Shown here: positions 1 to 64,000 of the stretch, piece after piece
How positions within the stretch are numbered: the stretch's first letter is position 1
How the letters are laid out: the number at the start of each line of letters is the position of its first letter
DNA from: Elusimicrobia bacterium GWA2_51_34
GTDB lineage: Bacteria; Elusimicrobiota; Elusimicrobia; Elusimicrobiales; UBA9959
Direction of reading: 5' to 3'
Length of the DNA: 64,000 bases
Assembly (NCBI GenBank): GCA_001799565.1
Contig: MGTS01000021.1
Span: 95,984 to 159,983, forward strand
Translations under genes and position numbers: made by a program
Notes under the pieces: generated by a model
The model's input: the letters and a program-made list of their open reading frames with translations, nothing else
Database searches by the model: none
Told to the model about the DNA's origin: nothing

Positions 1-38
1 ATCACGCGCTGAGCTCTTTCGGTAAATCTTGTTCCCAT
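1..38 (-). CDS. ClpC/ClpB-type AAA+ chaperone, N-terminal fragment (runs off left edge)
   Basis: Only the first 12 codons are in the window. They read MGTRFTERAQRV, the typical opening of the Clp N-domain of ClpC-like unfoldases (FTERAxxV/I). A GGAGG ribosome site stands about 9 bases upstream of the ATG. The gene follows nfeD on the same strand after an 84-base gap. Family knowledge: ClpC-type proteins unfold substrates for ClpP. With so few residues, ClpB or another Clp N-domain protein remains possible. Confidence 0.6.
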   Translation of the reverse strand, partial: MGTRFTERAQRV

Positions 39-122
39 AGTTTAAAGCCTCCGGATAAATCAATCCCGCCGCCTGCCTGCCTGATGCGATCTGGCCGTCG
101 CCAGAAAGCAGGTGGGATAATC

Positions 123-1496
123 TTAACCTTTTTTCACACGCATTTTAAAGCCCTCAACGGCAGTTACGGTTATTTCCGAACCCTCGGCGATATCGCCGGA
201 AACGCTTTCCGCCTTCCAAAGCTCGCCTTCAACCAGCACCGTGCCGGAAGGGTTGAGATCTGTTTTAGCCCTGCCCTTTTTGCCGGCAAGGCTTTCAATG
301 CCGGTAACTACGCGGCGCAACTGCGCCTTCATTACTATCCAGCTGAGCGCCGCCACCACGGCGATAAGAGAGATAAGGGTGGAAGTTAATATGCTCATAG
401 AGACTGATAATCCTCCAAGAGAGTGCCCGTTGAACAGCATCAGAGCGCCCAATATCACCGACAGCGCCCCGCCAAGTGTGAGCAGGCCGTAACTGACCAC
501 CTTTATCTCGGCGATAAAAAACACAAAACCGAGCAGGATAAGGGCGAGGCCCGCGAAATTGGCGGATAACGTCTGGAAGGAATAAAAAGCCATTACCAGC
601 GAAACCGCCCCCACCACGCCCGGCAGGATAAGGCCGGGGTTGTAAAGTTCTATAAAAACCCCGGCCGCGCCAAGGCTCATAAGTATCATGGCGATGTTCG
701 GATCGGTGATCACGGCTAAAAATTTCTGGCGGCGCGTCTGGACCATAAAATCCACTTTGACATTTTTAACCGCAAGCCCGCCGAAACCCGCAACTTCATG
801 GCCGTTTATCTTAAACAGCAGATCGTTTATGTCGGCGGCGATAAAATCAACCACGCCGGTTTTAAGCGCTTCCTCGGCCGGAATGGAATCGCTTTTGGCG
901 ACGGCCTTTATGGCCCACTCGACATTGCGTTTTTTCTGCTGGGTGATGGATTTTATGTAAGCGGAAGCGTCGTTTAAAATTTTGTCTTCCATAGGGTCTT
1001 TTTTTCCGCCGTCTTTTGTACCCGCACCCGCCGGCATTGCGCCGATCATTACCGGATGAGCTGCGCCGATATTGGTGCCGGGGGCCATTACGGCCAGATG
1101 CGCCGCCATTGTGATGAACACACCGGCGGAGGCCGCGCGCGCGCCCTGCGGATAAACAAAAACAGCCACCGGCACTTTAGAAGCGAGCATTTGCTTTATA
1201 ATGTCGCGCATGGATCCGTCAAGGCCGCCGGGGGTGTCAAGCGCAAGAACCAGCAGATCATATTTTTCCGCGTTGGCCCGGTCTATGGCGCCGCCCATAA
1301 ATTCAGCTGCCGCCGGAGTGATAACGCCCGAGTAGGGCGCGGCAAGCACTTTGGACACTGCGTGGACCTTTTTTCCGCCTGTGACTCTGGCGTAGTCAGC
1401 TGCTGAGGCGGGAGGTTTTGGAACATTAGGCGCTGCGGAGATTGTTCCGGCTTGCGCCGCGGCAAACAGTAGAACGGGCAGGATTATCTTTTTCAT
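123..1496 (-). CDS. nfeD: NfeD-family membrane-bound serine protease (long form)
   Basis: A 457-residue protein. It opens with a signal peptide (MKKIILPVLLFAAAQAG), then has a ClpP/SppA-like protease domain with DTPGG near residue 90 and ARAASAG carrying the likely catalytic serine. Several membrane segments follow (about residues 270-400), and a C-terminal soluble OB-fold-type domain rich in GTVLVEGELWKA-like sequence. This is the full-length NfeD1b architecture; family members cleave membrane or stomatin-type partners. The ATG at 1496 was chosen over the longer frame because it begins a clean signal peptide and has GGAGGG upstream. A -10-like TATAAT lies about 50 bases upstream. No stomatin (SPFH) gene is adjacent inside the window. 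Confidence 0.9.
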   Translation of the reverse strand: MKKIILPVLLFAAAQAGTISAAPNVPKPPASAADYARVTGGKKVHAVSKVLAAPYSGVITPAAAEFMGGAIDRANAEKYDLLVLALDTPGGLDGSMRDIIKQMLASKVPVAVFVYPQGARAASAGVFITMAAHLAVMAPGTNIGAAHPVMIGAMPAGAGTKDGGKKDPMEDKILNDASAYIKSITQQKKRNVEWAIKAVAKSDSIPAEEALKTGVVDFIAADINDLLFKINGHEVAGFGGLAVKNVKVDFMVQTRRQKFLAVITDPNIAMILMSLGAAGVFIELYNPGLILPGVVGAVSLVMAFYSFQTLSANFAGLALILLGFVFFIAEIKVVSYGLLTLGGALSVILGALMLFNGHSLGGLSVSMSILTSTLISLIAVVAALSWIVMKAQLRRVVTGIESLAGKKGRAKTDLNPSGTVLVEGELWKAESVSGDIAEGSEITVTAVEGFKMRVKKG

Positions 1497-1548
1497 ATCA
1501 TTAACGCCCTCCGCAAAAGCTGAAACAACAATAAGTTCAGTAATGTTA

Positions 1549-1554
1549 ATTATA
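1549..1554 (-). promoter_or_regulatory. Possible -10 box for nfeD
   Basis: TATAAT on the minus strand, about 53 bases upstream of the nfeD ATG. No convincing -35 hexamer is seen at 16-18 bases, so this is a candidate only. The rest of the 1497-1867 spacer holds a short palindrome GTCCGCCTCAGGCGGA (from about 1601) and no gene I can support. Confidence 0.3.
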
Positions 1555-1867
1555 CAATGTTTAACCGCTGGGAGCCTGTCCGACATAAGGCTTTCATAGC
1601 GTCCGCCTCAGGCGGATGATGCCGGGTGGATCGAAGCGACACAATTCAGGCAATCAGGCCGAAGCGACGCGAAACGAGCATTCTGGACAGGACTGTGCGT
1701 TGGCCGTCTGATGAGCATAGCTCTTGATACGGCACTGGCATAGCCTTGAGCGGCGCAAAGGCGCAGGCCAAAAGCGGCAATTGCAGCCGAAATTACTTAT
1801 GTCGGCCAGGCTCGCAGAGCCCGCCTGGCCGGGCGGATTTGTTACAATACCCGGGAAAGGAATAAGA

Positions 1868-2773
1868 ATGACGGAAGAAATAAGCGGTCTTTTTTCGGTG
1901 CTGGCGGCGGAAGAAAGGCTGCCGGATTTTGCCCTTACGGCCAGAATACTTTCAGAATTCAACTCCCTGAACTCTGATGACGCCGGACGGCTGGCCAGGC
2001 ATTGCTGGGGTTTTATGGGTTCAAACCTGGCGCCCGGCAGCGCGCGTGAACTGGCCTGTAAATGCGAAGCTTACGGCGTTAAAACAATAATCCTGCCTTC
2101 AGCCGGATTAGCCGGACTTAAACCCGCGGCCTTTATAAAAAAAGCGGCTTTTGTAAACGACACCTTAAACTACACCGACGGCACGGGCCTTAGCATGAAC
2201 GCGTCAGCCGCGGATGTGCTGGTTTTATCCGCGGCGCCCCTCAAAGAAGATACGGTTAAAATTGTGAAGTCGGTTGAGGGGCCCTCCGCAGGAGCGAAAG
2301 CGCTGCGGTTGGGCATAATGGCCGCAACCGGCCTGCCCATCGGCCTGGGCAAAAACAAGGAAGTAAAAAAAGAGGTGAGAACTTCGGAGACCGCCTTCAC
2401 CCTGGATATAATTTTAAAACAGGCCGACAACTGTCCCGCCCTTTTGGCCCCAGAACGGAAGAGCTGGAAGCCGGACATAAACCTAAAGCCCGGGTTGGCG
2501 AACCAAAAGGGCGGGACCCGCCTGCGCCTGAACCCGGCGGCTTTTGATTTTTCCTGCCTGAAAGAGAAAAAAACATATTCCAGCCAGATGAACTTCTGCC
2601 TGATATGCGCCGCACTCTCCTCATTCGCCCATAAGGCGCTTAAAAACACCGGCCTTTGGGCCATACTTGAGCATAAGTCCCTTGCCGCCCTGCCTTACGA
2701 CGGGATGGAAGATTTTGAAAAAGAAACTTCGCGTTTAAATACGCTGGCTCCGCTCTTTTTTCAGCGCCCTTGA
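1868..2773 (+). CDS. Uncharacterised 301-residue protein
   Basis: I do not recognise this protein. The ATG at 1868 is preceded by an AGGAATAAG-like ribosome site; upstream codons of the frame look like spacer. It is soluble, without signal peptide or membrane segment. Several Cys are present but no clear metal motif. An 85-nt P1 palindrome (2433-2517) lies in frame in the coding region, adding roughly 28 residues, and the last codons plus stop lie in the degenerate left arm of a 52-nt P1 copy (2747-2798). It precedes arfB on the same strand by about 50 bases. The C-terminus may therefore have been remodelled by repeat insertion. Confidence 0.7.
   Translation: MTEEISGLFSVLAAEERLPDFALTARILSEFNSLNSDDAGRLARHCWGFMGSNLAPGSARELACKCEAYGVKTIILPSAGLAGLKPAAFIKKAAFVNDTLNYTDGTGLSMNASAADVLVLSAAPLKEDTVKIVKSVEGPSAGAKALRLGIMAATGLPIGLGKNKEVKKEVRTSETAFTLDIILKQADNCPALLAPERKSWKPDINLKPGLANQKGGTRLRLNPAAFDFSCLKEKKTYSSQMNFCLICAALSSFAHKALKNTGLWAILEHKSLAALPYDGMEDFEKETSRLNTLAPLFFQRP
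2433..2517. repeat. P1 palindromic element, 85-nt form, inside a coding region
   Basis: Inverted ends GTCCCGCCCTTTTGG and CCAAAAGGGCGGGAC bound an 85-nt segment lying wholly inside the uncharacterised gene at 1868-2773 without breaking its frame. Another segment of exactly 85 nt with nearly the same ends is found at 49579-49663, also inside a gene. The interiors are only loosely alike. Confidence 0.75.
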
Positions 2774-2798
2774 AAAGCATCGGGCAAAAGGGCGGGGC
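2747..2798 (+). repeat. P1 palindromic element, 52-nt form (one arm degenerate)
   Basis: The right part (2776-2798, AGCATCGGGCAAAAGGGCGG and on) is identical to the right half of the copy at 7017-7068. The left arm is diverged (GCTCCGCTCTTTTTT) and overlaps the last codons and stop of the preceding gene. Total length is 52 nt, as for the other two copies. Confidence 0.7.
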
Positions 2799-2826
2799 TA
2801 GCGCTGCAACGCACATCGGGGAAACC

Positions 2827-3234
2827 ATGAAAAAAGATTTTTTTCCGGCACCGGGCTCGTTTGAAGAAAAATTTATAAGGAGCGGCGGACACGGCGGGCA
2901 GAATGTCAATAAAGTCGCCACCACCGTGCAGCTCCGTTTTTTTCCGCACCTGTGCGGCCTGTCCCGGGCGGTGCAGGAACGGCTGAAGCTTTTGTCCGGC
3001 GCAAAGCTGACCGCGGAAGGCGATATTCTGATCATCGCGGGCGAACACAGGACGCAGGAGCAGAACCGCCAGGCCGCCAGGGCCCGGCTGCGCGAACTGC
3101 TGGAACGCGCCATGCGCCCCCCAAAACGCAGAAAACCCACAAAACCCTCTTACGGCTCCAAACAGCGCCGCCTTGAAAGTAAAAAACGCCGCGCCGGCGT
3201 AAAACAAATGCGGCGCGGCGCGGATTTAACCTGA
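2827..3234 (+). CDS. arfB: Ribosome-rescue peptidyl-tRNA hydrolase ArfB (YaeJ/ICT1 type)
   Basis: A 135-residue protein with the catalytic loop SGGHGGQNVNKVAT near residues 17-30; GGQ hydrolyses peptidyl-tRNA on the ribosome. It lacks the codon-recognition domains of true release factors. The C-terminal tail is strongly basic (RRKPTKPSYGSKQRRLESKK and on), matching the ArfB tail that enters the empty mRNA channel of stalled ribosomes. The start at 2827 gives a normal family length; the frame upstream runs back through a P1 repeat. A second, different GGQ protein is encoded at 44365. Confidence 0.9.
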   Translation: MKKDFFPAPGSFEEKFIRSGGHGGQNVNKVATTVQLRFFPHLCGLSRAVQERLKLLSGAKLTAEGDILIIAGEHRTQEQNRQAARARLRELLERAMRPPKRRKPTKPSYGSKQRRLESKKRRAGVKQMRRGADLT

Positions 3235-3260
3235 CAGTTTCCTTATATAGTTTACAGCTT

Positions 3261-4337
3261 TTACAGATTTACGGCGTCTCCGCGGAATTTTTCCTGGATA
3301 CCCGGATACTTTAATTCAATAGTTGAAAATTTCTCCCTGTCCAACGGACTGATGGAGATCTCGCCAAGCTTATACTTTTCCTCCAATTCCCTGCTTATCA
3401 AACTCAGCCTGGGCAGGTCAATTTTATAATCGCAGACGTCCAGAAAAACCAGAAAATCCCAGTCAGAGTCCGGCCTGGCGTCCCCCCTGGCCCTGGAGCC
3501 CACAAGTTTTATCGCCCGCTCCCGGGCTTTATACAAGGCCCTTAGACGGCATACCGCTTCAGCAATAAGCGCCAGACCTTTTTTGGGGAATGTGAGCCCC
3601 CGGCGCCTGACAGCTTCCGCGAGGGGCGATCCGAAGTCAAACTCCGCCCCCTCCCGCAGCACCTGTCCGCCCCACTCCGGGAAAACGGAACCTTCATTGC
3701 CGGAAAGCAGACAGATGTGCGTGAATGGAGGATTGTTTTTTTTTGTGTACAGTCCGCCCGCAAGCTCCCGCAAGTCAGCCTTACACGCGGAACTTTCAAA
3801 AACAGCCGCTCTGGCCGCAAAAATCAATCCGCCGCGCGTGCATTTATGTTTTTTGCGGGAGCTGTTCAGCTGCCGCTTTTTTTTATCGTATTTCAGCTCC
3901 AGATAATCCACGGAATTAATTCCGTTATCCGCCTGAAGACAACAAACTTCAAACACATACTTTTGCCCGCCCCTTGCCCCGGATATATCCGCGCTTGTTC
4001 CGCCATTCTGAGCGATAAATTTTAAATCGCCAAATCCCTCGCGGTGAAGGAAAGCCACGGCCCGTACTTCCGCCAGCGCCGCCTCAAACCTTTCAGGCGC
4101 CATATCATTTTTATTAAAGCCGGTAATAAAAAGAACCTCTTCTTTTGAACACCCCAAAATCCCGCTCGCCGCGCCCAGCAACCGGTCTATATTTTTGATT
4201 AAAACCGCGGGATTCCTCTTAAGTTCCGCTTTCAGCGCGGAATGCGGCTTTCTTCCCGCCACCTTTGCGAAATAACACTTCACATCCTTAGGCAGTCCGG
4301 ACGATTCAATAAGTTTCAGCACCCCTGGTTTATCCAT
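3261..4337 (-). CDS. Nucleotidyltransferase-domain protein with a nuclease-like N-terminal region
   Basis: A 358-residue protein. The C-terminal third carries the minimal nucleotidyltransferase motif GSRARGDARPDSDWDF (about residues 275-292), the GSxxxG...DxD signature of MNT/pol-beta-like enzymes. The middle (about 95-150) has ADISG followed by YVFEVCC, which recalls a PD-(D/E)XK fold but with Cys where Lys is expected; this part is inference. It stands alone on the minus strand, overlapping nothing. No HEPN partner gene is next to it, so a classical MNT-HEPN toxin-antitoxin pair is not supported. The substrate is unknown. Confidence 0.65.
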   Translation of the reverse strand: MDKPGVLKLIESSGLPKDVKCYFAKVAGRKPHSALKAELKRNPAVLIKNIDRLLGAASGILGCSKEEVLFITGFNKNDMAPERFEAALAEVRAVAFLHREGFGDLKFIAQNGGTSADISGARGGQKYVFEVCCLQADNGINSVDYLELKYDKKKRQLNSSRKKHKCTRGGLIFAARAAVFESSACKADLRELAGGLYTKKNNPPFTHICLLSGNEGSVFPEWGGQVLREGAEFDFGSPLAEAVRRRGLTFPKKGLALIAEAVCRLRALYKARERAIKLVGSRARGDARPDSDWDFLVFLDVCDYKIDLPRLSLISRELEEKYKLGEISISPLDREKFSTIELKYPGIQEKFRGDAVNL

Positions 4338-4418
4338 AGCCAGAATCCCGCGGTTAAAGCCGGCCGCCTGAAAAGGACGGCGGAATAAATCCGGCCGGCT
4401 AAATGCGTCGTTCCTTTC

Positions 4419-5849
4419 TTAACGGCTCCTCAGCTTCGCTGTATAAGAAGCGTGGAACTTCTTCATATTTTCAACAAGCGCCATAATGTCTTCCTTTGGC
4501 GGTAAAAAAGTTGTGCGAAAATGAAGCGTTCCGGGCCTCTGGCCGAAGCCTGAGCCGGGCACTACGCAAATTCCGGTCTCCTCCAGCAGGCTCAGGCAAT
4601 ACTGGAAATCACGGGCCGCCTCATATTTCAGCCTTTCCTCCGGCGGCATTTTCACCAGGTCCACGCCTTTCGGGTGCGGAAGGTCGAATTTAACAAAAGC
4701 GTACATCGCGCCCCGGGGAATATCAATCCTCATGCCCTCAATTTCATTTAAGCCTTTGCCCAATATCTCCGCCTTCTCCTTCATCTCGCGCAGGATGGCG
4801 TCGCGCTCTTTGACATAAAGATCAAAGCTTTCATCGCCTTTCTCCGGCGGCGCCGCCATCAGGTAGGTTACAAGCTGCCCGCTCACGTTGGCGCACAGGC
4901 CGATGGACTGCAGTTTGATCAGCTCGGCGTAAACGTCGCCGGGAATATTCCTTGCCTCAAGATATCCGCCCCTGTGCCCGCATTCTCCCAGGAACCCCTT
5001 GGAAACAGAATGAAAACTGAACAACGTGACCCCGGTCTCGCCTGTTTCACACATAACTTTGGCGAATGAATGGAACCGCAGTTTTTCGGTATAAACGTTC
5101 TCCTGGTAAACCTCGTCGGCAAGGATGGAAAGCCCGTGTTTTTTCGCGAAGCGGATTATCATAGCGATATTCTCTTTTGAAAGCACGGCGCCGGTGGGGT
5201 TGCCGGGGTTTATCACCACTATAGCCACCGGACTGACGCCTCCTTTCCTGGCCGCCTCAATGCTCCGGGTAAGCTCGCCCTCGTTCAGCTGCCAGCTGTC
5301 CTCCTCATCAAGTAAATAATCTATCTGTTTCGCCCCATACAGCGCTATGGTCGCGCTGTAAAGCGGGTATTGCGGGATGGGTATCATATACCCGTCAGAG
5401 TCGCTTCTGGTCAGCATAGTGAATATAGACTGGATTCCCCTGCTGGCGCCGCCGGTCAACACGATCCGGTTGGCATCAACGGGAATGCCGTCGCGTTTAT
5501 GAATAAAGTCGGCTACGGCCTGGCGTATCAACGGAATGCCGGCGCTCTGGGTATAAGCGCCCGTGCCGCCCGGATTCTTTTTAAGTATCATTTTAGCCCG
5601 CCGGATAACATCGGCAGGGAAAAGCTTCGCCGCTTCAGACCGGTCCATCAGTCCGGGATATTCCACCAGACTCAGCATCTGCCGCACGAACGTAATGGGT
5701 TTCTGTTTCAGCGCCTGAGGATTTCCTATATTGCAATAAATTATCTTTTTTCCCTGTTCTTCCAGTTCCTGCGCCCGGATTACGATCTTTCCCCGCACGG
5801 CATAGCGGGCTTTAAGCAGTTTTGAGTTTATATCGGTAAGATTGATCAT
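4419..5849 (-). CDS. Alanine aminotransferase (PLP class I/II, eukaryote-like GPT type)
   Basis: A 476-residue fold-type I PLP enzyme. The signature SFHSVSKGFLGECGHRGGY holds the Schiff-base lysine and is characteristic of alanine aminotransferases of the GPT type; NPGNPTG and the DEVYQENVY stretch are further class I landmarks. Expected reaction: alanine + 2-oxoglutarate to pyruvate + glutamate. The ATG at 5849 is used; an earlier in-frame TTG adds only two residues. A TATAAT box ends six bases before the ATG, so the message may be leaderless. It is divergent from the transglutaminase-like gene at 5921. Confidence 0.9.
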   Translation of the reverse strand: MINLTDINSKLLKARYAVRGKIVIRAQELEEQGKKIIYCNIGNPQALKQKPITFVRQMLSLVEYPGLMDRSEAAKLFPADVIRRAKMILKKNPGGTGAYTQSAGIPLIRQAVADFIHKRDGIPVDANRIVLTGGASRGIQSIFTMLTRSDSDGYMIPIPQYPLYSATIALYGAKQIDYLLDEEDSWQLNEGELTRSIEAARKGGVSPVAIVVINPGNPTGAVLSKENIAMIIRFAKKHGLSILADEVYQENVYTEKLRFHSFAKVMCETGETGVTLFSFHSVSKGFLGECGHRGGYLEARNIPGDVYAELIKLQSIGLCANVSGQLVTYLMAAPPEKGDESFDLYVKERDAILREMKEKAEILGKGLNEIEGMRIDIPRGAMYAFVKFDLPHPKGVDLVKMPPEERLKYEAARDFQYCLSLLEETGICVVPGSGFGQRPGTLHFRTTFLPPKEDIMALVENMKKFHASYTAKLRSR

Positions 5850-5855
5850 GCTCAA

Positions 5856-5861
5856 ATTATA
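5856..5861 (-). promoter_or_regulatory. -10 box directly before the aminotransferase start
   Basis: TATAAT on the minus strand, six bases before the ATG at 5849, with no ribosome site between. Transcription from it would begin at or near the A of the start codon. The -35 region is not clear. Confidence 0.4.
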
Positions 5862-5903
5862 TAAATATTTGTTCCACGCCTTCAGCCCCTGCGCTTCAAT
5901 TGG

Positions 5904-5909
5904 TATAAT
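5904..5909 (+). promoter_or_regulatory. -10 box directly before the transglutaminase-like gene
   Basis: TATAAT with 11 bases between it and the ATG at 5921. The leader would be about five bases long. The -35 region (TTCAGC, 17 bases upstream) is weak. Confidence 0.4.
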
Positions 5910-5920
5910 TAAGATCTGTT

Positions 5921-6979
5921 ATGAAAGGTTACCGCGTTTTTACCCTGTCCCTGGCGCTGCTTTCCGGCTTTTTCATCCTTACGCTCCATTTATCTTCACA
6001 ATGGGCGGATAAACTGATCATTTATCCGGCGGGCCGGGACTTGCCCCGCTTCCAATCCTCGGACGAAGAGGAAGAAGATTCCGCGCAAGAGGGACAAGAG
6101 GAAACGGAAGAGGAGGAAGAATCTCCCCGGCCAAGCAGAAAGGAAAAAGGCACGGCACAGAGGATAAGGCATGAAAATGGAACTCTGGACGCCCGGTATA
6201 ACTTTATCAATTTTAATAGAGACCGGCTCACCATTTCCTTCTCAATAACCGAGAAGGATTACAGAACTTATCTGGCCGGCTACGGATACTCCGAAACGGA
6301 ACTTTCAAACCTCACCCAATGGCGCAATGCCACCCGCCAGAAGGAATGGGCCAAAGCCGTAGCAAAAGGCGGTGAGGCCGCGGGCAAAGAAGCGCTGACT
6401 GCGGTGGAATGGGAATATAAGGTGCGCTTAAATGAACTTTTCCGCTCGCGCGGTTTAGAACTTCTGCCCGGCAACATTATTATCTGCGACATCCCCGCCA
6501 TTGTAAAGCGCAACATTCCGTTCCTTAAACCTATGGCCCTGGCCTTTCAGAAGATCTCCGAGGCCAGAGGATATGGTCCGGAAGAAACTGTGGGAGCGGC
6601 TCTTTCCATGGCACAGACGGCCCTCCGCTACAAAATCCCGCCGATGATAGAGGGCAGCCTTCACACCGGCGGCTTACTGCCCCCGGGCAGGGCGCTGCTC
6701 AGCGGCTGGGGAGACTGCGACACCAAAACAGCGCTGGTAGCCTCAATTCTTGGAAACTGGAGCGGGATGCGCCTGGTGGGAATTTCCGTGCCGGACCATT
6801 ACCTTATGGCCATAAGAAGGATCCCGGCCAAGGGAGACTTGTTCGTGAGATATGACGGACTTGAATATGTGCTGATAGAGCCGGCAGGCCCCGCGTGGCT
6901 TGAACCAGGCGCGGTGGGGACCGCCACATCCGCGCTTTTACAAGGGTCGGAAGGTTATAAAATAGAGCCGTTTTTTTAA
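5921..6979 (+). CDS. Membrane-anchored transglutaminase-like cysteine protease homologue
   Basis: 352 residues: a short N-terminal hydrophobic segment (about 6-26), a very acidic linker (EEEEDSAQEGQEETEEEEE, about 50-67), then a globular domain. The C-terminal part holds GWGDCDTKT, VPDHYLMAI and VLIEPAG, which correspond in order to the Cys, His and acidic catalytic positions of the transglutaminase-like superfamily. It is probably periplasmic or extracellular, tethered by the N-terminus. Many bacterial members are proteases or peptidoglycan-related rather than true transglutaminases, so the substrate is open. Confidence 0.75.
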   Translation: MKGYRVFTLSLALLSGFFILTLHLSSQWADKLIIYPAGRDLPRFQSSDEEEEDSAQEGQEETEEEEESPRPSRKEKGTAQRIRHENGTLDARYNFINFNRDRLTISFSITEKDYRTYLAGYGYSETELSNLTQWRNATRQKEWAKAVAKGGEAAGKEALTAVEWEYKVRLNELFRSRGLELLPGNIIICDIPAIVKRNIPFLKPMALAFQKISEARGYGPEETVGAALSMAQTALRYKIPPMIEGSLHTGGLLPPGRALLSGWGDCDTKTALVASILGNWSGMRLVGISVPDHYLMAIRRIPAKGDLFVRYDGLEYVLIEPAGPAWLEPGAVGTATSALLQGSEGYKIEPFF

Positions 6980-6986
6980 CGTGTCA

Positions 6987-7019
6987 GTCGCGGACAGTCC
7001 GCCCAAGACGGAACAGGCC
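6987..7019 (+). repeat. P2-related 33-nt repeat
   Basis: This 33-nt segment (begins GTCGCGGACAGTCCGCC, ends GGAACAGGCC) matches 27496-27528 inside bamA with three differences. It abuts and slightly overlaps the P1 palindrome at 7017. Confidence 0.8.
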
Positions 7020-7068
7020 CCGCCCTTTTGCCAACAGCGTTAAACAGCATCGGGCAAAAGGGCGGGGC
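7017..7068 (+). repeat. P1 palindromic element, 52 nt
   Basis: Ends GCCCCGCCCTTTTGCC and GGGCAAAAGGGCGGGGC form a long hairpin. The reverse complement equals the copy at 51170-51221 with one mismatch in 52. It lies in the leader of the DUF350 gene. Confidence 0.9.
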
Positions 7069-7129
7069 AGACCAGTGTCACCGCAAAAGACTTTGTGCGC
7101 GGACACTAAATAACGCAGCCGGAGGAAAA

Positions 7130-7669
7130 ATGTTCAACACAAGAGTGATAGTCAGCCTTTTTGAATTTACGCTCGCGGTAGCGATGTCCGGGGTGATAAT
7201 AGCCCTGACCTACAAGGTATTTGTACGGGCCAATCCGGACTTCAACATGGAAGACGAAATAAAGAAAGGCAACACCGCGGTAGGAACGCTTATGGCGGCA
7301 ATACTGCTGTCCGCCTCCATGATATTGCAGAAGGGGATGGGAGCCGTGGTCAGCATGTTCCGCCTCTACATCTCCTCTCCCGGCGAAAGCCAGTTCGGGC
7401 TGGGTAAACTGGCTTTGCTCTGTCTCGGTCATCTTGGCATCTCCATGCTGCTTGCCGTAATCACCATTTCAGTCACGCTGCGGCTTTTCGGCAGGCTGGA
7501 CAGAAATCTGCACGCCGGCAAAGAACTCCAAAAGGGCAACCTGGCGGTGGGAATACTGCTGTCAGGCGTAGTGCTGATAGCCGCGCTTTATGTGGGAGAG
7601 GGCGTAAGCTCAATTTCAAAAGCTATGGTGCCCCAGCCGTCCATAGGCCGCATAGAGATAATGAAATAG
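7130..7669 (+). CDS. DUF350 family inner-membrane protein
   Basis: 179 residues made of two repeated halves, each with two membrane segments. The repeated motif is KKGNTAVGTLMAAILLSAS in the first half and QKGNLAVGILLSGVVLIAA in the second, typical of DUF350 (UPF0719) proteins. The start at 7130 has GGAGG six bases upstream; the longer frame reads back through repeats P2 and P1. Function of the family is not established; members are often near transglutaminase-like or membrane-stress genes, and here the upstream gene is transglutaminase-like. Confidence 0.8.
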   Translation: MFNTRVIVSLFEFTLAVAMSGVIIALTYKVFVRANPDFNMEDEIKKGNTAVGTLMAAILLSASMILQKGMGAVVSMFRLYISSPGESQFGLGKLALLCLGHLGISMLLAVITISVTLRLFGRLDRNLHAGKELQKGNLAVGILLSGVVLIAALYVGEGVSSISKAMVPQPSIGRIEIMK

Positions 7670-7806
7670 GCCGGGGTTCCGGGTTATCACCGGAGAAGCG
7701 ACAGTCCGGTTTCTCTCACGCGCCATTTCAGTTTTAAAACGCTTTCGCGAGAAATGTATAAACCGGCGCTGAAGCTTTGGTCTTCAGCCGGCCGGCAAAC
7801 CGGAAT

Positions 7807-7840
7807 AAAAAATTCCCGGCTTTAAAAGCCGGGAATTTTA
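7807..7840. terminator. Bidirectional intrinsic terminator
   Basis: A near-perfect stem AAAATTCCCGGCTTT / AAAGCCGGGAATTTT with flanking A and T runs. It separates the convergent DUF350 gene (plus) and the C11 protease (minus). The remainder of 7670-7935 shows no gene. Confidence 0.9.
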
Positions 7841-7935
7841 CCCGCCTGATAAATTTTGATAAATAACGCAGCCTCAATCAGTTATCGGCTCTCCGGCCTC
7901 CCGATTGAAATATACTCAATCGGATCATTGCCGCT

Positions 7936-9375
7936 CTACTTTTCGGCCCCGGCAATGCTACTCTTCACTCCATATAAATAAGTTACGAAGTCATGCCACT
8001 TGGTCGCCTTATCAAACTCAAAGTCCGCGTAACTGCCCTCAAATATTCCCTCAAGCGCCTCCTGCGGCACCATGGCCATGGGCGGCAGATAGATGGAAAT
8101 ACCATGGCTGTCAGCCATATCGCGGCCCAGGCGGTCCCTCCCCACCGTTGTGTTATGTATGACCAGCTGTTTGTCTATAAAGTCCTGCAGCTCGGCGGCT
8201 TTGAACCTCAGGGCGGCGGCTTTTGGGGAATCTTTAAGAGCTGCAGCTACCAGCCCGACATAATTGTGCAGATCGCCGTAGAAAGAGATATATTTTCGAG
8301 GGTCTTCATTCTCGCCTATCATGTCATAGCGAATAACCCTGAATCTGGCGGCATTAAGCGCATCAACGTCATTGACCTCTTTGGCCAGTTCCACGAACTC
8401 GGCGACCCTGGTCCCCAAGCCGCCAAGCATGGAGGAACGGATGGCGGAGAGATGCGCGCCCGTAGCAGGCCTGCCGGCAGCGGCAAAGCTCTGATTCATG
8501 GCATCATAAAACCTCTTATAAACCTCAACCGTAATTCCGCCAAAAGTTTCCGCGTCTATATCCGGATTCTTTGCCAGGACATCAAGAAAGGAACTGTAGG
8601 GATACCCAAGCCCCGAAACGGTTTCTTCCGAGCCCACGATGACATCGGTTTTATCTTTCACTTCAAAAGCCACTTCGCTCATCTGCATCAGACAGGCATC
8701 AAAAGCCAACACATCCACCTTTCCCGATTCTTTCAGTATCTGGCCTATCTGCCTGGTCCTTATGTAATTGCCGGTTTCATCGTCGTTGGAAATGCCTTTA
8801 TCGGCGCCTTTTGCCTCCTGCCGGGGGTCAAGCCAGCCTGAACCGTGGTCCCAGAGGATAAGCATATATTTTTGAGCCGGATAATTCTTTTTTGTCCAGT
8901 TGACAAAATCCACTGCCCGCTTATAATCGCCCATATCCACTTTGTCGGTTCTTTGTACCATGGGGGATGTAATTTTCTGTTCGTCCGAGTCTTTCTCTAT
9001 GAAGAAGCGCCTTGAGCCGGTCCAATCGCCTTCCAGGTCCGTGTCGCCTTCAAGCTGGCCGCTCATGCGGCCGAGCTCCACCACTACATTAATGTCTTTA
9101 GTGGAGCCCACTTTCTCCATCTCGTTGACATTGTAAAGCCCGGCGGCCTCAAGGTTGTTCTTGCCGTTCATAAAAACCATAACGGTCCATTTTTTTACCG
9201 TTTGAACAGAAGGAGACTTTACGGGCACGGCCTTGGGGGCTGAGGCAAGAGGGATATTGGATTTGTCCACGCTGTAAACCGAACCGCCAAAATCAAGACT
9301 TAAAGCCCACGAAATTTCCGATATGCCCAGGCAGAAACTTAATAGCGCGGCGGCCGCTGTCAATTTTACTTTCAT
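7936..9375 (-). CDS. Exported clostripain-family (C11) cysteine protease
   Basis: 479 residues with a signal peptide (MKVKLTAAAALLSFCLGISE and on). Catalytic landmarks of family C11 are visible: WDHGSG with His177 and FDACLMQ with Cys228, followed by the conserved stretch KTDVIVGSEETVSGLGYPY. C11 enzymes cut after Arg or Lys and are often Ca-dependent and self-processing. A strong ribosome site (AAGGAG) precedes the ATG. A related paralogue lies at 49705-51090 with the same motifs. Promoter elements are at 9401-9434. Confidence 0.92.
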   Translation of the reverse strand: MKVKLTAAAALLSFCLGISEISWALSLDFGGSVYSVDKSNIPLASAPKAVPVKSPSVQTVKKWTVMVFMNGKNNLEAAGLYNVNEMEKVGSTKDINVVVELGRMSGQLEGDTDLEGDWTGSRRFFIEKDSDEQKITSPMVQRTDKVDMGDYKRAVDFVNWTKKNYPAQKYMLILWDHGSGWLDPRQEAKGADKGISNDDETGNYIRTRQIGQILKESGKVDVLAFDACLMQMSEVAFEVKDKTDVIVGSEETVSGLGYPYSSFLDVLAKNPDIDAETFGGITVEVYKRFYDAMNQSFAAAGRPATGAHLSAIRSSMLGGLGTRVAEFVELAKEVNDVDALNAARFRVIRYDMIGENEDPRKYISFYGDLHNYVGLVAAALKDSPKAAALRFKAAELQDFIDKQLVIHNTTVGRDRLGRDMADSHGISIYLPPMAMVPQEALEGIFEGSYADFEFDKATKWHDFVTYLYGVKSSIAGAEK

Positions 9376-9400
9376 AAATTCTCCTTGGAAAGGGCCAACT

Positions 9401-9434
9401 ATTATAGTATTGGGTATAGCCTTGTCCCTGTCAA
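9401..9434 (-). promoter_or_regulatory. Promoter of the C11 protease gene
   Basis: On the minus strand a consensus -35 TTGACA (9429-9434) is followed after 17 bases by AATACT (9406-9411), overlapping a TATAAT (9401-9406; spacing 22). Either could be the -10. The -35 context CCTTGACA is the same as at the paralogue's promoter (51241-51268). Confidence 0.6.
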
Positions 9435-9561
9435 GGCCTTAAGTGCCCGAATTGCGCTGGGCCCAAAGGCCTACCATGTCAGAACTGGAACAAAAAAACC
9501 GGGAAACGGGATTCAGTCCGCTATTTGCATAAAACCCCGTGTATTATCTAAAATTCATGAA

Positions 9562-11364
9562 ATGAACGCTCTTACGCTGCTTGTAACAGCCCTGCTTGTT
9601 TACGCCCTGGCCTACCGCTTTTACGCCAGCTTCATAATAGCGAAAGTTCTGGCCTTTGACCCGGACAGACCCACTCCGGCCCACACGCTGGAAAACGGTT
9701 ACGACTACAAACCCACTAACCGCTGGGTGCTTTTCGGACACCACTTCGCCGCCATAGCCGGCGCGGGCCCCCTTGTGGGCCCGGTGCTGGCCGCGCAGTT
9801 CGGATACCTGCCGGGTTTTTTATGGATCTTAATAGGCAGCGTTCTGGCCGGTGGCGTGCACGACATGGTTATACTTTTCGCCTCGGTGCGCTACAACGGA
9901 CTTTCACTTACGGAAATAGCCCGACGGGAAACAGGCAAAACCGCCGGCTGGGCCACTACAGCCGCCGTACTGTTCATAATAATAACCGCCTTGGCCGGGC
10001 TCTCCATGGTGGTAGTGAACGCTCTGGCGGAAAGTTCCTGGGGAACATTTTCCATCGCCATGACCATTCCTATAGCTGTTTTTGTGGGTTGGTACATGAA
10101 CAAGGCCCGGCCGGGAAAAATAACAGAGGCTTCAGTTATCGGCGTAACACTGGTTGTGGCGGCCATAGTACTGGGCGAACCGCTTTCACGTTCAGGCTGG
10201 GCACATTACTTCCTTTACTCTAAAACAAGCCTTTCAATTATACTCGCCGTTTACGGCATGCTTGCCTCTATTTTGCCGGTCTGGCTGCTGCTTACGCCGC
10301 GGGACTACCTGAGTTCCTACATGAAAATAGGCACCATAGGTCTGCTGGCTCTTGGGATATTATGGGTACGGCCTGAAATCGCCGCGCCGGCATTTACCAG
10401 CTTTATTCACGGCGGAGGCCCCATAATACCGGGCCATGTCTGGCCTTATGTCTGCATCACCGTCGCCTGCGGCGCTATTTCGGGCTTCCACAGCCTTATA
10501 AGTTCCGGCACCACCCCGAAGATGATAGCGAGTGAGCGGGACCTGCGGCTTATCGGCTACGGCGCTATGCTCACCGAAGGCTTTGTTTCCATAATGGCCC
10601 TGATAGCGGCCACGGTACTCCTGCCCGGCGACTATTTCGCCATCAATGTTCCACCCGAGGTTTTTCAGAAACTGGGGCTTAGCGTTTCACACCTGCCCGA
10701 TATGGCAATAGCCGTAGGAGAACATTTGGAGGGGCGCGCGGGCGGCGCGGTATCGCTCGCAGTGGGAATGGCGCAGATCTTCACCGCGATGCCGGGCATG
10801 AAAAGCCTGCTTTCCTACTGGTACCACTTCGCCATCATGTTTGAAGCGCTCTTCATACTGACCACCATAGACGCGGGCACCAGGGTGGCGCGCTACATCA
10901 CACAGGAAGTGTTTGGAAAGGTTTACGCGCCTTTCGCGAGAACTGACTGGTGGCCGGGGGTTTTTTTGACAAGTTTCCTGGTCTGCGCGGCATGGGGCGG
11001 CATGCTGATGGCCGGCAATATCAGCACGATCTGGCCGATGTTCGGGGTGGCGAACCAGCTGCTTTCCGCCATAGCGCTGGCCGTAGGAACGACCTTCATA
11101 CTCAAAAGGACTAAAGCCGTATACGCTTTAGTAACTTTTGTCCCGTTTCTTTTCATGCTGGCCACAACAGTCAGCGCGGGCATAATGAACATCACGGGCA
11201 ACTACCTCCCCCGTCACGATTTTCAGGGCTGGCTGAACGTGACTCTTACGGCAATCATGCTGGCGCTGGCCGCAGTGATAACAGTGGAATCTGTAAAAAG
11301 CTGGCTGACTGCGCTTGGACTACGGCATACAGTAACCAGTAAACCGGTAACCGGTAATCAGTAG
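9562..11364 (+). CDS. cstA: CstA-family peptide/pyruvate transporter
   Basis: 600 residues, about 15 predicted membrane segments. Diagnostic stretches include [20 protein letters not shown] and the [14 protein letters not shown] region, both typical of carbon-starvation protein CstA, plus SGTTPKM and [13 protein letters not shown]. CstA proteins import pyruvate or peptides under carbon limitation. This is shorter than E. coli CstA (about 700 residues), as in many clostridial-type members. The ATG at 9562 starts the first membrane helix; the extended frame upstream is not credible. TATTAT lies 13 bases before it. Confidence 0.92.
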
Positions 11365-11370
11365 CCGGCA
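11331..11370. repeat. Short degenerate word repeat (TAACCAGTAA type)
   Basis: The end of cstA and the following bases contain repeats of AGTAACC/GGTAACC-like words. They resemble the heptamer of the tandem array at 23186-23276. Confidence 0.4.
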
Positions 11371-11420
11371 TGGGAAACGCAATACCCGCGTAAGCAACGA
11401 CACTGCAGGGGCCAATAATA

Positions 11421-11426
11421 TATAAT
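11421..11426 (+). promoter_or_regulatory. -10 box eight bases before the start of the beta-barrel-like gene
   Basis: TATAAT with eight bases to the ATG at 11435 and no ribosome site. This placement predicts a leaderless message. Confidence 0.4.
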
Positions 11427-11434
11427 ATGGACGC

Positions 11435-12337
11435 ATGAAAAAGTCATTGCTGCCGCTAACGGCTCTTCTATCTCTGCTTATATGCGCCCCGCTTCGCGCC
11501 GGCTGGTGGGCGGAAAACGATTATGTTACCGGTTCAAACGGCTTCAAGAAAGACTCCATCTCTGTTTTTACCAACATTTCAACCAGGACCGTACTGGCGC
11601 CGGGAGCCGCCTTTTACAAAGACAGGGGGGATTACCGGGACGCGGTGTATTCTTTGCGGCTGCCTGTAATGTATTCCGGCGATAATTATTTTCTGTCTTT
11701 CAAGCCGTTTTTGTATCCATTGCACAAAAATCACAAAATTATCGGCCCGATAAATTCTGCGGTAGAGGCGCAAACCGAGTCAAGCGCCATAGGCGCGAAA
11801 GTTTACGTACTGACCAAACTGGGGGAAAGTTACGATTTAAGCTACCTGCATCTGACTGTCTCTGGAGCCACGGCTAAACAAAAAACCAGCCTGGAAGATA
11901 CAACAACAAAAACGAATAAGACTTTCTCCCAAAATGCGTTTGAAGTTCAACTGGAAAAGGGTTTTTACAACCAGTTTTTCCTTTTAGCCTCAGCGTCCGG
12001 TTTTACCAAACCCGCCGGGGCAAAAAACCCTGATTTACCGGTTATGGACCAGGCGGACCTGGCGTACCTTGGAACCTTTAGAACAATTACCGCCATTCCC
12101 GAATGGGCGCTGGCTCTGCAATTCGCGCGCAATATGGCGCCGGATTTTGATAGTCACCTTTACGCCGGATTTAGTAGAATATCTTTCAGGCAGGCCGAAC
12201 CGGGCAGTTCAACTGTTTTCGGGATGAAATTGCGCCTTAACGAGGGCGCTTCGCTTGATTTGGCCTATAATTTCTACACGCAAAAACCCGCGGCCGGCAA
12301 GAATTATTACAGGATCTTCGTTCAGGTACTTTTTTAA
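11435..12337 (+). CDS. Probable outer-membrane beta-barrel protein, unknown function
   Basis: 300 residues, with a signal peptide (MKKSLLPLTALLSLLICAPLRA). The mature part alternates polar and aromatic residues in the manner of beta-strands (for example YFLSFKPFLYPL, WALALQFARNM, SLDLAYNFYTQ), and the chain ends in Phe (RIFVQVLF), as outer-membrane barrels do for BamA recognition. I do not recognise a named family. It precedes the histidine kinase by 20 bases on the same strand and may be co-transcribed with it. Confidence 0.65.
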   Translation: MKKSLLPLTALLSLLICAPLRAGWWAENDYVTGSNGFKKDSISVFTNISTRTVLAPGAAFYKDRGDYRDAVYSLRLPVMYSGDNYFLSFKPFLYPLHKNHKIIGPINSAVEAQTESSAIGAKVYVLTKLGESYDLSYLHLTVSGATAKQKTSLEDTTTKTNKTFSQNAFEVQLEKGFYNQFFLLASASGFTKPAGAKNPDLPVMDQADLAYLGTFRTITAIPEWALALQFARNMAPDFDSHLYAGFSRISFRQAEPGSSTVFGMKLRLNEGASLDLAYNFYTQKPAAGKNYYRIFVQVLF

Positions 12338-12357
12338 ATTCAGAACTGGGGACGATA

Positions 12358-13920
12358 ATGATACTGCAGTCTCAGGAAAGCCTTGAAATGCTGGTGATGG
12401 TTTCACGGCTGCTGTCTTCAAAACTGGAAATCTCGGAGCTGCTTACCACCATAATGCGCCTGGCTTCGCGCGTAGTGGGAGCGGAGCGCGCCTCGCTTTA
12501 TCTGCTGGACGAGAAGACCAAAGAGCTGTATTTCGACGTGGCGCTCGGCCTGCCTGAAGATGTGCAGAAGATGCGTTTCAAGCTTGGGGAAGGAATGGCC
12601 GGAACCTGCGCTAAAGAGGCGGTTTCCATTATTATAAACGACGTGGCCAACGACCCCCGCCATTCAAAAAAAGCCGACGCGAAAAGCGGCTACACGACCC
12701 GCTCGCTTTTAACCTGCCCCATGATAATAAAAGGCAAGGTTATAGGCGTAGTGCAGGCCATAAACAGAACGGACGGGGATTTTTCCGAAACCGACAAAAA
12801 TAATTTTGAAGCCTTCGCCTCGCAGGCCGCCATTGCCATAGAGAACTCCAGGCTTTTCTCTTCCGTGAAGGAAGAAAAACGCAAGATGGAAATAGTTTTC
12901 AAGAAAATAAAAGAGGGCGCGATATTAACCGACACCGCCGGTGAAATATTAATACTGAACAATTCCGCCAAACTTTATCTTGAGCAGGACAAATATAAAT
13001 TCACCGGCATAAAAACGGCTTTTTCGGATTTTTCAATAAAACCCGGCCCCGAAACTATTCTGACAAGTTCGCCGGCGGTGTCCCGTTTTGAGGCCGTCAG
13101 GGAAAAACCGAAAAAATTATATCTGGAAGGCGCGGCCATTAAACTTTTCAAGGAAACCAAAGACGGGGATTCTCTGCATGAAGGCTGGCTTTGGATACTC
13201 TCGGATGTAACCGCGCAGCGTCTGGAAGAGTGCATGGCGAGGAATTTCCTCTCGCTTATCTCGCATAAATTTAAAACGCCCCTGGCCTCAATAAACGGCT
13301 ACGCCCAGATACTCAGCGAAGAAGCTCAGGCCAAGGCCCTTCCCGAGATGGTGCAAAAATCTTCGGCCACAATACTTGCGCAGGGCCTTAAACTGAACAC
13401 CCTTGTGGAAAGCCTGCTTGATTTCGTGACAATAGAAAACATGGATGAAACGGGGCTGAACATTACAAGTTTTGACGCCCTTGAAATGATAAATGAAACG
13501 GTGGAAATAATGAAACGCCGCTTTAAAGACGTTCCCGGACTCACATTTAAAATCGCGGTTACGGAAAAAGTGACATTAAATTCCGACAGGAACCTTATAA
13601 AAAACGCCGTTAAATGCCTTGTGGACAATGCGGTTAAATTCAATCCGGCGAGAGAAAAACTGGTTATTGTTTCCGCACAAACCAGGGAGGGCAACGCCAT
13701 CTTATCGGTGGGAGACAATGGCACGGGGATCCCCGGGGAAGAGCTGGAAAACATTTTCAATAAATTCTACCAGGTGGAAGCTTCCTTCACCGGACAGGTA
13801 GAAGGCTGGGGTCTTGGGCTTTCGCTTGTTAAAAAAACAGCCGAGCTCCATCACGGCCGCGTTTTTGCAAAGTCGCAATTGCAGAAAGGTTCGGCTTTTA
13901 CAATACTCCTGCCGCTGTAA
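12358..13920 (+). CDS. Cytoplasmic GAF-PAS sensor histidine kinase
   Basis: 520 residues with no membrane segment. A GAF domain (about residues 20-165) is followed by a PAS-like segment (about 185-285), then a HisKA dimerisation region with ISHKFKTPLASINGY (phospho-acceptor His303) and a HATPase domain: N box LVDNAVKFNP, G1 VGDNGTGIP, F box IFNKFYQ, G2 GWGLGLSLVKK. It would sense a soluble ligand and phosphorylate a response regulator. No regulator is adjacent; the receiver-only protein at 51445 is one possible partner in this window. Confidence 0.93.
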   Translation: MILQSQESLEMLVMVSRLLSSKLEISELLTTIMRLASRVVGAERASLYLLDEKTKELYFDVALGLPEDVQKMRFKLGEGMAGTCAKEAVSIIINDVANDPRHSKKADAKSGYTTRSLLTCPMIIKGKVIGVVQAINRTDGDFSETDKNNFEAFASQAAIAIENSRLFSSVKEEKRKMEIVFKKIKEGAILTDTAGEILILNNSAKLYLEQDKYKFTGIKTAFSDFSIKPGPETILTSSPAVSRFEAVREKPKKLYLEGAAIKLFKETKDGDSLHEGWLWILSDVTAQRLEECMARNFLSLISHKFKTPLASINGYAQILSEEAQAKALPEMVQKSSATILAQGLKLNTLVESLLDFVTIENMDETGLNITSFDALEMINETVEIMKRRFKDVPGLTFKIAVTEKVTLNSDRNLIKNAVKCLVDNAVKFNPAREKLVIVSAQTREGNAILSVGDNGTGIPGEELENIFNKFYQVEASFTGQVEGWGLGLSLVKKTAELHHGRVFAKSQLQKGSAFTILLPL

Positions 13921-13947
13921 TATAATGCTGCCATAGGCTATAGGCAC

Positions 13948-13990
13948 AAAAAGACACCCCGTCCGCTTAAAGCGGACGGGGTGTCTTTTA
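13948..13990. terminator. Bidirectional intrinsic terminator
   Basis: A 19-bp perfect stem (AAAAGACACCCCGTCCGCT and its complement) with a TAA loop, flanked by A and T runs. It stands between the convergent histidine kinase and thrC genes. Confidence 0.95.
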
Positions 13991-13991
13991 T

Positions 13992-14045
13992 TAAGGAGTT
14001 TCTTATTTCCGCACCCTATACCCTCTTCCCTACCCCCTATACCCT
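13992..14045. repeat. P4-type word repeat, single arm (CCCTATACCCT words)
   Basis: Made of CCCTATA/CCCTCTT/CCCTACC words after GGAGTTTCTTATTTC. The leading segment recurs in inverted orientation at 31842-31895 (AAGGAGTTTCTTATTTC then one mismatch then GCACCCT), linking the two loci. Confidence 0.6.
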
Positions 14046-14050
14046 GCTTT

Positions 14051-15289
14051 TTACGCCAGTTTATTGTCCACTACGAGTTTTTTAAGTTCGCCTATATCCG
14101 GCCTGATTACAAAAGGCCTGCCCACTGATTTCATGGCGCTCTGCACATCTTTAAGGCCATTGCCGCTTATCAGCACCACCGCTGATTCGCTGTCTTTTAT
14201 TTTACCCGCGGAAGCCGCTTTTTTAAGGCCGGCATAAGAGGCGGCGGCGGCCGGCTCCGCGAACACATTTGAGCCCCTGGCGATCTGCGGGATGGCTTCA
14301 AGAATTTCGGCGTCGGTAACTGAAACCGCAAAACCGCCGGAGTCTTTTATCGCCATGACGGCGGCCAGGCCGTCGCGCGGAATGCTTACCGAAATGCTGT
14401 CGGCAATAGTCTCGCCGGACACAGCCTGAATTTCCCCCCCGGCTTCAAAAGCGCGTTTTATGGCGTCGGATTTTTCGGCCTGTACGGCTATCATCTGCGG
14501 GAGTTTATCTATTATGCCAAGGCGGTGGAACTCCACGAACCCTTTCCACATGCCGCTGATGATATTACCGTCGCCTACCGGAACAAAAACCTTGTCGGGG
14601 GTTTCCCATTTCAGCTGTTCGCAAATTTCAAAAGCGCAGGTTTTTTTCCCTTCGCGGGTAAAGGGGTTTACGCCGGTGCTGCGGTTGTACCAGCCGTATT
14701 CCTGAGAAGCTTTTAGACACAGGTCAAAAGCGTCGTCATAAGTGCCTTTTACCATAATAACCACCGCCCCAAAAACCAGTAACTGCGCCACCTTGGGCGC
14801 GGGGGCGGTTTCGGGCACAAAAATAACCGTTTTCAAGTCCAGGCTCCCGGTCAGACAGGCAAGCGAGGAGGCGGCATTCCCGGTGGAAGCGGTGGTTATT
14901 ACTTTTTCCTTAAGTTCCCGCGCTTTTGCCACCACTACGGCGCTCGCCCGGTCTTTAAAAGAAGCGCTGGGGTTGCGCCCGTCATCTTTAATGTAAAGGT
15001 TCGGCACCCCGGCCTCCGCGCCCAGGCGGTCGGCCTTGTATAGCGGCGTCCACCCCACCTGCACGGGCGGAATATTCTTAAACCCTGACAGCGGAAGTAA
15101 ATCCATGTAACGCCAGATGGTCCTGTCGTTATTTTCCTTGAGCACTTCGTAATTAAGCCTCTTTTTTATGAGGTTATAGTCATAAAGCACCTGCAAATTA
15201 CCGCCGCAGGCCAGACAGGTATATTTCACTTCGTCTAATTTGTGGTCTTTACCGCAGTTAATACACTGCAACGTCTTAATTTTTTTCAT
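14051..15289 (-). CDS. thrC: Threonine synthase (PLP fold-type II)
   Basis: 412 residues. An N-terminal zinc ribbon (CINC then CLAC, residues 9-33) precedes the PLP domain with NPSASFKDRAS carrying the Schiff-base lysine near residue 113, the phosphate-binding STGNAASS, and a C-terminal SGNGLKD. This is the pattern of threonine synthase (O-phosphohomoserine to threonine). It is the last gene of a minus-strand run that includes ygeY, ygeW and arcC. Because those loci elsewhere carry ygeX, another fold-type II PLP enzyme (diaminopropionate ammonia-lyase), a changed substrate cannot be excluded, but the zinc ribbon and length favour ThrC. Confidence 0.88.
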   Translation of the reverse strand: MKKIKTLQCINCGKDHKLDEVKYTCLACGGNLQVLYDYNLIKKRLNYEVLKENNDRTIWRYMDLLPLSGFKNIPPVQVGWTPLYKADRLGAEAGVPNLYIKDDGRNPSASFKDRASAVVVAKARELKEKVITTASTGNAASSLACLTGSLDLKTVIFVPETAPAPKVAQLLVFGAVVIMVKGTYDDAFDLCLKASQEYGWYNRSTGVNPFTREGKKTCAFEICEQLKWETPDKVFVPVGDGNIISGMWKGFVEFHRLGIIDKLPQMIAVQAEKSDAIKRAFEAGGEIQAVSGETIADSISVSIPRDGLAAVMAIKDSGGFAVSVTDAEILEAIPQIARGSNVFAEPAAAASYAGLKKAASAGKIKDSESAVVLISGNGLKDVQSAMKSVGRPFVIRPDIGELKKLVVDNKLA

Positions 15290-15294
15290 AAATG

Positions 15295-15753
15295 TTATTG
15301 AAACGATTCCATAAACTTTACGGTTATCAGCGGAAGCGTGTCGGTCTTGGAAATTTCAGTTACTACCAGGAGCATCTCGGCGCAGGCTGAATGTTTACTC
15401 CCTAAAAAGAGAGGCATAGCCGGATAGTTAAGCACTTTCAGGCGTTTTCGCTCCGCGCCACCTACGCTTACCGCATGCTCCTCCCTATTCTGCACGCACC
15501 AGAGCACAGGCTTGTCTATTGCCGCCGATGGGTTTTCAAGCGCCTTTTCATAGGTCAGCAACAGGGCCTTGGCTTCGGTCCGCAATGGTTTTATCTCCTC
15601 CATCCGCTCGCGCCTCTCAGTAAAAGCCGGAAGAATGGGTTTAATCCAATAATAAAGCAGCGCACACACAACCAGCATGAGGAAAAGATAAACGTTAAAC
15701 TTCCCAACGGTCTCCCATTTGATAATGGGAAGTTTTTCTTCTTCAGATTCCAT
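15295..15753 (-). CDS. Small single-pass membrane protein, unknown
   Basis: 152 residues. A charged N-terminus (MESEEEKLP) precedes one membrane helix (about residues 19-37, VYLFLMLVVCALLYYW), then a soluble domain outside the membrane with a CVQNREEHAV segment. No family recognised. It lies five bases from thrC and four bases from the poly-gamma-glutamate hydrolase gene, so the three are almost certainly one transcript. Confidence 0.75.
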   Translation of the reverse strand: MESEEEKLPIIKWETVGKFNVYLFLMLVVCALLYYWIKPILPAFTERRERMEEIKPLRTEAKALLLTYEKALENPSAAIDKPVLWCVQNREEHAVSVGGAERKRLKVLNYPAMPLFLGSKHSACAEMLLVVTEISKTDTLPLITVKFMESFQ

Positions 15754-15757
15754 ATAT

Positions 15758-16432
15758 TTATCTCTTTTTAGGCGTGTGCAGGTAATCGAAAACCGCGTTC
15801 CTTACGGCATTAGAAAATTCTGACAAATCAGATGGCGAGCTTTCAAGCCTTTTAAGGAGCGACAGGGTTATTTCAAGCTGAACCCCGCCTTCGGAGGCGC
15901 GGTTCACTAAATTACGGGGTGAGACTCCGGGCAGACAGGCGCAGGGGACCTCGGCCGAAAAGCCGGCGGCGTTAAGCCTTAAAGCGGTAAGTTCGGCGGC
16001 GGCGGAATTTAAGCCGCCCACGCAAACCCGGCGGCCGGGCCCGGATTGGGCGTGAATGGAAATTCCCAGCACACTGGAGGTGGCCAGCCGCACCGCCTCA
16101 GGGTCATCAAAGCGCGTGGCGGTTATATGCAGCCGGCCGCTTTCCGCCCCCAGCCAGCCATTAAAGATATAAAGATTTATGTCCCTGTCCGCGATCTGTC
16201 TGGCCAGGCGCGAGGTGGTAAGTTCCACATCGCCGCCGTGTATAGCGAACACCGTCACGGAAGAACCGCGGTCATAGGACTCCCTGGAGTAATCCCGGCC
16301 CTCTACATTGCCGGCTTTCAGGGCCGCCAGGCCCGGGTAAAAATCTTTCCCGCGGCGCGACCCTGAGTGACCGGCAGAGCAGCCGGCTAAAACCGCCAGG
16401 GACGCGCCAAGGATAACATTTCGTAACAGCAT
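15758..16432 (-). CDS. Poly-gamma-glutamate hydrolase-like lipoprotein (PghP/YjqB family)
   Basis: 224 residues with a lipoprotein signal (LAGC at residues 15-18), so the mature protein would be membrane-anchored. Family landmarks: TVFAIHGGDVE, the LHITATRFDDP stretch, SIHAQSG and NLVNRASEGGVQLEI, matching the zinc carboxypeptidase-like poly-gamma-glutamate hydrolases of phages and Bacillus (DUF867). The final glutamate in the EGGVQLE region is the usual catalytic position. The role would be cleavage of gamma-linked glutamate polymers or related peptides at the cell surface. A C-terminal fragment of a second copy survives at 17718-17837. Confidence 0.85.
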   Translation of the reverse strand: MLLRNVILGASLAVLAGCSAGHSGSRRGKDFYPGLAALKAGNVEGRDYSRESYDRGSSVTVFAIHGGDVELTTSRLARQIADRDINLYIFNGWLGAESGRLHITATRFDDPEAVRLATSSVLGISIHAQSGPGRRVCVGGLNSAAAELTALRLNAAGFSAEVPCACLPGVSPRNLVNRASEGGVQLEITLSLLKRLESSPSDLSEFSNAVRNAVFDYLHTPKKR

Positions 16433-16461
16433 AAATGGCCACGCTGAGAATACATATGATA

Positions 16462-16512
16462 TAAAAACAACTCCGCGGCCCCAAACGGGAGCCTGCGGAG
16501 CGTTTGTTGTTT
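16462..16512 (-). terminator. Terminator-like hairpin between arcC and the hydrolase gene
   Basis: On the minus strand CTCCGC pairs with GCGGAG and is followed by TTGTTTTTAT; outer AAACAA pairs with TTGTTT. It would end or attenuate transcripts from arcC before the lipoprotein gene. Confidence 0.6.
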
Positions 16513-16539
16513 CTTCCTGCCCCCCCTCTCACTATCCCT

Positions 16540-17721
16540 TTATTTTGTCACCGTCGTTCCCGCGCGGCCCTGCAGCGTTTCAACGAACAAGTCGGTCTTG
16601 GTTATATAGGCGGCGCTCCCGCCGTTTTTCATGAACTCAATCACGGCTTTTATCTTCGGGCCCATGGAACCGGCGGGGAAAGGCCGGGGGTCGCGGTTAT
16701 AGATAGCTTCAAGTTCCGAAACCTTAATAACGCGCAAATCCTGCTGGTCAGGCTTCTGATAATTGAGTTTTGCCCCGTCCTCTCCGGTAAATATTGTCAG
16801 CGTAACCTCCACCTCTTCGCCGCGCGCCCTGGCGCGGTTCATGAGCATGTTGCCAAGCAGGGCGGAGGCCAGATCCTTGTCAATAACGGCTTCCACCCCG
16901 GTATACATTTTTAGTTTATCCTTCTTTCCCGCGGGCCTTGAGAAATCAACGCCGTAGTTGCAGTGGTAGACCTCGCGGCCGTTCTCACACGACGGCTCCA
17001 CTTCCCGCACGGGCAGGCCGCCGCCGCCTACGGTTATGGGAATAAGGCCTTTGGCGAGCAACGCCTCTATGGCGTCTATTTCAACAATGTCCGAGGGGGC
17101 GGGAGACGGGACCACCCGACGCCATATTTCCTTGCCGTCGGAACCTTTCTTATAAAGCTTCATCGCCCAGCCGTTATCGGAAATGCGCGTTACGGCTTCC
17201 TCCTTGGTATAGGAAGGCCCGATATACTTTGAGGGATTCTTGAAATCGGGGTCGTTCTTATCCACCACCACCTGAGTCACTATGCCGGTAACCAGGTTGT
17301 CTATACCCCTTACGTTCAATTCGTTGTTAAGCTGGGCCAGCATGTAGGCCATGGCGCCCTGCGTGTCGGCGCCGCAAACATCAAGCGGCAACGGAGGCAG
17401 GGTCTCGCGGCAAAGCTCGGCGCGCAAAAGCACATTCCCCACCTGCGGGCCGTTACCGTGGGTCATAACATAGAGATCTTCCGGATATTTTTCAAAAATA
17501 TCGGCCACCAGCTTGGCGGTCTGGGCGGTGCGCCGCCACTGGGTAGCTATGTCGGGATTAACCGCTTTGCCGGTTTTAGGGTCCTTCATCCCCACGGGAG
17601 AGACCTCATTGCCGCCGAAAGCGAAGATCCTTATTCTTTTTACCCCGCCGCCTGCACAGCCGAAGGCGGGCTTTTGTTTTCCTTGATTATCTTTCGAGTA
17701 AGAAGCGGGTGGTGGTGTCAT
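16540..17721 (-). CDS. arcC: Carbamate kinase
   Basis: 393 residues. Amino-acid kinase fold with FAFGGNEVSP near the N-terminus, MTHGNGPQVGNVL (substrate loop), DVCGADTQGAMAYM, TVGGGGLPV and a C-terminal GSMGPKIKAVIEF, all conserved in carbamate kinases. Reaction: carbamoyl phosphate + ADP to ATP + carbamate. Slightly longer than E. coli enzymes (about 310) owing to an N-terminal extension and an insertion around residues 175-205. The start ATG overlaps the stop of the hydrolase remnant (ATGA). It shares strand and spacing with ygeW, the likely source of carbamoyl phosphate. Confidence 0.93.
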   Translation of the reverse strand: MTPPPASYSKDNQGKQKPAFGCAGGGVKRIRIFAFGGNEVSPVGMKDPKTGKAVNPDIATQWRRTAQTAKLVADIFEKYPEDLYVMTHGNGPQVGNVLLRAELCRETLPPLPLDVCGADTQGAMAYMLAQLNNELNVRGIDNLVTGIVTQVVVDKNDPDFKNPSKYIGPSYTKEEAVTRISDNGWAMKLYKKGSDGKEIWRRVVPSPAPSDIVEIDAIEALLAKGLIPITVGGGGLPVREVEPSCENGREVYHCNYGVDFSRPAGKKDKLKMYTGVEAVIDKDLASALLGNMLMNRARARGEEVEVTLTIFTGEDGAKLNYQKPDQQDLRVIKVSELEAIYNRDPRPFPAGSMGPKIKAVIEFMKNGGSAAYITKTDLFVETLQGRAGTTVTK

Positions 17722-17837
17722 GTTTTATCTCCGTTGAGCGTATGTAAATAATCAAAAACGGCTTTTCTCACGGCTTTAAGTAAATTCTGATAACTCTGAG
17801 ACGGCATAAAGGCCGCGCTTCGGGGCGGTTCCGGAAC
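17718..17837 (-). pseudogene. C-terminal remnant of a poly-gamma-glutamate hydrolase gene
   Basis: Directly after the ygeW stop codon, and in the same frame, 39 codons remain open up to a TGA that overlaps the arcC start. The end reads KAVRKAVFDYLHTLNGDK, close to NAVRNAVFDYLHTPKK at the C-terminus of the intact hydrolase at 15758-16432; PSQSYQNLL also parallels PSDLSEFSN. The catalytic part is missing. I read this as the tail of a deleted second copy that once sat just before arcC. Confidence 0.75.
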
Positions 17838-19028
17838 TTACAGGACCCGTTTCCGGCCGGCCTTGAACAGTTCCCCAATCACTTTCGCGGGATTCTTTTT
17901 CGTGCAGGCGGTTATCATGGCCGCGATAACGAAAGGCTTGTACCCGGCTTCTTTGTAAGTCCCTATCCGGTATTTCTCAAATACCCCTGCGGCAACTTCT
18001 CCATTCTTGCAGGAAACGTCCTTGATGTCCGCGGGGAGGCAGTGCAGGTAAAGCCCTTCGCCGTTTTTCGTGAGCGCCATCTTTTTCTCGTCGCAGATCC
18101 AGTCCATGTGCCCGGCGTTCTGGGCAAGACATTCTTTCTCCAGCTCTTTAAGGCCCGCCGTGTCGGCTTTCTCCAGAAGCTGGGTGCGGCGCTCCATAAC
18201 TCTGTAAGGCGCCCAGCTCTTCGGGTAGACGATGTCGGCGTCCCTGAACGCGGTTTCCATACTGTTGGAGACCTTAAAGGACCCGCCGGACTTCTTCGCG
18301 TTGTCGCCGGCCACCTTTATCGTCTCGGGAAGCAGGTCGTAGCCTTCGGGATAGGCAAGCTCTACGTTCATTCCATATCTGGTCATTAAGGCTATAACGC
18401 CCTGGGGGACGGAAAGGGGTTTGCCGTAGCTCGGAGAATACGCCCAGGTCATCGCTATCTTCCTGCCTTTCAACTTCTCAAAGCCGCCGAAATGGTTCTT
18501 TATAAAAAGCATGTCGGCCATCGTCTGAGTAGGGTGGTCCAGGTCGCACTGCAGGTTAACCACGGCAGGGCGCTGGTTCAGCACCCCGTTCTTATAGCCG
18601 TCATCCAGCGCTTCGGCCACTTCTTTCATATAGGTGTGACCTTTGCCGATGAACATATCGTCCCGTATTCCAACCGCTTCGGTCAGGAAGGAGATCATAT
18701 TGGCCGTTTCACGCACAGTTTCACCATGGGCGATCTGCGATTTACCCTCGTCAAGGTCCTGAACAGCCAGCCCCAGCAGGTTGCAGGCGGAGGCGAAGGA
18801 GAACCTGGTCCTGGTAGAATTATCCCGGAAGTTGGAGACGGCAAGGCCGGTCCGGAACATATCAAGCGGGATATTACCCGCGTGAAGCTCCTTCAGCAGC
18901 TCGGCTATAATGAATACGGATTTAAGCTCCGCGTCGGATTTTTCCCAGGTCAGCAGGAAATCCCTGCCATAAAGGGAGGCGCCAAGCTTCTCCAGTTCGG
19001 TTAAAGACTTTGCGATATCGACAGACAT
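17838..19028 (-). CDS. ygeW: YgeW-type knotted carbamoyltransferase
   Basis: 396 residues. Carbamoyl-phosphate loop FRDNSTRTRFSFASACNLLG, the QCDLDHPTQTMAD motif and the HCLPADI motif are present. The DNSTRTR variant and the length separate YgeW from ornithine and aspartate carbamoyltransferases. YgeW proteins occur with ygeY, arcC and ygeX in anaerobic purine/ureide-type catabolism gene sets, where carbamoyl transfer yields carbamoyl phosphate for ATP synthesis by carbamate kinase. It is 49 bases downstream of ygeY. Confidence 0.9.
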   Translation of the reverse strand: MSVDIAKSLTELEKLGASLYGRDFLLTWEKSDAELKSVFIIAELLKELHAGNIPLDMFRTGLAVSNFRDNSTRTRFSFASACNLLGLAVQDLDEGKSQIAHGETVRETANMISFLTEAVGIRDDMFIGKGHTYMKEVAEALDDGYKNGVLNQRPAVVNLQCDLDHPTQTMADMLFIKNHFGGFEKLKGRKIAMTWAYSPSYGKPLSVPQGVIALMTRYGMNVELAYPEGYDLLPETIKVAGDNAKKSGGSFKVSNSMETAFRDADIVYPKSWAPYRVMERRTQLLEKADTAGLKELEKECLAQNAGHMDWICDEKKMALTKNGEGLYLHCLPADIKDVSCKNGEVAAGVFEKYRIGTYKEAGYKPFVIAAMITACTKKNPAKVIGELFKAGRKRVL

Positions 19029-19077
19029 TGTTTACCTCCAGGTATTTTCAGTAAAACGCGGAACCTTAAAAAGTTTC

Positions 19078-20271
19078 CTACAGGTACTGCGGTATGACGG
19101 CATAGAACACGGCGGCCTTCAGCAGGTGGTCTACCGGCATATTCTCGTTGACCGTATGCGCGTATATTTCGTTCGAGGGACCGAACCCTATGGTGGGAAT
19201 ACCCAGGCGGCCGGCGCTGGCCACGCCGTTGGTGGAAAAAACCCATTTGTCAACCACCGGCCTTTTACCGAGCGCCACAGTACCGGCTTTCACCCCGGCC
19301 TGCACCAGCTTGTGGCTCTCCGGCAGCACCCAGGTGGGAAAATATTTTTCCTGCCCCACTTTAAGGCCGGTCCAGGCCGTGGCGTCGTAGTAGAGCACCT
19401 CCACTTTGGCGCCGGCCTTTTTCACGGACGGGAGCCTCTTTATCTCCGCGACGGAAGATTTTAGAGTTTCCCCTATAGTAAGGCGGCGGTCCAGGTAAAT
19501 AGTGCATTCGTCCGGCACGGCGTTATAAGACGGCGTCTTGCACTCTATGCAGGTGACGGCTACCGTGCCCTTGCCTATAAACTTGTCATGCTTCAGTTTT
19601 TTGTTCAGCGCCGTTATCTCCTTCGTGATATCCGCCATCTTCACTACGGCGTTATCGCCGCGCTCGGGAGCGGACGCGTGGCAGGAACGGCCCTTGGTTA
19701 CAACCTTCATTTCCATACGGCCCCTGTGGCCGCGGTATACGGCAAGATTAGTGGGTTCGGTTATCACCACGAAATCCGGTTTAAGCTTCTCTTTTTTTAT
19801 GAGATGCAATAGCGGCAGGCCGTCGCAATCCTCCTCCATCATGGAGCCCACCACCATCAGCGTGTAATCGCCCTCAAGCCCCAGCTCCTTGATGGCCTTG
19901 CCGGCATAAACCATGGAAGCCATTGAAAGCTTCTGGTCGGTAGCGCCGCGGCCGTATATCACTCCGTTCTTCAAAACCCCGCCGAACGGATCTATCTTCC
20001 AGGCGGAGCGGTCGCCTATGCCCACAGTATCTATATGGGCGTCCATCATTATCTTCTTTTTCCCGCTGCCGATAAAACCGATTATATTGCCCATACGGTC
20101 TACTTTAACGCGGTCAAACCCGACTTTAAGCATTTCTTTTTTTATCCGAACCACCAGCTTCCCTTCTTTGGTGGAAAAACTGGGGATCCTGATAATATCC
20201 CGGGCAAAAGCCGTGATGTTTTTTTTGTAGCTTAAAATCGCCCTGTTTATGTCCCTGGAACTGCAATTCAT
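19078..20271 (-). CDS. ygeY: YgeY-type M20 family metallohydrolase
   Basis: 397 residues, M20 dinuclear zinc fold: DAHIDTVG (metal His and catalytic Asp), GRGATDQK (bridging Asp) and MMEEDCDG (catalytic and metal Glu). The order and the DTVGIGDRSAW stretch match YgeY rather than ArgE or DapE; typical YgeY has GRGTSDQEGG where this has GRGATDQKLS. Its neighbours ygeW and arcC support the assignment. The likely role is amide or carbamoyl-amino-acid hydrolysis. GAGGAGG stands just upstream of the ATG, and a TAGAAT-like -10 is seen near 20305. Confidence 0.87.
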   Translation of the reverse strand: MNCSSRDINRAILSYKKNITAFARDIIRIPSFSTKEGKLVVRIKKEMLKVGFDRVKVDRMGNIIGFIGSGKKKIMMDAHIDTVGIGDRSAWKIDPFGGVLKNGVIYGRGATDQKLSMASMVYAGKAIKELGLEGDYTLMVVGSMMEEDCDGLPLLHLIKKEKLKPDFVVITEPTNLAVYRGHRGRMEMKVVTKGRSCHASAPERGDNAVVKMADITKEITALNKKLKHDKFIGKGTVAVTCIECKTPSYNAVPDECTIYLDRRLTIGETLKSSVAEIKRLPSVKKAGAKVEVLYYDATAWTGLKVGQEKYFPTWVLPESHKLVQAGVKAGTVALGKRPVVDKWVFSTNGVASAGRLGIPTIGFGPSNEIYAHTVNENMPVDHLLKAAVFYAVIPQYL

Positions 20272-20392
20272 ATCCGCCTCCTCAATTATCCCTTGTGATA
20301 TTCTAATTTAATATGGAGCCCGCTTCCAAATCCGGTCTCTGCGACCGCGCCATTAAACCTTGCCCTCGTCCACCGGCGCTTTTACACTTTTT

Positions 20393-20638
20393 TCAGCCGC
20401 TAATAATAGCGTCCCATGGCAGAAACGTTACACAAGGCGAAATATTGCTTAATTTTCCCGCCATGCAGGCACGAAAAAGCGCCCTGTTAGCGCCGTAAAC
20501 GCGCTTATATCTTGGATTTTTGAAACAGGCATCGCCTTGAAATCCCCTGGGGGGATTAGCCGGCAACCGGTCACTTTCCGACAGATCATCCATGGCAACG
20601 GCCCTGCAGGAAAAATACTTTTCCAGAGCCGCATACAT
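20393..20638 (-). CDS. Possible small ORF downstream of the hxs genes
   Basis: An 81-codon frame starting MYAALEKYFSCRAVAMDD, with GGAG very close to the ATG (about four bases). It contains four Cys and no His-Xaa-Ser repeat. It follows the second hxsD-like gene on the same strand by about 77 bases. I do not recognise it. It could be a real small protein, a decayed gene or chance; the overlapping frames are about equally open. Confidence 0.3.
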   Translation of the reverse strand: MYAALEKYFSCRAVAMDDLSESDRLPANPPRGFQGDACFKNPRYKRVYGANRALFRACMAGKLSNISPCVTFLPWDAIISG

Positions 20639-20714
20639 ACTCTCCGTTTCAGACTGGTCAAAGATGGGTTTCTGCGCCGAATCGTCCCAAGAGCGCGACA
20701 ACAACAAGAACGAT

Positions 20715-21092
20715 TCACTTACTCGTTGTTTTTACCCTTTTAGTTTTTCCGGTTTCACCGGAGGCGGAAAGTAAAGCCTTGGTGACTATCATGTTGGCTA
20801 TCTTTCCGTTTTTAGCGGCCAGATCAAGCCGGCATTGGTGGTTAAGAACTTCGTTTATAAACTCTCCGGCAATCGCGTCCTCCAAACAACCCTGGCGGAC
20901 CCGCCGAAGCGGTAGTGGCGGGCGATCCTGTCCGCCGCCGGATAATTCAGCTTCCGTACCGCGCGCGGAGAAGGCTAATTTTATATCGGCCCTGTCTGAA
21001 AAAACATAAACCGCAAGTTTAACAGCTTCGGCCGCGTATATTCCTTTGGAAAACATAATCCTGCGCGCGGGAATTTTCAGTTTTTCACCCAT
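20715..21092 (-). CDS. HxsD-like protein (second copy), with P3 repeat insertion
   Basis: 125 residues. The C-terminal part, GEFINEVLNHQCRLDLAAKN then IVTKALLSA, has the pattern of HxsD proteins that accompany His-Xaa-Ser radical SAM maturases. Residues around 50-68 (GGGQDRPPLPLRRVRQGC) are encoded by a partial P3 palindrome and look foreign. It overlaps the end of hxsB by 16 bases, so the two are translationally coupled. Family function is not known in detail; HxsD may help the maturase bind its peptide. Confidence 0.7.
   Translation of the reverse strand: MGEKLKIPARRIMFSKGIYAAEAVKLAVYVFSDRADIKLAFSARGTEAELSGGGQDRPPLPLRRVRQGCLEDAIAGEFINEVLNHQCRLDLAAKNGKIANMIVTKALLSASGETGKTKRVKTTSK
20892..20940. 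repeat. Partial P3 repeat inside the second hxsD-like gene
   Basis: The stretch TGGCGGACCCGCCG, a short spacer, then TGGCGGGCGATCCTGTCC parallels the hairpin part of the P3 copies at 44741-44847 and 60709-60827. It leaves the reading frame open. Confidence 0.55.
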
Positions 21093-22540
21093 TTTTGCAG
21101 TATCTCCCTGTCTTTGGAATTTCTCAGTTTAGAAAATAGAATGCCGAATATTCCTTTCATTAAAGCGCATCTTCCGTTTGTGAGCATATTGCCCCATAGC
21201 GAGCCCTGGGCCTCATAGTTATAAACCGGACAAACCCCGCAATAAGGGCTGTAAACGCATCTTGAACATTCCGGCTGCAAATGAAGTTCGGAAGAAGCCA
21301 GGCAGGACTTTGCGGTGGGACAGGAAACGGCTTTTTTATAACTGTCCTTAAACACATTACCTATCTTAAAAAGCTCGTCTCCTTCCCAGGCCACCATACG
21401 GCCCTCGTCGCAGGTGTAAATATCCCCGTTATGGTTATAGGCTATCTGCCCCACCGTGGCGCCGCAGGGGCAGCGCATATCCAGATACCCGGAGTCCCTA
21501 AAACCGATTATTTTCTCAAGCAGCATGACGGCCATTTTTTCCCTGACCGGGACTCCCGTGCGGTTTAATTTCAGCATATACTCCAGGCTTTCCCTGTAGA
21601 AAGCCGTAAACTCCTCCGCCGTATAGCCGATAACGCCCCAGCTGTTCCTGGCATAACCGATAGGCGAAAGCGGCCTTATGAAAACATCCTCAAGCCCAAG
21701 GCAGGCATATTCGTCAATTATCTCTTTGTGCCGGCCAAGCGAGTACCTGGAAACAGTAAGCAGGGCGCTGGGTTTAAATATCCTGTACCCCGGCGCCTGT
21801 TTAGCGTTCCTGAGCGTAAAATACCTCAGCCATTTGCGGGCCTCAAGCGCGGAATTGCCGCGCGGATAAATTCTGTTCTTATTGTGCAGATCCACAGGGC
21901 CGTCAAGCGAGGTGCAGATGGAAATCTCGTTTTCAAGCAGGAACTGCGCTTTTTCCACCGTCATCACGCTGAAGTTTGAAACAAGAGCCAGGCTGAGGGG
22001 CTTGCCCGATAACTTTTCTTTTTTCCGGGCGTAGATAATGGTCTTTTTAAGCACCTCCCAGTTAAGAAGCGGTTCCCCGCCCTGAAATTCAATGGTCAGG
22101 CCGGGAGCGGTGGTCTGAAAGGCGAAATCCACGCTTTTTTTGGCTGTGGGCCAGTTCATATCCGTGCCTTTGGCGCTCTGGCCTATGGCGCCGGACTGAC
22201 AGTAAAGGCATTTGTGGTTGCACCGCAGAGTCATCACAAAAATATGCAGGCCCGGCCCGACCGTCAGGTGAGAATTCTTTCCCGCCCATTTGGAGGCCAG
22301 GTCGGAAAAATCCAGCATATTTCTGATGAAGCCCTTTGAAACAAGCTCTTCAAAAACTTTGTCTTTTTTATCGGTCTGACCCGCTCGAAAACGCTTGAAA
22401 GCTGCGGCATCAAGCCACGCGTGGCAGCCAAAATCATTGCTGATAAGATAATCGCCTCCAATTTTCCGCCAATAAAACTGCGGCGGGGCGATTGGCGCGG
22501 CCTTACTTTTTACTCTGGCTTTTAAAACGTTTTGCATCAT
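21077..22540 (-). CDS. hxsB: Radical SAM/SPASM maturase of the His-Xaa-Ser system (HxsB-like)
   Basis: 487 residues. The N-terminal part (YWRKIGGDYLISNDFG) is the usual HxsB lead-in. The radical SAM cluster motif CNHKCLYC lies near residue 108, followed by EFQGGEPLLNWE. The C-terminal SPASM-like region has CPCGATVGQIAYNHNGDIYTCDEGRM, then CSRCVYSPYCGVCPV, ligands for auxiliary iron-sulfur clusters. Such enzymes modify ribosomally made peptides. It is flanked by two HxsD-like genes. No HxsC-type second maturase and no HxsA protein with His-Xaa-Ser repeats are seen nearby, so the substrate is not identified. Confidence 0.8.
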   Translation of the reverse strand: MMQNVLKARVKSKAAPIAPPQFYWRKIGGDYLISNDFGCHAWLDAAAFKRFRAGQTDKKDKVFEELVSKGFIRNMLDFSDLASKWAGKNSHLTVGPGLHIFVMTLRCNHKCLYCQSGAIGQSAKGTDMNWPTAKKSVDFAFQTTAPGLTIEFQGGEPLLNWEVLKKTIIYARKKEKLSGKPLSLALVSNFSVMTVEKAQFLLENEISICTSLDGPVDLHNKNRIYPRGNSALEARKWLRYFTLRNAKQAPGYRIFKPSALLTVSRYSLGRHKEIIDEYACLGLEDVFIRPLSPIGYARNSWGVIGYTAEEFTAFYRESLEYMLKLNRTGVPVREKMAVMLLEKIIGFRDSGYLDMRCPCGATVGQIAYNHNGDIYTCDEGRMVAWEGDELFKIGNVFKDSYKKAVSCPTAKSCLASSELHLQPECSRCVYSPYCGVCPVYNYEAQGSLWGNMLTNGRCALMKGIFGILFSKLRNSKDREILQKWVKN

Positions 22541-22984
22541 ATTTTTCTACCCATATTTTGGTTATGCCAAGCGGGTCTTTGCGCGCTTTTCCGGCGGTTT
22601 CCATTTTTATCTCGCGCTCAACCCCGGAGATAAGCGCGTCCAGTTCCTTTTCCTGCGCGGAGTAAGCCCTGAATCTTCAACGGGCGATGGGGTTGCGGTT
22701 GGGCAAAGCGCTTTCAGAACTATAAATTCCATTATCCCTCTGTTGGAATCCGCTATTTCGGAACGCATTTTCTCATCATCCAGCTCCGACTCAAAACGCT
22801 TTTTCAAGCCGGCGCTTTCCCCGGCCGAAGCAGCCGGCTTGGGCTCAAATGTGACCTCTATTTTTCCTTTTTTGCCGGGTGCAAGCAGAACGTACGCCAA
22901 ACCGCTCACGGAGTAAGCCGCGTAGCGGATTGTGTCAGCCTTATACTTTTTCAAACTCACGCTGACTGATATTTTTTCTTTCAA
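22503..22984 (-). pseudogene. HxsD gene with a probable frameshift
   Basis: The upstream frame (22984 down to about 22670) encodes an HxsD-like domain: MKEKISVSVSLKKYKADT, later KKRFESELDDEKMRSEIADS and IMEFIVLKAL. Then the frame degrades to CPTATPSPVEDSGLTPRRKR and stops at 22607. In the next frame, from about 22660, a plausible C-terminus follows: AYSAQEKELDALISGVEREI, then ITKIWVEKYDAKRF, ending at 22503 and overlapping the hxsB start. One shift in about 22650-22680 joins both halves. It could be a real mutation, an assembly error or recoding. Confidence 0.65.
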
Positions 22985-23185
22985 TTCGCCTTCCTCCTCC
23001 TCTTACTCGTATAACTCACACAGGCCGTCACCCCGCTATAGTTATTCGAAACACAAGCTTGACGTCAATTACCCGCGTTTTCATCTCAATATATTTTGTG
23101 AATTTTAACCATGTACAGTCTAATATAAAAAATTGGACCTTTCAAGGCGCATGCCCGGCGTGTGCCAGGCATATCACATATAACA

Positions 23186-23276
23186 GGTTACCGGTTACCG
23201 GTTACTGGTTACTGGTTACTGGTTACTGGTTACTGGTTACTGGTTACTGGTTACTGGTTACTGGTTACCGGTCACT
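23186..23276. repeat. Tandem heptamer array, 13 units of GGTTACT/GGTTACC
   Basis: Thirteen contiguous 7-bp units, mostly GGTTACT, the outer ones GGTTACC and the last GGTCACT. It directly abuts and slightly overlaps the 3' end of the hydrolase gene. No spacer sequences are present, so it is not a CRISPR array. The rest of 22985-23185 holds no supported gene. Confidence 0.95.
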
Positions 23277-24101
23277 GAGCGCCGCTTCGGCCTTCACTTT
23301 CCACTTCATACCCGCTGTCTCTTCCATCAAAGTCGCTCCTGCTCCGGAGAACATATTCACCCCGTGCCCTGAAACGCCCTGCCGGAAAGTGATTTTTCCG
23401 CCATCGTCGGACCCCCCGGGCTCTTTGGCGGGAAGCTTTTGGGCATTGGCCGCCTCAAAAAGACGCAGGGAACTTTGCCAGGCGTAAGAATCGTCAGGAG
23501 AGGCAGCCAAAAGCAGAGCGAAAGGCAGCGAACGATGAAAATACTCCTCAATGCCTACGCCTGCGTAAACAAGCCCCGGAGAAAGCATTATTACCGCGGC
23601 CGGCTTAAGTGAATAGTCAACCGCCGCTTTTAAAACCAGATTCGCCCCCACGCTGGCTCCGCAAAGCACGATATTTGAGGCCGGAATCTTTCTTTTTTTC
23701 AGCCAGGAAACAGCGGCTACAATGTCTTTGGCGGCCGCGTTCCAGTCCCCCGCGCCAAAAGTCCTGTAATCCGTTTTTTTACCCGCGCACTCAAGGCTTT
23801 GGCCGTGTCCCCGCAGGTCAAGCGTCAGCCAGCCCAAACCCCGCGTCTTAAGCAGTTTTTCAAACGGGCCCCATTCGCCTTTACCCGATCCCAAGCCGTG
23901 AACATTTATAAAAACAGGGTTCCCTTTGGCGGGCGCCCCGTAAGAGGCCGCTATAAGGCATCCGTCCGCGGTTTTCAAAAGGATATTCTCAGTCGCGGAC
24001 AACGCCAGAGGCCCGCGTCCGCCTGAGGCGGACAGTGTCTCCGCCGCGCTCAAAAATCCGAACGGAAGAAGGAGTAAAATATGGAAAATTATTATTTTCA
24101 T
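23265..24101 (-). CDS. Exported alpha/beta hydrolase
   Basis: 278 residues with a signal peptide (MKIIIFHILLLLPFGFLSAA). Fold landmarks: INVHGLGSGKGEW (oxyanion region), LDLRGHGQS and the nucleophile elbow CGASVGAN; the late GHGVNMF is the probable catalytic His. The substrate cannot be predicted. Residues about 21-37, right after the signal peptide, are encoded by a 50-nt P2 element read in antisense (SASGGRGPLALSAT). The last codons and the stop lie in the heptamer array. The ATG at 24101 is chosen because it starts the signal peptide. Confidence 0.85.
   Translation of the reverse strand: MKIIIFHILLLLPFGFLSAAETLSASGGRGPLALSATENILLKTADGCLIAASYGAPAKGNPVFINVHGLGSGKGEWGPFEKLLKTRGLGWLTLDLRGHGQSLECAGKKTDYRTFGAGDWNAAAKDIVAAVSWLKKRKIPASNIVLCGASVGANLVLKAAVDYSLKPAAVIMLSPGLVYAGVGIEEYFHRSLPFALLLAASPDDSYAWQSSLRLFEAANAQKLPAKEPGGSDDGGKITFRQGVSGHGVNMFSGAGATLMEETAGMKWKVKAEAALSDR
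23992..24041 (+). repeat. P2 element (50 nt) in the hydrolase gene, antisense to it
   Basis: This segment matches 30361-30410 at 47 of 50 positions. It contains the palindrome GTCCGCCTGAGGCGGAC. It sits in frame just after the signal-peptide codons. Confidence 0.9.
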
Positions 24102-24148
24102 AATACCCCCGTAAGGATTATCTTTCCCGGACCGGAAAAACCGCATGC

Positions 24149-24898
24149 TTACTTACGGGAAACATCTTTTTCCAGCCCGAAAAGAGCGCGTCTTATATTC
24201 AGACTGCTTTTTATTGTCCGCGCTACAAGCCTCAGCCGGTCTACAAAACAGCGGTTCCAGCTTGAGCGGCCGCGCGAACGCTCTGAAAGACTCAGCGGCA
24301 GGCGCTTTATGACAAACCCCTTTTTTTTCGCCAGCGCGTAAGCGTAAAGGTCAAGAGAAAAATCCGCCGGAGCGCCGGCCCAGTATTCAAGAAGCGAGCG
24401 GTGAAAAAGAGTGGGCTGGGCGTTTATATCCCATAGCGGAGCGGCAAAAAGCAGGGATTCAAACACGGCCATGCCGGCGGTAAAAATAGTTTCGGCAGGC
24501 GGCCTGGCGCTCCGTAAACCTTTTAGAAATATTTTTGCTTCACCCGCAAACCGTAAAGATTCCACGGCTTTCATCAGTTCAACCGGGCTGTACTGCATAT
24601 CCCCGTGCGCCCAGCCGGCGTAGCGCCCGCGGGCGGCTTTAAGGCCCTGGGTTATGCCGTAACCGTAGCCCATGTTTTCAGGCACGCTGACCACGCGCAG
24701 GAACGGGAACCTCGGCGCCAAAGCGCCGAGGATGGCGGATGAAGAATCTCCGGAGCCGTTATCCACTATTATAAGTTCAAAATCGTCCGAATCAAGAGCT
24801 CCGGCAAAGCCCGTTACCAGCGGAGTTATATTCTCTCCCTCGTTGTAGCACGGAATGACGAGGGAACAAAAAACAGGCCCTTCAGCCGATAAAACCAT
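24149..24898 (-). CDS. Family 2 glycosyltransferase
   Basis: 249 residues, GT-A fold: LVIPCYNEGENI at the N-terminus, IIVDNGSGDSS (nucleotide-sugar binding), and AHGDMQYSPVEL, equivalent to the DxD-containing metal site. It resembles the polyprenyl-phosphate sugar transferase group, but no C-terminal membrane helix is present. It overlaps the nucleotidyltransferase gene upstream by 17 bases, so both are coupled, probably in making and transferring a surface sugar. Confidence 0.88.
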   Translation of the reverse strand: MVLSAEGPVFCSLVIPCYNEGENITPLVTGFAGALDSDDFELIIVDNGSGDSSSAILGALAPRFPFLRVVSVPENMGYGYGITQGLKAARGRYAGWAHGDMQYSPVELMKAVESLRFAGEAKIFLKGLRSARPPAETIFTAGMAVFESLLFAAPLWDINAQPTLFHRSLLEYWAGAPADFSLDLYAYALAKKKGFVIKRLPLSLSERSRGRSSWNRCFVDRLRLVARTIKSSLNIRRALFGLEKDVSRK

Positions 24899-25652
24899 GG
24901 GAAGCTATCCTTTCTATATCTTCAGGCGTTCCTAGCGCGGTCATGGAGCGGACCTCATCCAGCACGAATTTTCGGCCGGCCGCTATCAGAGCGTTATAAA
25001 GCGGCGCCACATAGAATTCACCCGCTTGTCTGTCGCCGGCGGAAACGGCCTCCGAAGCCGCGTTAAAAAAATCGTCAGCGCTGGTAAAATGATAAAATCC
25101 GGTAAGAGCGTTGTTTGAGATCTGTTTTTTTTCCGCCGTCATCGCTACCGCGCCGTCCGGGCCAAGCCTGGCGAAACTCCACTTTTCATCTTTGGCGCTA
25201 AGCCTGAAAGAACCTATCACGCCGTCAAACTTCTTCGCGGGATCGGACAGTTTTTCAAGAAGAGTGTCGGAATTAAAACGCGTGTCTATATTGTAAATAG
25301 CCAGTTCCGCTCCCGCGCTCACCGCCGCTCTGGCTTTCATTACCGTTTCAGACTGGCCGCGGGTGGGAGTATCCAGCAATATTATTTCAAGCGGCGGCCG
25401 CAAGTCCGCGCCGCCGGCCAGTTTACCTAGAGAGGAATTTATAAATTCCTCAAGACCATAATCATCCTGATGAGATTTCAACGCGACAAAAACAATTTTT
25501 TTTGCCGGTTCAAGAGGCAGGCTGCGCAAAGAATGCTCAAACAGGGTGGCCCCCGCCGCGGAAATCATGTATTTTGGAAGTTTATAGCCCGCCCGCTCGA
25601 ACCTTGTGCCCAGGCCGGCCATGGCGATAACATATACAAGGTTCTTTTTCAT
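24882..25652 (-). CDS. Sugar-phosphate nucleotidyltransferase-like protein
   Basis: 256 residues. The N-terminus VIAMAGLGTRFERAGYKLPKYM carries the GLGTRF...K(L)PK signature of NTP-sugar transferases (RmlA/GlmU superfamily). YNIDTRF around residue 118 matches the metal-binding D of the fold. It would activate a sugar phosphate as a nucleotide sugar; which sugar is unknown. It is translationally coupled to the glycosyltransferase gene downstream. Confidence 0.82.
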   Translation of the reverse strand: MKKNLVYVIAMAGLGTRFERAGYKLPKYMISAAGATLFEHSLRSLPLEPAKKIVFVALKSHQDDYGLEEFINSSLGKLAGGADLRPPLEIILLDTPTRGQSETVMKARAAVSAGAELAIYNIDTRFNSDTLLEKLSDPAKKFDGVIGSFRLSAKDEKWSFARLGPDGAVAMTAEKKQISNNALTGFYHFTSADDFFNAASEAVSAGDRQAGEFYVAPLYNALIAAGRKFVLDEVRSMTALGTPEDIERIASHGFIG

Positions 25653-25727
25653 CTCACCCGCGCCTCAAACCATGAGCACAGCGGCAAAACGGCAAAGAGG
25701 CCCGCAGCTCCGCCATTTTGCACTTCT

Positions 25728-27029
25728 CTATAACAGTTCCGCCACCAGGGACGCCAGCTGGCTGCGCTCGGTTTTGATGAACGTCAGATGGCCGTAAAGC
25801 TTCTGGCCGCGCATCCGGTCCACTATGTAAGTGAGGCCGTTTGAGGCGATGTCTAGGTATGGGTTGTCTATCTGGTACGGGTCGCCGGTCACAACCACCT
25901 TGGTACCCTCGCCGGCGCGGCTTAGTATGGTTTTAATTTCATGCGGGCTCAGGTTCTGGGCGTCATCTACCAGTATGAATTGCTTCGGCAGCGAACGGCC
26001 GCGGATATGGCTGACCGAGGCTATTTCAATTTTTTCGTTCTGCAGGAGATACTCAAACTTCTGCATGGAATCGTCCTGGTGGCGCTTGTCCATTATTATC
26101 TCAAGGTTGTCGTAAATGGCGCCCATCCAGGTGGAAAGTTTTTCTTCTTTGGTGCCCGGCAGAAAACCTATGTCGCGCCCCACCGGCACCACGGAACGGC
26201 AGATAACCAGCCGCTTGTAAATATTGTCGTCCACCGCCTTCTGTAAACCGCAGGCCAGCGAGATAAGCGTTTTGCCCGTACCCGCCGTGCCTATAAGAGT
26301 TACCAGTTTTACATTGTCGTCAAGCAACAGTTCCATGGCGCAGCGCTGTTCCTTGTTTATGGGCCTGATGCCCCAGGGGGCGGGTTCCGGGTTAAGAGCC
26401 CTTATTACCGACATGTCGGCCGGATCACAACGGCCCATGGCTGTTTTTTTGGGGTCTTCCTTGGCCCTCAAAAGAACGAACTCATTAGGCGCCAGTTCCT
26501 CCGAATCGTTTTTAACCGATTTGTCCTTGTAAAATTTGTCTATTACGGAGGAGCTGACCTCCCTGGAACTCAGGCCAGGATAAAGCTCGTCCACCTTTAC
26601 CTTGCCTGCCTCATAATCCTCGGCCTTTATACCCACAGCGTCGGATTTCAGGCGCAGGTTGATATCCTTGGTGACAAGCACCACATTGTTTTTTTCCTTG
26701 GCGAACCAGAACGCGGTGTTCAGGATGCGGTCATCCATCTCGTTGAGTTTAAATTCCGGCGGAAGCACCTGTTGGTGATCCAGTTCTATTTTCAATATGC
26801 CGCCGCTTTCAAGTTTAACCCCCACGTTAAGCTTTCCTTTGGCGCGATACGCGTCCAGGCGGCGCGAAACCACGCGAGCGCTTTTACCCCGTTCGTCGCC
26901 CGCGGTTTTAAAAGTGTCCAGCTCCTGCAGAACGGAAATAGGTATGACGACTATATTATCGTCAAATTTGGTAAAGGAAAGCGGATCATGGATAAGCACA
27001 TTGGTATCGAGGATATAAGTTTTTTTCAT
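25728..27029 (-). CDS. PhoH-family ATPase with N-terminal PIN nuclease domain (PhoH2/YlaK type)
   Basis: 433 residues. The PIN domain (residues 1-130) opens YILDTNVLIHDP and later LVTKDINLR, giving the acidic active-site residues. The PhoH domain has Walker A GTAGTGKTLIS near residue 247 and Walker B ILVDDAQNLS. PhoH2 proteins are RNA helicase/RNase enzymes. The ATG at 27029 is preferred because it begins the conserved MKKTYILDTN; an upstream ATG at 27047 adds six residues. A good promoter is at 27074-27101. Confidence 0.92.
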   Translation of the reverse strand: MKKTYILDTNVLIHDPLSFTKFDDNIVVIPISVLQELDTFKTAGDERGKSARVVSRRLDAYRAKGKLNVGVKLESGGILKIELDHQQVLPPEFKLNEMDDRILNTAFWFAKEKNNVVLVTKDINLRLKSDAVGIKAEDYEAGKVKVDELYPGLSSREVSSSVIDKFYKDKSVKNDSEELAPNEFVLLRAKEDPKKTAMGRCDPADMSVIRALNPEPAPWGIRPINKEQRCAMELLLDDNVKLVTLIGTAGTGKTLISLACGLQKAVDDNIYKRLVICRSVVPVGRDIGFLPGTKEEKLSTWMGAIYDNLEIIMDKRHQDDSMQKFEYLLQNEKIEIASVSHIRGRSLPKQFILVDDAQNLSPHEIKTILSRAGEGTKVVVTGDPYQIDNPYLDIASNGLTYIVDRMRGQKLYGHLTFIKTERSQLASLVAELL

Positions 27030-27073
27030 TATAATATTCCCTTTCATTAACAGACTTCGCGTTGGTAAGTGAA

Positions 27074-27101
27074 ATTATAATCTATTTGCGCTTAAAAGCA
27101 A
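27074..27101 (-). promoter_or_regulatory. Promoter of the PhoH-family gene
   Basis: On the minus strand TTGCTT, 16 bases, TATAAT. The leader to the ATG at 27029 would be about 38 bases. Confidence 0.55.
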
Positions 27102-27294
27102 AACATTTATCCCGACTCTAACCCCGCGGCGGGGAAAACCGCGCGCAAAATTTGTATACTACCCTTTCGCAAGCCGCGCGCACAAAAGACAATATGCACT
27201 TGGAAGAGATCATTATCCCACTTTCGTTTTTTGCCTCCTGGCGGACGCGCAGAAACCATTTACGGTCATTATCAGATTCTTTATGTGGTTTAAA

Positions 27295-29856
27295 ATGAAA
27301 AAGCGCATATTATTCCTGTTTGTAATCTCCGCCTTCACTTCCTTCTCCGCCGCGCAGGGAACGCCGGACCCGGCCGCGACAACAGTCTCCACCGGCGCCC
27401 CGGCCTCTCCCGCTTCCGCGGCCTCCCAGCCGGTTCCCGCGCCCTCCGCCCCGGTTCCTGTCGGGGTATCCACGCAACCCCCCGCCGCGCAGCCGGTCAC
27501 GGACAGTCCGCCTAAGGCGGAACAGGCCAATGGCGCAACCGCCGTCCCGGCCCTCCCCGGTCTCACCGGCCTCCCCCCCGGTGAAACGACAGCGGAGAAA
27601 AACAAAGGCCCATGGGAAGTGCGTGAGACCGCCGTGAAAGGGACCGTTAATGTAAAACCGAAGGTGGTCCTTAAAACCGGGAAGGCAAAAAAAGGCGCGC
27701 TTTATTATTCCGACTATGTGAATTCCGACATTGAGGCCATTCTAGGCCTTGGCAGCATGGAAAAAGTCTCGGTGGATATAGCAGAAATACCCGATATGCC
27801 CTCGGCGGAGAAGTTCCGCGCCCTTTCGGCCTCAAGCGTTACGGCGCGCATTACATATATCATCTCGGAAAAACCGATGATAAAAACAATAACGTTTAAA
27901 GGCAACAAGGGACTTTCAAAATCCTCGGTAAAAGACGAGATGTCGCTGAAAGAAAAAGATTTTTTTGACGAACTGAAAATAAGGGAAGATCTGATAAAAA
28001 TAACGGACAAATATCATGAAAAGGGCTTCATAGACGCTAAGGCTGATTATGAAGTCCTTTACGACACGGCCGCGCGCTTTTGTTTTCTTACTGTGTCGGT
28101 AAGCGAGGGCAAAAAGGCCAGGGTGGCCGAAGTAAAACTTGAGGGGGCCGGGGCGTTTAAACCGAAGAAGCTGATAAAAAAACTGAAAAACCGCCCGAAA
28201 AAGATTTATTCCCCCCAGGATTTTGACGCCGACCTTAAGATTTTAGAGACCTATTATAAGAACAACGGTTATAGCGACTTTAAAATAGCCTCTTCTTCCG
28301 TGTCGTTCAACGAGGACAGAAGCAGGGTTTTTATACGCCTTGACCTGATTGAAGGCGCGCGCCAGCGCTTCGGCCGCACCTATTTTTCCGGCAATACGGT
28401 TTATCTTTCAAAAGACCTTCTGACGGCCGTGGAATACCGCCAAGGAAAGCTTTTTAACCAGACCCGTTTCGAAGATACCCTGCGCGGCCTGCATGATAAA
28501 TACGCGGACAAGGGTTATCTGAAAGCCCAGATAATGCCCCAAAAAGTGCCGAACGACAAAACCGCGGAGCTTGATATTGAGTTTGCGATTACCGAGAACA
28601 ATCCGATATACGTTGATCACATAGACGTGGAAGGCAACAAGGCCACAAAAACCCATGTGTTGAGGCGTGAAATAACGCAAAAAGAGGGAAAAGTTTTCAG
28701 TTCCTCAAAAATACGGCGCAGCCAGGAAAGGATTTTCAACCTGGGTTTTATAGACGACGTCAGCCCCGTAATAAACCCCACCCCCGACCCCGACAAAGTG
28801 GACCTGGTTTTTGACGTCACCGAGGGCAAACCCGGAATGCTTACCGCCGGCGCCGGCATCTCCTCCGTGGACGGACTGGTGGGAACGCTCTCCCTCCAGC
28901 ACCTGAACCTTTTAGGACGGGCCTACAAAACCTCCCTGTCCTGGAATTTCGGCAAAAGAGTGCAGGATTTTTACATAAGCTGGTCTACACCCTGGGTGGG
29001 AGAGCACCCCACAACTCTTGGCGTGGACATTTTCAACACCCGCCGCTACAGGCCATACCGCGAATCTATTTCAGCCTATACCGAAAAACGCACCGGCGGC
29101 AAAGTAACGCTGGCCCCCAGGTTCCAGAACGACAAATATACCCTTACCACCTCCTACACCTACGAGAAGGTGCGCATTTCAGACGTTGCCGACATTTACA
29201 GCGATGAGCTTACCGAGGGGACCAGCATTACTTCCTCTATCTACGTGGAAATAGCGCGCGACACCAGGGATAACATCTGGGATCCCACCCGCGGTTCACG
29301 CATAGGGCTGGGGCTTGATTTTACCGGCGGCCCGCTTATGGGGGATGTGAATTATTACAAACCCAGCCTGACCTCAAGCTACAACCTTAAGCTTTTCTCC
29401 ATAGATGATTATCCGTTCGTGCTGGCGGTCTCAAACCGTCTCGGCTACGCGGCGCGTTTCGGTTCCACCCGCAGCCTGCCTGTGTATGAGCGCTATTTCA
29501 TCGGCGGAGCCGACACCATAAGAGGCTACAACAACAACGGCCAGATCGGGCCCCCCAACGGCGGCAGGGTTTATGACGTGATGAATATTGAATTCAAAAT
29601 CCCGCTGGCCAGAGAGCGCAAGCGCACCATAGTTCAATGGGCCTTTTTCTTTGACGTGGGTAATTCCTGGGAGAAATTCAACGATGTGACACTGCGCAGC
29701 GGAACGGGTGTAACCAACCTGAAAGCGGGAGCGGGCTTCGGCCTGCGTTTTACCACGCCCGCCTTCCCCATAAGGCTTGACTGGGGCTACGGCTTTAACC
29801 ACAAGCCGGGCGAACAGCTTTCGGATATTTATTTTACGCTGGGAAATTTGTTTTAG
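27295..29856 (+). CDS. bamA: Outer-membrane protein assembly factor BamA (Omp85)
   Basis: 853 residues: signal peptide (MKKRILFLFVISAFTSFSAA), a Pro/Ala/Ser-rich linker of about 80 residues, then POTRA domains (about 130-540; for example ITFKGNKGLSKSSVKDEM, FSGNTVYLSKDLL, IDVEGNKATKTHVLRREI), and a 16-strand barrel with YFIGGADTIRGY, the lid-lock motif of Omp85. It ends in Phe. It inserts beta-barrel proteins in the outer membrane. Codons 68-78 (VTDSPPKAEQA) are a P2-related repeat. ompH and the lpx genes follow on the same strand. Confidence 0.95.
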   Translation: MKKRILFLFVISAFTSFSAAQGTPDPAATTVSTGAPASPASAASQPVPAPSAPVPVGVSTQPPAAQPVTDSPPKAEQANGATAVPALPGLTGLPPGETTAEKNKGPWEVRETAVKGTVNVKPKVVLKTGKAKKGALYYSDYVNSDIEAILGLGSMEKVSVDIAEIPDMPSAEKFRALSASSVTARITYIISEKPMIKTITFKGNKGLSKSSVKDEMSLKEKDFFDELKIREDLIKITDKYHEKGFIDAKADYEVLYDTAARFCFLTVSVSEGKKARVAEVKLEGAGAFKPKKLIKKLKNRPKKIYSPQDFDADLKILETYYKNNGYSDFKIASSSVSFNEDRSRVFIRLDLIEGARQRFGRTYFSGNTVYLSKDLLTAVEYRQGKLFNQTRFEDTLRGLHDKYADKGYLKAQIMPQKVPNDKTAELDIEFAITENNPIYVDHIDVEGNKATKTHVLRREITQKEGKVFSSSKIRRSQERIFNLGFIDDVSPVINPTPDPDKVDLVFDVTEGKPGMLTAGAGISSVDGLVGTLSLQHLNLLGRAYKTSLSWNFGKRVQDFYISWSTPWVGEHPTTLGVDIFNTRRYRPYRESISAYTEKRTGGKVTLAPRFQNDKYTLTTSYTYEKVRISDVADIYSDELTEGTSITSSIYVEIARDTRDNIWDPTRGSRIGLGLDFTGGPLMGDVNYYKPSLTSSYNLKLFSIDDYPFVLAVSNRLGYAARFGSTRSLPVYERYFIGGADTIRGYNNNGQIGPPNGGRVYDVMNIEFKIPLARERKRTIVQWAFFFDVGNSWEKFNDVTLRSGTGVTNLKAGAGFGLRFTTPAFPIRLDWGYGFNHKPGEQLSDIYFTLGNLF
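27496..27528 (+). repeat. P2-related 33-nt repeat inside bamA
   Basis: Thirty of 33 positions match the intergenic copy at 6987-7019. It is read in the same frame as the P2 copies in ompH and the 47097 gene (V-x-D-S...PPKA) and lies in the linker after the signal peptide. Confidence 0.85.
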
Positions 29857-29892
29857 GGGACTTGAGGGTTAAAAGACCGGAGGATTAGTGGT

Positions 29893-30801
29893 ATGAAGAA
29901 GATTTTTTTTGTGCTCCTTCTGGCAGCCGCGGCGCCGGCAGCGGCGCTGGAACTTTCGCTTGAGGAGAACAAGGGCGAGTCCGGCACCATCGGTTATGTT
30001 GATATAGACCGGGTTTTCAAAGAATTTTCCGGCACCTCAAATGCCCGGGATGAATTTTTGGCCGAGATAAAGGCGAAGGAAGATTCCCTGAACCTTAAAA
30101 AACAGGCTATTTTTTCGCTTAAAGCCGACATCGCTAAATTAAAACAGGAGCGCGAATTCGCCCTTACCTTACCGGGCCTGATGCGCCAGGCCGAGGAAAT
30201 ATCCGCCGCGGCGGCCGCCAGTGTCGCTAGCGTAAGCGCTGGGTCGCCGCTTTCAACCGGTGCGGTTAAGGCGGACATCCCGGCCGGCATTTCCACGCAA
30301 ACCGCCGCCATTCAACCTTCAACAGGACCGGCACTGATGAATCCTTCTGCCAGTGTCTCAGTCGCGGACAGCGCCAGTGGCCCGCGTCCGCCTAAGGCGG
30401 ACAGTGTCTCAAGCGGAGCGTCCGCGGCGCTGCCGTCCGGCCTGCCGGGCATGGCAGGCATTGACATGCCGGGGATAAGCCGCGTGCCGGCCAGTTACTT
30501 CAAATTTTCCGTTTCCACCTCAGCAGCCGAAATTGACTCGGCCATAGCCGCAAAAGAAACGGACCTCGCGAAAAAGCAGGAAGCTCTGCGCCTGGCCCAA
30601 CGCCAGGCCGAGCGGGAGCTGCTGGAATATGAAACCGGGAAAAGCGAGATGATACTCGGCAGGATTTACATTGCCCTTAAAGAACTTGCCGTTAAAGAAG
30701 GCGTAAGCGTGGTAGTGGACAAACGAACCATCCTGTTCGGCCACGCGGCCGTTGACCTGACCGGCAAGCTGATCAAGAACCTTGAGGAAAGCCCGATATG
30801 A
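29893..30801 (+). CDS. OmpH/Skp-family periplasmic chaperone with a large low-complexity insertion
   Basis: 302 residues, against about 160-180 for usual Skp/OmpH. Signal peptide MKKIFFVLLLAAAAPAAA; then GYVDIDRVFKEFSG, the family's opening motif, and a coiled-coil arm (residues about 45-95). A Ser/Ala/Pro-rich stretch (about 95-205) interrupts the chain, including a 50-nt P2 element at residues 157-173. The second coiled coil (about 210-255) and the closing VSVVVDKRTILFGHAAVDLT follow. It would carry nascent outer-membrane proteins to BamA. Its stop overlaps the lpxD start (ATGA). Confidence 0.87.
   Translation: MKKIFFVLLLAAAAPAAALELSLEENKGESGTIGYVDIDRVFKEFSGTSNARDEFLAEIKAKEDSLNLKKQAIFSLKADIAKLKQEREFALTLPGLMRQAEEISAAAAASVASVSAGSPLSTGAVKADIPAGISTQTAAIQPSTGPALMNPSASVSVADSASGPRPPKADSVSSGASAALPSGLPGMAGIDMPGISRVPASYFKFSVSTSAAEIDSAIAAKETDLAKKQEALRLAQRQAERELLEYETGKSEMILGRIYIALKELAVKEGVSVVVDKRTILFGHAAVDLTGKLIKNLEESPI
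30361..30410 (+). repeat. P2 element (50 nt) inside ompH
   Basis: Encodes VADSASGPRPPKADSV in the gene's frame. Contains the palindrome GTCCGCCTAAGGCGGAC. A perfect 10-bp direct repeat CAGTGTCTCA lies at 30351-30360 and again at 30402-30411, at the edges of the element. Related copies: 23992-24041 (47/50) and 47611-47660 (45/50). Confidence 0.92.
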
Positions 30802-31841
30802 AACTGACGCCTGAAGCCGTGGCGGAACTCACCGGAGGCGAACTGTCAGGCCCCCGTGAAAGTTTTAAAATAACCGGGGCGGCCACGCTTGAAAAAGCCG
30901 GGCCCGGAGACCTGGCGTTCCTCGCGGACCCGAAACACACTCTTCTCGCCGCCCGCTCAAACGCGGGATGCCTGCTCGCCGGCCCCAATGAGGAGCAGGC
31001 TCTGAAAAATTTCAAGGGAACGCTGATTTTAGTTAAAAATCCGAAACTCGCTTTTGCCCTGGCGCTTACGGCTTTGGAGCGTGAACTGCGCCCGACTAAG
31101 ACGGACTTTCAGCACTCCTCGGCTGTTGTAAGCATAACGGCGCGGCTTGGAAAAGATATTTACATCGGCCCTTTGGCCGTTATTGAAGACTACGCCGTTA
31201 TAGGCGACGGCGCCTGCATCGGCGCTCAATGCTTTGTGGGCGCGAAAGCAAAAATAGGCCCCAATACCCGCCTTTACCCGGGCGTGAAAGTACTGGACAA
31301 CTGTGAAATAGGAGAACGCTGCATCCTGCACGCCGGAGCTGTTGTAGGGGCGGACGGCTACGGCTACACAAGCGACGGCGGACTGCATAAGAAAATCCCC
31401 CAGCTGGGCAGGGTAATTGTGGGCTCCGATGTTGAAATAGGAGCCAACTCAACCATAGACAGAGCGGCTCTTGACGCCACTGTGATAGGCGACGGGACAA
31501 AAATTGACAACCTGGTGCACCTGGCTCACAATGTAAGAGTGGGGAAGAACTGCCTTATAATGGCGCAGACAGGCGTGGCGGGATCAGCCGCCATAGGCGA
31601 CAGCGCGATAATAGCCGGACAGGTCGCTATCTCCGACCATGTAACGATAGGCGAAAATACGGTGGTAATGGGTAAAACCGGAGTTATCTCGGATTTGGGC
31701 CCGAATCAGATAGTTTTCGGACACCTGGCAAGACCCCGGGCGCAGGCCATGAGAATAGAGGCCATTCTTTCAAACCTTCCGAAAATGCACGCAGCCATCC
31801 ACAAAATAAAAAAACACCTGGGCCTGCAGGAAAAAGGGTAG
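30798..31841 (+). CDS. lpxD: UDP-3-O-acylglucosamine N-acyltransferase
   Basis: 347 residues. N-terminal uridine-binding domain (about 1-100), then a left-handed beta-helix of hexapeptide repeats (IGPLAVIEDYAVIGDGACIG and following). NLVHLAHNVRVGKNCLI contains the catalytic His of LpxD, and the C-terminal helix ends QAMRIEAILSNLPKM. It adds the second acyl chain in lipid A synthesis using acyl-ACP. Coupled to ompH by a 4-base overlap, the usual bamA-ompH-lpxD order of diderms. Confidence 0.96.
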   Translation: MKLTPEAVAELTGGELSGPRESFKITGAATLEKAGPGDLAFLADPKHTLLAARSNAGCLLAGPNEEQALKNFKGTLILVKNPKLAFALALTALERELRPTKTDFQHSSAVVSITARLGKDIYIGPLAVIEDYAVIGDGACIGAQCFVGAKAKIGPNTRLYPGVKVLDNCEIGERCILHAGAVVGADGYGYTSDGGLHKKIPQLGRVIVGSDVEIGANSTIDRAALDATVIGDGTKIDNLVHLAHNVRVGKNCLIMAQTGVAGSAAIGDSAIIAGQVAISDHVTIGENTVVMGKTGVISDLGPNQIVFGHLARPRAQAMRIEAILSNLPKMHAAIHKIKKHLGLQEKG

Positions 31842-31895
31842 AGGGTTCAGGGGAGAGGGTGCAGAAATAAGAAACTCCTTTACCCTATACCCTGT
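31842..31895. repeat. P4 word palindrome (AGGGT words)
   Basis: Left arm of AGGGTTC/AGGGGAGAGGGT words, loop with GAAATAAGAAACTCC, right arm TACCCTATACCCT. The loop and part of the left arm match 13992-14045 in inverted orientation. It fills the lpxD-lpxC spacer. Confidence 0.65.
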
Positions 31896-31903
31896 TAATT
31901 TTG

Positions 31904-32761
31904 ATGCTAAGAAAAACGATAAAAGAACCCGTAACTCTTGAGGGCATAGGCCTGCACAAGGGGTCGCCTTCCCGGGTAACCTTTCTGCCTGCCGGAGCTG
32001 CGTCAGGCCTACGCTTTATAAGCCCCCTTTTTACGGCCCCTATCCCGGCGCGTCTTGAAAATGTAACCGGCACGGCGCGCGGCACTAATATCGGCGACGG
32101 AAAAACCGTCATTTACACTGTTGAGCATTTGCTTTCCGCCGCGGCCGGCCTTGGCATTGACGATCTGGATATTGAAATTTCGGGCTGCGAACCTCCGGCC
32201 ATGGACGGTTCGGCCCTGCCATTTGCCAACGCCCTGCTTCGTGCCGGCCTGGCTGAGAAACCCGGCACCAGTCGATCGCGCGCCCGCCTGACCGCGCCGG
32301 TGGAATTTTCAAAAGACGCAACACGCTACCGCGCGGCGCCCTCTGCTTGCGGCGCGTCCTTCAGGCTGGTTTATGACTACCCGCACCGGCTGGTGGGCAG
32401 GCAGGAGGTGGAATTTTGCCTTTCACCGGAAGTCTACCTCAGGGAAATAGCCCCGGCGCGCACCTTCGCCTTCAGCCATGAAATAAAGGCCCTTAAAGCG
32501 GCAGGCCTCGCTTTGGGCGGTTCCCTTGAGAACGCGGTGGTAATAAACGAAAATGAAATAACGGCTCTCAACGGCTTGCGCTTTGCTGATGAATTCGCCC
32601 GGCACAAACTGCTTGACCTTATAGGCGACCTGGCGCTGACGGGTCTGTTGTTTGAAGAACTTAGCATTGAAACCGAACGCCCGGGCCACGCGGGCAATAT
32701 TAATTTTGCTAAACTGTTAACAGCTCATAGCGCTTTGCGCGATGAGCGCCATAAGCCGTAA
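31904..32761 (+). CDS. lpxC: UDP-3-O-acyl-N-acetylglucosamine deacetylase
   Basis: 285 residues. LpxC landmarks: LEGIGLHKGSP, VEHLLSAAAGLGIDDLDIE (first zinc His), CEPPAMDGSALPF, ARTFAFSHEI and FARHKLLDLIGDLAL (second zinc His and Asp). It is the committed zinc-dependent step of lipid A synthesis and stands alone, not fused to FabZ as in some phyla. The ATG at 31904 has no visible ribosome site; a P4 element immediately precedes it. The last codons run into the next P4 element. Confidence 0.95.
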   Translation: MLRKTIKEPVTLEGIGLHKGSPSRVTFLPAGAASGLRFISPLFTAPIPARLENVTGTARGTNIGDGKTVIYTVEHLLSAAAGLGIDDLDIEISGCEPPAMDGSALPFANALLRAGLAEKPGTSRSRARLTAPVEFSKDATRYRAAPSACGASFRLVYDYPHRLVGRQEVEFCLSPEVYLREIAPARTFAFSHEIKALKAAGLALGGSLENAVVINENEITALNGLRFADEFARHKLLDLIGDLALTGLLFEELSIETERPGHAGNINFAKLLTAHSALRDERHKP

Positions 32762-32940
32762 ATTTTGATACGGCTATTGCCATAGGCCTTAAGGGCGCCG
32801 CGCCCGCCATAAGCCATATGCTTTAGGCCATAGTTATAAGGAAACTCCGAAAAAGCATATGGCCTACAGTCTAACGCGTATGGCGTTTTTCTGCCTATGG
32901 CGCATGGCTTATGGCAGGCAATGTTCAATTGATAAGGCTA
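32748..32940. repeat. P4 word palindrome (CATAAGCC/CATAGGCC words)
   Basis: Words such as GCCATAAGCC, GCCATAGGCC and GCCATATG in the left arm; their complements (CATATGGCC, TATGGCGTTTTTCTGCC, GGCTTATGGC) in the right arm, around an A-rich centre (AAGGAAACTCC). It spans the end of lpxC and the lpxC-fabZ spacer. The same vocabulary is used at 41704-41834 and 53215-53355. Confidence 0.8.
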
Positions 32941-32945
32941 TTATT

Positions 32946-33407
32946 ATGAACGAAACCACGCCCCCTGTTTATAAACCGGTAAGGATTATTTCCTGTGAGG
33001 AAATTTTAAAGATCATACCCCACCGCTATCCCTTCCTGCTGGTGGACCGGGTGGAAATAATAGAAGAAACCAAACGCTGCGTGGGAGTTAAATGCGTCAG
33101 CGGCAACGAACTTTATTTTCACGGTCATTTTCCGGAAAAACCTATCATGCCCGGCGTGCTGATCATTGAGGGCATGGCCCAGACTGCAGCCGCCATGATG
33201 ATGAGCCTGCCGGAAATCAAGGGACATTTTGTTCTCTTCGCGGGTATAAGAGCGGCTAAATTCCGCCGGCAGGTAGTGCCGGGGGACGTGCTTAAATATG
33301 ATGTGGAAATGCTGCGCTTTAAAGGCAAGATGGGCAAAGTGAGCGGCCGCGCCTTTGTTGAAAACGCTCTGGCGGCTGAAGCAGAACTCACTTTCGCGGT
33401 GGACTGA
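32946..33407 (+). CDS. fabZ: 3-hydroxyacyl-ACP dehydratase
   Basis: 153 residues. Hot-dog fold with IPHRYPFLLVDRV and HFPEKPIMPGVLIIEGMAQ (catalytic His and Glu). It dehydrates beta-hydroxyacyl-ACP in fatty-acid elongation and, beside lpxC and lpxA, balances membrane lipid and lipid A. Start at 32946 gives the standard length; ATAAGG stands upstream as a weak ribosome site. Confidence 0.95.
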   Translation: MNETTPPVYKPVRIISCEEILKIIPHRYPFLLVDRVEIIEETKRCVGVKCVSGNELYFHGHFPEKPIMPGVLIIEGMAQTAAAMMMSLPEIKGHFVLFAGIRAAKFRRQVVPGDVLKYDVEMLRFKGKMGKVSGRAFVENALAAEAELTFAVD

Positions 33408-33410
33408 CGG

Positions 33411-33536
33411 CAAATGAAAGGTTACGGGTGGCAGGTTACAGGTAACAGGCGGAGGATTGGGAAATTTAGCAGTCTGCAGCCTGCTGCCGTATACCTGCAA
33501 CCTGTCGTCTGAAACCTTAATATTGGACACTGAACA
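33411..33536. repeat. P4 word palindrome (CAGGTTACAGG words)
   Basis: Left arm GGCAGGTTACAGGTAACAGG, right arm ACCTGCAACCTGTCG, with a centre containing AGCAGTCTGCAGCCTGCTG. It occupies the fabZ-lpxA spacer; lpxA keeps a CGGAGA ribosome site after it. Confidence 0.65.
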
Positions 33537-33553
33537 TTTACGGAGATACTACA

Positions 33554-34357
33554 ATGGCTGCTAAAATACACTCCACAGCGGTTATACACCCCACCGCCCG
33601 GATAGATACTGACGTGGAAATAGGGCCTTACAGCGTAATCGGCGACGATACACAGATAGGCGCCGGCACTTATGTGGGCCCGCACTGCATAATAGAATTT
33701 TCCACCATCGGAAAAAACAACCAGTTCACCGGCGCGGCCTGTATAGGCATGCCCCCGCAGGACTACTCGTATCACGGCGAACACACCCGTTTTACCATGG
33801 GTGATTCAAATATTATACGGGAAGGAGTTTCACTGCACCGCGGCTCGCACGCCACAAACCTCACCTCTATGGGATCGGGCTGCATGCTGATGGCAAATTC
33901 CCATGTGGGTCACGACTGCCGGCTGGGCAACAACATAATAATGGTAAATTCCGCCGCAGCCGCGGGCCACGTGCATATAGATGACCGCGCCCTTATCTCC
34001 GGCCTTGTCGGCATACACCAGTTTACCCGCATAGGCCGGTTCGCCATGCTGTCGGGAGGGGCCATGGCCAACCAGGACATAATTCCCTATGTTATAGCCC
34101 AGGGTGACAGGGCAAGGCCCGTGGGCCTGAACCTGGTTGGCATGAAGCGCAACGGGATATCCGGCGATTGCATAAAATCCATAAAACATGTTTTTAAAAC
34201 CCTGTTTTTCCGGGGACTGCTGCTCGCGGACGCCATAGCGCGCCTGCGCGCGGAAAAACTGCCCCCTGAAGCCGCGCTTATACTCGATTTCTGCGAAAGC
34301 TCCAAGCGCGGAATAGCCCGTCCACGGCGGGAACTCTCTGAAGCTTCAAATGACTGA
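33554..34357 (+). CDS. lpxA: UDP-N-acetylglucosamine O-acyltransferase
   Basis: 267 residues. Hexapeptide beta-helix from residue 1 (AVIHPTARIDTDVEIGPYSV), conserved GMPPQDYSYHGE and LMANSHVGHDC (catalytic His), and GLVGIHQFTRIG; then the C-terminal helical part GLNLVGMKRNG. It catalyses the first step of lipid A synthesis. The end overlaps lpxI by eight bases. Confidence 0.96.
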   Translation: MAAKIHSTAVIHPTARIDTDVEIGPYSVIGDDTQIGAGTYVGPHCIIEFSTIGKNNQFTGAACIGMPPQDYSYHGEHTRFTMGDSNIIREGVSLHRGSHATNLTSMGSGCMLMANSHVGHDCRLGNNIIMVNSAAAAGHVHIDDRALISGLVGIHQFTRIGRFAMLSGGAMANQDIIPYVIAQGDRARPVGLNLVGMKRNGISGDCIKSIKHVFKTLFFRGLLLADAIARLRAEKLPPEAALILDFCESSKRGIARPRRELSEASND

Positions 34358-35204
34358 CGAAAACATAGGACTTATAGCAGGCGGAGGCGCTTTTCCGCTG
34401 TTGTTCGCGGCTGAGGCCAAAAAGACCGGCCATACGCTGTTTGTAGTGGGGCTTGAGGGTATAACTCCTAAAACCATAGAAACCTATGCGGCTGAAACCG
34501 CCTGGTTCAAGCTGGGTCGGGTGAGCGGGCCTATCAATTTTTTTAAAAGCCGCGGCGTAAAAAAAGTTCTGATGGCGGGCTCAGTTCCGCATTTGTCCAT
34601 TTTCGGCGGTATCCTGCCTGACCTGCGCGCCGCAAAACTGCTTTTCAGACTTAAAGACAAAAAGGCGAACGCCCTGCTGGGCGCGGTAGCCGAAGAGCTG
34701 GCCTCCGACGGCATTCAGCTTGTGAACTCCGCCACTTTGCTTGAGCACCTGCTTGTGAAGCCGGGCCTGATGACCGGCGGAAAACTTTCCGACGACTCCC
34801 TTAAATGCGCCGCGTTCGGATGGAAGGCCGCAAAAACCCTGGCCTCCCTGGACATAGGACTTACCGTGGTACTGCGCGACCGCGTAGTGCTGGCGGCCGA
34901 AGCCCAGGAAGGGACGGACGCCTGCATAAAACGGGCAGGGGGGATTCTTAACCGTCTGCGTGAACAAGGCGGCAAAGGCCGCGCCATGATGGTGGTTAAA
35001 GTAGCCCGCCCGGATCAGGACATGCGCTTTGACCTGCCTGTTGCCGGAGCGGAAACGCTCAGGGGCATGAAAGAAGCCGGCGCCGACACTTTGGTGCTTG
35101 AGGCGGGAAAGACGCTGATACTCGGCATGGAAGAATTCCTGTCCGCCGCCAAAGAAACCGGCATAACCGTCTTCGGCGCGGAAAACGAACAGTCTTTCCA
35201 TTAG
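34350..35204 (+). CDS. lpxI: UDP-2,3-diacylglucosamine pyrophosphatase LpxI
   Basis: 284 residues. NIGLIAGGGAFPLLFAAEAK at the start and VVKVARPDQDMRFDLPVAG near the end are characteristic of LpxI (formerly DUF1009), which replaces LpxH in alphaproteobacteria and other phyla. It hydrolyses UDP-2,3-diacyl-GlcN to lipid X. Overlap with lpxA implies translational coupling. Confidence 0.94.
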   Translation: MTDENIGLIAGGGAFPLLFAAEAKKTGHTLFVVGLEGITPKTIETYAAETAWFKLGRVSGPINFFKSRGVKKVLMAGSVPHLSIFGGILPDLRAAKLLFRLKDKKANALLGAVAEELASDGIQLVNSATLLEHLLVKPGLMTGGKLSDDSLKCAAFGWKAAKTLASLDIGLTVVLRDRVVLAAEAQEGTDACIKRAGGILNRLREQGGKGRAMMVVKVARPDQDMRFDLPVAGAETLRGMKEAGADTLVLEAGKTLILGMEEFLSAAKETGITVFGAENEQSFH

Positions 35205-35310
35205 AAAGCGAATAGGGATTAGCAAAATTAGGGATGGAGATGGATCTTTATAGCTTTTCTATTTTCATTCGCTACTTCCCTGCTTCACTATTTCGCTACT
35301 TCGCTATCTT
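35205..35310. repeat. P4 word palindrome (AGCGAATAGGGA words)
   Basis: Left arm AAGCGAATAGGGATTAGC and AATTAGGGATGG; right arm CATTCGCTACTTCCCTGC and ATTTCGCTACTTCGCT. It fills the lpxI-acyltransferase spacer and runs up to the ATG. Confidence 0.75.
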
Positions 35311-35970
35311 ATGAACGAGCTTCTTTACAAACGCTCACCCTCTCACATCCTGCTTTCCTGGCTTGCCTGGCTTTATGTGCAACTGGTAGCTTTTACCTCT
35401 AAAATTTCAATAAAGGGAATACAACACCACCCCGGCGCCGCCATTTATGCCATCTGGCACCGCCAGGAAGTGCTTACAATTTACCTGCACCGGAACCGTG
35501 CTATCTGCGGATTGGTCAGCAAGAGCAGGGATGGCGAATATATGGCCCGCATCTTGAAGCGATTCGGTTACACCTTCGTGCGCGGTTCCACAACTTCCGG
35601 AAGCGTAATGTCGCTGCGCGGCCTTATAAAAGCCGTGCGCGACGGTTATTCAGCCGCCATCACGCCCGACGGCCCGCGCGGGCCCGTCTTTAAAGTTCAA
35701 CCCGGAGTTGTATATCTGGCGCAGAAGGCAGGCGTCCCTGTAATACCGGCTGCGTGCGCCCTGTCAAAAAAGAAAATTCTCCGCAGCTGGGACAAGTACC
35801 AGTTCCCGCTCCCCTTCGGCCGCATACAGGTCGTTTACGGCGCGCCTTTTACCGTTTTGGAAACAGACAATGTGCCCGCCAAAGCCCTTGAACTTGAAAA
35901 TATCCTTAACGCGCTCACCACCGAAGCTGAAGAGCTCCTGGCAGCCGGCACAGGGAAGATGAGGGTTTAA
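35311..35970 (+). CDS. DUF374-type lysophospholipid acyltransferase-like protein
   Basis: 219 residues. IYAIWHRQEVL carries the acyltransferase HxxxE-like site, and ITPDGPRGPVFKVQPGVVYL is the diagnostic DUF374 block. These proteins sit in lipid A clusters and are thought to be late acyltransferases adding chains to Kdo-lipid A; this role is inferred. No ribosome site is visible before the ATG at 35311, which follows a P4 element. It converges on the S1 protein gene with four bases between stops. Confidence 0.85.
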   Translation: MNELLYKRSPSHILLSWLAWLYVQLVAFTSKISIKGIQHHPGAAIYAIWHRQEVLTIYLHRNRAICGLVSKSRDGEYMARILKRFGYTFVRGSTTSGSVMSLRGLIKAVRDGYSAAITPDGPRGPVFKVQPGVVYLAQKAGVPVIPAACALSKKKILRSWDKYQFPLPFGRIQVVYGAPFTVLETDNVPAKALELENILNALTTEAEELLAAGTGKMRV

Positions 35971-35974
35971 GCCT

Positions 35975-37177
35975 TCAGCCTTTCTTTTTTTCCTGCAACT
36001 GCTGCTCAATCAGTTCTCCAAACGAACCCATGAGCGGAGGTTCCGCAAAATCCCGCTGCTGATATTGTTTCAGAATAGCAGCTGTTTCTTCTTCTTCACG
36101 GCTGATATCGGCCGGGGCCAGCGAAATCCTCTTATTTTCCCGGTCCACCGACTCCACACGCACCTCAATGGATTGACCCGCCTTCAATACTTCATCAGGA
36201 TGCTGCAAACGCCTCTCTCCGCCCAGTCGGGAAATATGTATAAGTCCGTCCACGCCGTCCCCCAGGGTGATGAACGCGCCGAACGGGGCAAGCCGGGACA
36301 CTGTCCCAGTGTGATATGAACCGGGAGGCCAGTTTTGCGCGGACAAGGTCCAGGGGTCCGGCAAAGTGTCTTTGAGACTGAAGGATATTTTTTCGTTCTC
36401 CCAGTCCAGACTTTTAATTACCACCTCCACCGCCTGGCCGATAGAAAGGATGTCGCTCACATTTTCCGTCCGGTTCCAGGCGATTTCTGAAACAGGCAGC
36501 AGGCCTTCCACGCCGCCTATGTCTACAAAAGCGCCGAATTTCTGTATAGAGGTCACAGTGCCTTTTATCCTGTTCCCTTCTTTCAGCGTTTCTTTAAGCG
36601 CCGCTGTTTTTTCCTGACGCTCTTTTCCCAGAATGCCTTTGCGGGAAAGAACAATATTTCTCTCGCCGCACTCTATGATCTCAAATATCAGAACCCGGCC
36701 CAGGAAACTTTCCCTGTTCTCTTCCCGCCGCAGCCCCATCTGCGAGAAAGGGCAGAAAGCGCGCGTTCCGCCGCTGATGCTGATCTCAAAACCGCCTTTC
36801 GTTTCTTTGGCTACCGTTCCCTCCACGGGGATACCGCTCTTCCAGGCATCTTCAAGCTGGGCGCGAGCAGCCGGGCCCAATCCTATTTTCGTGGTGAAGC
36901 GCATTTCGCCGTTCTCTGAAAACATGAAATAAGCGCGTACCCTGTCACCCTCTTTAACGGTCAGATTGCCGGTTTCGTCCAGCAATTCCTTCCTGTCCAG
37001 GTACCCCTCGCCCTTCCCGCCCACTTCAAGGAACGCCCATTCCGCGGTTATTTTCACTATGGCGGCTTCTATTCTCTGGCCCGGCGCCAGCCGGTCCGTT
37101 TCCATGGAATTATTATTAAACATCTCCGCGAAATTTTCTTCTTTTTCCATCCCATCAGGCAGATTCTTGTCTTTCAT
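35975..37177 (-). CDS. S1 RNA-binding domain protein (ribosomal protein S1-like)
   Basis: 400 residues with four S1/OB repeats (about 28-100, 110-180, 195-265, 282-355). The third and fourth are the best: GTVTSIQKFGAFVDIGGVEG and GTVSRLAPFGAFITLGDGVD, then LIHISRL. Four domains rather than six suggests a short S1-type mRNA-binding protein, like those of Firmicutes and several candidate phyla. It lies opposite to the surrounding lpx genes. If S1 drives initiation here, that may matter for genes lacking ribosome sites. Confidence 0.88.
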   Translation of the reverse strand: MKDKNLPDGMEKEENFAEMFNNNSMETDRLAPGQRIEAAIVKITAEWAFLEVGGKGEGYLDRKELLDETGNLTVKEGDRVRAYFMFSENGEMRFTTKIGLGPAARAQLEDAWKSGIPVEGTVAKETKGGFEISISGGTRAFCPFSQMGLRREENRESFLGRVLIFEIIECGERNIVLSRKGILGKERQEKTAALKETLKEGNRIKGTVTSIQKFGAFVDIGGVEGLLPVSEIAWNRTENVSDILSIGQAVEVVIKSLDWENEKISFSLKDTLPDPWTLSAQNWPPGSYHTGTVSRLAPFGAFITLGDGVDGLIHISRLGGERRLQHPDEVLKAGQSIEVRVESVDRENKRISLAPADISREEEETAAILKQYQQRDFAEPPLMGSFGELIEQQLQEKKKG

Positions 37178-37354
37178 ATATCCTCATTTTAGCGGCATAG
37201 GTGGCTGCAACAGATATTCTACATAATAACCTCAGGGAAACCGGAAAATGCGCCAAGATTATGGAAAATTCTCATAACACCCGCACATTTGGTAGAATGA
37301 TAGGATAAGGCTGGCCTCATGCCGGCTCTGGTTTAGTTTAATTTAGAGGATATT

Positions 37355-38425
37355 ATGGCTGAAAAAGAAAAGAAAATGCGTTTCGGCGTGATCGGCGCCG
37401 GCAAACTCGGCGGTTTCCATACGCGCACTCTTTCCAAAATGCCCGAAGTTGAACTGGTGGGAGTTTCAGACCCGAACCTGATCAGAGCGCAGATGCTGGC
37501 CTGGCGCTACAATTGCACGGCTTACAAGAGCCACCTGGACATGCTCAATCAGGTAGACGCCCTGGTAATAGCCGCTCCCACCGAATACCACGCCGAAATC
37601 GGCATTAAAGCTTTGGAAGCCGGAATCCATGTGCTGATGGAAAAACCGCTCGCCGACTCCGAAGAAGGCGCCCGCAAGCTGCTGGCCCTTTCCGAAAAAA
37701 ATAAACTGGTGCTGCAGGTGGGCCATTCGGAACGTTTTAACCCGGCCGTGATTGAAGCGCTTAAACATGTAAAGAGTCCCCGCTACGTCACCATAGAACG
37801 GCTTGGGCCATACGATCCGCGCGTGGCAGCCACAGGCGTAACGCTTGACCTGATGATACACGATCTGGACATCATACTGACCATGATAGATTCCGAAGTG
37901 GCTTCCTTTGAGGCTATCGGCGCAAGCGTACTTTCCAGGCACGAAGACATCTCAAATGTCCGCATTAAATTCAAAAATGGCTGCGTGGCCGACATAACCG
38001 CCAGCCGCGTCAGCATGGAAAATTCCCGCCGCATGCGCATCTACCAGCAGGACGCCTACATCTCTACGAACTATGTAAGCGCGCGCCTTAAAATTTATCG
38101 CAAAAAAAACCCGGTGATAAAGTCACTTAAAGATATAGAGATAGTCTTTCCTAAACTTGAGAAGAAAGAGCCGATAAAAGAAGAACTTTATCACTTCATG
38201 GACTGCATAAAAACCTCCAAAACCCCGACCCCCAGCGCAGAGAAAGGGTTTAAAGCCATGCGGCTGGCGCTTGATATAACAGAGGCCATGAGACGCTTTG
38301 AAGTTTCCGGATCCGACGCGGAGGCGCTCAGGCCTTCTCTGGCCCGTTCCCTTTCCGATATCGGGCACGCCGCCGGGGTGGTGGTTGAAGAAGGCCTTAA
38401 AAACGCCGGGATAGATAAGTCGTAA
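37355..38425 (+). CDS. Gfo/Idh/MocA-family oxidoreductase
   Basis: 356 residues. Rossmann motif GVIGAGKLGGFH at the N-terminus, EKPLAD (catalytic Lys) near residue 97 and HDLDII in the C-terminal alpha/beta domain. NAD(P)-dependent sugar or sugar-nucleotide dehydrogenase by family. Between lipid A genes it may act on a UDP-sugar. GnnA, which makes UDP-3-keto-GlcNAc, is one precedent, but its partner aminotransferase GnnB is not in this window. The stop is followed by a GCGCGCAAGGCGCGC hairpin. Confidence 0.88.
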   Translation: MAEKEKKMRFGVIGAGKLGGFHTRTLSKMPEVELVGVSDPNLIRAQMLAWRYNCTAYKSHLDMLNQVDALVIAAPTEYHAEIGIKALEAGIHVLMEKPLADSEEGARKLLALSEKNKLVLQVGHSERFNPAVIEALKHVKSPRYVTIERLGPYDPRVAATGVTLDLMIHDLDIILTMIDSEVASFEAIGASVLSRHEDISNVRIKFKNGCVADITASRVSMENSRRMRIYQQDAYISTNYVSARLKIYRKKNPVIKSLKDIEIVFPKLEKKEPIKEELYHFMDCIKTSKTPTPSAEKGFKAMRLALDITEAMRRFEVSGSDAEALRPSLARSLSDIGHAAGVVVEEGLKNAGIDKS

Positions 38426-38426
38426 G

Positions 38427-38640
38427 CGCGCAAGGCGCGCTGTCACAAGTTTCAAGTCACAAGTCTCAAGCGGAAAGTTATGCGGGCGCCGGCAGCAAAT
38501 AACGATTAAGCGTGAATTACAGGTAGCGGGCAGAGATCAGTTTTACGACTCTAGATTTTTTATAGTTGTAAGCAGCCTGAGCCCTGTCACCTGCCGCCTC
38601 TTACTTGTGACCTGTGACTTGTGCTCTTGTGACTTGCCAA
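38427..38640. repeat. P4 word palindrome (CACAAGTC words) with GCGCGC hairpin
   Basis: Starts with the mini-hairpin AGCGCGCAAGGCGCGCT right after the stop codon. Left arm CACAAGTTTCAAGTCACAAG, right arm TTGTGACCTGTGACTTGTGC and following, with about 120 bases between. It ends two bases before the lpxB ATG. Confidence 0.85.
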
Positions 38641-38642
38641 AT

Positions 38643-39791
38643 ATGTCTAAAATCGCGCCCACAACAAAGAACATCCTTATAATCGCCGGCGACCCGTCGG
38701 GCGACCTGCACGCCTCAAACCTTATAAAAGCCCTGAAAGAAAAGGACCCCAAGCTTTCCGTCACTTCCATAGGCGGGGTGCGTATGCAGGAAGTATCCTC
38801 TCATTTTATTTACAACCTGGTTTCCGTTGGAGCAGTAGGATTCTCCGAGCCCTTCAAGAACTTTTTTCTCTGGCTGAAACTGCTTAAACTGGTGCGCCGC
38901 TACCTTGAAGATAAACACCCCGCCTGCGTTATAGCCGTTGATTTTTACGGTTTCAACCATCAAATGCTGGGCCTTGCGGCCCATCGCCATATACCCGCTT
39001 TTTATTACATCAGCCCCCAGGTGTGGGCTTCGCGCCTTAGCAGGGCTGCCAAACTCGCAAAACTCACCAAAGAGCTTTTTGTAATCTTCCCTTTTGAAGA
39101 AGCCATCTACAACCAGGCCGGCGCCAACGTCACTTTTGTGGGGCACCCGCTTCTGGATATTTTACCCGCCACCGAAAAAAAGATCTTCCCCCCTCCCGGC
39201 CTCGCCTGGCAGATAGGCATACTTCCGGGCTCAAGAAAAACAGAAATTTCGCGCCACCTGCCTATTTTCCTCAAAGCGTTTTATAAAATAAAAGCCGCCT
39301 TCCCCAACGCAAAAGCGAAAGTGTTCGCCGTGCCCGAATTCCCGGATGAAAATCTGGTGCCTTTCCTGGAACGGGCGGAAAAATACTGGTCTAAAGATAT
39401 TGAAATAGTGCGCGAATACAGCTACAAAGAACGCGCCTCCCTGGATTTCGCTTTTACCTGTTCCGGCACGGCTACTCTTGAAAACGCCCTGCTTGGCGTG
39501 CCGATGGTGGTGGCCTACAAAGTCCCCCGCCTGACATATGAAGTGGTGCGCAGAGTGATAAAGGTGCCGTATATTTCGCTTGTAAACATACTGCTTAAAA
39601 AACCGGCGGTAAAAGAGCTTATTCAGGAAAAGGCCACGGCTGAATTCCTGGCCCGGGAAGCCTTCGCCTTATTTAACAATCCCGCGAAAATGGCGGCCCA
39701 GTGCGCGGAATTCTCCGCTTTAAAGGCGATGCTCGGTTCTCCGGGCGCGGCAAGCCGCGCCGCGGAAAAAATACTTTCGTATCTCAATTAG
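38643..39791 (+). CDS. lpxB: Lipid-A-disaccharide synthase
   Basis: 382 residues, GT-B fold, family GT19. IIAGDPSGDLHASNL at the N-terminus, VDFYGFNHQMLGLA, then YYISPQVWASR and GHPLLD, and the C-terminal TCSGTATLENALLGVPMVV for UDP-sugar binding. It condenses lipid X with UDP-diacylglucosamine. The ATG at 38643 starts the conserved region; upstream frame codons (CDLCSCDLP) come from the P4 repeat. No ribosome site is visible. Confidence 0.95.
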   Translation: MSKIAPTTKNILIIAGDPSGDLHASNLIKALKEKDPKLSVTSIGGVRMQEVSSHFIYNLVSVGAVGFSEPFKNFFLWLKLLKLVRRYLEDKHPACVIAVDFYGFNHQMLGLAAHRHIPAFYYISPQVWASRLSRAAKLAKLTKELFVIFPFEEAIYNQAGANVTFVGHPLLDILPATEKKIFPPPGLAWQIGILPGSRKTEISRHLPIFLKAFYKIKAAFPNAKAKVFAVPEFPDENLVPFLERAEKYWSKDIEIVREYSYKERASLDFAFTCSGTATLENALLGVPMVVAYKVPRLTYEVVRRVIKVPYISLVNILLKKPAVKELIQEKATAEFLAREAFALFNNPAKMAAQCAEFSALKAMLGSPGAASRAAEKILSYLN

Positions 39792-39905
39792 GAATTGGCA
39801 GGTTCAACGGTTCAGGGTTCACGGTTTAAGATTATTTTCTCCGCGATTTTCTTGCGTTCCCTGATTCCCAACCGCTGAACCGTGAACCTGAAAAGCAACC
39901 GATGC
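39792..39905. repeat. P4 word palindrome (GGTTCACGG words)
   Basis: Left arm GGCAGGTTCAACGGTTCAGG and GTTCACGG; right arm CCGCTGAACCGTGAACCTG, with an AT-rich centre. It fills the lpxB-msbA spacer. Confidence 0.8.
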
Positions 39906-39918
39906 TTAATTAATTGAT

Positions 39919-41676
39919 ATGCCACAAACCGCCGCGCCCGACCCCGGAAGCAAGACCTCATATCTGCTCCGCGCCCTTGTTGAATACATAAAACCCTATA
40001 AGAAGCAATTTGTGCAGGCGGCCCTTTCCATGATTTTGCTCGCCGCTCTCCGCGGCGGGGTGGTCTACCTTATGGGCCCCGTCATACAGGGCGTGTTCAT
40101 GGAGAAGAAACTGGATATACTGCGCCTGGTGCTCATGGGCCTGCCCGTGCTTTTTGTGCTGCGCATGGCGGCCGAATATTCAAACAATTACCTTATGAGC
40201 TGGATAGGCCAGAGGGCGGTACAGCGGATCCGCGACGACCTTTTTACGCATATACACCGCCTATCCATAGAATTCTACTGGCGCAAGCGTTCCTCCGACG
40301 TGATGAGCCGCGTAATAAACGACCTGAACAATGTGCAGTCCACGGTACAGATGGTGCCGCTTTACCTTATACGCGACTCGCTTACGGTATCGGCGCTGAT
40401 GTTCGTGCTTTTTTATGTGAATTGGCGGTTTGCGCTTATCTCGCTGGTCATCATACCCGTCACCTCCGCGGTGATGAAGGTGCTGGGCAAAAAAATGCGC
40501 AGATCCAGCATGGAGTCCCAGATCATAGTGGGCGAGATTTCCCACCGTTTCCAGGAGAGCCTGCAGGGGATTACCGTGGTGAAGGCCTTCAACTATGAAG
40601 AAGAGGCTATAGCCAAATTCCGCTCCGCTAACGACGACTACTTCGCGAAAACCATGCGCTACCTGCGCGCTACCGCGCTTGCGGGCCCGCTTATGGAATT
40701 TATTGGCAGCATTATACTGGTGGTGATGATTTACCTTGGCGGCCACGCTATCTTTGAAGGCTCCATGACCACGGCCGCTTTCTTTTCTTTTATCGCGGCG
40801 TTCTTTACCGCCTATATGCCTCTTAAAAACATAGCGAACCTGAATTCAAAACTGCAGCTGGGCCTTGCTTCCTGGGAACGCATTTTACAGATTTTGGAAG
40901 AAAAACCGACCGTGACCATAGTAAACAACCCGAAGCCGCTCGGCGCGGTTTTGGGCCGCGTGGAATTTGACCGGCTGGGATATAAGTATCCCTCGCGCGA
41001 CACACAGGTGCTTAAAAACCTGAGTTTTGTAATTGAGCCGGGACAGGTGGCCGCCTTCGTAGGTCCGTCCGGCTCCGGGAAGACCACCATCATACACCTT
41101 CTGCTCAGGTTTTTTGACCCGGTATCCGGGCGGGTTTTAATAGACGGCAGGGAACTGCGCGAGATAGACACCAAGGAACTGAAAGACCACATGGGCCTGG
41201 TGACGCAGGACACTATACTGTTCGACGACACGGTTTTAAAGAACATCACTATAGGAAAGCCCGGCGCTTCCACGCAAGATGTTGTTGACGCCGCGAAGGC
41301 GGCCGATGCCCACGGCTTTATAGCGGCCATGCCGCAGGGCTACAACACCCGCCTTGGCGAGCGCGGAGTGAAGCTTTCAGGCGGACAGCGCCAGCGCCTT
41401 GCCATAGCGCGCGCTATAATTAAAAAACCGGAGATATTGCTTTTAGACGAAGCCACCTCTAACCTGGATACGGCAAGCGAGCAGGTGGTCCAGGCTGCCA
41501 TAGAGCGCATTTTAAAGGGACGCACCGTAATAATGGTGGCGCACCGCCTGTCCACCGTCAGGAACGCCGACAAAATTTTCGTATTGCAACAGGGAGAGCT
41601 TATAGAAACTGGCAGCCACGAAGAACTGCTCTCAAAACCCGGGGTTTACAAAGCCCTGCACGAAGCGCAGAACTAG
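39919..41676 (+). CDS. msbA: Lipid A/phospholipid flippase-type ABC exporter (MsbA-like)
   Basis: 585 residues. Six membrane helices in the N-terminal half, then an ATPase domain with Walker A GPSGSGKTT (near residue 383), signature LSGGQRQR, Walker B ILLLDEATS and the H-loop VAHRLSTV. A homodimeric half-transporter. Following lpxB, its role is most likely flipping core-lipid A. The stop codon overlaps a perfect 11-bp hairpin. Confidence 0.92.
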   Translation: MPQTAAPDPGSKTSYLLRALVEYIKPYKKQFVQAALSMILLAALRGGVVYLMGPVIQGVFMEKKLDILRLVLMGLPVLFVLRMAAEYSNNYLMSWIGQRAVQRIRDDLFTHIHRLSIEFYWRKRSSDVMSRVINDLNNVQSTVQMVPLYLIRDSLTVSALMFVLFYVNWRFALISLVIIPVTSAVMKVLGKKMRRSSMESQIIVGEISHRFQESLQGITVVKAFNYEEEAIAKFRSANDDYFAKTMRYLRATALAGPLMEFIGSIILVVMIYLGGHAIFEGSMTTAAFFSFIAAFFTAYMPLKNIANLNSKLQLGLASWERILQILEEKPTVTIVNNPKPLGAVLGRVEFDRLGYKYPSRDTQVLKNLSFVIEPGQVAAFVGPSGSGKTTIIHLLLRFFDPVSGRVLIDGRELREIDTKELKDHMGLVTQDTILFDDTVLKNITIGKPGASTQDVVDAAKAADAHGFIAAMPQGYNTRLGERGVKLSGGQRQRLAIARAIIKKPEILLLDEATSNLDTASEQVVQAAIERILKGRTVIMVAHRLSTVRNADKIFVLQQGELIETGSHEELLSKPGVYKALHEAQN

Positions 41677-41702
41677 GAACGCGGCTAACTAAGCCGCGTT
41701 CC
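41676..41702 (+). terminator. Hairpin after msbA (possible terminator)
   Basis: GGAACGCGGCT pairs perfectly with AGCCGCGTTCC around AACTA. The T-run after it is weak, so termination may be partial or factor-dependent. Confidence 0.5.
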
Positions 41703-41703
41703 G

Positions 41704-41834
41704 CCATAGTTTTGGATACAGCTAGTGCCATAAGCCGTAAGTTTTGATACGGCTATTGCCATATGGCATATGGCGCGGCTGGAACAACCGCATATGTCCT
41801 ATGGCTTAAAGCTTATGGCAATAGATTTAGCGTT
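41704..41834. repeat. P4 word palindrome (CATAAGCC/CATATGGC words)
   Basis: GCCATAAGCCGTAAGTTTTG then ATACGGCTATTGCCATATGG in the left part, CATATGTCCTATGGC and GCTTATGGCAATAG in the right. The opening phrase GCCATAAGCCGTAA(G/A)TTTTG also occurs at 32748. It ends at the ZIP gene ATG. Confidence 0.8.
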
Positions 41835-42560
41835 ATGATCTATCTTTTCAGCCTTATCGCGGTAGCTTTCACAATAATCGGCGCGGGGCTTACCGCCAGA
41901 TTCGGCGGCGTGAACAAACGCCTGCTTTCGCGCACGCTGGCTTTTTCAGCGGGTGTTCTGCTGTCCGCGGCTTTCCTTGACATTTTTCCCGAAGCGTGGC
42001 GGCTGAACCCCGGCGCCGCGGCCTACGGCTGCCTGGCGGCGCTGCTCTCCCTTTTCTCACTAGAAAATTTCACAGCCATGAATTCCTGCAGCGAATACAT
42101 GGAAGAGTGCAAGGTTGATAAACACGCGCTGGGCGCCTTCGCTTTGGCCGCCCTTACGGTGCACTCGGTGCTTGACGGTTTCAATATCGCCGTCGGCTTT
42201 AAAACAGGCTCGCTTGCCGGCTTCAATATTTCCCTGGGCGTTATTCTGCACAAGCTCGCCGACGGCATAGCGCTGGTTTCGCTTCTGCTCCATTCAGGCC
42301 GCACCGTTAAACGGGCCATGTATTTAAGTCTGCTGCTGGCACTTGCCACGCCCCTGGGGGCTCTTATAGTACAGCCCTTTTTTCTGAGCGTAGATCCCTG
42401 GACCGAGTCTTTTCTGCTCGGCATAAGCGGAGGCTCTTTTCTATACATCGCCATGGCCGATATTTTACCGGGCCTGCATAAAACTTATGACCGGCTTACC
42501 CCGGTTTTTTACGCCCTCGGCTACGCCGCGGTAATTGCAATAACCGCGCTTGGGGAATAG
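41835..42560 (+). CDS. ZIP-family divalent metal transporter
   Basis: 241 residues with about eight membrane helices. VHSVLDGFNIAVGF and LHKLADGIALVSLL are the two His-containing metal-site helices (TM4 and TM5) of ZIP proteins. Likely imports Zn or Fe. The ATG at 41835 follows a P4 element and has no visible ribosome site. The stop is followed directly by a GCGCGCAAAGCGCGC hairpin. Confidence 0.9.
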   Translation: MIYLFSLIAVAFTIIGAGLTARFGGVNKRLLSRTLAFSAGVLLSAAFLDIFPEAWRLNPGAAAYGCLAALLSLFSLENFTAMNSCSEYMEECKVDKHALGAFALAALTVHSVLDGFNIAVGFKTGSLAGFNISLGVILHKLADGIALVSLLLHSGRTVKRAMYLSLLLALATPLGALIVQPFFLSVDPWTESFLLGISGGSFLYIAMADILPGLHKTYDRLTPVFYALGYAAVIAITALGE

Positions 42561-42561
42561 C

Positions 42562-42780
42562 GCGCAAAGCGCGCTGTTACAAGAGCACAAGTCACAGGAG
42601 CACAGGTCACAAGCAAGAGGAGAAAGAAGACGCAAGAACGCGGGCACATAAATTCAGAAACAGATAACAGACGTGTGACGCAGTTGAAAGAGAATTGTGA
42701 CTTGTGTCCCTGCGCTCTTGTGATCTATTCCCTCTGACTTGTGCTCCTGTGACCTGTGTTCTTGTGCTCCTGCAACTTAC
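42562..42780. repeat. P4 word palindrome (CACAGGTCACAAG words) with GCGCGC hairpin
   Basis: Opens with GCGCGCAAAGCGCGC after the stop. Left arm ACAAGAGCACAAGTCACAGG and following; right arm GACTTGTGCTCCTGTGACC and following. Same vocabulary as 38427-38640. The arms are about 45 nt each. Confidence 0.85.
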
Positions 42781-42783
42781 ACT

Positions 42784-44226
42784 ATGGAAATGGAAGACCT
42801 GATTAAAAAATTCAAGGAATATTCAACGCAGGACACCACCCTGCTTGAACTCGCGTGGAATTTCTCAAAAGAAGCCCATGCGCAGCAGAAGCGGGCCTCG
42901 GACGACCTGTACTTTACGCATTGTCAGGCCGTGGCGGACATACTTGCGGGATTTAGGATGGACCAGGAAACCATAGCGGCCGGCCTTTTGCACGATGTGC
43001 TGGAAGACACCAAAATAACGCCCGACTCCATAAAAAAAGACTTCGGCCCCGAGATCTGCGACCTGGTGCAGGGCGTCACAAAAATAGAAACCCTGAAATT
43101 TTCCTCGCGCGACGTGGCGCAGGCCGAAAACTGGCGGCGCATGCTGCTGGCCACGGCCAAAGATATCCGCGTAATAGTGATAAAACTTGCCGACCGCCTG
43201 CATAACATGCGCACCCTTAATTTTCTCACGCGCGAAAAGCAGCTTGAAATAAGCCATGAGACCATCTCGCTTTACGCGCCGCTCTCCCAGCGCCTGGGGA
43301 TGTTCCAGATAAAATCCGAGCTGGAAGACCTGTCTTTCAAATACATGCACCCCGACGAATTCAACAGCCTCTCGGCCAAGGTGCAGCTGCGCTTCGCCAA
43401 GCGCGAGAAACTGCTGGAAGATTTCAAAGCCGTGCTGGAAACACAGCTCGCGCCCACGCAAATCCCGCACCGCATACTTGCCAGGGCAAAAAACCTTTTT
43501 TCCATCTACCGCAAGATGGAAAAACAGGAGAAACCCTTTGAAGACATTCAGGACGCTCTCGGAGTACGCATCATCACCGACACCGTTGTTAACTGCTACG
43601 CCCTTTTGGGCATGGTACATTCGGTGTTTAAGCCGCTCGCCGGCTCATTTACGGATTACATAGCGGTGCCGAAGATGAACCTTTACCGCAGCCTGCATAC
43701 CACCGTGATGGCGCCGTCGGGCGAACTTGTGGAAATACAGATCCGCACCGACGAGATGCACCACACCTCGGAATACGGCATAGCCGCGCACTGGCGCTAT
43801 AAAATGGGCGAAGGCGGCAAGGACGCGCACCTAAACGAGAAGCTGAACTGGCTGCGCCAATGGATGGAGTGGCTGCAGGACCTTTCAAGCCCCAGGGAAT
43901 TCATTGAAAGCTTCAAAACCGACCTGGAGCTGGACCAGATCTTTATCTTTACCCCGAAGGGAGAGGTAAAACCGCTTCCCATGAACGCCACCCCAATAGA
44001 TTTTGCCTATCTCATACACTCCGATATCGGCGATACCTGCATAGGCGCCAAAGTGAACAACAAAATGGTGCGGCTTGACCACGAACTGAAAAGCGGAGAC
44101 ATCTGCGAGATACTCACCCGCAGAAACTCCGCGCCGAAAAAAGACTGGCTGGGCATTGTTAAAACAGCCGGCGCCCGTTCCCACATACGCAAATACCTGC
44201 GCGAACACGGCCAGCCGCTGGAGTAG
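42784..44226 (+). CDS. RelA/SpoT-family (p)ppGpp synthetase/hydrolase without ACT domain
   Basis: 480 residues. HD hydrolase domain (about 20-180; GLLHDVLEDTK and KLADRLHNMRTL), synthetase domain (about 235-345; GVRIITDTVVNCY, YRSLHTTVMAPSG, EYGIAAHWRYK), then a TGS domain (about 390-450; IFIFTPKGEVKPLPMNATPI). The usual C-terminal helical, zinc-finger and ACT parts of long RSH enzymes are absent; the chain ends shortly after TGS. Both activities look intact. The start at 42784 has no visible ribosome site, being preceded by a P4 repeat. Confidence 0.93.
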   Translation: MEMEDLIKKFKEYSTQDTTLLELAWNFSKEAHAQQKRASDDLYFTHCQAVADILAGFRMDQETIAAGLLHDVLEDTKITPDSIKKDFGPEICDLVQGVTKIETLKFSSRDVAQAENWRRMLLATAKDIRVIVIKLADRLHNMRTLNFLTREKQLEISHETISLYAPLSQRLGMFQIKSELEDLSFKYMHPDEFNSLSAKVQLRFAKREKLLEDFKAVLETQLAPTQIPHRILARAKNLFSIYRKMEKQEKPFEDIQDALGVRIITDTVVNCYALLGMVHSVFKPLAGSFTDYIAVPKMNLYRSLHTTVMAPSGELVEIQIRTDEMHHTSEYGIAAHWRYKMGEGGKDAHLNEKLNWLRQWMEWLQDLSSPREFIESFKTDLELDQIFIFTPKGEVKPLPMNATPIDFAYLIHSDIGDTCIGAKVNNKMVRLDHELKSGDICEILTRRNSAPKKDWLGIVKTAGARSHIRKYLREHGQPLE

Positions 44227-44362
44227 CGCGCAAGGCGCGCGGCAATTTAGAGGCGCAGCAGTTTAGCAACCCAGAGGCATAGTCACTTAGAAGTTGGAAT
44301 TATTTTAATTTAATCTTTCGCTCCGCTATGCCTCCACGCATCTACGCCTCTATGCATCTGCT
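44225..44362. repeat. P4 word palindrome (AGAGGCGCAG words) with GCGCGC hairpin
   Basis: GCGCGCAAGGCGCGC follows the relA-type stop codon. Left arm TTAGAGGCGCAGCAG and CCAGAGGCATAGTC; right arm CTATGCCTCCACGC and ATCTACGCCTCTATGC. It ends at the GGQ protein ATG. Confidence 0.8.
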
Positions 44363-44364
44363 TT

Positions 44365-44739
44365 ATGAACTTTAACGATTTTTCCGCTATAGACCCCCGA
44401 AAAGTGGCCGGCCTCAAGGCTAAAATCGCCCGCCTGGGAATAGATCTGGCTTTGGTGGAAGAAAATTTTATCCGCGGCAGCGGCCACGGCGGGCAGAAGA
44501 TAAACAAAACCTCAAATACAGTGCAGTTGAAGTTCCCGCCGCTCGGCCTTATAGTGCGCTGCCAGCGCGAACGCCAACGCTCCCTTAACCGCTTTATAGC
44601 TCTTCGGGAGCTGGCGGATCGCATTGAAATGAAGATTTCCCCCGCCACCTCGGACCGCCTCAAAGAATTTGAAAAACTCCGTAAACGCAAAGCCTCCCGC
44701 GCTCGCAAAAATCGCGTTAAGCACAATGAACAGGAGTAA
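44365..44739 (+). CDS. GGQ-domain release-factor-like protein (MTRFR/C12orf65 type)
   Basis: 124 residues: a helical lead-in, then RGSGHGGQKINKTSNTVQL (GGQ loop at about residues 37-52) and a basic C-terminus (KRKASRARKNRVKH). It lacks codon-recognition domains, and its tail differs from ArfB at 2827. It probably releases peptides from stalled ribosomes or split large subunits. No ribosome site is visible upstream. Confidence 0.8.
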   Translation: MNFNDFSAIDPRKVAGLKAKIARLGIDLALVEENFIRGSGHGGQKINKTSNTVQLKFPPLGLIVRCQRERQRSLNRFIALRELADRIEMKISPATSDRLKEFEKLRKRKASRARKNRVKHNEQE

Positions 44740-44740
44740 C

Positions 44741-44847
44741 TGCTGGCAGATAGGCTGCCCGCCAACACCCGGCGGGTCCGCCTTCGGCGGATAGGCAATT
44801 AGGCTGTAGGTAAGAAGCAGAACAATAGACTGACAGCCTTCAGCCTT
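44741..44847 (-). repeat. P3 element, copy 1
   Basis: Read on the minus strand it contains CTGCTTCTTACCTACAGCC, TGCCTATCCGCC, GGCGGACCCGCCG and TTGGCGGGCAGCCTATC, in the same order as 60709-60827. Two internal GC hairpins. Confidence 0.88.
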
Positions 44848-44987
44848 GCGCTGAAACTTGCTAAAACCCGGTTTCTGCCGTTACACTGACAAAAATACGA
44901 ATGCGCGAAATTTAGAAAGATTCCCGCATCTTTCCCTTTACCTTTAGGTCCATTAATATTATTATTTTACTTTGAACGGGAGGAAAA

Positions 44988-46283
44988 ATGCAGAATAGAA
45001 TTTATTATCCTGAGGACAAACTCCCGCTTGGGCGGCTTGTTCCCATGGGTATGCAGCATGTGGTGGCCATGTTCGGCGCCACGGTGCTTGCCCCTATACT
45101 CATGGGGTTCAACCCGCAAACCGCCATTTTTTTCTCCGGCATAGGCACATTACTCTTCATTCTCATCACCGGCTTTAAAGTCCCCAGTTACCTCGGCTCC
45201 AGCTTCGCCTTCATCGGCCCGGTGCTTGCAGTTACGGGCGGCTCCTCCCGGAATATACCGGACGCGCTGTTCGGCATAGCCGGTGCGGCTGTCCTTTACG
45301 CTATAGCGGCGCTCATAACCATGCGCCGCGGCTCAAAATGGGTGGACCGCTTAATGCCCCCGGTTGTAACAGGCGCCGTAGTGGCCATAATCGGCCTGAA
45401 CCTTTCCTCCTCAGCCGTTTCCAACTTTCTGAACGCCGACTTCCGCCTTGCCACGCGTGAAGACGCCCTGAAACTGCTGGCCGCCCTGGTCACCTTCACC
45501 GTAGCCGCTTCAGTTTCTATTTACCTTAAAGGTTTCATACGCCTTCTTCCGATACTTACCGGCGTGGCAACCGGCTACATACTGTCTTTGGCCCTCGGTA
45601 TAATAGACCCGGCCCACATGGAAGCCATAAAAGCCGCGCCCTGGCTGGGCCTGCCTCCCTTTATAACCCCGCGCGTAAGCGTTAAGGCTTTTCTTGTTAT
45701 CGCCCCCGTATTTGTGGTGCTTGTAGCCGAAAACAAAGGACACATAGAGGCCATCTCCGGTTTTATGAAACGCGACTTGAACCCTTACCTTGGCCGCGCC
45801 TACATGGGAGACGCCGTGGCTAGTTTCATTTCCGCCATGGGCGGCGGCACCCCCCAAACCACCTACGCCGAGAACATGGGCGTGATGGCCATTACACGGG
45901 TGTTCAGCGTTTATAACTTCGTAGCGGCCGCCTGCATAGCGCTGCTGCTCGGCCTTTGCCCCAAGTTCGGCGCGGTTATACAATCCATCCCGAACCCTGT
46001 GCTCGGCGGAGTAACCGTAATCCTCTACGGGCTGATAGCGCTTATGGGCGTGAAAATATGGCTGGACGCCGGAGTTGACTTCTGCTCGCACAAAAACCTT
46101 ATTATAGCCGGCTCCTCGCTTATAATCTCCACGGGCCTGGGAGTTAAAGGCTTCACTGTGGGCCCCGTCAATATTGCCGGCATAGCCTTCGGCACAGTGC
46201 TGGCCGTGGCGATGAATTTAATACTTTCGTCAGGCGGTCAGGACAGGGAAACCAAAAAACAGGACCACGCTGCCTGCAATTAG
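44988..46283 (+). CDS. Nucleobase permease of the NCS2 family (uracil/xanthine type)
   Basis: 431 residues, about 12-14 membrane helices. The NCS2 signature is GGTPQTTYAENMGVMAITRV near residues 285-304, the uracil-type form. FVVLVAENKGH and the N-terminal MGMQHVVAMFGAT also match UraA-like carriers. GGGAGG precedes the ATG. It may supply substrate for nucleobase or ureide catabolism, in line with ygeY/ygeW/arcC in the same window (inference). Its last codons (QDHAACN) are repeated 730 bases downstream, in a direct repeat bounding an insertion. Confidence 0.9.
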   Translation: MQNRIYYPEDKLPLGRLVPMGMQHVVAMFGATVLAPILMGFNPQTAIFFSGIGTLLFILITGFKVPSYLGSSFAFIGPVLAVTGGSSRNIPDALFGIAGAAVLYAIAALITMRRGSKWVDRLMPPVVTGAVVAIIGLNLSSSAVSNFLNADFRLATREDALKLLAALVTFTVAASVSIYLKGFIRLLPILTGVATGYILSLALGIIDPAHMEAIKAAPWLGLPPFITPRVSVKAFLVIAPVFVVLVAENKGHIEAISGFMKRDLNPYLGRAYMGDAVASFISAMGGGTPQTTYAENMGVMAITRVFSVYNFVAAACIALLLGLCPKFGAVIQSIPNPVLGGVTVILYGLIALMGVKIWLDAGVDFCSHKNLIIAGSSLIISTGLGVKGFTVGPVNIAGIAFGTVLAVAMNLILSSGGQDRETKKQDHAACN

Positions 46284-46326
46284 ACGGCAAACTGACGCAA
46301 ACCACAGCCCATCAGTTGAAGGAACT
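46254..46326 (+). repeat. Direct repeat copy 1 flanking a structured insertion
   Basis: Covers the end of the permease gene. It matches 46984-47052 over about 70 nt with some differences (shared runs ACAGGACCAC, GGCAAACTG and AGCCCATCAGTTGAAGG). Confidence 0.85.
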
Positions 46327-46983
46327 CCCGTCTTCCGCAATGGGACACCCACAATCTTAGACAGCAGTCTATCCTATACTGGCGCGGGTCCTGATCGGGG
46401 ACTGGAACGCAAAACCAGTGTCGGGCACACAGTGCCCGCACTTCGCAACCTCGCCCGCCGCGCTACGCAGGCGGTGGGTTCCGGAGCGTTTTGCTTATCC
46501 AGTCCCCCCAGCACCCGCGCAAGCCGGGTGTTGTTTCCTCGGCTTTTTAAACATAAGGAATAAGACGGAAATAACGGGAGCGGGTGACGCCGGAGCCGGA
46601 TAAGTGGGGCCTTCACGAATCTGAGGCTTAACACGCCGAAGATTAGTGGTGGAAGCCGGCCACTGTGTGGCCGGCTGTCCCCGCGTTCCGGTCCGGTGGC
46701 AGGACCCACGAACCCATGCTTTAGCCCGAATCCTGCAGTTCAACATGGTTTTCATTAAGAAAATCAGAGAACAGAAATATTGCAGGATTCCCCGCTCTGC
46801 GGGTCGCGAATCAAGCGCAATGCGCGCAGGATTCGCGAGGGTGTAACCCGCGCGAAGCGCGCCGGCGCTCTTGCGCCGGGAATCCTTCAACTGAAGGATT
46901 CAGGTTAGTAGTCTTGAGACACCCAAAATCCAAGAGGTCTCGTCGAGAAAGCTTCTGTTTTTAGATAGTTTGCGGAAGACGGG
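46327..46983. mobile_element. 657-bp non-coding element with 14-bp perfect terminal inverted repeats
   Basis: Ends are CCCGTCTTCCGCAA and its exact complement. Inside are many hairpins: CGGGCACACAGTGCCCG, AGCCGGCCACTGTGTGGCC and on, GAATCCTGCA...TGCAGGATTC (arms 52 bases apart), GAATCCTTCAACTGAAGGAT and on, and a CCCGCCGCG...GGCGGTGGG stem. Open frames in it look like noise. Partial internal direct repeat: GGGACACCCACAATC near the left end and GAGACACCCAAAATC near the right. It could be a non-autonomous transposon or a large structured RNA. No transposase is present. Confidence 0.6.
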
Positions 46984-47052
46984 AAAAACAGGACCACACC
47001 GCCTGCGGTTAGCCGGCAAACTGCAAACCATAGCCCATCAGTTGAAGGGACT
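46984..47052 (+). repeat. Direct repeat copy 2 flanking the structured insertion
   Basis: Reads as a second copy of the permease 3' end (would encode QDHTACG then stop) plus its downstream bases. The unit is far longer than a normal target-site duplication. Confidence 0.85.
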
Positions 47053-47096
47053 GATTACGGCTTATGGTGCTATTAACAACAGCCAGGAGGAGGGGT

Positions 47097-47726
47097 TTAG
47101 GGGAGACCCTTGAAGGTGCGGGCTACGCGTTCAAACACCGGCAGATGCTTTGAAAAGACCGCTTTGGGCGCCGAGAAGTGGAAAACGAAGAATCCGTCTT
47201 TAGCCGGCAGAACATAAAATTTTTCCTTGAGCATTACACTCTCATCCGACTTGCTCTCGGGGTGCAGATATTCTTTCTTCTCCCTTTCAAACTCAAAAGC
47301 CTTGCGTTTCCCCAGGGCAGTAGTCTTCACCTGCCCGTATATATCGGTTTCAGGGGCAATGCCCAGGTCGTCAGTGGAATTGCTGTCCACATAATCCTTA
47401 TAATCCCTAAAATATTTATTGGTTTTGGAGAAATAGGACACATAAGCCGTCACGGGAACCTTTTGAGCGTTAGGGCCCGTAAGTTCTATCTGGAATACGC
47501 CGCTCTTCTGCTCTTTGTCCGCGTCGCGGCTTAACTGCCATTTTTGCGGAACTTCGCAGGAAAAATAACCGTCCAAAGAGAACGCTTTGAACTCTTTCGT
47601 CTGGGCGGTTGTGACACTGTCCGCCTTAGGCGGACGCGGGCCTCTGGCGTCATCCGCGACTGTGGCCGGTTTTGCGGCCCAAAGAGGACCTCCGGTCATG
47701 AACATAATAAGGATAAGCCTTAACAT
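47097..47726 (-). CDS. Exported protein of unknown function with in-frame P2 element
   Basis: 209 residues. Signal peptide MLRLILIMFMTGGPLWA, then VADDARGPRPPKADSV (residues about 23-38), the translated P2 element, then a globular domain starting FSLDGYFSCEVPQKWQLSRD. The pattern of a single beta-rich domain with a late FVFHFSAPKAVF recalls PsbP/DUF1795-like proteins, only weakly. Third gene of the C11 protease operon; eight bases after its upstream neighbour. The ATG at 47726 is chosen for the signal peptide. Confidence 0.75.
   Translation of the reverse strand: MLRLILIMFMTGGPLWAAKPATVADDARGPRPPKADSVTTAQTKEFKAFSLDGYFSCEVPQKWQLSRDADKEQKSGVFQIELTGPNAQKVPVTAYVSYFSKTNKYFRDYKDYVDSNSTDDLGIAPETDIYGQVKTTALGKRKAFEFEREKKEYLHPESKSDESVMLKEKFYVLPAKDGFFVFHFSAPKAVFSKHLPVFERVARTFKGLP
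47611..47660 (-). repeat. P2 element (50 nt) in an exported protein gene
   Basis: On the minus strand it matches the ompH copy at 45 of 50 positions and is read in the same frame (VAD...GPRPPKADSV). It lies right after the signal-peptide codons. Confidence 0.92.
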
Positions 47727-47734
47727 ATAGTCCT

Positions 47735-49696
47735 CTACAGCGCGGGCACTTTGCTCTTCGGGCCCGCCGCGGCTGTTTTCACCGCCTGCCGCATGGAACC
47801 GGTCCAATCCCCGGCGTTCTGGTAATAGTCGCCATAGAAATTACCGCGCAGGAGGTCCTCCTGGATCTTTTGAAGGGCGGCGGTCTGTATCTCGCCCACC
47901 GAACCGGACAACTCCTGCGTGGTCATGGCTTTAGCCTCATCGGTTCCTATGCCGGTTTTCTCTATTTCAGCCAGGTCCGCGGGCAACAGGCCGCTCCTTC
48001 TGTTCAGTTCGCCCGATACCGCAGACACTACCTGGGACGAAGCCGCTACAAAGGAAGGCAAACCCGGATAGTAGACCTGACGCACCCTGCTGTCAAATTC
48101 GTTGGTGTTGCTGCTGAAAGCGGAGGCGAGCGCCAGCCTCTTAGCCGCGTAACTGCTGGAAGAGGTGCGCATTCTTGTCATCATGCTTTTGAATTTGGGA
48201 TCGTTTTTAAGCTTCTCCATGGTATACAGCGCCTCCATGGCATTGGCTTCAACTTCATCCTCCTGCACGTATGGTTTATAAACCCGGGCCCTGTCAGCCC
48301 AGGCGTGCTGCATCTGATGCGTACCCTCGTGCGCCAGCATGGGGGAAAGATATTTGCTTAAGCTTGAAACCTGCTCCCGGCTGCCCAACAGGGTATTTGC
48401 GGTAAGATTATTGACACGCATGTACTGCTGTATAAGTTCGGAGTCTAATATCATCCTGCCGGAGGACGACTCGTATTTGGCGTAGCAGCCCTGACAGGAC
48501 TCAATAGCCACATTAAGCTTTGCCCCGGCAGCGTAAAACTTAGCCAACTTGTCGCCCGCCACGGTCCCCCTGACTTCCGCGATCATCGCGGAACCGAGCA
48601 TAGAGGCCAGCATCTGGTTGTTCAGCGGCGACAGGGTCTCGCCGGGCTGTGACTGCCGTAAGCTGTCTATCTTTCTCTCCGCCGCCACAGCCCCCCTGAT
48701 CTCACTCTTATCAAAGGCCCTGCCCAGCAGATAAAGCTGCTGCTCTATGGGCTGGTCCTTAAGTTTCGCCAGCTGGCCGGGGCTGAACTCCGGCCTGGCG
48801 ATTTCCACAGCGGCCATCTGGGCGATATATTTTTTCAGGCGGCCATAGCCCGGGCCGTCAAGGTAACTCAGAAGCTCGCGGAGCGCAACAGCCGCGTAGG
48901 CGGAGTCGCTGCCGGAGGGACTGCCGATAAGCCCATCAAGCAGCTGGCCCGCTTTGAGATTCATGTAGTTATTCCGTTCTCTCAGCGTCAGTGTAGCCCA
49001 AAACGCCTTCATGTCGGCTTCACTATTCTTGAAAACAACCTCGCCGTCAACAATCTGCATAAAGCGGCTGCCGGTGGAATCAGTTACCTCCCAAGCCGCC
49101 AGAGCGCCGTATCTGTACCTGGGGGAAAAAGTCAAGCCGGCGAATATCGCGTCCCAGTTTCTGACCGATCTTTTAAGCAGCGCGGTCTTAGCGGCGCCGT
49201 AGTTTTTATATTCAGCGGCCCAGGCCAGCGTCTTCTCCGGCTCCGGGGCAAGGCCTACCTTGGCGAGCGGCGACTGGTCCGTAAGACGCAAAGCCATGGC
49301 TTCACTCAGGTTCCGCTCCTGGGAAGCTGGCCAATTCCTGTCAAGCAGACTGCCATATTCTACCACGGCCTCCGCTTTTGACCTTAAATCGGCGGCTTTA
49401 ACGGGGTCGGAAACAGCTAGTTTATCCAGCAGGGCGAAGTCCTTAAGGTAACTGTCGGCGGCCGCCAGGTCGGCGGAACTTATCCGCGCTTCATAATTCT
49501 GAAGCCTGAAGGCTTCATCCGCGGCCTGCTCCTGGGCGCACAGGCCATAAACGCTCAAGCCCGCGGCCAGCGCGGCAAGCCCCGCCCTTTTGGCCCAACA
49601 GCCGGAGCCGATGCCCGAAACGCGGGTTATTAAGCGGCCCACCCTGTTCCAAAAGAGCGGGGCAAGATAAGTTGTTTTCAGCGTTTTCCAGTTCAT
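47735..49696 (-). CDS. Exported protein with HEXXH metallopeptidase motif, unknown family
   Basis: 653 residues. A hydrophobic signal core (LAALAAGLSVYGLC) lies unusually far in, at residues 40-53, because a P1 palindrome (residues about 12-39) is inserted between the N-terminal MNWKTLKTTYL and the core. MLAHEGTHQMQHAW near residue 455 is an HEXXH zinc site, with EDEVEANAMEAL about 25 residues later supplying a third ligand. The long helical N-terminal part is not recognised. Second gene of the operon, eight bases after the C11 protease gene. It could be activated by that protease (inference). Confidence 0.78.
   Translation of the reverse strand: MNWKTLKTTYLAPLFWNRVGRLITRVSGIGSGCWAKRAGLAALAAGLSVYGLCAQEQAADEAFRLQNYEARISSADLAAADSYLKDFALLDKLAVSDPVKAADLRSKAEAVVEYGSLLDRNWPASQERNLSEAMALRLTDQSPLAKVGLAPEPEKTLAWAAEYKNYGAAKTALLKRSVRNWDAIFAGLTFSPRYRYGALAAWEVTDSTGSRFMQIVDGEVVFKNSEADMKAFWATLTLRERNNYMNLKAGQLLDGLIGSPSGSDSAYAAVALRELLSYLDGPGYGRLKKYIAQMAAVEIARPEFSPGQLAKLKDQPIEQQLYLLGRAFDKSEIRGAVAAERKIDSLRQSQPGETLSPLNNQMLASMLGSAMIAEVRGTVAGDKLAKFYAAGAKLNVAIESCQGCYAKYESSSGRMILDSELIQQYMRVNNLTANTLLGSREQVSSLSKYLSPMLAHEGTHQMQHAWADRARVYKPYVQEDEVEANAMEALYTMEKLKNDPKFKSMMTRMRTSSSSYAAKRLALASAFSSNTNEFDSRVRQVYYPGLPSFVAASSQVVSAVSGELNRRSGLLPADLAEIEKTGIGTDEAKAMTTQELSGSVGEIQTAALQKIQEDLLRGNFYGDYYQNAGDWTGSMRQAVKTAAAGPKSKVPAL
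49579..49663 (-). repeat. P1 palindromic element, 85-nt form, inside a signal-peptide coding region
   Basis: Ends GCCCCGCCCTTTTGG and CCAAAAGAGCGGGGC. Same length as the 85-nt copy at 2433-2517. In the gene it encodes about 28 residues between the start and the hydrophobic core of the signal peptide. Confidence 0.8.
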
Positions 49697-49704
49697 AAAA
49701 AACC

Positions 49705-51090
49705 TTACTTCTGCCATCTGGTGAGCATCCGCTTGATAAAATTCTCCCAAAGGCTGTCAGCGGCGAATCTGGTCTCATCATAACTGGAGTCGTATATCAT
49801 CTTCGGAAAATAGACAGCCAGCCCCATTGCCCGCGTATAGTCGTCATTAGGGCCGGTGTTGGCGTTGGCTATAATCAGCCGGTCCGCAATAAATTTCTGC
49901 ACGGCCAGCCCCCCGGCTTTAAGCTCCGGGGAGGCTTTGGGATTATTATTTACCTGGGAGATAAGATCGGAAAGGTCCTTTGAGCGGACGTTGTAGATGG
50001 TATCCCGTCCGTCATAGCCATAATCAAAAGAGAGAGCCTTTGAAAGAGCCGGTTTGAAAACGGCGGCGTTTTCCCACTTTTCAGCCTCGCTCACCCAGGC
50101 ATTTAAAACCTGCACGAAAGCATCCAGCTGCGAGGTCCTTACGGCAGAAATGGCGGTGCCTTCGTCCCCGTCAAGAAGCGCAGTCTGGTTGGCATCGTAA
50201 AAGGCGCTAAATTGTTCAACAATGATACGGCCAAGGCCTTCCGCGTCCGTGCCGGGATCTGAGTTAAGCGCCTGGAGGATAGTATCGTAGGGGAAGCCGT
50301 TGCCGGGCACTATTTCCTCAGAACCCACCACCACATCGGTTTTATCTTTAAGTTCGTAGACTACGCTCGCCATCTGCATCAGGCAGGCGTCTGAAGCGTA
50401 AACATCAACTTTTTTGCCTGTGGCGCGCGCAATTTCAGCCAGCGCCATGGCTATCTGCCTGTTACGGATAAAGTTCCTGGTGGTATCGTCGTAAGCGATA
50501 CCAAGCTCCGCGCCGGAGTTGTCGGCGCCGCCTATATCTACACGGCCCGATCCGTGGTTCCATATCACCGCCATTACTTTTTTGGCGGGATATCTCCGCA
50601 TAGACCACTTGGCGAAATCGGCAAAATGCTTCCAGCTGCCCATATCGGAATTCGGCACTTTCACTCCGCCTGAGATGATATGGGCCGGGTCGTAGTCACC
50701 GGCAACCATATCAGCTACGGGAAAAGTTGTATCCTTCTGCACCAGAAACCTGGCGGAAGTTCCCCTGTCGTTGATTAGCCCCAATTCAGCGGTCACGGCA
50801 ACCTTATCCGTGGAACCCACTGTTTCCATTTCGTTTATATCCGTTATGGCCGACGGCGCCAGATTGTTGCGGCCGTTTACGAAAACCATAACCAGCCATT
50901 CACGCTCGGCGGGAGCGGCGGCTGCCGCAGCCTCAACCGGGACCGCCGCTACGGGGGCCGGCACGGAAACAGGGACGGCGCTTAAGCCGAAACTGTTCCG
51001 ATAAAGAGCGTCAAAAGAAATATCCTGCGCCCCGACACCCAAGGTCAGGGCAGCCACCAGCGCCATCGCTAAAAGGATATTTTTTCTCAT
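49705..51090 (-). CDS. Exported clostripain-family (C11) cysteine protease, second paralogue
   Basis: 461 residues: signal peptide MRKNILLAMALVAALTLGVGA, Ala/Pro-rich linker, then the C11 domain with WNHGSG (His179) and SDACLMQ (Cys236), and KTDVVVGSEEIVPGNGFPYD. Similar throughout to the enzyme at 7936. First gene of a three-gene exported set. The message starts at a near-consensus promoter (51241-51268) and its leader contains a P1 palindrome. Confidence 0.92.
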   Translation of the reverse strand: MRKNILLAMALVAALTLGVGAQDISFDALYRNSFGLSAVPVSVPAPVAAVPVEAAAAAAPAEREWLVMVFVNGRNNLAPSAITDINEMETVGSTDKVAVTAELGLINDRGTSARFLVQKDTTFPVADMVAGDYDPAHIISGGVKVPNSDMGSWKHFADFAKWSMRRYPAKKVMAVIWNHGSGRVDIGGADNSGAELGIAYDDTTRNFIRNRQIAMALAEIARATGKKVDVYASDACLMQMASVVYELKDKTDVVVGSEEIVPGNGFPYDTILQALNSDPGTDAEGLGRIIVEQFSAFYDANQTALLDGDEGTAISAVRTSQLDAFVQVLNAWVSEAEKWENAAVFKPALSKALSFDYGYDGRDTIYNVRSKDLSDLISQVNNNPKASPELKAGGLAVQKFIADRLIIANANTGPNDDYTRAMGLAVYFPKMIYDSSYDETRFAADSLWENFIKRMLTRWQK

Positions 51091-51169
51091 AAAGATATTC
51101 TTGCGGATAGATTGACCTTTATCAAAGGTCCTAAGCCCCATAGCTTAATAGGCCTTTAGGCCTATGCTC

Positions 51170-51221
51170 GCCCCGCCCTTTTGCCCGATGCTGTTTAACT
51201 CTGTTGGCAAAAGGGCGGGGC
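51170..51221 (-). repeat. P1 palindromic element, 52 nt
   Basis: The reverse complement of 7017-7068 with a single mismatch. It lies in the leader of the C11 operon, between promoter and start. Just next to it, 51134-51168 has TAATAGGCCTTTAGGCCTA-like words of the P4 kind. Confidence 0.92.
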
Positions 51222-51240
51222 CCGCGGTCATAGTATCAAT

Positions 51241-51268
51241 AGTATAACAGGACATGTTGACTTGTCAA
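51241..51268 (-). promoter_or_regulatory. Near-consensus promoter of the C11 protease operon
   Basis: TTGACA (51263-51268), 16 bases, TATACT (51241-51246) on the minus strand. The -35 is part of a palindrome TTGACTTGTCAA, a possible operator. The leader to the ATG would be about 145 bases. In 51269-51444 I see no gene. Confidence 0.75.
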
Positions 51269-51444
51269 GGGGGGTGGAACATGAAATAAAAAGGCTGTTG
51301 CAGCTTCTGCCCGCAAACCCGCCAATAGATATTCGATAGGGGAAAGAAACTGAATCACAGAGCGGCAGAAGGTTTTCCGGCGCGGAATCTGCGTTTAACC
51401 GAAGGCCCCGTTTATATAAAACCAGGCGGCCGGGAATAAAACGT

Positions 51445-51831
51445 CTATCCGGGTAGACGACTGCGCACTAAAAGCGCCTGAACGCGCGCGGCGACTTCAT
51501 CGATATTAAAAGGTTTGGTGATGTAATCATCGGCGCCGCCGGCCAGGCCTTTCATGGCGCCGGCCAGGTCGGTTGTGCCGGTTAACATAAGTATAAGAAC
51601 CCTGCAGGTAGCCGGTTCGGCGCGCAGGCGGGAACAGACTTCGTAACCGTTTAAACCGGGCATGTCAAGATCCAGAACAACAACATCCGGGACACTCAGT
51701 TTTGCAAATTCAACCCCTTGCTTGCCGTCATGTGCCGCCATGATCTCATGCCTCGGCTCCAAGCTGGAAAACACCTCAGACAAAAGCGTGCGTACGGCAG
51801 GATCATCATCTATAATGAGAATGCGTGACAT
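51445..51831 (-). CDS. Single-domain response regulator (receiver only)
   Basis: 128 residues. ILIIDDDPAV gives the acidic pair, VVLDLDMPG the phospho-acceptor Asp54, LMLTGTTD the switch Thr, DDYITKPF the Lys. No output domain follows, as in CheY-like proteins. A partner kinase is not adjacent. It is 71 bases downstream of enolase on the same strand. Confidence 0.93.
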   Translation of the reverse strand: MSRILIIDDDPAVRTLLSEVFSSLEPRHEIMAAHDGKQGVEFAKLSVPDVVVLDLDMPGLNGYEVCSRLRAEPATCRVLILMLTGTTDLAGAMKGLAGGADDYITKPFNIDEVAARVQALLVRSRLPG

Positions 51832-51902
51832 AAATCCCCTAAAAATAAAGCTGGAGGATTGCAAAACAGCGTAGAAACCGCAATATACGACACCCCGTGT
51901 TT

Positions 51903-53355
<1,453 letters not shown>

Positions 53356-53360
53356 AATTT

Positions 53361-53435
53361 TGGTGGGCGGTACAGGATTTGAACCTGTGGCCCCTGTCGT
53401 GTGAGGACAGTGCTCTACCGCTGAGCTAACCGCCC
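53361..53435 (-). tRNA. tRNA-Val (anticodon CAC)
   Basis: 75 nt, CCA encoded. Acceptor stem GGGCGGT/ACCGCCC, D arm GCTCAGCGGTAGAGC, anticodon stem CTGTC/GACAG with loop CTCACAC giving anticodon CAC, T arm ACAGGTTCAAATCCTGT. Confidence 0.97.
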
Positions 53436-53548
53436 GAATATGTATATTCTACAATAGTTTTTCGGTTTTTTCAGGCTCAATCCTAACCGCAGGGTTGCCC
53501 GTGCCTGACAAAACCGATATCACGGAGGTAAACACGGTAAACACGGCC

Positions 53549-53578
53549 ATGACGGTGCAAAAAATAATCTGCTATACT
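53549..53578 (+). promoter_or_regulatory. Possible promoter of the GT-C-like gene
   Basis: ATGACG, 18 bases, TATACT. The spacer 53436-53746 otherwise shows short AACACGG words and no supported gene. Confidence 0.35.
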
Positions 53579-53746
53579 ACCTTCACATATTCCTCGTAAT
53601 GGTGTTCTTAAGGGCGGGCTGAGCGGGCTGCAGTTGAAAATGCGGTCGGATGTAGTGCAGGAAAAACTTGAACGTGGGGCCGACTTAGTGAAGCTTTACC
53701 CCGCCCCCGCCGGGGAACAACAGCCTGCCCGCAGACCTGAAATTAA

Positions 53747-55711
53747 ATGTCAAACGACAAATCCCGGAAAATTAAAAAAGTTATTTTTTTTAATCTTTGT
53801 CTGCTGGCGATTCTGGCCGGTTTATGGCAGTTTATTCCCGATTCCGTAAGAATACTGAACGAGAGTAGTCAGTTAGACGCCGGAGAGAACTGGATTTTTG
53901 CCTTAACCAAATATTTTTCTAACAGCTGGTTCCCTTTTTACCCGGTTGTTATGGCAGTCATCCAGTATCATACCCCCGCCTGGCTGCAGGTTGGCGCGGG
54001 CAAATTTGTCTTCCTGCTGCCTGTGATACTGGCTTTCTCCGCCGGCTCCCTGATACATTCATTTTCCGCCGGAATTATATCGGCCGCGCTGTCCGCGGTT
54101 CTTGGCGCACTCCTGTTTAGCGGAGGGATTCAGGGATTCCGAGAAGAACCTTACGATCATTATATTGAACAGGCTCTAATCGCCGCCGCGATGCTGATGC
54201 TTGTTTGCGGGCTTTCCATTAAATTCCGGTCTTATATATTAAAAAGTTTCTTTATCGGCCTGCTTTTGGCGGTGGCGCTGCATACGAAGGGAGTTATTGC
54301 GCTGTTCATACCCGTAGTTTTTGTGTACGAGACGTATCGGGAGCAAGGCCGGGCGCGTTTTTTAAGACAGTGGCCGGCAATGACCGTGCTCCTGACGGTC
54401 GTTTCGGCCTGGGTTATAGTTAACTGGGTTGGCCGGAACGGATTTGTACTTTTTGAAGGCCAGCGTGCCAACTGTGTCATCGTTCAGAGTGCGCTCGGTC
54501 TTGTCGCCTCTACGGGATATTTGGGGGACGACTGGCAGCTTGCCTTATCCGGAATTCACCCCGGGCAGAGTGTGTTCCTGTGGGCGGCCCGTGAAATACT
54601 GGCGCACCCGCTGCGGTATATTGCAGCGATCGGATACCGGTTGCATTGCATTTTGTTTAAACAACCGCTGGCGCCGGGATTGCCCGTGCTGTTTTTTTTA
54701 TGGCTCTGCGGCGTTTACCGGCTGAGGCGCCTGGCAGCCGCGCTGCCGCTGCTGCTGCTTACACTCTATCTGCTCCTGATACACCTTCTTATGCTACTGG
54801 ACGTACGATATTTAGTGCCGATGTGGTTTTTAGTCTGCACTCTGACGGGGATTTTTTTTGCGGATATGCTTGGCGGAACTCCGAAGCAGGGCGGATATGA
54901 GCACACAAACGCGAAAGCCGTGTTTTATGCCGCTTCCACGCCGGTAATTATTTTATGGGCGGTCAGCTTTATGCTGCTGATATCGTATCCCCTGCGAAGC
55001 AAAGCCGCGCACGATCTTGGAAAACTTGGGCAACTGGAAACAGAGTATCCCGGTGTCCCGTGGATACACGAAATGGCGGCCCGTGAGGCATTAAGGACCG
55101 GAGATTGGGACAGGGCCGTGGATTCACGCCGTAAGGCCTACGAGGTGGACAACTGCTTGTATCGCAAGCACTACTATTTAAAAACAGCGTTCATGACTGG
55201 CAGGATTTCCGGAGCTCAGCTCCAGGAACATTTCCGGAACGACTGGGAACATGAGCCGCTGATGCTGGCCGCTTTGCGCTACGGTGAAGAGGGGAAACTG
55301 GCAAAAGCCGGTAAAATCCTTCCGTGCGCATTGCAGTTGTGCGTCAGAAACTCAACCGATATGCACTTTGCAGACAGTAAAAATGTTGTGCTTTTAAAGA
55401 AAATGCAAAGGGACAGCGCTAAAAACTGCCTGAGTGTTCTTTCGGAAATGATTTCTACTCTCGATACCAAGAGGCGCGGCTTATTGCGGGACAGGCTTGC
55501 GCAAATTTATCCCGGCTTGTGGCGGCCGGAGCTTCTTTTTTCCGCTTTCGAGGCGGGAAGCGCAGAAGGCTATCCGGAGATTCAGGTCTGCCAGATTCAG
55601 GCCTGTCTGGGCGTAGTTCCTCTGGTGAATCCCGAGTCTGGCAGCCCCAGCCCGATAACTTGCAAAGGCTGCACAGGCTGTCATACGCTGCTGTCGGGAT
55701 CTTATCGCTAA
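53747..55711 (+). CDS. Polytopic membrane protein, probable GT-C type glycosyltransferase
   Basis: 654 residues. About ten membrane helices up to residue 420 and a soluble C-terminal part of about 230 residues. The first loop (LDAGENWIFALTKYF) and GFREEPYDHYIEQALIAA, containing acidic residues after the first and later helices, resemble ArnT/PMT-like GT-C enzymes that use polyprenyl-phosphate sugars; this is inferred from topology. The sequence ends oddly (TCKGCTGCHTLLSGSYR). Base and codon use look less GC-rich than in neighbours, so recent acquisition is possible. Confidence 0.6.
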   Translation: MSNDKSRKIKKVIFFNLCLLAILAGLWQFIPDSVRILNESSQLDAGENWIFALTKYFSNSWFPFYPVVMAVIQYHTPAWLQVGAGKFVFLLPVILAFSAGSLIHSFSAGIISAALSAVLGALLFSGGIQGFREEPYDHYIEQALIAAAMLMLVCGLSIKFRSYILKSFFIGLLLAVALHTKGVIALFIPVVFVYETYREQGRARFLRQWPAMTVLLTVVSAWVIVNWVGRNGFVLFEGQRANCVIVQSALGLVASTGYLGDDWQLALSGIHPGQSVFLWAAREILAHPLRYIAAIGYRLHCILFKQPLAPGLPVLFFLWLCGVYRLRRLAAALPLLLLTLYLLLIHLLMLLDVRYLVPMWFLVCTLTGIFFADMLGGTPKQGGYEHTNAKAVFYAASTPVIILWAVSFMLLISYPLRSKAAHDLGKLGQLETEYPGVPWIHEMAAREALRTGDWDRAVDSRRKAYEVDNCLYRKHYYLKTAFMTGRISGAQLQEHFRNDWEHEPLMLAALRYGEEGKLAKAGKILPCALQLCVRNSTDMHFADSKNVVLLKKMQRDSAKNCLSVLSEMISTLDTKRRGLLRDRLAQIYPGLWRPELLFSAFEAGSAEGYPEIQVCQIQACLGVVPLVNPESGSPSPITCKGCTGCHTLLSGSYR

Positions 55712-55849
55712 CTTACCCTGATTCGCGGCCGCCGGGGAGCGCCTTCCAACGGTCTTGAAAAGCGCGGCGAGCCCGCTGAAATAGTAGTGCCAGCCTAAGC
55801 AACCTGAGTAATCACTTCACTAACAACATACGCAGCATGCAAAAGAAAA

Positions 55850-55895
55850 GGGCCCGCGAGAGACCCGTTTTATAAGGGCCGCGGACCCATTTATA
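55850..55895 (+). terminator. Hairpin downstream of the GT-C-like gene
   Basis: GGGCCCGCG pairs with CGCGGACCC (one mismatch) around a 21-base loop; followed by ATTTATAG. Possibly a weak terminator between convergent genes. Confidence 0.4.
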
Positions 55896-55946
55896 GTCTA
55901 GCAGACAAATTCCAATTGTCAAGACCCAACCGGGACCTAATCGCTC

Positions 55947-57116
55947 TTATTTGGGCGCGTAGGATTTCAGGTAAAGTTTGTCAAATTCAGCCTTGTAGGG
56001 ACCCACATATTCCGGCCTGGTAGTGAAAATAGTATTTTCAGTATTCAGTTGTTCCGCCGTGTTGGACCAGTTAAAAGAGCCGTTTATCAGAAGCGTACTG
56101 TCTATAACGGCAAACTTGTTGTGCATAAGGCCGTTGCCTACGCGGCCCGGCTTAAAGCGAAGATTTATTTTATTCCATTTGACTTCCTGCCGGAACGGAA
56201 AAGCTGACTTTTCGGAAAGCATCAGGTTCACCGTAACGCCGCGCCCCGCCGCGCGGTTAATCGCGTCCATTATGGGACGCGAGGTGAAAGAAAACATAGC
56301 CACATCCACCTCCAGTCTCGCCGCGTCTATGGCTTTGGCGATGGCGGCTTCGGTGCCGCCCCTGGGGGAAAAAATATAGTTCGGCAAAACCGCGCCGTTG
56401 AAAGTCACCGAAGGGGCAGGGTCGGAGGGGATGGGGCCGGGCTTGGCCGCGGGCGCCATAGGGCTCGCTGTCGTACGGGCCTGCCGCCACATCCATTCAA
56501 AATCAGCGGAATAGCCGCGCACAATATTGCCGTCAGCCACGAACATCATGTTCTCAAAGCTGGCATTCTCAGCCGAAAGGCTCCAGTTGGCGGAGCCGGT
56601 TTGAAGAAAGGTTCCGTCAAAAACCGCGTACTTGCAGTGCATGGCGCCGGAACCGCCGCGCCCCTTCATCACGCGGGTTTCAAGGCCTGAGTCTATAACA
56701 GCCTGTATTTCCGGCCCGGCCCTGGGGTAAACATGGTTATAGTCAAAGATTACACGCACCTTTACGCCGCGGGTCCTTGCGCGGAGCAGGGCCTGTACCG
56801 TGTCGTTCAACTGAAGGTTGTAGAGCGCCACATCCAGCGTGGTGTTGGAACGGTCAATGGCTGACTCCAACGTCGCGCTTATACGCGTATCTTCCGTGAA
56901 AATATAGGCCGGCAGGCCGGACCAGTTGTAACCGCCGCGCTCAGGGGCGGGGGTGTTGTAAACCGGCAAAGGTGCCGCCGGCTGAACAATATCAGCCTCC
57001 TGCCACGCGCTTTGCAGTGAGCGCAGGTTCAGGTTTTCAAGTAGCGGGATTTGCGCCGGATAAACCGAAGGAGTCAGAATCAGGAACAACAGCAACACGC
57101 GTAAAATTATATTCAT
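55947..57116 (-). CDS. Exported phospholipase D-like protein with two HKD motifs
   Basis: 389 residues, signal peptide MNIILRVLLLFLILTPSVYPA. Two PLD half-sites: MHCKYAVFDGTFLQTGSANWS (near residue 158) and MHNKFAVIDSTLLINGSFNW (near residue 340), each HxKx4D with a downstream GSxNWS. The halves form one active site. Members include phospholipases, nucleases and cardiolipin synthases; a secreted nuclease or lipase is most likely here. Nothing else is seen in 57117-57300. Confidence 0.9.
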   Translation of the reverse strand: MNIILRVLLLFLILTPSVYPAQIPLLENLNLRSLQSAWQEADIVQPAAPLPVYNTPAPERGGYNWSGLPAYIFTEDTRISATLESAIDRSNTTLDVALYNLQLNDTVQALLRARTRGVKVRVIFDYNHVYPRAGPEIQAVIDSGLETRVMKGRGGSGAMHCKYAVFDGTFLQTGSANWSLSAENASFENMMFVADGNIVRGYSADFEWMWRQARTTASPMAPAAKPGPIPSDPAPSVTFNGAVLPNYIFSPRGGTEAAIAKAIDAARLEVDVAMFSFTSRPIMDAINRAAGRGVTVNLMLSEKSAFPFRQEVKWNKINLRFKPGRVGNGLMHNKFAVIDSTLLINGSFNWSNTAEQLNTENTIFTTRPEYVGPYKAEFDKLYLKSYAPK

Positions 57117-57300
57117 TTTTAGATTTTCCGCTCTCTTTTTAAGGATAGTTATATCTTATCACCCCGCAAGGCGCTCAGACAGAGACTTTAGTCCCAGAAC
57201 GGCGGAGTTTTTTGGCCTATGCGGAAATAGGCCAGGGCCAGGATTTTTTTATTTAGTTCCTTAATATCAGGAGGGCGCGGGGACAAATCAGTGTAATCGT

Positions 57301-60300
57301 TTAAACGCTGAAATACACGGCTTTGGGGTTGTGAAAAACTATGGCGGATACCGAGGCCTCGGGGTCCATCATGAAACCTTCCGTAAGGCGAAGCCCCGCG
57401 TCAGCCTCGGGCTTCAGCAGATCAAAAAGTATTTTCTGGTTAGCCAGGTCAGGGCAGGCGGGGCAGCCGAAAGAATACCTCTTGCCCCTGTACTTGCTGC
57501 GCAGCGGCGGTCTGACCGGGCCCGCCCCGGCTATGCCCCAGGCCTGACGCAGCCGGTAATGCATAACCTCGGCGAAAGCCTCGGCAAGCGTTAGCGCCAG
57601 TGCCTCCGCCATATAGGACTTCACGTAATTGCCGGCCTCGCGTTCCCGCTTCGCGTAAGCAAGCACACCTTCCCCGCAGGTAACGGCAAAAAGCGCGGCG
57701 TAGTCCTTAACCCCGCCCGAAACCGGCGCCGCGAAATCAGCCAGACAAAGCCTGTCGCCCGCCGTCCGCCTTGGAAAAGCAAAAGAAGCCATCCGCGTTC
57801 CCGCCTTGTCGTAAAACAACAGATCGTCGCCGGAACTGTTCACGGGAAAAAACTGATAAACGCCCCTGGCTTTTATCAACCGGCTGCCTATTACCTCTTT
57901 CTTCATAGCGGCCAGAAGCCGGGCGGCTTCGGCTGCCTTTTCGGGCCGGGCTTTGTTCAATTTAAGGAAGCGCAGATTAAACAATCCTTCATCCAGATTC
58001 TCAAAAAGTTCTTCCAACGCCTGCTCACCGGTAAAATGCCGCTCCAGATCCGCTGGCACAGGAATATCGGCAGGGTAGTAGCCGAAGTTTGGAGTTGGGA
58101 GTTTGGAGTTTAGCTGGCCGCACGAAGATTCATTCTCCATCCTTGAACCCCGTACATCATGCGCCTTTTTCCCCAACTCTAAACTCTTAACTCCGATCTC
58201 TAACGCGTAATTAAGTCCGCTCATGGCGTCCTGGGCGTAAAATACCTTGCCCTTATAAACCGGCGCTATATTGTTTTCCGTATACTTCAAGGTTAAAGCG
58301 GCCCCCCCCGCAAGCAGAGGGCAGCTTACTCCGGCGGAGGATAGTTCGCGCGCGGTTACAGCCATCTGCTCGGTGGAGCGCACAAGCAGCCCGGAGAGCC
58401 CTATAAAGTCGGGCTTTTCCTTCAGCGCCGCTTCAACAATGGTTTCCGAGGACACCTTTACACCCAGGTCCACCACCTCAAAGCCGTTGGATTCAAAAAT
58501 GATATTTACCAGGTTTTTTCCGATGTCGTGAACATCGCCCTTAACGGTGGCAAGAAGCAATTTCCCGCGCTTGGGCGCTTTAGCCGCTTTCAGCGCGCCC
58601 TCCATTACAGCTACGGCTTTTTTGGTAACCTCGGCGCTTTGCAAAACCTCGGTAACTATAAGCTCGCCGGCCGCGAATTTTCTGCCTACTTCCCCCATGG
58701 CTTTCAGCACCGGGCCGTTTATTATTTCAAGCGGCCCGTATTTAAGAAGCAGTTTGTTTACAATTTCCTCCACGCCGTCTTTTGACCCGTCGTTTATTTT
58801 GGCCGCAAGAGCCTCTTCCGGCGGCATGGCGGAGGTTTTATCTTCAGTAAGAACTGTTTTTTTAACGTCCCTGAAATATTCGGCGAAAGCGGAGGCGGCG
58901 TCCGCTTTTCTAGCGAATATCAGATCTTCGGCCAGAGCTTTCTCATTTTGCGCCATGGAAGAGTATCTTTTAAGTTTCCCTATATTTACTATCGCCACGC
59001 CAAGCCCCGCGCGCGCCAGATGGTGAAGAAAAACCGAATTAAGTATTTCGCGGCCGGCCGGGGGCAAGCCGAATGAAACATTGCTCACACCGAGCGCGGT
59101 TTTTGTTTTAGGGAAACGCTTCCCTATTTCCGCCACGGCCTTTATGGTTTCTTCAGCCGTAGCGGCATACTCGGGGCCCACTCCCACCGGAAACACCAGC
59201 GGATCGAAAATTATGTCTTCTTCCGGCAGGCCGCAGACCCCGGTTAAAAACTTATAAGCGCGCTCCGCTATGGCGGTTTTGCGCTCCGCCGTACGGGCCA
59301 TGCCCTCCTGCTTATTCTCGTCTATACAGCCGAACACCAGTTTCGCGCCGTAGGTTTTACAAAGCTCCGCCGCCTGGCGGGGCTTATCTTCGCCGAATTC
59401 AAAATTCACCGAATTCAGTATTATCTTGCCGGGCGCGTATTTCAAAACTTCTTCCATAGCCTTAATATCGGTGGTATCTATCATAAGCGGCACACGCACC
59501 GCTTTCACCAGCATGGGAATAAAAGTTTTTATGTCTTCCAACTCGCTGCGTTCGGGGTTTGAAAGGCACACGTCCAGCACGTGCGCCCCGGCCTTAACCT
59601 GGGTTCTGGCCATTTCAACAGCTTCATCCCAGCGCCCGGCCGCGGCTATGTCGCGGAATTTTTTTGAGCCGATGGAATTATTCCGTTCGCCCGCCATCAC
59701 AGGCGGTTCCATGTCCTCATAATAAAGCGCCTCAACTCCGGACAAAGTCCACGGGCGGTCCCCTCGGCGCGCGCCCGGTTTAACGCCGTTAAGAGCCGCG
59801 CTTAAAGCCTTTATATGCCCCGGCAGCGTGCCGCAGCAGCCGCCCGCGATATTAAGCCAGCCCTTTTTTGCGAACTCGCACATTAAAGCGGCAAAATTTT
59901 CCGGCGTCTGGGTATAGCGGCCATTCTCGTCAGGCAGACCGGCATTGGGCATGCAGAATATGGGAAATGGCGACACTTTAGACAGCGCTTCCAGGCGCGT
60001 GCCCATATTTTTAGGGCCCGTACCGCAGTTAAAGCCCAAAGCTGAAAGCGGGAAATGGCTTAAAGCCGAATAAACAGCCTCGGCATTGTGGCCGGTCAGC
60101 ATGGAACCGAGTGAATCCATGGTGACAGAGGCTATAACCGGCACGCCGCCCGTGCCGCCGCCAAACGCCTGGCGCGCGGCGGCAAGCCCCGCTTTCAGAT
60201 TTATTATGTCATGGGCGGTTTCAAAAAGCAGGATATCCACCCCGGCATGAAGCAGAGCGTTCACCTGTTCAAGATAAAGCGAGCGCATCTGGTCAAAGGA

Positions 60301-60690
60301 CACGCCGCCGGTTACAAAAATGGATTTATTAGTCGGGCCTATTGAACCGGCCACAAGCCTGGGCTTGTCGGGGGTTGAGTATTTAGCGCACGCCGCTCTG
60401 GCAAGTTTAACGGCGGCGGAATTCAGCTCTTTTACTTTATCCGCCAACCCGTATTCAGCCAGCGCCGCGCTGTTTGCGCCGAAGGTGTTGGTTTCAATAA
60501 CATCGGCGCCGGATTTTAAATAATCTTCATGCACGCGGCTGACGGCCTCAGGTTTTGAAATTGAAAGGTATTCGTTCAGGCCCTCATACTTCAGGCTGCC
60601 GTAGTCCTCGGGTTTAAGGCCGAAAGTCTGCAGATAGGTGCCGGTGGCGCCGTCAAATATAATTACTTTCTTTTTAAGCAGGTTTCGCAT
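57301..60690 (-). CDS. metH: Cobalamin-dependent methionine synthase with an in-frame repeat insertion
   Basis: 1129 residues. Order: homocysteine domain (1-310; GFNCGTGPKN and GGCCGT give the zinc Cys), pterin domain (320-590), cobalamin cap and B12 domain (about 640-825; KGDVHDIGKNLV holds the lower-ligand His), and reactivation domain (about 885-1129; FGCPACPDLANQ). Methylates homocysteine from methyl-tetrahydrofolate. Residues about 829-869, between the B12 and reactivation domains, are encoded by a P4 word palindrome. ATG at 60690 has GAGGAG upstream. No cobalamin riboswitch is apparent. Confidence 0.96.
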   Translation of the reverse strand: MRNLLKKKVIIFDGATGTYLQTFGLKPEDYGSLKYEGLNEYLSISKPEAVSRVHEDYLKSGADVIETNTFGANSAALAEYGLADKVKELNSAAVKLARAACAKYSTPDKPRLVAGSIGPTNKSIFVTGGVSFDQMRSLYLEQVNALLHAGVDILLFETAHDIINLKAGLAAARQAFGGGTGGVPVIASVTMDSLGSMLTGHNAEAVYSALSHFPLSALGFNCGTGPKNMGTRLEALSKVSPFPIFCMPNAGLPDENGRYTQTPENFAALMCEFAKKGWLNIAGGCCGTLPGHIKALSAALNGVKPGARRGDRPWTLSGVEALYYEDMEPPVMAGERNNSIGSKKFRDIAAAGRWDEAVEMARTQVKAGAHVLDVCLSNPERSELEDIKTFIPMLVKAVRVPLMIDTTDIKAMEEVLKYAPGKIILNSVNFEFGEDKPRQAAELCKTYGAKLVFGCIDENKQEGMARTAERKTAIAERAYKFLTGVCGLPEEDIIFDPLVFPVGVGPEYAATAEETIKAVAEIGKRFPKTKTALGVSNVSFGLPPAGREILNSVFLHHLARAGLGVAIVNIGKLKRYSSMAQNEKALAEDLIFARKADAASAFAEYFRDVKKTVLTEDKTSAMPPEEALAAKINDGSKDGVEEIVNKLLLKYGPLEIINGPVLKAMGEVGRKFAAGELIVTEVLQSAEVTKKAVAVMEGALKAAKAPKRGKLLLATVKGDVHDIGKNLVNIIFESNGFEVVDLGVKVSSETIVEAALKEKPDFIGLSGLLVRSTEQMAVTARELSSAGVSCPLLAGGAALTLKYTENNIAPVYKGKVFYAQDAMSGLNYALEIGVKSLELGKKAHDVRGSRMENESSCGQLNSKLPTPNFGYYPADIPVPADLERHFTGEQALEELFENLDEGLFNLRFLKLNKARPEKAAEAARLLAAMKKEVIGSRLIKARGVYQFFPVNSSGDDLLFYDKAGTRMASFAFPRRTAGDRLCLADFAAPVSGGVKDYAALFAVTCGEGVLAYAKREREAGNYVKSYMAEALALTLAEAFAEVMHYRLRQAWGIAGAGPVRPPLRSKYRGKRYSFGCPACPDLANQKILFDLLKPEADAGLRLTEGFMMDPEASVSAIVFHNPKAVYFSV
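58084..58204. repeat. P4 word palindrome inside metH (AGTTTGGAGTT words)
   Basis: On the plus strand GAAGTTTGGAGTTGGGAGTT and following opposes CCCCAACTCTAAACTCTTAA and following. The 121-nt insertion keeps the metH frame open and falls exactly at a domain boundary. Confidence 0.85.
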
Positions 60691-60708
60691 AAGACTCCTC
60701 AACTGCTC

Positions 60709-60827
60709 AGGCTGAAGGCTGTAGGCTATTAGGCTGTTAGTTTGTTGTGTTTCTGCTTCTTACCTACAGCCTAACTGCCTATCCGCCAGAGGCGGACCCG
60801 CCGATCTATTTGGCGGGCAGCCTATCC
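60709..60827 (+). repeat. P3 element, copy 2
   Basis: Contains GCTGAAGGCTGTAGGC, CTGCTTCTTACCTACAGCC, TGCCTATCCGCC, GGCGGACCCGCCG and GGCGGGCAGCCTATC. It is the inverted counterpart of 44741-44847, nearly identical over a core of about 75 nt. It sits between metH and tatD. Confidence 0.88.
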
Positions 60828-60837
60828 ACCTGTGCAC

Positions 60838-61656
60838 TTACAATGCTCCGAATATTTCCATCGCATTGGCCGAGGTTACCTCGGCGGCATGACCGGCCGT
60901 AACACCCAGAAACCCGGCAACCGCGCCGGCTATTTCAGGAATATATGCCGGGGCGTTTCGCAATCCGCGAGCGCTTTGCGGCGGCAGATAGGGGCAATCG
61001 GTTTCAAACACTATATTTTCAAGGCCCGTTTTTTTCACAATTTCCCGCAGTTCGTCATTTTTTTTGTAAGTGAAGGTGCCGTTCACTCCGAGAGCGAGCC
61101 CCATATCCAAAGCCCTCCCGGCATCATAGTAGCTGCCGGAAAAACAGTGCAGTATGCCGCGGAATTTTTTACCTTTGGGCGCGTAATTCCATTTATCTTT
61201 AAGCAGGGCGGTCAGATCGGCGTAAGCGTCGTCTTTTTTAGCGTCTTTGCCGCTGCGGGCGTGAAACACTGAAGTAAGCCTGAGTCTGTTGGAAAGGCTT
61301 ATCATCGCCTCAAGCAGAATATTCTGCTGTTCTTTTTTTAAGGAGTCCCGATAATAGTCAAAACCTATCTCGCCAATGCCTTTTGAAACGCTTTTTTTAA
61401 GGTATTGCTCAAGTGTCGCCAGGTTCTCCGGACAAAGCTCTTCGCTATAGCCCGGATGTATGCCGAAACAGGCGTAAATTTTGGCCGGATATCTGGAACA
61501 CAGAACCTCGGCGGGCTCCCACTCTTTTGCCCCGCAGGCTATTTCCACCAGTTTTGAAATTCCGCTTTCAAAGCTTTTTTCAATAACGGCGTCCCGGTCC
61601 CCGTTAAAGGCCTCGTCGTTCAAGTGACAGTGGGTCTCAATTAATTGCATAGCCAT
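60838..61656 (-). CDS. tatD: TatD-family metal-dependent deoxyribonuclease
   Basis: 272 residues, TIM-barrel hydrolase. Metal ligands: ETHCHLND (HxH), GEIGFDYYRD, VFHARSGK, LHCFSGS and FETDCPYLPP. TatD proteins have 3'-5' exonuclease activity and roles in DNA repair and quality control. The start overlaps no gene but is 14 bases from the prfB stop; an alternative ATG two codons in is possible. Confidence 0.92.
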   Translation of the reverse strand: MAMQLIETHCHLNDEAFNGDRDAVIEKSFESGISKLVEIACGAKEWEPAEVLCSRYPAKIYACFGIHPGYSEELCPENLATLEQYLKKSVSKGIGEIGFDYYRDSLKKEQQNILLEAMISLSNRLRLTSVFHARSGKDAKKDDAYADLTALLKDKWNYAPKGKKFRGILHCFSGSYYDAGRALDMGLALGVNGTFTYKKNDELREIVKKTGLENIVFETDCPYLPPQSARGLRNAPAYIPEIAGAVAGFLGVTAGHAAEVTSANAMEIFGAL

Positions 61657-61670
61657 GTTGTCCGCGCAGC

Positions 61671-62795
61671 CTATCCCCTGCGGGCGGCGGCGGACCATGA
61701 GAGGTAGGCGTGCATAAAACCGTCCAGGCCGCCGTCCATTACATTCTGGATCTGAGAAGTCTCGTAATCGGTGCGCAAATCTTTCACCAGCTGGTAGGGC
61801 ATGAATACGTAAGAGCGTATCTGGTGGCCCCAGCCTATGTCGCCCTTGGCGTCGTAATGCCGTTCCATCTCGGAGCGCTTCTTATCCATTTCTACTTCGT
61901 AAAGCCTGGCTTTCAGCATCTTCATGGCAGTTTCTCGGTTCTGATGCTGGCTGCGCTCTATCTGGCACTGCACAACTATACCCGACGGCATGTGCGTAAT
62001 ACGCACCGCGGTTTCAACCTTGTTCACATTCTGGCCGCCCGCCCCGCTGGAACGGTAGGTGTCGGTGTGTAAATCTTTATCCTCTATTTTTATGTCTATT
62101 TTATCGTCAATGTCCGCCAGAACGTCAACCGAGGCAAACGAGGTATGGCGGCGCTTGTTGGCGTCAAAAGGCGAAATGCGCACCAGACGGTGCACCCCTA
62201 TCTCGCTTCTAAGATATCCGTAGGCGCACCCGCCTTTTATAAAAGCGGTAACGCTTTTTATGCCGGCTTCCTCCCCCGCCAGGATATCCGTGATACTGAA
62301 GGAAAAGCCCTTGCTCTGCGCCCAGCGCGTATACATCCGCAGAAGCATCTGCGCCCAATCGCAGGCCTCGGTGCCGCCGGCACCCGAGTGTATGCTTATA
62401 ATCGCGTCGGCCTGGTCATGAGTACCTGAAAGTTTAAGCTCAAAATCAAAAACGCCCAGCTTTTGTTCGGTCTCTTTCAGCTCTTCCATTATAAGCGGCA
62501 GTTCGCCCGGATCGCCGCCTTCCCTTGCAAGCTCCAGGTGCGCTTTGCAATCCCCCAGTTCGCGTTCCAGCTTTTCCACCAGTTCAACGCCTCTCTTTAA
62601 ATCGTTTAACTCCTTAAGGTGCTCCCGGGCTTTTTCAGCTTTATCCCAGAATCCGGCTTCAAGTGAAACAGCCTCTTTCTCTTTCAACGCCGTTTTTTTC
62701 CCGGCCAGGCCGAAAAGCGCGGACGCGGACGCAAGCGCCGCCTCAAGCTGTTCCAGTTTATTGCCCGCGTCTTTGAATTCAAATGCTGCAGCCAT
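61671..62795 (-). CDS. prfB: Peptide chain release factor 2, no programmed frameshift
   Basis: 374 residues. Stop-codon recognition SPF (VRISPFDANKRRHTSF) marks RF2 specificity for UGA/UAA; the GGQ loop reads SSGAGGQNVNKVETAV. The N-terminal HSGAGGTEACDWAQML block is also typical. The frame is open from the ATG at 62795, without the in-frame UGA shift site used for autoregulation in many bacteria. Probably co-transcribed with tatD. Confidence 0.95.
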   Translation of the reverse strand: MAAAFEFKDAGNKLEQLEAALASASALFGLAGKKTALKEKEAVSLEAGFWDKAEKAREHLKELNDLKRGVELVEKLERELGDCKAHLELAREGGDPGELPLIMEELKETEQKLGVFDFELKLSGTHDQADAIISIHSGAGGTEACDWAQMLLRMYTRWAQSKGFSFSITDILAGEEAGIKSVTAFIKGGCAYGYLRSEIGVHRLVRISPFDANKRRHTSFASVDVLADIDDKIDIKIEDKDLHTDTYRSSGAGGQNVNKVETAVRITHMPSGIVVQCQIERSQHQNRETAMKMLKARLYEVEMDKKRSEMERHYDAKGDIGWGHQIRSYVFMPYQLVKDLRTDYETSQIQNVMDGGLDGFMHAYLSWSAAARRG

Positions 62796-62825
62796 AAGGT
62801 TATTTTACAAAAGTTTATAACCATT

Positions 62826-62990
62826 CAGGCGGGCAGGCTGTAGGCGGGTAGCAACGGAAAGTAAAAGAAAGCGGCTGAAAGCCACAGAAAGTAAGAGGGC
62901 CTCATAAAAACTGTTTTCTTGCTTTCAGTTGCTTTCTGCAGCATTCAATAGCCTTCCGTTGCCATAAGTGATAACCGCCTGCCGCCTAAA
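62826..62990. repeat. P4 word palindrome (GGAAAGTAAAAG words)
   Basis: Left arm GGCGGGCAGGCTGTAGGCG, GCAACGGAAAGT, GGCTGAAAGCC; right arm GCTTTCAGTTGCTTTC, CCTTCCGTTGCC and ACCGCCTGCCGCC in inverse order. It separates the divergent prfB and chorismate mutase genes. Confidence 0.8.
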
Positions 62991-63038
62991 CAACCCTTTT
63001 TAATGCCCCTGCCCCGATAAATTTCATAGAATTTACAA

Positions 63039-63293
63039 ATGCGCGGAGACCTCCAAAGAAAAAGGGCGAGAATAGATTTTATAGACGGAAAAATTTGCCG
63101 CCTGCTGGCCGTACGTTTTAAGCTGGCGCTTTCGCTTGAAGGGCTTAAAAAAACGATAATGGACCGCGCGCGCGAAAAGGCCGTGCTGGCCGCGGCGCAA
63201 AAAAACGCGGGCCGCGCGGCATTCAAAAAACCGGTGAAGAAAATTTTTAAAGAAATAATAAATCAGACCCGCCGCCTGCAAAAGCTTAAATGA
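63039..63293 (+). CDS. Chorismate mutase domain protein (AroQ type)
   Basis: 84 residues, all-helical: RARIDFIDGKICRLLAVRFK at the N-terminus corresponds to helix 1 of AroQ mutases (the Arg, Asp and Lys positions of the active site), with a C-terminal helix EIINQTRRLQKLK. It converts chorismate to prephenate. The stop overlaps the DAHP synthase start (ATGA), so chorismate mutase probably regulates or physically pairs with that enzyme, as known for fused or paired AroQ-DAHP synthases. Confidence 0.85.
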   Translation: MRGDLQRKRARIDFIDGKICRLLAVRFKLALSLEGLKKTIMDRAREKAVLAAAQKNAGRAAFKKPVKKIFKEIINQTRRLQKLK

Positions 63294-64000
63294 TAATCAA
63301 CCTTATTCCGGGGCTTTCCGCGCGGGCGTGTAAAACCCTGAAAAAAAGACTTTCTCTTCTGTTTGCAGGCGCGCGGCTTGAATCGTTCCGTGACCGGATA
63401 CTGGTTACAGCGCTTAAAACGGAAAAGGCGGCCGACGCAGCCGCGGCCGCGCAGAACCTGCCGGGAGTAGCCGGGGCCGAACTTGCCCGCGAAGAACTTT
63501 ATCCGCTGGTAACACGGACCAAAGGCCTTTCACTTCCCGCCCGGCCGCTGGACTTTGTTAAGAACCCCTTTATTTTTATAGCCGGCCCCTGCGCCGTGGA
63601 GAGTGAAAAAACTTATCTGGCCTCGGCTCTGGCGCTTAAAAAAGCGGGCGCCCACGCGCTCAGGGCCGCCATTTTCAAACCGCGCTCCTCGCCGTACGCA
63701 TTCCAGGGCATAGGTTTCAGAGGCCTTTCCATAATAGCGAAAGCAAAAAAACTTACCGGCCTGCCGCTGGTAACGGAAGCCACCGACACCCGCCAGCTTG
63801 AAAAGCTTTCCGGCACGGCGGACATCATCCAGATAGGCGCGCGCAACATGCGCAATTACGAACTATTGAAGGAAACCGGGCGAAGCGGCATGCCCGCCCT
63901 TTTAAAAAGAGCCATGCGCGCCACCCTCAGGGAATGGCTGCTGTCGGCGGAATACCTGCTTAAACACGGCTGCAAAACCCTGATACTATGCGAACGGGGT
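63290..64000 (+). CDS. DAHP synthase (KDO8PS-like type I-beta), cut by right edge
   Basis: 237 codons are visible. An N-terminal ferredoxin-like domain (about 1-85) precedes the barrel: FIAGPCAVESEKTYL, AAIFKPRSSPYAFQGIG and IIQIGARNMRNYELL match the type I-beta 3-deoxy-7-phosphoheptulonate synthases. It condenses phosphoenolpyruvate and erythrose 4-phosphate, the entry into aromatic amino acid synthesis. Coupled to the chorismate mutase by a 4-base overlap. The gene continues beyond the window. Confidence 0.93.
   Translation, partial: MIINLIPGLSARACKTLKKRLSLLFAGARLESFRDRILVTALKTEKAADAAAAAQNLPGVAGAELAREELYPLVTRTKGLSLPARPLDFVKNPFIFIAGPCAVESEKTYLASALALKKAGAHALRAAIFKPRSSPYAFQGIGFRGLSIIAKAKKLTGLPLVTEATDTRQLEKLSGTADIIQIGARNMRNYELLKETGRSGMPALLKRAMRATLREWLLSAEYLLKHGCKTLILCERG

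Follow-up and report, generated by a model that had tools for sequence, protein, structure and literature searches.

A 42/51-bp palindromic element found in frame within conserved genes of Elusimicrobia genomes

Copies in the window and members of the family

We analyzed a stretch of 64,000 nucleotides (the window) from the genome of Elusimicrobia bacterium GWA2_51_34 (G000), a 2.63-Mb MAG in 43 contigs, together with those of its genus mates, G001 and G002. Three genes of the window, coding for OmpH, an alpha/beta hydrolase and an exported protein, each contained one copy of a 51-bp palindromic unit. These copies and related features are as follows:

30360..30410, + strand: copy 1 (51 bp, long unit), inside ompH (29893-30801), in an Ala/Ser/Thr-rich linker; read as VADSASGPRPPKADSVS
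23991..24041, + strand: copy 2 (51 bp, long unit), in the alpha/beta hydrolase gene (23265-24146, - strand), just past the signal peptide; antisense reading LSASGGRGPLALSATE
47611..47661, - strand: copy 3 (51 bp, long unit), in the exported-protein gene (47097-47807, - strand), past the signal peptide; read as VADDARGPRPPKADSV
30351..30360, + strand: CAGTGTCTCA preceding the copy in ompH; matches the 3' tail of the element itself
1722..1749, + strand: unoccupied target repeat GATACGGCAC^TGGCATAGCC; elsewhere the element lies at the same dinucleotide (G001:C78, G000:C41)
1870..1905, + strand: approximate position of an empty site directly behind the start codon of a gene near 1.86 kb; its orthologue in G002 (C13:163826) is longer by exactly 42 bp (14 codons, antisense frame)

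Against one 53-bp query, the three copies showed 53/53, 49/53 and 48/53 identity, whereas the best match to this query in 30 Markov shuffles of the window was 33/53. An earlier note on this DNA had described three near-identical segments, with the ompH and 47.6-kb gene copies in the same frame (VAD...GPRPPKADSV) and the hydrolase copy on the opposite strand, all of which was confirmed. The length that it gave, 50 nt, was one base short of the exact inserts of 51 bp each. The 10-bp CAGTGTCTCA pair that it saw bordering the ompH copy exists; however, it is the element's own 3' tail and is not evidence of a target duplication, because CAGTGTC(A/T)C sits between adjoining units of tandem arrays elsewhere. 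The CAGTGTCTCA before the ompH copy is best taken as left over from a preceding unit or as a tail-like target.

Insert-free orthologues were found for ompH, the 47.6-kb exported-protein gene and ten other genes, and wherever alignment permitted, the empty sites were exact for 42 or 51 bp. The ompH insert was absent in G001 and was not found in other family members examined, and the ompH linker of G002 contained two tandem 42-bp units. Both G001 and G002 orthologues of the 47.6-kb gene were shorter by exactly 17 codons. For the hydrolase copy, the motif was not found in the orthologues of G001, G002, G023 and G010, in which the N-terminal region is poorly alignable.

In metH (57301-60702, - strand), the B12-binding and activation domains are joined by a linker (58000-58160) whose inserts differ between species: G002 has two copies of the element there, and the window has other inverted-repeat-like sequence. 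The same palindromes are also abundant in the region of a 654-aa ORF with no Pfam match (53747-55711); on contig C17, the stretch that holds this ORF has three or more relatives at about 81% identity.

With up to two mismatches, the core pattern matched 51 times in G000, 16 times in G001 and 42 times in G002. Beyond the genus, three matches occurred in G015 and one each in G007, G019 (same family as G000) and G035, the last of which is probably due to chance; none was detected in 24 genomes of the order's other family at this threshold. Usable copies, at up to four mismatches, numbered 55 at 44 loci (G000), 17 at 16 loci (G001) and 39 at 35 loci (G002), and comprised 94 short (42 bp) and 17 long (51 bp) units; these counts rest on the core pattern at this threshold, searches and the surrounding stretches, and are lower bounds. 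Only strays were present outside the genus (G007, G015 and G019). The small palindrome GTCCGCCTNAGGCGGAC alone had 99 copies in G000, compared to one for a reversed control. The earlier note had named two outcomes that would speak against its reading: conservation of the segment in distant orthologues, and restriction to three genes through gene duplication. Neither was observed, as the segment was absent from orthologues in other genera and the copies in G000 were not limited to duplicated genes.

A scan of 84,980 GTDB species genomes with the core pattern gave hits in Elusimicrobia records, at seven loci of a single Streptomyces genome and, singly and scattered, in unrelated genomes, with no hit in Rickettsiales. 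The Streptomyces loci (L104, L105, L108, L109, L116, L121 and L126) all belong to Streptomyces sp. NBC_01446. No match was found for viral, phage or plasmid carriers of the element, and the openly available literature searched contained no prior description of such elements in Elusimicrobia. All of the evidence comes from MAG sequences, and movement is deduced from sequence comparison and not from direct observation.

Structure, ends and targets of the unit

The short unit is 42 bp long, AGTCGCGGACARCGCCANWGGCCCGCGACAGGCCAGTGTCAC. It folds into a 7-bp stem, a 5-nt bulge (ACAGC), a 3-bp stem and a 3-nt loop. The long unit of 51 bp, to which all three window copies belong, has a tail with TCCGCCTNAGGCGGA, which forms a second hairpin after the bulged one. 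Units start with AGTC and finish with GTGTC(A/T)C. Over 33 distinct copies, 95.2% of cells were paired, compared to 31-39% in slid controls. The amount of variation is underestimated here because copies were gathered by sequence pattern. Five of the ten stem pairs were changed on both sides (e.g., T-A to C-G, G-C to T-A), and none of 500 shuffles attained either hairpin value. Thus, the bulged hairpin is preserved through compensatory changes.

Many copies are located inside other multicopy repeats, so that occupied and unoccupied versions could be compared within the genus. When 42 bp were taken out, an unoccupied counterpart (no more than 4/28 mismatches) was present elsewhere for 26 of 50 isolated short copies; removal of any other length from 35 to 49 gave only 0-2 matches. 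Examples of empty/occupied sites include CAATCCTC^TGGAGG, GGCAC^TGCC, GAGCTC^CGCGAAGG and CCCCTC^AGYYGTTGGG. The first of these target repeats was unoccupied about 20 times in G000 and occupied at the same dinucleotide about seven times. The net insertion is exactly 42 or 51 bp, with no target duplication, which was ruled out by the scan of insert lengths at empty sites. At one locus (L013; TsaE, G000:C3:15341), GCCGG is present at both ends of the insert, unlike the repeat-target sites, and may represent a 5-bp duplication or chance.

The target motif is YWC^NG, with insertion between C and N: the left flank had C at -1 in 65/66 cases and T at -2 in 54/66, and on the right G occupied +2 in 51/66. 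Left flank and hairpin foot read YWC|AGTC or YWC|AGCC, and a GTAG tag before the hairpin was absent. Tandem copies are arranged head to tail, mostly at a spacing of 42 or 51, and the element's own head-to-tail junction, CAC^AG, agrees with the target motif, which accounts for arrays of this period. Targets were also somewhat more foldable than controls (joined-flank energy -11.8 vs -9.7, p = 1.4e-5). A guide code, in which element position 37 (T/A) is paired with target base -2, was considered and rejected, as no association of the expected kind was found.

TsaE of both genus mates was shorter by exactly 51 bp, and orthologues of ThrC (in G002) and RfbD (in G001 and G002) by exactly 42 bp. The BadF-type kinase and the M14 peptidase had 28 and 31 additional codons, respectively, relative to their orthologues, and other gene orthologues agreed within alignment limits. 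In QueA, RecN, YidC and CCA transferase, the insert combines the unit with other repeats.

Host genes and reading frames

At least 19 of the 44 G000 loci lie in frame within genes, on Pfam or orthologue evidence. The hosts were uS11 (as an N-terminal extension), M14 peptidase, BadF-type kinase, PpiC, QueA, a TPR protein, RecN, the hydrolase, OmpH, the exported protein, Wzy ligase, a LytR_C protein, ThrC, RfbD, TsaE, a hybrid histidine kinase, an OmpA protein, YidC and CCA transferase. A catalytic domain is interrupted in seven of them (QueA, RecN, ThrC, RfbD, TsaE, CCA transferase and BadF-type kinase); in alignments to solved TsaE, RfbD and QueA sequences, the insert appears as additional residues that separate conserved blocks. 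Some of the host genes code for essential enzymes. Hosts in G001 and G002 additionally included PlsX, MltA, MetH, KDO transferase and HypF. The earlier note had suggested that export linkers serve as favored safe sites. This did not hold beyond the window, because copies also occur within cytosolic TsaE, ThrC, RfbD, RecN, QueA and CCA transferase and in intergenic DNA.

The commonest frame in genes was s1 (VADSARGPRQASV). Other frames were s0 (QueA), s2 (ThrC and BadF-type kinase), a1 (TsaE, the hydrolase, a histidine kinase linker and PlsX) and a2 (MltA). With five frames in use genome-wide, the shared reading frame of two window copies is not a general property, and there is no conserved peptide motif. 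Four to five of the six frames of the unit are free of stops. Because the net change is +42 or +51 bp, an insertion always amounts to whole codons, adding 14 or 17 amino acids per unit and leaving the gene unbroken. The element occurs in frame in unrelated genes whose orthologues have no insert, as is characteristic of a coding-tolerant palindrome.

Several loci carried additional palindromes. In CCA transferase, the inserts of G000 and G002 lie at roughly the same position, but that of G002 is a different palindromic sequence (L074 vs L209), which suggests an insertion hot spot. The copy of the element in the G002 Wzy gene itself holds a 39-bp palindrome (CCCCGCACTTT...AAAGTGCGGGG), in frame. 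It belongs to a second palindrome family (CCGCACTTTGGCCCTNTCGGAAAAAGTGCGG), which inserts into the first element and numbers about eight copies in G000 (G000:C20:32055, G000:C42:148329, G002:C5:52529 and others).

Relation to known elements and possible mode of movement

In-frame palindromes are known from Rickettsia and Wolbachia, and inserts of the RPE-4 type occur in queA (PMC10969869, PMC3767692). The Elusimicrobiota element resembles these RPE/WPE in being a dispersed palindrome found between and inside genes, in frame and in unrelated conserved genes, with queA among the hosts in both. However, RPEs are about 100-150 bp long (some shorter) and are found in Rickettsiales, whereas the Elusimicrobiota unit is 42/51 bp long and unrelated in sequence; it is read in five frames, its target is resolved, and its ends are exact, without duplication. 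With no sequence relatedness and no hits in Rickettsiales, homology to the Rickettsia palindromic elements was rejected. The earlier note had proposed just such an unrelated, coding-tolerant family that enters genes in frame, and the dispersed copies and orthologues with no insert support it.

The element also shares short bulged hairpins, tandem/nested arrangement and some intragenic copies with REPs and REPtrons (GTAG-, CGTC-tagged; RAYT/TnpAREP); it is a short, dispersed, imperfect palindrome with conserved pairing, as REPs are. Intragenic REP copies have been described in Opitutus terrae, R. conorii and Thauera (PMC3733652), and the C^T and C^A junctions of the element recall TnpAREP cleavage at CT/CA (PMC8266576). 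It differs in its high genic share and in exact insertion of a 42-bp unit that includes the tail 3' of the hairpin. GTAG-type REP or REPtron membership was rejected since no GTAG was present 5' of the hairpin and no RAYT gene was flanked by the same repeat. MITEs are likewise small, non-autonomous and multicopy, but the unit has neither terminal inverted repeats at its ends nor a target duplication, and this class was rejected as well.

Insertion of IS200/IS605 elements produces no target duplication, and their movement favors the lagging-strand template. The Elusimicrobiota element, too, shows duplication-free insertion 3' of a fixed short sequence, and its last bases resemble the target, as in that family (PMC6006769). 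In contrast to IS200/IS605, there is no transposase inside the unit, and since only one base precedes the hairpin at the left end, there is no room for a guide tetranucleotide. Relative to GC skew in G002, where the skew is weak and power low, the copies showed no orientation bias (13 vs 16).

That the element is a mobile, coding-tolerant palindrome as such is very likely, and it is likely that it represents a non-autonomous mobile palindromic element, REP/RPE-like in working. The 42/51-bp unit inserts precisely at C^N of YWC^NG, often inside another palindromic repeat; a genic insertion adds a short, mostly hydrophilic peptide, which selection probably tolerates, and retained genic copies may be near-neutral. 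Movement would be catalyzed in trans, possibly by a Y1 (HUH) tyrosine transposase of the RAYT type acting on single-stranded DNA. Such an enzyme is the leading candidate for three reasons: single-stranded REP is cut by TnpAREP at CT (or CA) beside the REP hairpin, with a bulge required in E. coli (PMC8266576); IS200/IS605 elements insert beside a fixed short sequence via single-stranded intermediates (PMC6006769); and Y1 genes are present in each genome (six, six and four hits in the three genomes). We regard this step, taken alone, as tentative. A link by proximity was rejected, as none of the 16 Y1_Tnp loci examined in G000-G002 was flanked by the unit. The missing GTAG tag and, at low power, the lack of orientation bias also speak against a Y1 enzyme. 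Instead of the unit, several RAYT-like Y1 genes (L099, L100 and L237-L239) had AAAAGGTAGC...GCTACCTTTT-like palindromes at their borders, which are apparently REPs of their own.

The lack of the element at Y1 genes, the resemblance of targets to its own junction, the greater foldability of targets and the absence of strand bias, at the low power noted above, would also fit a REP-like element moved in trans by a non-Y1 enzyme, or spread via short-homology copying (template switching or gene conversion at hairpins). This explanation differs from the preferred one only in the driver and is a reasonable possibility, somewhat short of an even chance; for short-homology copying, exact constant ends at many unrelated sites are hard to obtain from imprecise template switching. 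A new mobilization type, with exact duplication-free insertion at YWC^NG, often into palindromes, a multiple-of-three length kept since it allows gene colonization and a driving enzyme encoded elsewhere in the genome, is conceivable, although less likely than not.

Sites common to G000 and G002 were found in uS11, PpiC and the Wzy ligase gene (G000:C21:183125, G002:C5:52529), and are older. They are what would be expected of old inherited insertions with no recent movement, whose similarity is upheld by gene conversion; however, most tested genic sites were empty in both genus mates and copies were near-identical, which makes this explanation improbable. A conserved functional peptide or linker domain (e.g., an export tag), shuffled between genes at the protein level, would agree with the location of all window copies in exported proteins and with the prevalence of the VADSARGPRQASV frame, but is highly improbable given five frames (s0, s1, s2, a1 and a2) in Pfam-supported genes, three antisense cases in G000 alone, intergenic copies and DNA pairing held by compensatory changes. 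Finally, although all genomes are MAGs, the same family with the same ends was present mid-contig, at different sites, in three separately assembled genomes, and an assembly or binning artefact can practically be dismissed.

Since protein-coding palindromes such as those of Rickettsia were described in 2000, the route by which they enter genes has, to our knowledge, not been settled. What is new here is the phylum, the small fixed unit, the ends and target defined at the base level and the depth of catalytic-domain invasion. With ends, target motif and dozens of empty/occupied pairs resolved to the base, the mechanism becomes directly testable. The phenomenon extends to another phylum and into catalytic domains of conserved enzymes (TsaE and CCA transferase), and these inserts provide a natural experiment in peptide insertion into folded domains.

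Follow-up and report, generated by a model that had tools for sequence, protein, structure and literature searches.

Word palindromes in the spacers of an Elusimicrobia lipid A region are probably copies of a small mobile element with S23 or GxxExxY genes

The window, that is, the whole 64,000-nucleotide stretch of DNA analysed here (G000:C21:95984-159983), belongs to a genome of 2.63 Mb that is 97.8% complete (G000, the window genome) and whose closest lpxB relatives are Elusimicrobia metagenome assemblies. The genes of the lipid A region in the window are co-directional, with spacers that run from the upstream stop codon to near the next start codon. In the spacer upstream of lpxB (38426-38642), the stop codon is followed by a short hairpin, an array of repeated words, an interior of about 118 nt and the complementary words:

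38426..38440, no strand assigned: GCGCGCAAGGCGCGC hairpin, lying between the stop codon and the 5' arm; similar hairpins abut the arms at 42562 and 44225
38442..38470, + strand: 5' word arm of the palindrome upstream of lpxB, dialect CACAAGT (GTCACAA GTTTCAA GTCACAA GTCTCAA G)
38471..38588, no strand assigned: interior of this copy, without a gene
38589..38636, + strand: 3' word arm, complementary to 38442-38470 (CTTGTGA CCTGTGA CTTGTGC ...)

The inverted-repeat score of 38427-38640 was 54, compared to a mean of 25 after shuffling (p = 0.002; 1000 dinucleotide shuffles). A check of RNA structure, as proposed in an earlier annotation of this DNA made by reading the letters alone (the first-pass annotation), gave a fold z score of -2.9 and an equally good fold in 0 of 200 shuffles. 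Across relatives, the site upstream of lpxB holds palindromes with clearly different words in six species (p ≤ 0.01), while in several other species the spacer consists of a few bases only and has no palindrome. As a separate observation, GCGCGCAARGCGCGC hairpins occur at 38426-38440, 42560-42575 and 44227-44241, each right after a stop codon and abutting word arms, and an orthologue is found also in the related genome G001.

The first-pass annotation had listed this spacer together with ten others as being filled by palindromes made of short words. These ten, with the p value of the inverted-repeat score against 1000 dinucleotide shuffles for each spacer, are:

31836..31894, + strand: short palindrome, dialect AGGGTAG; p = 0.12 alone; the first word includes the TAG stop codon of the upstream gene
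32748..32950, + strand: palindrome or palindromes, dialect CCATAAG; p = 0.008
33421..33530, + strand: palindrome, dialect CAGGTTA; p < 0.001
35207..35306, + strand: palindrome, words GCGAATA / TTCGCTAC; p = 0.18 alone
39799..39890, + strand: palindrome, dialect GGTTCA(CG); p = 0.12 alone
41704..41834, + strand: palindrome, dialect CCATAAG; p = 0.06
42579..42765, + strand: palindrome, dialect CACAAGT/GAGCACAAG; p < 0.001
44246..44362, + strand: word arrays GAGGCRYAGNAGTTTAG; p = 0.66 as an inverted repeat; the dialect is that of the S23-bearing element G000:C33:24657
53215..53350, + strand: palindrome, dialect CCATAAG; p = 0.08
62824..62990, + strand: palindrome of 10-nt words (GCAACGGAAA); p < 0.001; core 62855-62975; one of about 30 near-full dispersed copies

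Taken individually, 5 of the 11 listed spacers reached p < 0.01 (32748, 33411, 38427, 42562 and 62826), two gave p = 0.06-0.08 (41704 and 53215), three gave p = 0.12-0.18 (31842, 35205 and 39792), and 44225 gave p = 0.66. Fisher combination of the 11 values gave p of about 1e-9, and five further long spacers that were not in the list gave p = 0.2-0.7. All listed copies sit directly after stop codons between co-directional genes, and the copies in the window carry no gene.

A genome-wide scan of 822 kb, or 31% of the genome, found 379 segments of 400 nt scoring at least 60 as inverted repeats against 7 in the shuffled sequence. The word palindromes described in the first-pass annotation are real; its account of the individual spacers is confirmed in part. 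Significant arm periodicity of 6-9 nt was present in 90 of 196 distinct inverted repeats scoring at least 52, with period 7 in 59 of these 90 and period 8 in 26. Autocorrelation in the periodic arms peaked at 7 nt (0.44), 8 nt (0.36), 14 nt (0.39), 16 nt and 21 nt (0.38), the background being about 0.24. Most words are 7 or 8 nt long (10 nt at 62826), and the 5' arm is purine-rich in 75 of the 90 periodic palindromes and in 48/48 alignable gene-bearing ones. We confirmed that degenerate words are repeated in one arm with their complements in the other and that vocabularies vary; the description of these vocabularies as locus-specific was too strong. When grouped by eye, the words fall into about 15 dialects that each recur at several loci, including CACAAGT, GCTNGTAG, CCATAAG, AGTCTGAG, AGGGTAG, AGTAACC, AGTGGTT, AGTCAGA, CAGGTTA and AGGCTGT. 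Since dialects are common to several loci, what looked like a vocabulary per locus is really a dialect per element family.

The pattern CAAGTCACAAGTC occurs 25 times in the genome, compared to 0 times for its reversed control. For the 62826 element, 49 matches were found in the genome, about 30 of them near-full copies at 72-89% identity, and the element shares its dialect with an S23-bearing element at G000:C33:44119. Similarity between 5' arms was found 305 times in the same orientation and 14 times in the inverted one, and the GGTTACT array at 23186 accounts for about half of these 14 cases. This array (23186-23277) is a pure microsatellite of 13 GGTTACT copies, opposite in sense to the AGTAACC dialect arms elsewhere. 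We also noticed a common core resembling AAGGAACTCCTT in the loops of three dialects, AGGGTAG, CCATAAG and GCTNGTAG (31842 and 32748 in the window, G000:C42:170644 and others).

A scan of 2309 open reading frames of the window genome identified S23 and GxxExxY as the genes whose own flanking arms are word arrays; the other high scorers were CRISPR repeats, unrelated hairpins and genes lying between two neighbouring elements. The S23 proteins of the window genome match PF05635, and one was matched to structure 2GSC, reported as a homopentamer. There are seven S23 genes in this genome, each with a different dialect, and several of those dialects recur as gene-less copies. Complementary word-array flanks (shuffle p < 0.01) were found at 23 of 27 S23 loci in the family of the window genome and at 22 of 30 in other phyla, that is, at 45 of 57 in total, with significant arm complementarity absent at the other 12. 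Random genome places served as the control for flank complementarity; lpxB is an imperfect control, its neighbours holding elements too. Complementary arms surround 9 of 10 S23 genes on named plasmids, mostly cyanobacterial, and at the Pseudanabaena S23 the words run in the same sense on both flanks. Metagenome assembly error is excluded as a cause because the loci include complete plasmids of cultured strains. The element architecture is thus present in several phyla, and phyla are intermixed in the S23 tree.

Within the family, genes for the TIGR02436/PF05635 four-helix bundle were detected in 18 of 41 genomes, and none of them in gut relatives (search of 41 genomes). In the gut relatives, S23, GxxExxY and the CAAGTCACAAGTC word pair were all absent in gene and word-pattern searches, on which this comparison rests, periodicity density being blurred by GC-rich coding sequence in other phyla. 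GxxExxY genes lie between word arms at 6/6 loci of the family as judged by eye, and 4 of 5 intact ones gave a shuffle p < 0.01. Orthologous spacers in two congeneric genomes have different words, one of them with an intact GxxExxY gene between GATTACA arms, and decayed remains were seen at another site; in G001, the spacer orthologous to the 38427 spacer holds decayed GxxExxY remains between GATTACA arms. The more similar two S23 proteins are, the more alike their arm dialects tend to be, across genomes and at non-orthologous sites (Mantel rho 0.25, p = 0.001), a correlation to which species relatedness may contribute. At two of the S23 loci, L136 (G004) and L143 (G001), the S23 reading frame stays open across the 3' arm and is joined in frame to the gene downstream (about 440 aa).

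In a blastn search, the locus of T. variabilis ATCC 29413 matched plasmids that have the same flanks and lack the element. Two kinds of insertion were seen directly: that of a gene-less copy and, by comparing a filled with an empty site, that of an S23-bearing element with a 5-bp target duplication. Plasmid C of T. variabilis ATCC 29413 (filled) and N. linckia NIES-25 (empty) are 98.6% identical and differ by a 428-bp insertion that consists of both arms and S23 and is bounded by a duplication of GTAAT; Scytonema NIES-4073 has the same insertion and the same duplication. In Nostoc sp. N6 pNPM1, a 182-bp gene-less word palindrome of the same dialect (inverted-repeat score 96, compared to a best of 56 in 500 shuffles) has inserted into an S23 gene of which two other plasmids have an intact version. 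An S23 element lies between cas10 and cmr3 in Picosynechococcus PCC 7003, and the PCC 7002 site is empty. One contig of genome G043 carries two S23 elements at a distance of 5 kb; their S23 genes and inner arms match at 87% identity over 426 nt, and their flanks are unrelated. A clean target duplication was read at one site only (GTAAT, cyanobacterial plasmids); a second Nostoc site, where the junction contains an indel, is compatible with an (A)TTCTA duplication, and at the nested insertion of 182 bp any duplication spans at most 1 bp. Mobility, which the first-pass annotation had missed, is thus a direct observation in cyanobacteria, and we infer it for the window genome, where gene-less families are dispersed. 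No recognised transposase was found within the element. S23 and GxxExxY are no more than candidates for a transposase acting on the ends, and we know of no catalytic activity for S23. As a side observation, S23 elements were found inside CRISPR operons of cyanobacterial plasmids (L271, L275 and L276), at cas6/cas4 or cas10/cmr3 junctions.

The first-pass annotation had proposed that words expand in place by slippage and that the complementarity of the two arms at a locus is preserved by hairpin-templated (quasi-palindrome) correction. Its first half agrees with what we found. In the 62826 family the 3' arm alone has expanded in two copies (about eight tandem TTTCCGTAGC words in L267), and the 5' arm of the Scytonema NIES-4073 insertion is exactly 14 nt, or two words, shorter than that of T. 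variabilis with the 3' arm unchanged. Word number therefore changes in one arm alone, and many dialects are found at one orthologous spacer. The expectation that arms change together among compared strains fails in this same pair, where one arm varies independently of the other, a result that the first-pass annotation had itself named as refuting; such one-arm changes refute templated correction as the main mechanism. Among 24 copies of the 62826 family, the own-arm match was 38.6 compared to 39.4 for the arms of other copies (p = 0.64), RNAalifold gave no covariation support (covariation term +0.54), and the consensus arms retain 11/44 mismatches, which are thus fixed. In 72 elements of six dialects, the own-arm match was 32.07 and the cross match 31.99 (p = 0.63); these elements were chosen by words and not by pairing, since arms chosen by inverted-repeat score would bias toward own. 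In favour of correction, own exceeded cross in one dialect of the six (AGTGGTT), and words changed in both arms between species in S23-bearing elements at orthologous sites (L136/L143 and L137/L154). Correction leaves the genes inside, the target duplication and the dispersed copies unexplained, and we regard it as an unlikely account of the palindromes. Because own arms match no better than arms of the same dialect from other loci, complementarity appears to be inherited with the dialect.

About equally unlikely is that the palindromes are selected intercistronic RNA hairpins, such as terminators, mRNA stabilisers or processing sites, kept for operon regulation. The position of the listed copies directly after stop codons between co-directional genes fits such a role, as does the 38427 RNA, which folds better than all of its shuffles. 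However, no known RNA family except a tRNA was detected in window positions 30000-64000 (Rfam, gathering threshold), the copies lack covariation support, and related species have a different element or none in the same spacer. Genes inside the arms, a target duplication and insertion into a coding gene also argue against this function.

The palindromes could also be substrates of the Y1 transposases of the window genome, in the manner of REP/RAYT or IS200-type systems, given that the hairpins are small and dispersed and that the genome has six Y1_Tnp matches. We consider this highly improbable, because the inverted repeat that flanks one Y1 gene, L237, is of another kind (AGTTAAGGTGACACACAACTTAATT), word arms are absent at the four Y1 loci that were read, and the genes inside word arms are S23 and GxxExxY, not Y1. 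The 5-bp target duplication also speaks against IS200/IS605-type elements, which to our knowledge make none. The AGTTAAGGTGACACACAACTTAATT repeat occurs alone as well (G000:C14:13080 and 14111), as in a RAYT/REP-like system separate from the word palindromes. A retroelement origin, in which S23 as a homologue of the diversity-generating retroelement (DGR) accessory protein Avd would mark elements reverse-transcribed from excised hairpin RNA, is the least credible alternative, since apart from the homology of the PF05635 four-helix bundle family to Avd (PMC10053308) there is no reverse transcriptase (PF00078) in the 97.8% complete genome by a search with positive controls included, no template/variable repeat pair was seen, and the listed word differences are not limited to A positions.

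We therefore favour, with a probability of roughly 0.78, the interpretation that the spacer hairpins are copies of a small mobile element, most of them lacking its gene. A complete element measures about 420 bp and consists of a 5' word arm, one small gene and a 3' word arm, the gene encoding either an S23/IVP four-helix-bundle protein (PF05635, the family whose genes lie within 23S rRNA intervening sequences) or a GxxExxY PD-(D/E)XK nuclease-like protein. The arms, as arrays of 7-, 8- or 10-nt degenerate words that are mostly purine-rich on the 5' side, would together form the stem of a long DNA or RNA hairpin, their complementarity presumably inherited with the dialect and not kept by hairpin-templated copying at each locus. 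Gene-less copies may derive from gene-bearing ones by internal loss and could be moved in trans, as miniature inverted-repeat elements (MITEs) are by transposons. Arm and protein would co-evolve if the protein or a partner recognises the arm words; co-evolution as of a transposase with its ends is the simplest reading of their association. The elements may settle right after a stop codon between co-directional genes because insertions are tolerated there, a tolerance that could resemble that of rRNA helices for intervening sequences, whose stem is cleaved by RNase III.

The first-pass annotation knew of no described family with this behaviour, and we found relations to two. In Coxiella burnetii, the 23S rRNA intervening sequence is bounded by a terminal inverted repeat of 28 bp, with S23p in the loop and a variable number of tandem GACAGAT heptamers next to its start codon; the literature calls this sequence selfish and suggests that it is mobile (PMC4990558). 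Like the intervening sequences of C. burnetii and Leptospira, the elements are about 430 nt in size, have tandem heptamers of variable number and pair their complementary arms into a long stem whose loop contains an S23/IVP gene. Unlike them, they lie between protein genes and not in rRNA, number tens of copies per genome that are mostly gene-less, have many dialects and a second gene type (GxxExxY), and were seen directly to insert with a target duplication. An Rfam scan of 20 S23 loci detected no rRNA and only two tRNAs, so that the elements are not intervening sequences by their defining location, though built alike; the metagenome-assembled window genome contains no assembled 23S.

The second relation is to intergenic heptamer repeats. 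The heptamer arrays of cyanobacterial STRR are reported as regulatory or unexplained. The same has been reported of TAACTGA in Beggiatoaceae (PMC4679880) and of the MTYCTGA and GGGACCG heptamer repeats in Geobacter metallireducens (PMC2700814). Our elements likewise contain intergenic tandem arrays of 7-nt words and their variants; some of the words are themselves similar (AGTAACTGA, GTCAGAAT), and on Nostoc and Trichormus plasmids S23 is embedded in 7-nt arrays of this type. In contrast, the heptamer repeats were reported as direct repeats with proposed regulatory roles, with no link to complementary arms, S23 genes or insertion. The elements also resemble MITEs in that short dispersed gene-less palindromes accompany rarer gene-bearing copies with the same ends and in the target duplication, but their ends are degenerate word arrays of varying number, the gene carried is S23 or GxxExxY, and there is no known transposase. 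REP/REPIN sequences with RAYT are likewise small dispersed extragenic palindromes served by a trans-acting protein, but both repeats and protein differ, and the RAYT-like repeat of the window genome is a separate one. Our literature search found no paper reporting IVP or GxxExxY genes inside such palindromes; subscription journals were mostly outside its coverage, and priority is unproven.

A wider proposal, to which we give somewhat less than even odds, is that a new class of mobile elements, one that has no conventional transposase, takes its specificity from S23/IVP four-helix pentamers and, in parallel, from GxxExxY nucleases. Each protein lineage would recognise its own dialect, the arms evolving with it and gene-less copies being moved in trans, and the 23S rRNA intervening sequences together with many heptamer repeats (STRR, TAACTGA arrays) would be relics of this class. 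The mobile-element interpretation itself offers one explanation for three separate curiosities, namely intergenic heptamer repeats, the widespread, functionally uncharacterised genes annotated as 'four helix bundle protein' or 'GxxExxY protein', and the origin of 23S rRNA intervening sequences, and it predicts that these intervening sequences mark one of the places where a general mobile element lands. Cultured strains are available for a direct test of mobility and protein function, in Trichormus variabilis ATCC 29413 and in the filled and empty sites of Picosynechococcus PCC 7003 and PCC 7002, and if S23 proves to be a mobility factor, this would be a new kind of element.

Two further sequence features of the window genome were recorded. 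The motif AACTRCTCAG / CTGAGYAGTT has 13 sites in the 822 kb scanned, compared to 1 for the reversed control; about half of the sites abut word arms of several dialects, and the motif also adjoins S23/GxxExxY elements in other genomes (L230, L128 and L133). It is possibly a shared outer terminus of the elements. A CRISPR-like array with the palindromic repeat TCCCCACACGTGTGGGGA lies at G000:C7:14805-18110 (L203).

Follow-up and report, generated by a model that had tools for sequence, protein, structure and literature searches.

Rickettsia palindromic elements (RPEs) are selfish palindromic repeats of ~100-150 bp that occur in non-coding DNA and also in frame within rickettsial ORFs, which they leave undestroyed (PMC3767692). 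Their insertion hotspots are possibly common to several genera (PMC3767692). Heptameric repeats of Xanthomonas (GGGAATC) and of Nostoc/Calothrix are dispersed mainly between co-oriented ORFs (PMC4692102). They are scarce in coding and divergent regions, and some occur as inverted pairs (PMC4692102). Enterobacterial RU repeats/MITEs are small mobile sequences whose frames join annotated proteins (PMC2759123). Inverted repeats inside protein genes are known from Nematomorpha mitochondria, for which an origin by template switching has been discussed (PMC6649704). A search of the open literature, with subscription journals mostly outside its reach, found no description in Elusimicrobiota of arrays such as those reported here, which is weak evidence of novelty.

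We analyzed a 64,000-nt stretch of DNA (the window; G000:C21:95984-159983) from the 2.63-Mb genome of a member of the Elusimicrobiales (G000). An earlier reading of the sequence alone had described a 121-nt "word palindrome" inserted in frame at a domain boundary of metH, the gene for cobalamin-dependent methionine synthase. We consider it quite probable that this element is one of many dispersed heptamer-word arrays of the intergenic type that entered the tolerant Linker IV of the enzyme, and we are far less confident of any particular mover of such arrays. The setting offers natural replicates, in that the same MetH linker is occupied, across about a dozen species, by non-coding words unrelated to one another, and the IleRS and ValRS loops of relatives supply true empty sites. 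From such sites the entry of repeats into proteins, the positions that tolerate them and the concerted evolution of words are testable. There is also a warning for annotation, since word tracts in such proteins are recent repeat DNA and not conserved peptide.

The metH element and its position in Linker IV

The 121-nt word element is real, and its arms, its period of 7 and its inverted symmetry were all confirmed (Table 1). The inverted repeat pairs TTGGAGTTGGGAGTTTGGAGTTTAG (58089-58113) with CTAAACTCTTAACTCCGATCTCTAA (58179-58203), that is, 25-nt arms that lie 65 nt apart and consist of the degenerate heptamers AGTTTGG / CCAAACT. The arms are inverted, as the term "word palindrome" implies, but at 80% complementarity they are degenerate and the palindrome is imperfect. 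Period 7 was also detected independently by TRF at 58086-58111. One open frame on the coding strand and one on the opposite strand cross the element, and the peptides encoded across the linker include SLELGK and MENESSCGQLNSK. The earlier residue numbers, about 829-869, apply when counting starts from the ATG four codons downstream; from the TTG start, the element encodes residues ~833-873.

Table 1. Coordinates of the metH element and of related features (window positions unless a contig or locus is named)
Feature	Position	Strand	Basis or description
metH, cobalamin-dependent methionine synthase, 1133 aa	57301..60702	-	ORF listing; uninterrupted across element
MetH Linker IV (B12 to activation domain), 123 nt / 41 residues	58084..58206	-	linker extraction and comparison; AlphaFold
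Element as a whole, 121 nt	58084-58204		in frame within metH
Purine-rich arm, AGTTTGG x ~3.7	58086..58113	+	TRF and inverted-repeat search
Loop between metH palindrome arms	58114..58178	.	DNA search of G000, G001, G002
Pyrimidine-rich arm CCAACTCTAAACTCTTAACTCCGATCTC	58173..58203	+	inverted-repeat search; array score 11 at lag 7
659-aa membrane protein	9385-11364; array 11321..11363	+	GTAACC words
Long GGTTACT heptamer array	23169..23298	.	words also in G000 IleRS and G002 MetH linker
Dispersed repeat TCAGTCGCGGACA(A/G)CGCCAGAGGCCCGCG	23987..24047	+	relative of G002 linker tandem repeat
Intergenic word palindrome, GTCACAA words	38442..38636	.	words also in G001 MetH linker and G000 ValRS
Intergenic word palindrome, CACAAG / AGCACA words	42579..42766	.	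inverted-repeat search, TRF, array scan
IleRS	G000:C33:52109-55018 (L244:12109-15018)	-	29-codon loop of GTTACCG words
ValRS C-terminal loop	L239:2322-5075 (G000:C37)	+	CACAAGT words
CDP-glucose 4,6-dehydratase	G000:C33:25105-26247 (L243:5105-6247)	-	AGTTTGG words as in metH
QueE-like radical SAM protein	L252:660-1550 (G000:C1)	-	CACAAGT words

MetH keeps all five domains expected of it, which Pfam places at residues 14-304 (S-methyl_trans), 339-573 (Pterin_bind), 629-700 (B12-binding_2), 714-811 (B12-binding) and 923-1133 (Met_synt_B12). The B12-binding domain ends at about 811-830 and the activation domain starts at about 875-923 (Pfam borders 811 and 923). By alignment to 8g3h and 8ssc, the site of the element corresponds to Linker IV (Cob:Act) of Thermus MetH, a segment described as flexible and left unmodelled for lack of density (PMC10567725). 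AlphaFold, run on 30 MetH sequences, placed residues 839-867 below a pLDDT of 50, and no other stretch of the protein scored so low over such a length. The position between the B12 and activation domains and the predicted flexibility are both those of Linker IV, and the location at a domain boundary proposed earlier is thus supported alike by Pfam borders, by alignment to solved MetH and by AlphaFold.

The lag-7 score of the 123-nt linker exceeded those of all 200 codon shuffles (p=0.005), as did its inverted-repeat score (p=0.005); the pattern is therefore not a product of peptide or codon make-up. Moreover, a 7-nt period is out of step with the 3-nt codon and so cannot arise from protein composition. 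An assembly artefact is an unlikely source of the element, since the genomes of relatives, which were assembled independently, have arrays at these codon positions too.

Outside the family, in other phyla and in other Elusimicrobia, the linker measures 120-150 nt (median 135 nt, 67 linkers); within the family, word-free linkers span 78-111 nt. Because the linker is equally long elsewhere, its sequence appears to have been replaced and not a segment added, and judged by these lengths the element overwrote a variable pre-existing linker with no net gain of 121 nt. The word "inserted" consequently fails for metH as a net event, as other phyla have 120-150 nt in the same place. Conservation of the element's residues in other phyla had been named as the observation that would speak against an insertion. 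The linker residues are conserved nowhere, but this was the wrong yardstick: the segment itself occurs universally, and the novelty here is confined to its sequence. The linkers of three same-genus species cannot be aligned, and at such divergence no target-site duplication is readable. A suggestion made by eye, that the loop is a relic of the old linker, was not retained, the same-genus alignment being too poor to support it.

Words in the MetH linkers of relatives and between genes

Arrays at lag 7 or 14 (p<=0.025 under codon shuffling) were found in 13 of the 21 fused linkers of the family and in 1 of 67 outside it (Fisher p=2e-9, an optimistic value given that the rows are related). The linker words differ even between sister species: GTCACAA in G001, AGGGTAT in G015, CAGTGTT and CGAGCCA in G010, GGAAATC in G019, GGTCACA in G007, CGCAAAT in G011, AGAGGTC in G006, CCCCGAC in G029 and GAGGGTA in G024. 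The G002 linker combines GTAACC words with two tandem copies (period 56) of a relative of a dispersed repeat. Words were absent from the MetH linkers of genera g12 and g13 and of the g11 member, and one of the two fused g4 linkers was marginally positive. The single palindromic unit seen by the sequence-only reading holds for G000, but most relatives' linkers contain direct arrays; only the G000 linker is clearly palindromic, and those of G011 and G029 are partly so. On a MetH tree built without the linker, the presence and absence of words needs two changes, so the capacity for words may be old. Rather than entering many times, words may have been acquired once, long ago, with later losses and a turnover of the words themselves.

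Most of the remaining g4 genomes carry metH as two ORFs, with the break exactly at the linker, and these split genes contain no words. As the outgroups have fused genes with a linker of the same length, the split g4 genes look derived. The same two facts led us to reject the idea of a fused-gene fossil, in which an intergenic palindrome was trapped at a fusion. Split metH also occurs in G017, the g4 split often shows overlapping or adjacent stop/start, and G023 has both fused and split copies.

The split at this very linker is one of two observations that would fit a function of the element in metH mRNA or DNA, as an inter-domain translation-pausing hairpin, an attenuator or the g4 fission point. 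The other is that the palindrome folds as RNA in G000, with a z of -1.8 (151 nt) or -2.8 (linker alone); as DNA, with its degenerate arms, it gives a z of -0.9. We nevertheless regard such a function as very improbable, since 8 of 10 word-bearing linkers have no significant RNA fold, most being direct arrays, and the split g4 genes lack words. The metH frame is open throughout, so that recoding is unneeded. A conserved RNA hairpin in metH mRNA was also considered and rejected, as z fell below -2 only in G000 and G011. No known RNA family matched at the metH site, and the sole match in the window was a tRNA.

Word arrays are not confined to MetH. A 450-kb portion of G000, 90% coding by rough ORF calls, contains 196 arrays of period 7, 8, 10, 14 or 15, of which 105 are wholly intergenic; lag-7 arrays number 91, against about 0 in shuffles. 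Relatives were sampled over 13 to 80 kb each, and the species are not independent. In nine linkers from genera g1, g3, g5, g6 and g9 (G000, G001, G002, G006, G007, G015, G019, G024 and G025), 7-50% of the 9-mers also occur in G000 intergenic arrays; codon shuffles of the same linkers reach 1-3% (p 0.003-0.017). The lowest shares, those of G019 and G025, are barely above the value of the best-matching other window of the same gene. Word-free MetH linkers showed no such 9-mer sharing with G000 intergenic arrays. The words of the G010 linker occur at 43 places in G010 and at 1-3 in each of three congeners, so this linker follows the vocabulary of its own genome. Those of the G006 linker occur at 17 places in G006, and the dispersed repeat of the G002 linker was matched at least 32 times in G002 and 41 times in G000. 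In G011, whose genome is fragmented, no further copy of the linker array exists, which suggests local growth in that case. Genomes whose MetH linkers contain words were also denser in arrays outside metH (p=0.012, small samples).

These counts also bear on the reading of the site as an ordinary hypervariable linker of low complexity, whose repeat would reflect amino-acid composition only. MetH linkers are indeed variable in all phyla and some are Ala/Pro-rich, but a period of 7 that survives codon shuffling so much more often in the family than elsewhere, and 9-mers shared with intergenic DNA, argue against composition alone, and we give this reading almost no credence.

Arrays in G000 have a strong polarity. 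Among those with an inverted partner within 180 nt, the purine-rich arm lies 5' and the pyrimidine-rich arm 3' in 128 of 136, and in 100 of 102 under a strict partner score, a palindrome being counted at most twice. The purine-first rule holds for the metH palindrome too, and the palindromes at window positions 62851-62962 and 42579-42766 are further examples. Such near-invariant polarity points to a common process that makes or keeps hairpins. Palindromes lie in 66 of the 250 gaps that crude ORF calls place between co-oriented genes, in 5 of 45 where the genes converge and in 7 of 42 where they diverge. Unrelated to the words is a family of GCCCCGCCCTTTTGCC hairpins at window positions 2746-2798, 7016-7068 and 51169-51222, with 16-bp perfect stems and, in two copies, 20-nt loops.

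We also considered a discrete mobile palindromic element (RPE-/MITE-like, moved by an HUH/RAYT or other transposase) that was inserted in metH as one unit. Its length of ~120 nt, its palindromy, its in-frame position and the presence of sequence related to its arms at about 30 places in G000 recall an RPE. Y1_Tnp/RAYT-like genes, six of them in G000, are common in the family and rare in the sister family, and genomes with more of them tend to have denser arrays (rho 0.58, p=0.019, 16 genomes, kinship uncorrected). A single-unit origin nonetheless seems rather unlikely. A DNA search of G000, G001 and G002 found no copy of the whole element or of the loop elsewhere: the only substantial matches were to the arms, and those to the loop (14-20 nt) were at chance level. 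The loop as a shared element core was thus rejected, and no family of alignable copies emerged. Relatives have direct arrays in this linker and not palindromes, and the element brought no net gain in length over other phyla. Nine RAYT-like genes examined in g1 have no word arrays within ~1.1 kb, except for one weak 10-nt array and for the metH linker, which adjoins a RAYT-like gene of G001; the repeats that flank several of these genes are of a different type, particular to them. A RAYT/Y1 transposase was therefore not adopted as the mover, given the weak density correlation and the essentially word-free surroundings. The G001 gene in question lies about 0.2 kb downstream of metH, and the short repeats that flank several of the RAYT-like Y1 genes of G000, G001 and G002 include AAAGGTAGCAGGTACCTTTT.

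In-frame arrays in other enzymes

A survey of ~849 kb of G000 recovered 381 arrays, 21 of which lie at least 200 nt inside called ORFs. One of these is IleRS. Nine relatives have an empty site of 24-27 nt (8-9 codons) there, among them the same-genus G002 with 8 codons, and filled sites of 63-120 nt occur in G000, G004, G010, G015 and G019, significantly periodic in all but G019. The inserts of G000, G015 and G004 share the tail HPGLPAG (GHPGLPAG in G000 and g3), so the inserts of G000 and g3 are at least partly homologous and not independent. At G001:C46:13321-14995 and G001:C63:1-2232, G001 seems to carry a broken native IleRS gene, in fragments 71-78% identical, along with another IleRS that has diverged further and may be a replacement.

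The C-terminal loop of ValRS measures 24-33 nt in most other genera and 81-129 nt in genus g1. Its words are CACAAGT in G000 and G001 and CAGAAGT in G002, a one-letter change in every unit between homologous flanks, which makes the loop a candidate case of concerted word evolution. CDP-glucose 4,6-dehydratase has 13 extra residues (NSKLQTRNSQL and neighbours) compared with the solved enzymes 1wvg and 1rkx. The QueE-like protein has about 42 extra residues directly after its CxxC motif relative to a distant structure, its sole reference, and this array is probably a net in-frame insertion. By comparison with empty sites in relatives (IleRS and ValRS) or with solved enzymes (CDP-glucose 4,6-dehydratase), the arrays of these three are true net in-frame insertions, and word arrays therefore do enter genes in frame. 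The earlier proposal that P4 word arrays are found inside genes, and not just in spacers, thus stands on these three enzymes, although metH was the gene that gave rise to it.

Repeat DNA also reaches protein ends. The GTAACC words of the 659-aa membrane protein encode its last 14 residues, so that its C-terminus is repeat DNA. An array of CACAGGAG words (G000:C29:18204-18254) within the gene C29:17423-18463 (minus strand) apparently encodes the hydrophobic core of a predicted signal peptide (ISCVPVLLCSCVLVLLCSLPVQA). A further in-frame array, in a 543-aa ORF (C42:113575-115206), apparently lies upstream of the real start of a lipoprotein and was not counted.

Origin of the arrays and comparison with known repeats

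The anatomy of the metH element, its location in the linker, the recurrence across species, the vocabulary shared with intergenic DNA and the net insertions in other genes are established, and we propose the following account of them. Heptamer-word arrays, often palindromes of a purine arm and a pyrimidine arm, populate the intergenic spacers of the Elusimicrobiales family. The unstructured Linker IV would tolerate any stop-free in-frame sequence, much as an intergenic spacer does, and given this tolerance word arrays would have come in and displaced most of the former linker sequence, with turnover of the words between species. The linker words would be drawn from the family-wide intergenic vocabulary and not from selection on the peptide, which may be a mere disordered tether, so that entry may be close to neutral for the enzyme. 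The same process would place words in surface loops of IleRS, ValRS, CDP-glucose dehydratase and probably QueE. Entry presumably occurred by insertion, followed by slippage and deletion, and the gain, loss and replacement of units would keep the MetH linker near its ordinary length.

Several observations count against this word-entry account. No full-length copy with the same loop, as expected of a transposed element, was found in G000, G001 or G002; the net length gain of the MetH linker over other phyla is almost nil; the G011 array is unique, the MetH tree fits one acquisition and the IleRS inserts are homologous. A rival explanation is de novo local growth, in which replication slippage and template switching within the linker (e.g. 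from GGAGTTAAG encoding GVK) build the array with no outside input. Array lengths vary between species at one site (MetH, IleRS and ValRS), the uniqueness of the G011 array in its genome fits growth in place, and the one-letter ValRS difference between sister species is as a concerted unit change would give. Template switching is, moreover, a known source of quasi-palindromes (discussed in PMC6649704). Local growth alone leaves unexplained the family-wide vocabulary in most linkers, the abundance of the G010 words in G010 against their rarity in congeners, and the dispersed 30-nt repeat of the G002 linker; we hold it to be possible but somewhat doubtful as the full explanation. A mixture of the proposed mechanisms is likely.

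It may tentatively be asked whether the arrays represent an undescribed kind of spreading DNA. Its degenerate 7/8/10-nt words would come from one common vocabulary and keep a strict purine-first polarity without any conserved element sequence; they would expand between genes, enter loops and linkers of essential enzymes in frame time and again, and turn over from species to species. We lean against so strong a claim at present. If true, it would add a third route from non-coding repeats to protein, beside the transposition of fixed elements and simple slippage.

Among described systems, RPEs (and likewise the Wolbachia WPE) resemble the metH element in that it measures 121 nt, is palindromic, lies in frame and leaves the ORF intact. 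RPE families are alignable, however, whereas the metH loop is unique and shares only degenerate 7-nt words, which belong to many word families. In addition, the metH element came without net insertion, the net insertions being those of the IleRS and ValRS arrays. As two defining features of RPEs, alignable copies and a net insertion, were thus not found in metH, we do not class it as an RPE. REP/RAYT systems differ in that the nine transposase genes of g1 are essentially not flanked by word arrays. RU repeats are units of 103-168 bp with a fixed sequence, whereas the word arrays have no fixed unit. The repeats of Nematomorpha are perfect and spread across mitochondrial genes, while the metH arms, with 80% complementarity, stay within a disordered linker. 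As for the site, the position of Linker IV is common to Thermus and G000, and the Elusimicrobiales family differs by its word-array sequence. The Xanthomonas and Nostoc repeats share more with the Elusimicrobiales arrays, which likewise have a 7-nt unit, are many, dispersed and mostly non-coding, and prefer co-oriented gaps. Those repeats consist of one dominant G-quadruplex-like word per genome, whereas the Elusimicrobiales arrays comprise many word families, are mostly purine-first hairpin pairs and include in-frame insertions in core enzymes. A G-tract (G-quadruplex) unit was looked for and not found, as most words, including AGTTTGG, CACAAGT and GTAACC, lack GGG. The closest repeats to the Elusimicrobiales arrays are thus the heptameric repeats of Xanthomonas and Nostoc, minus the G-tract and plus many words.
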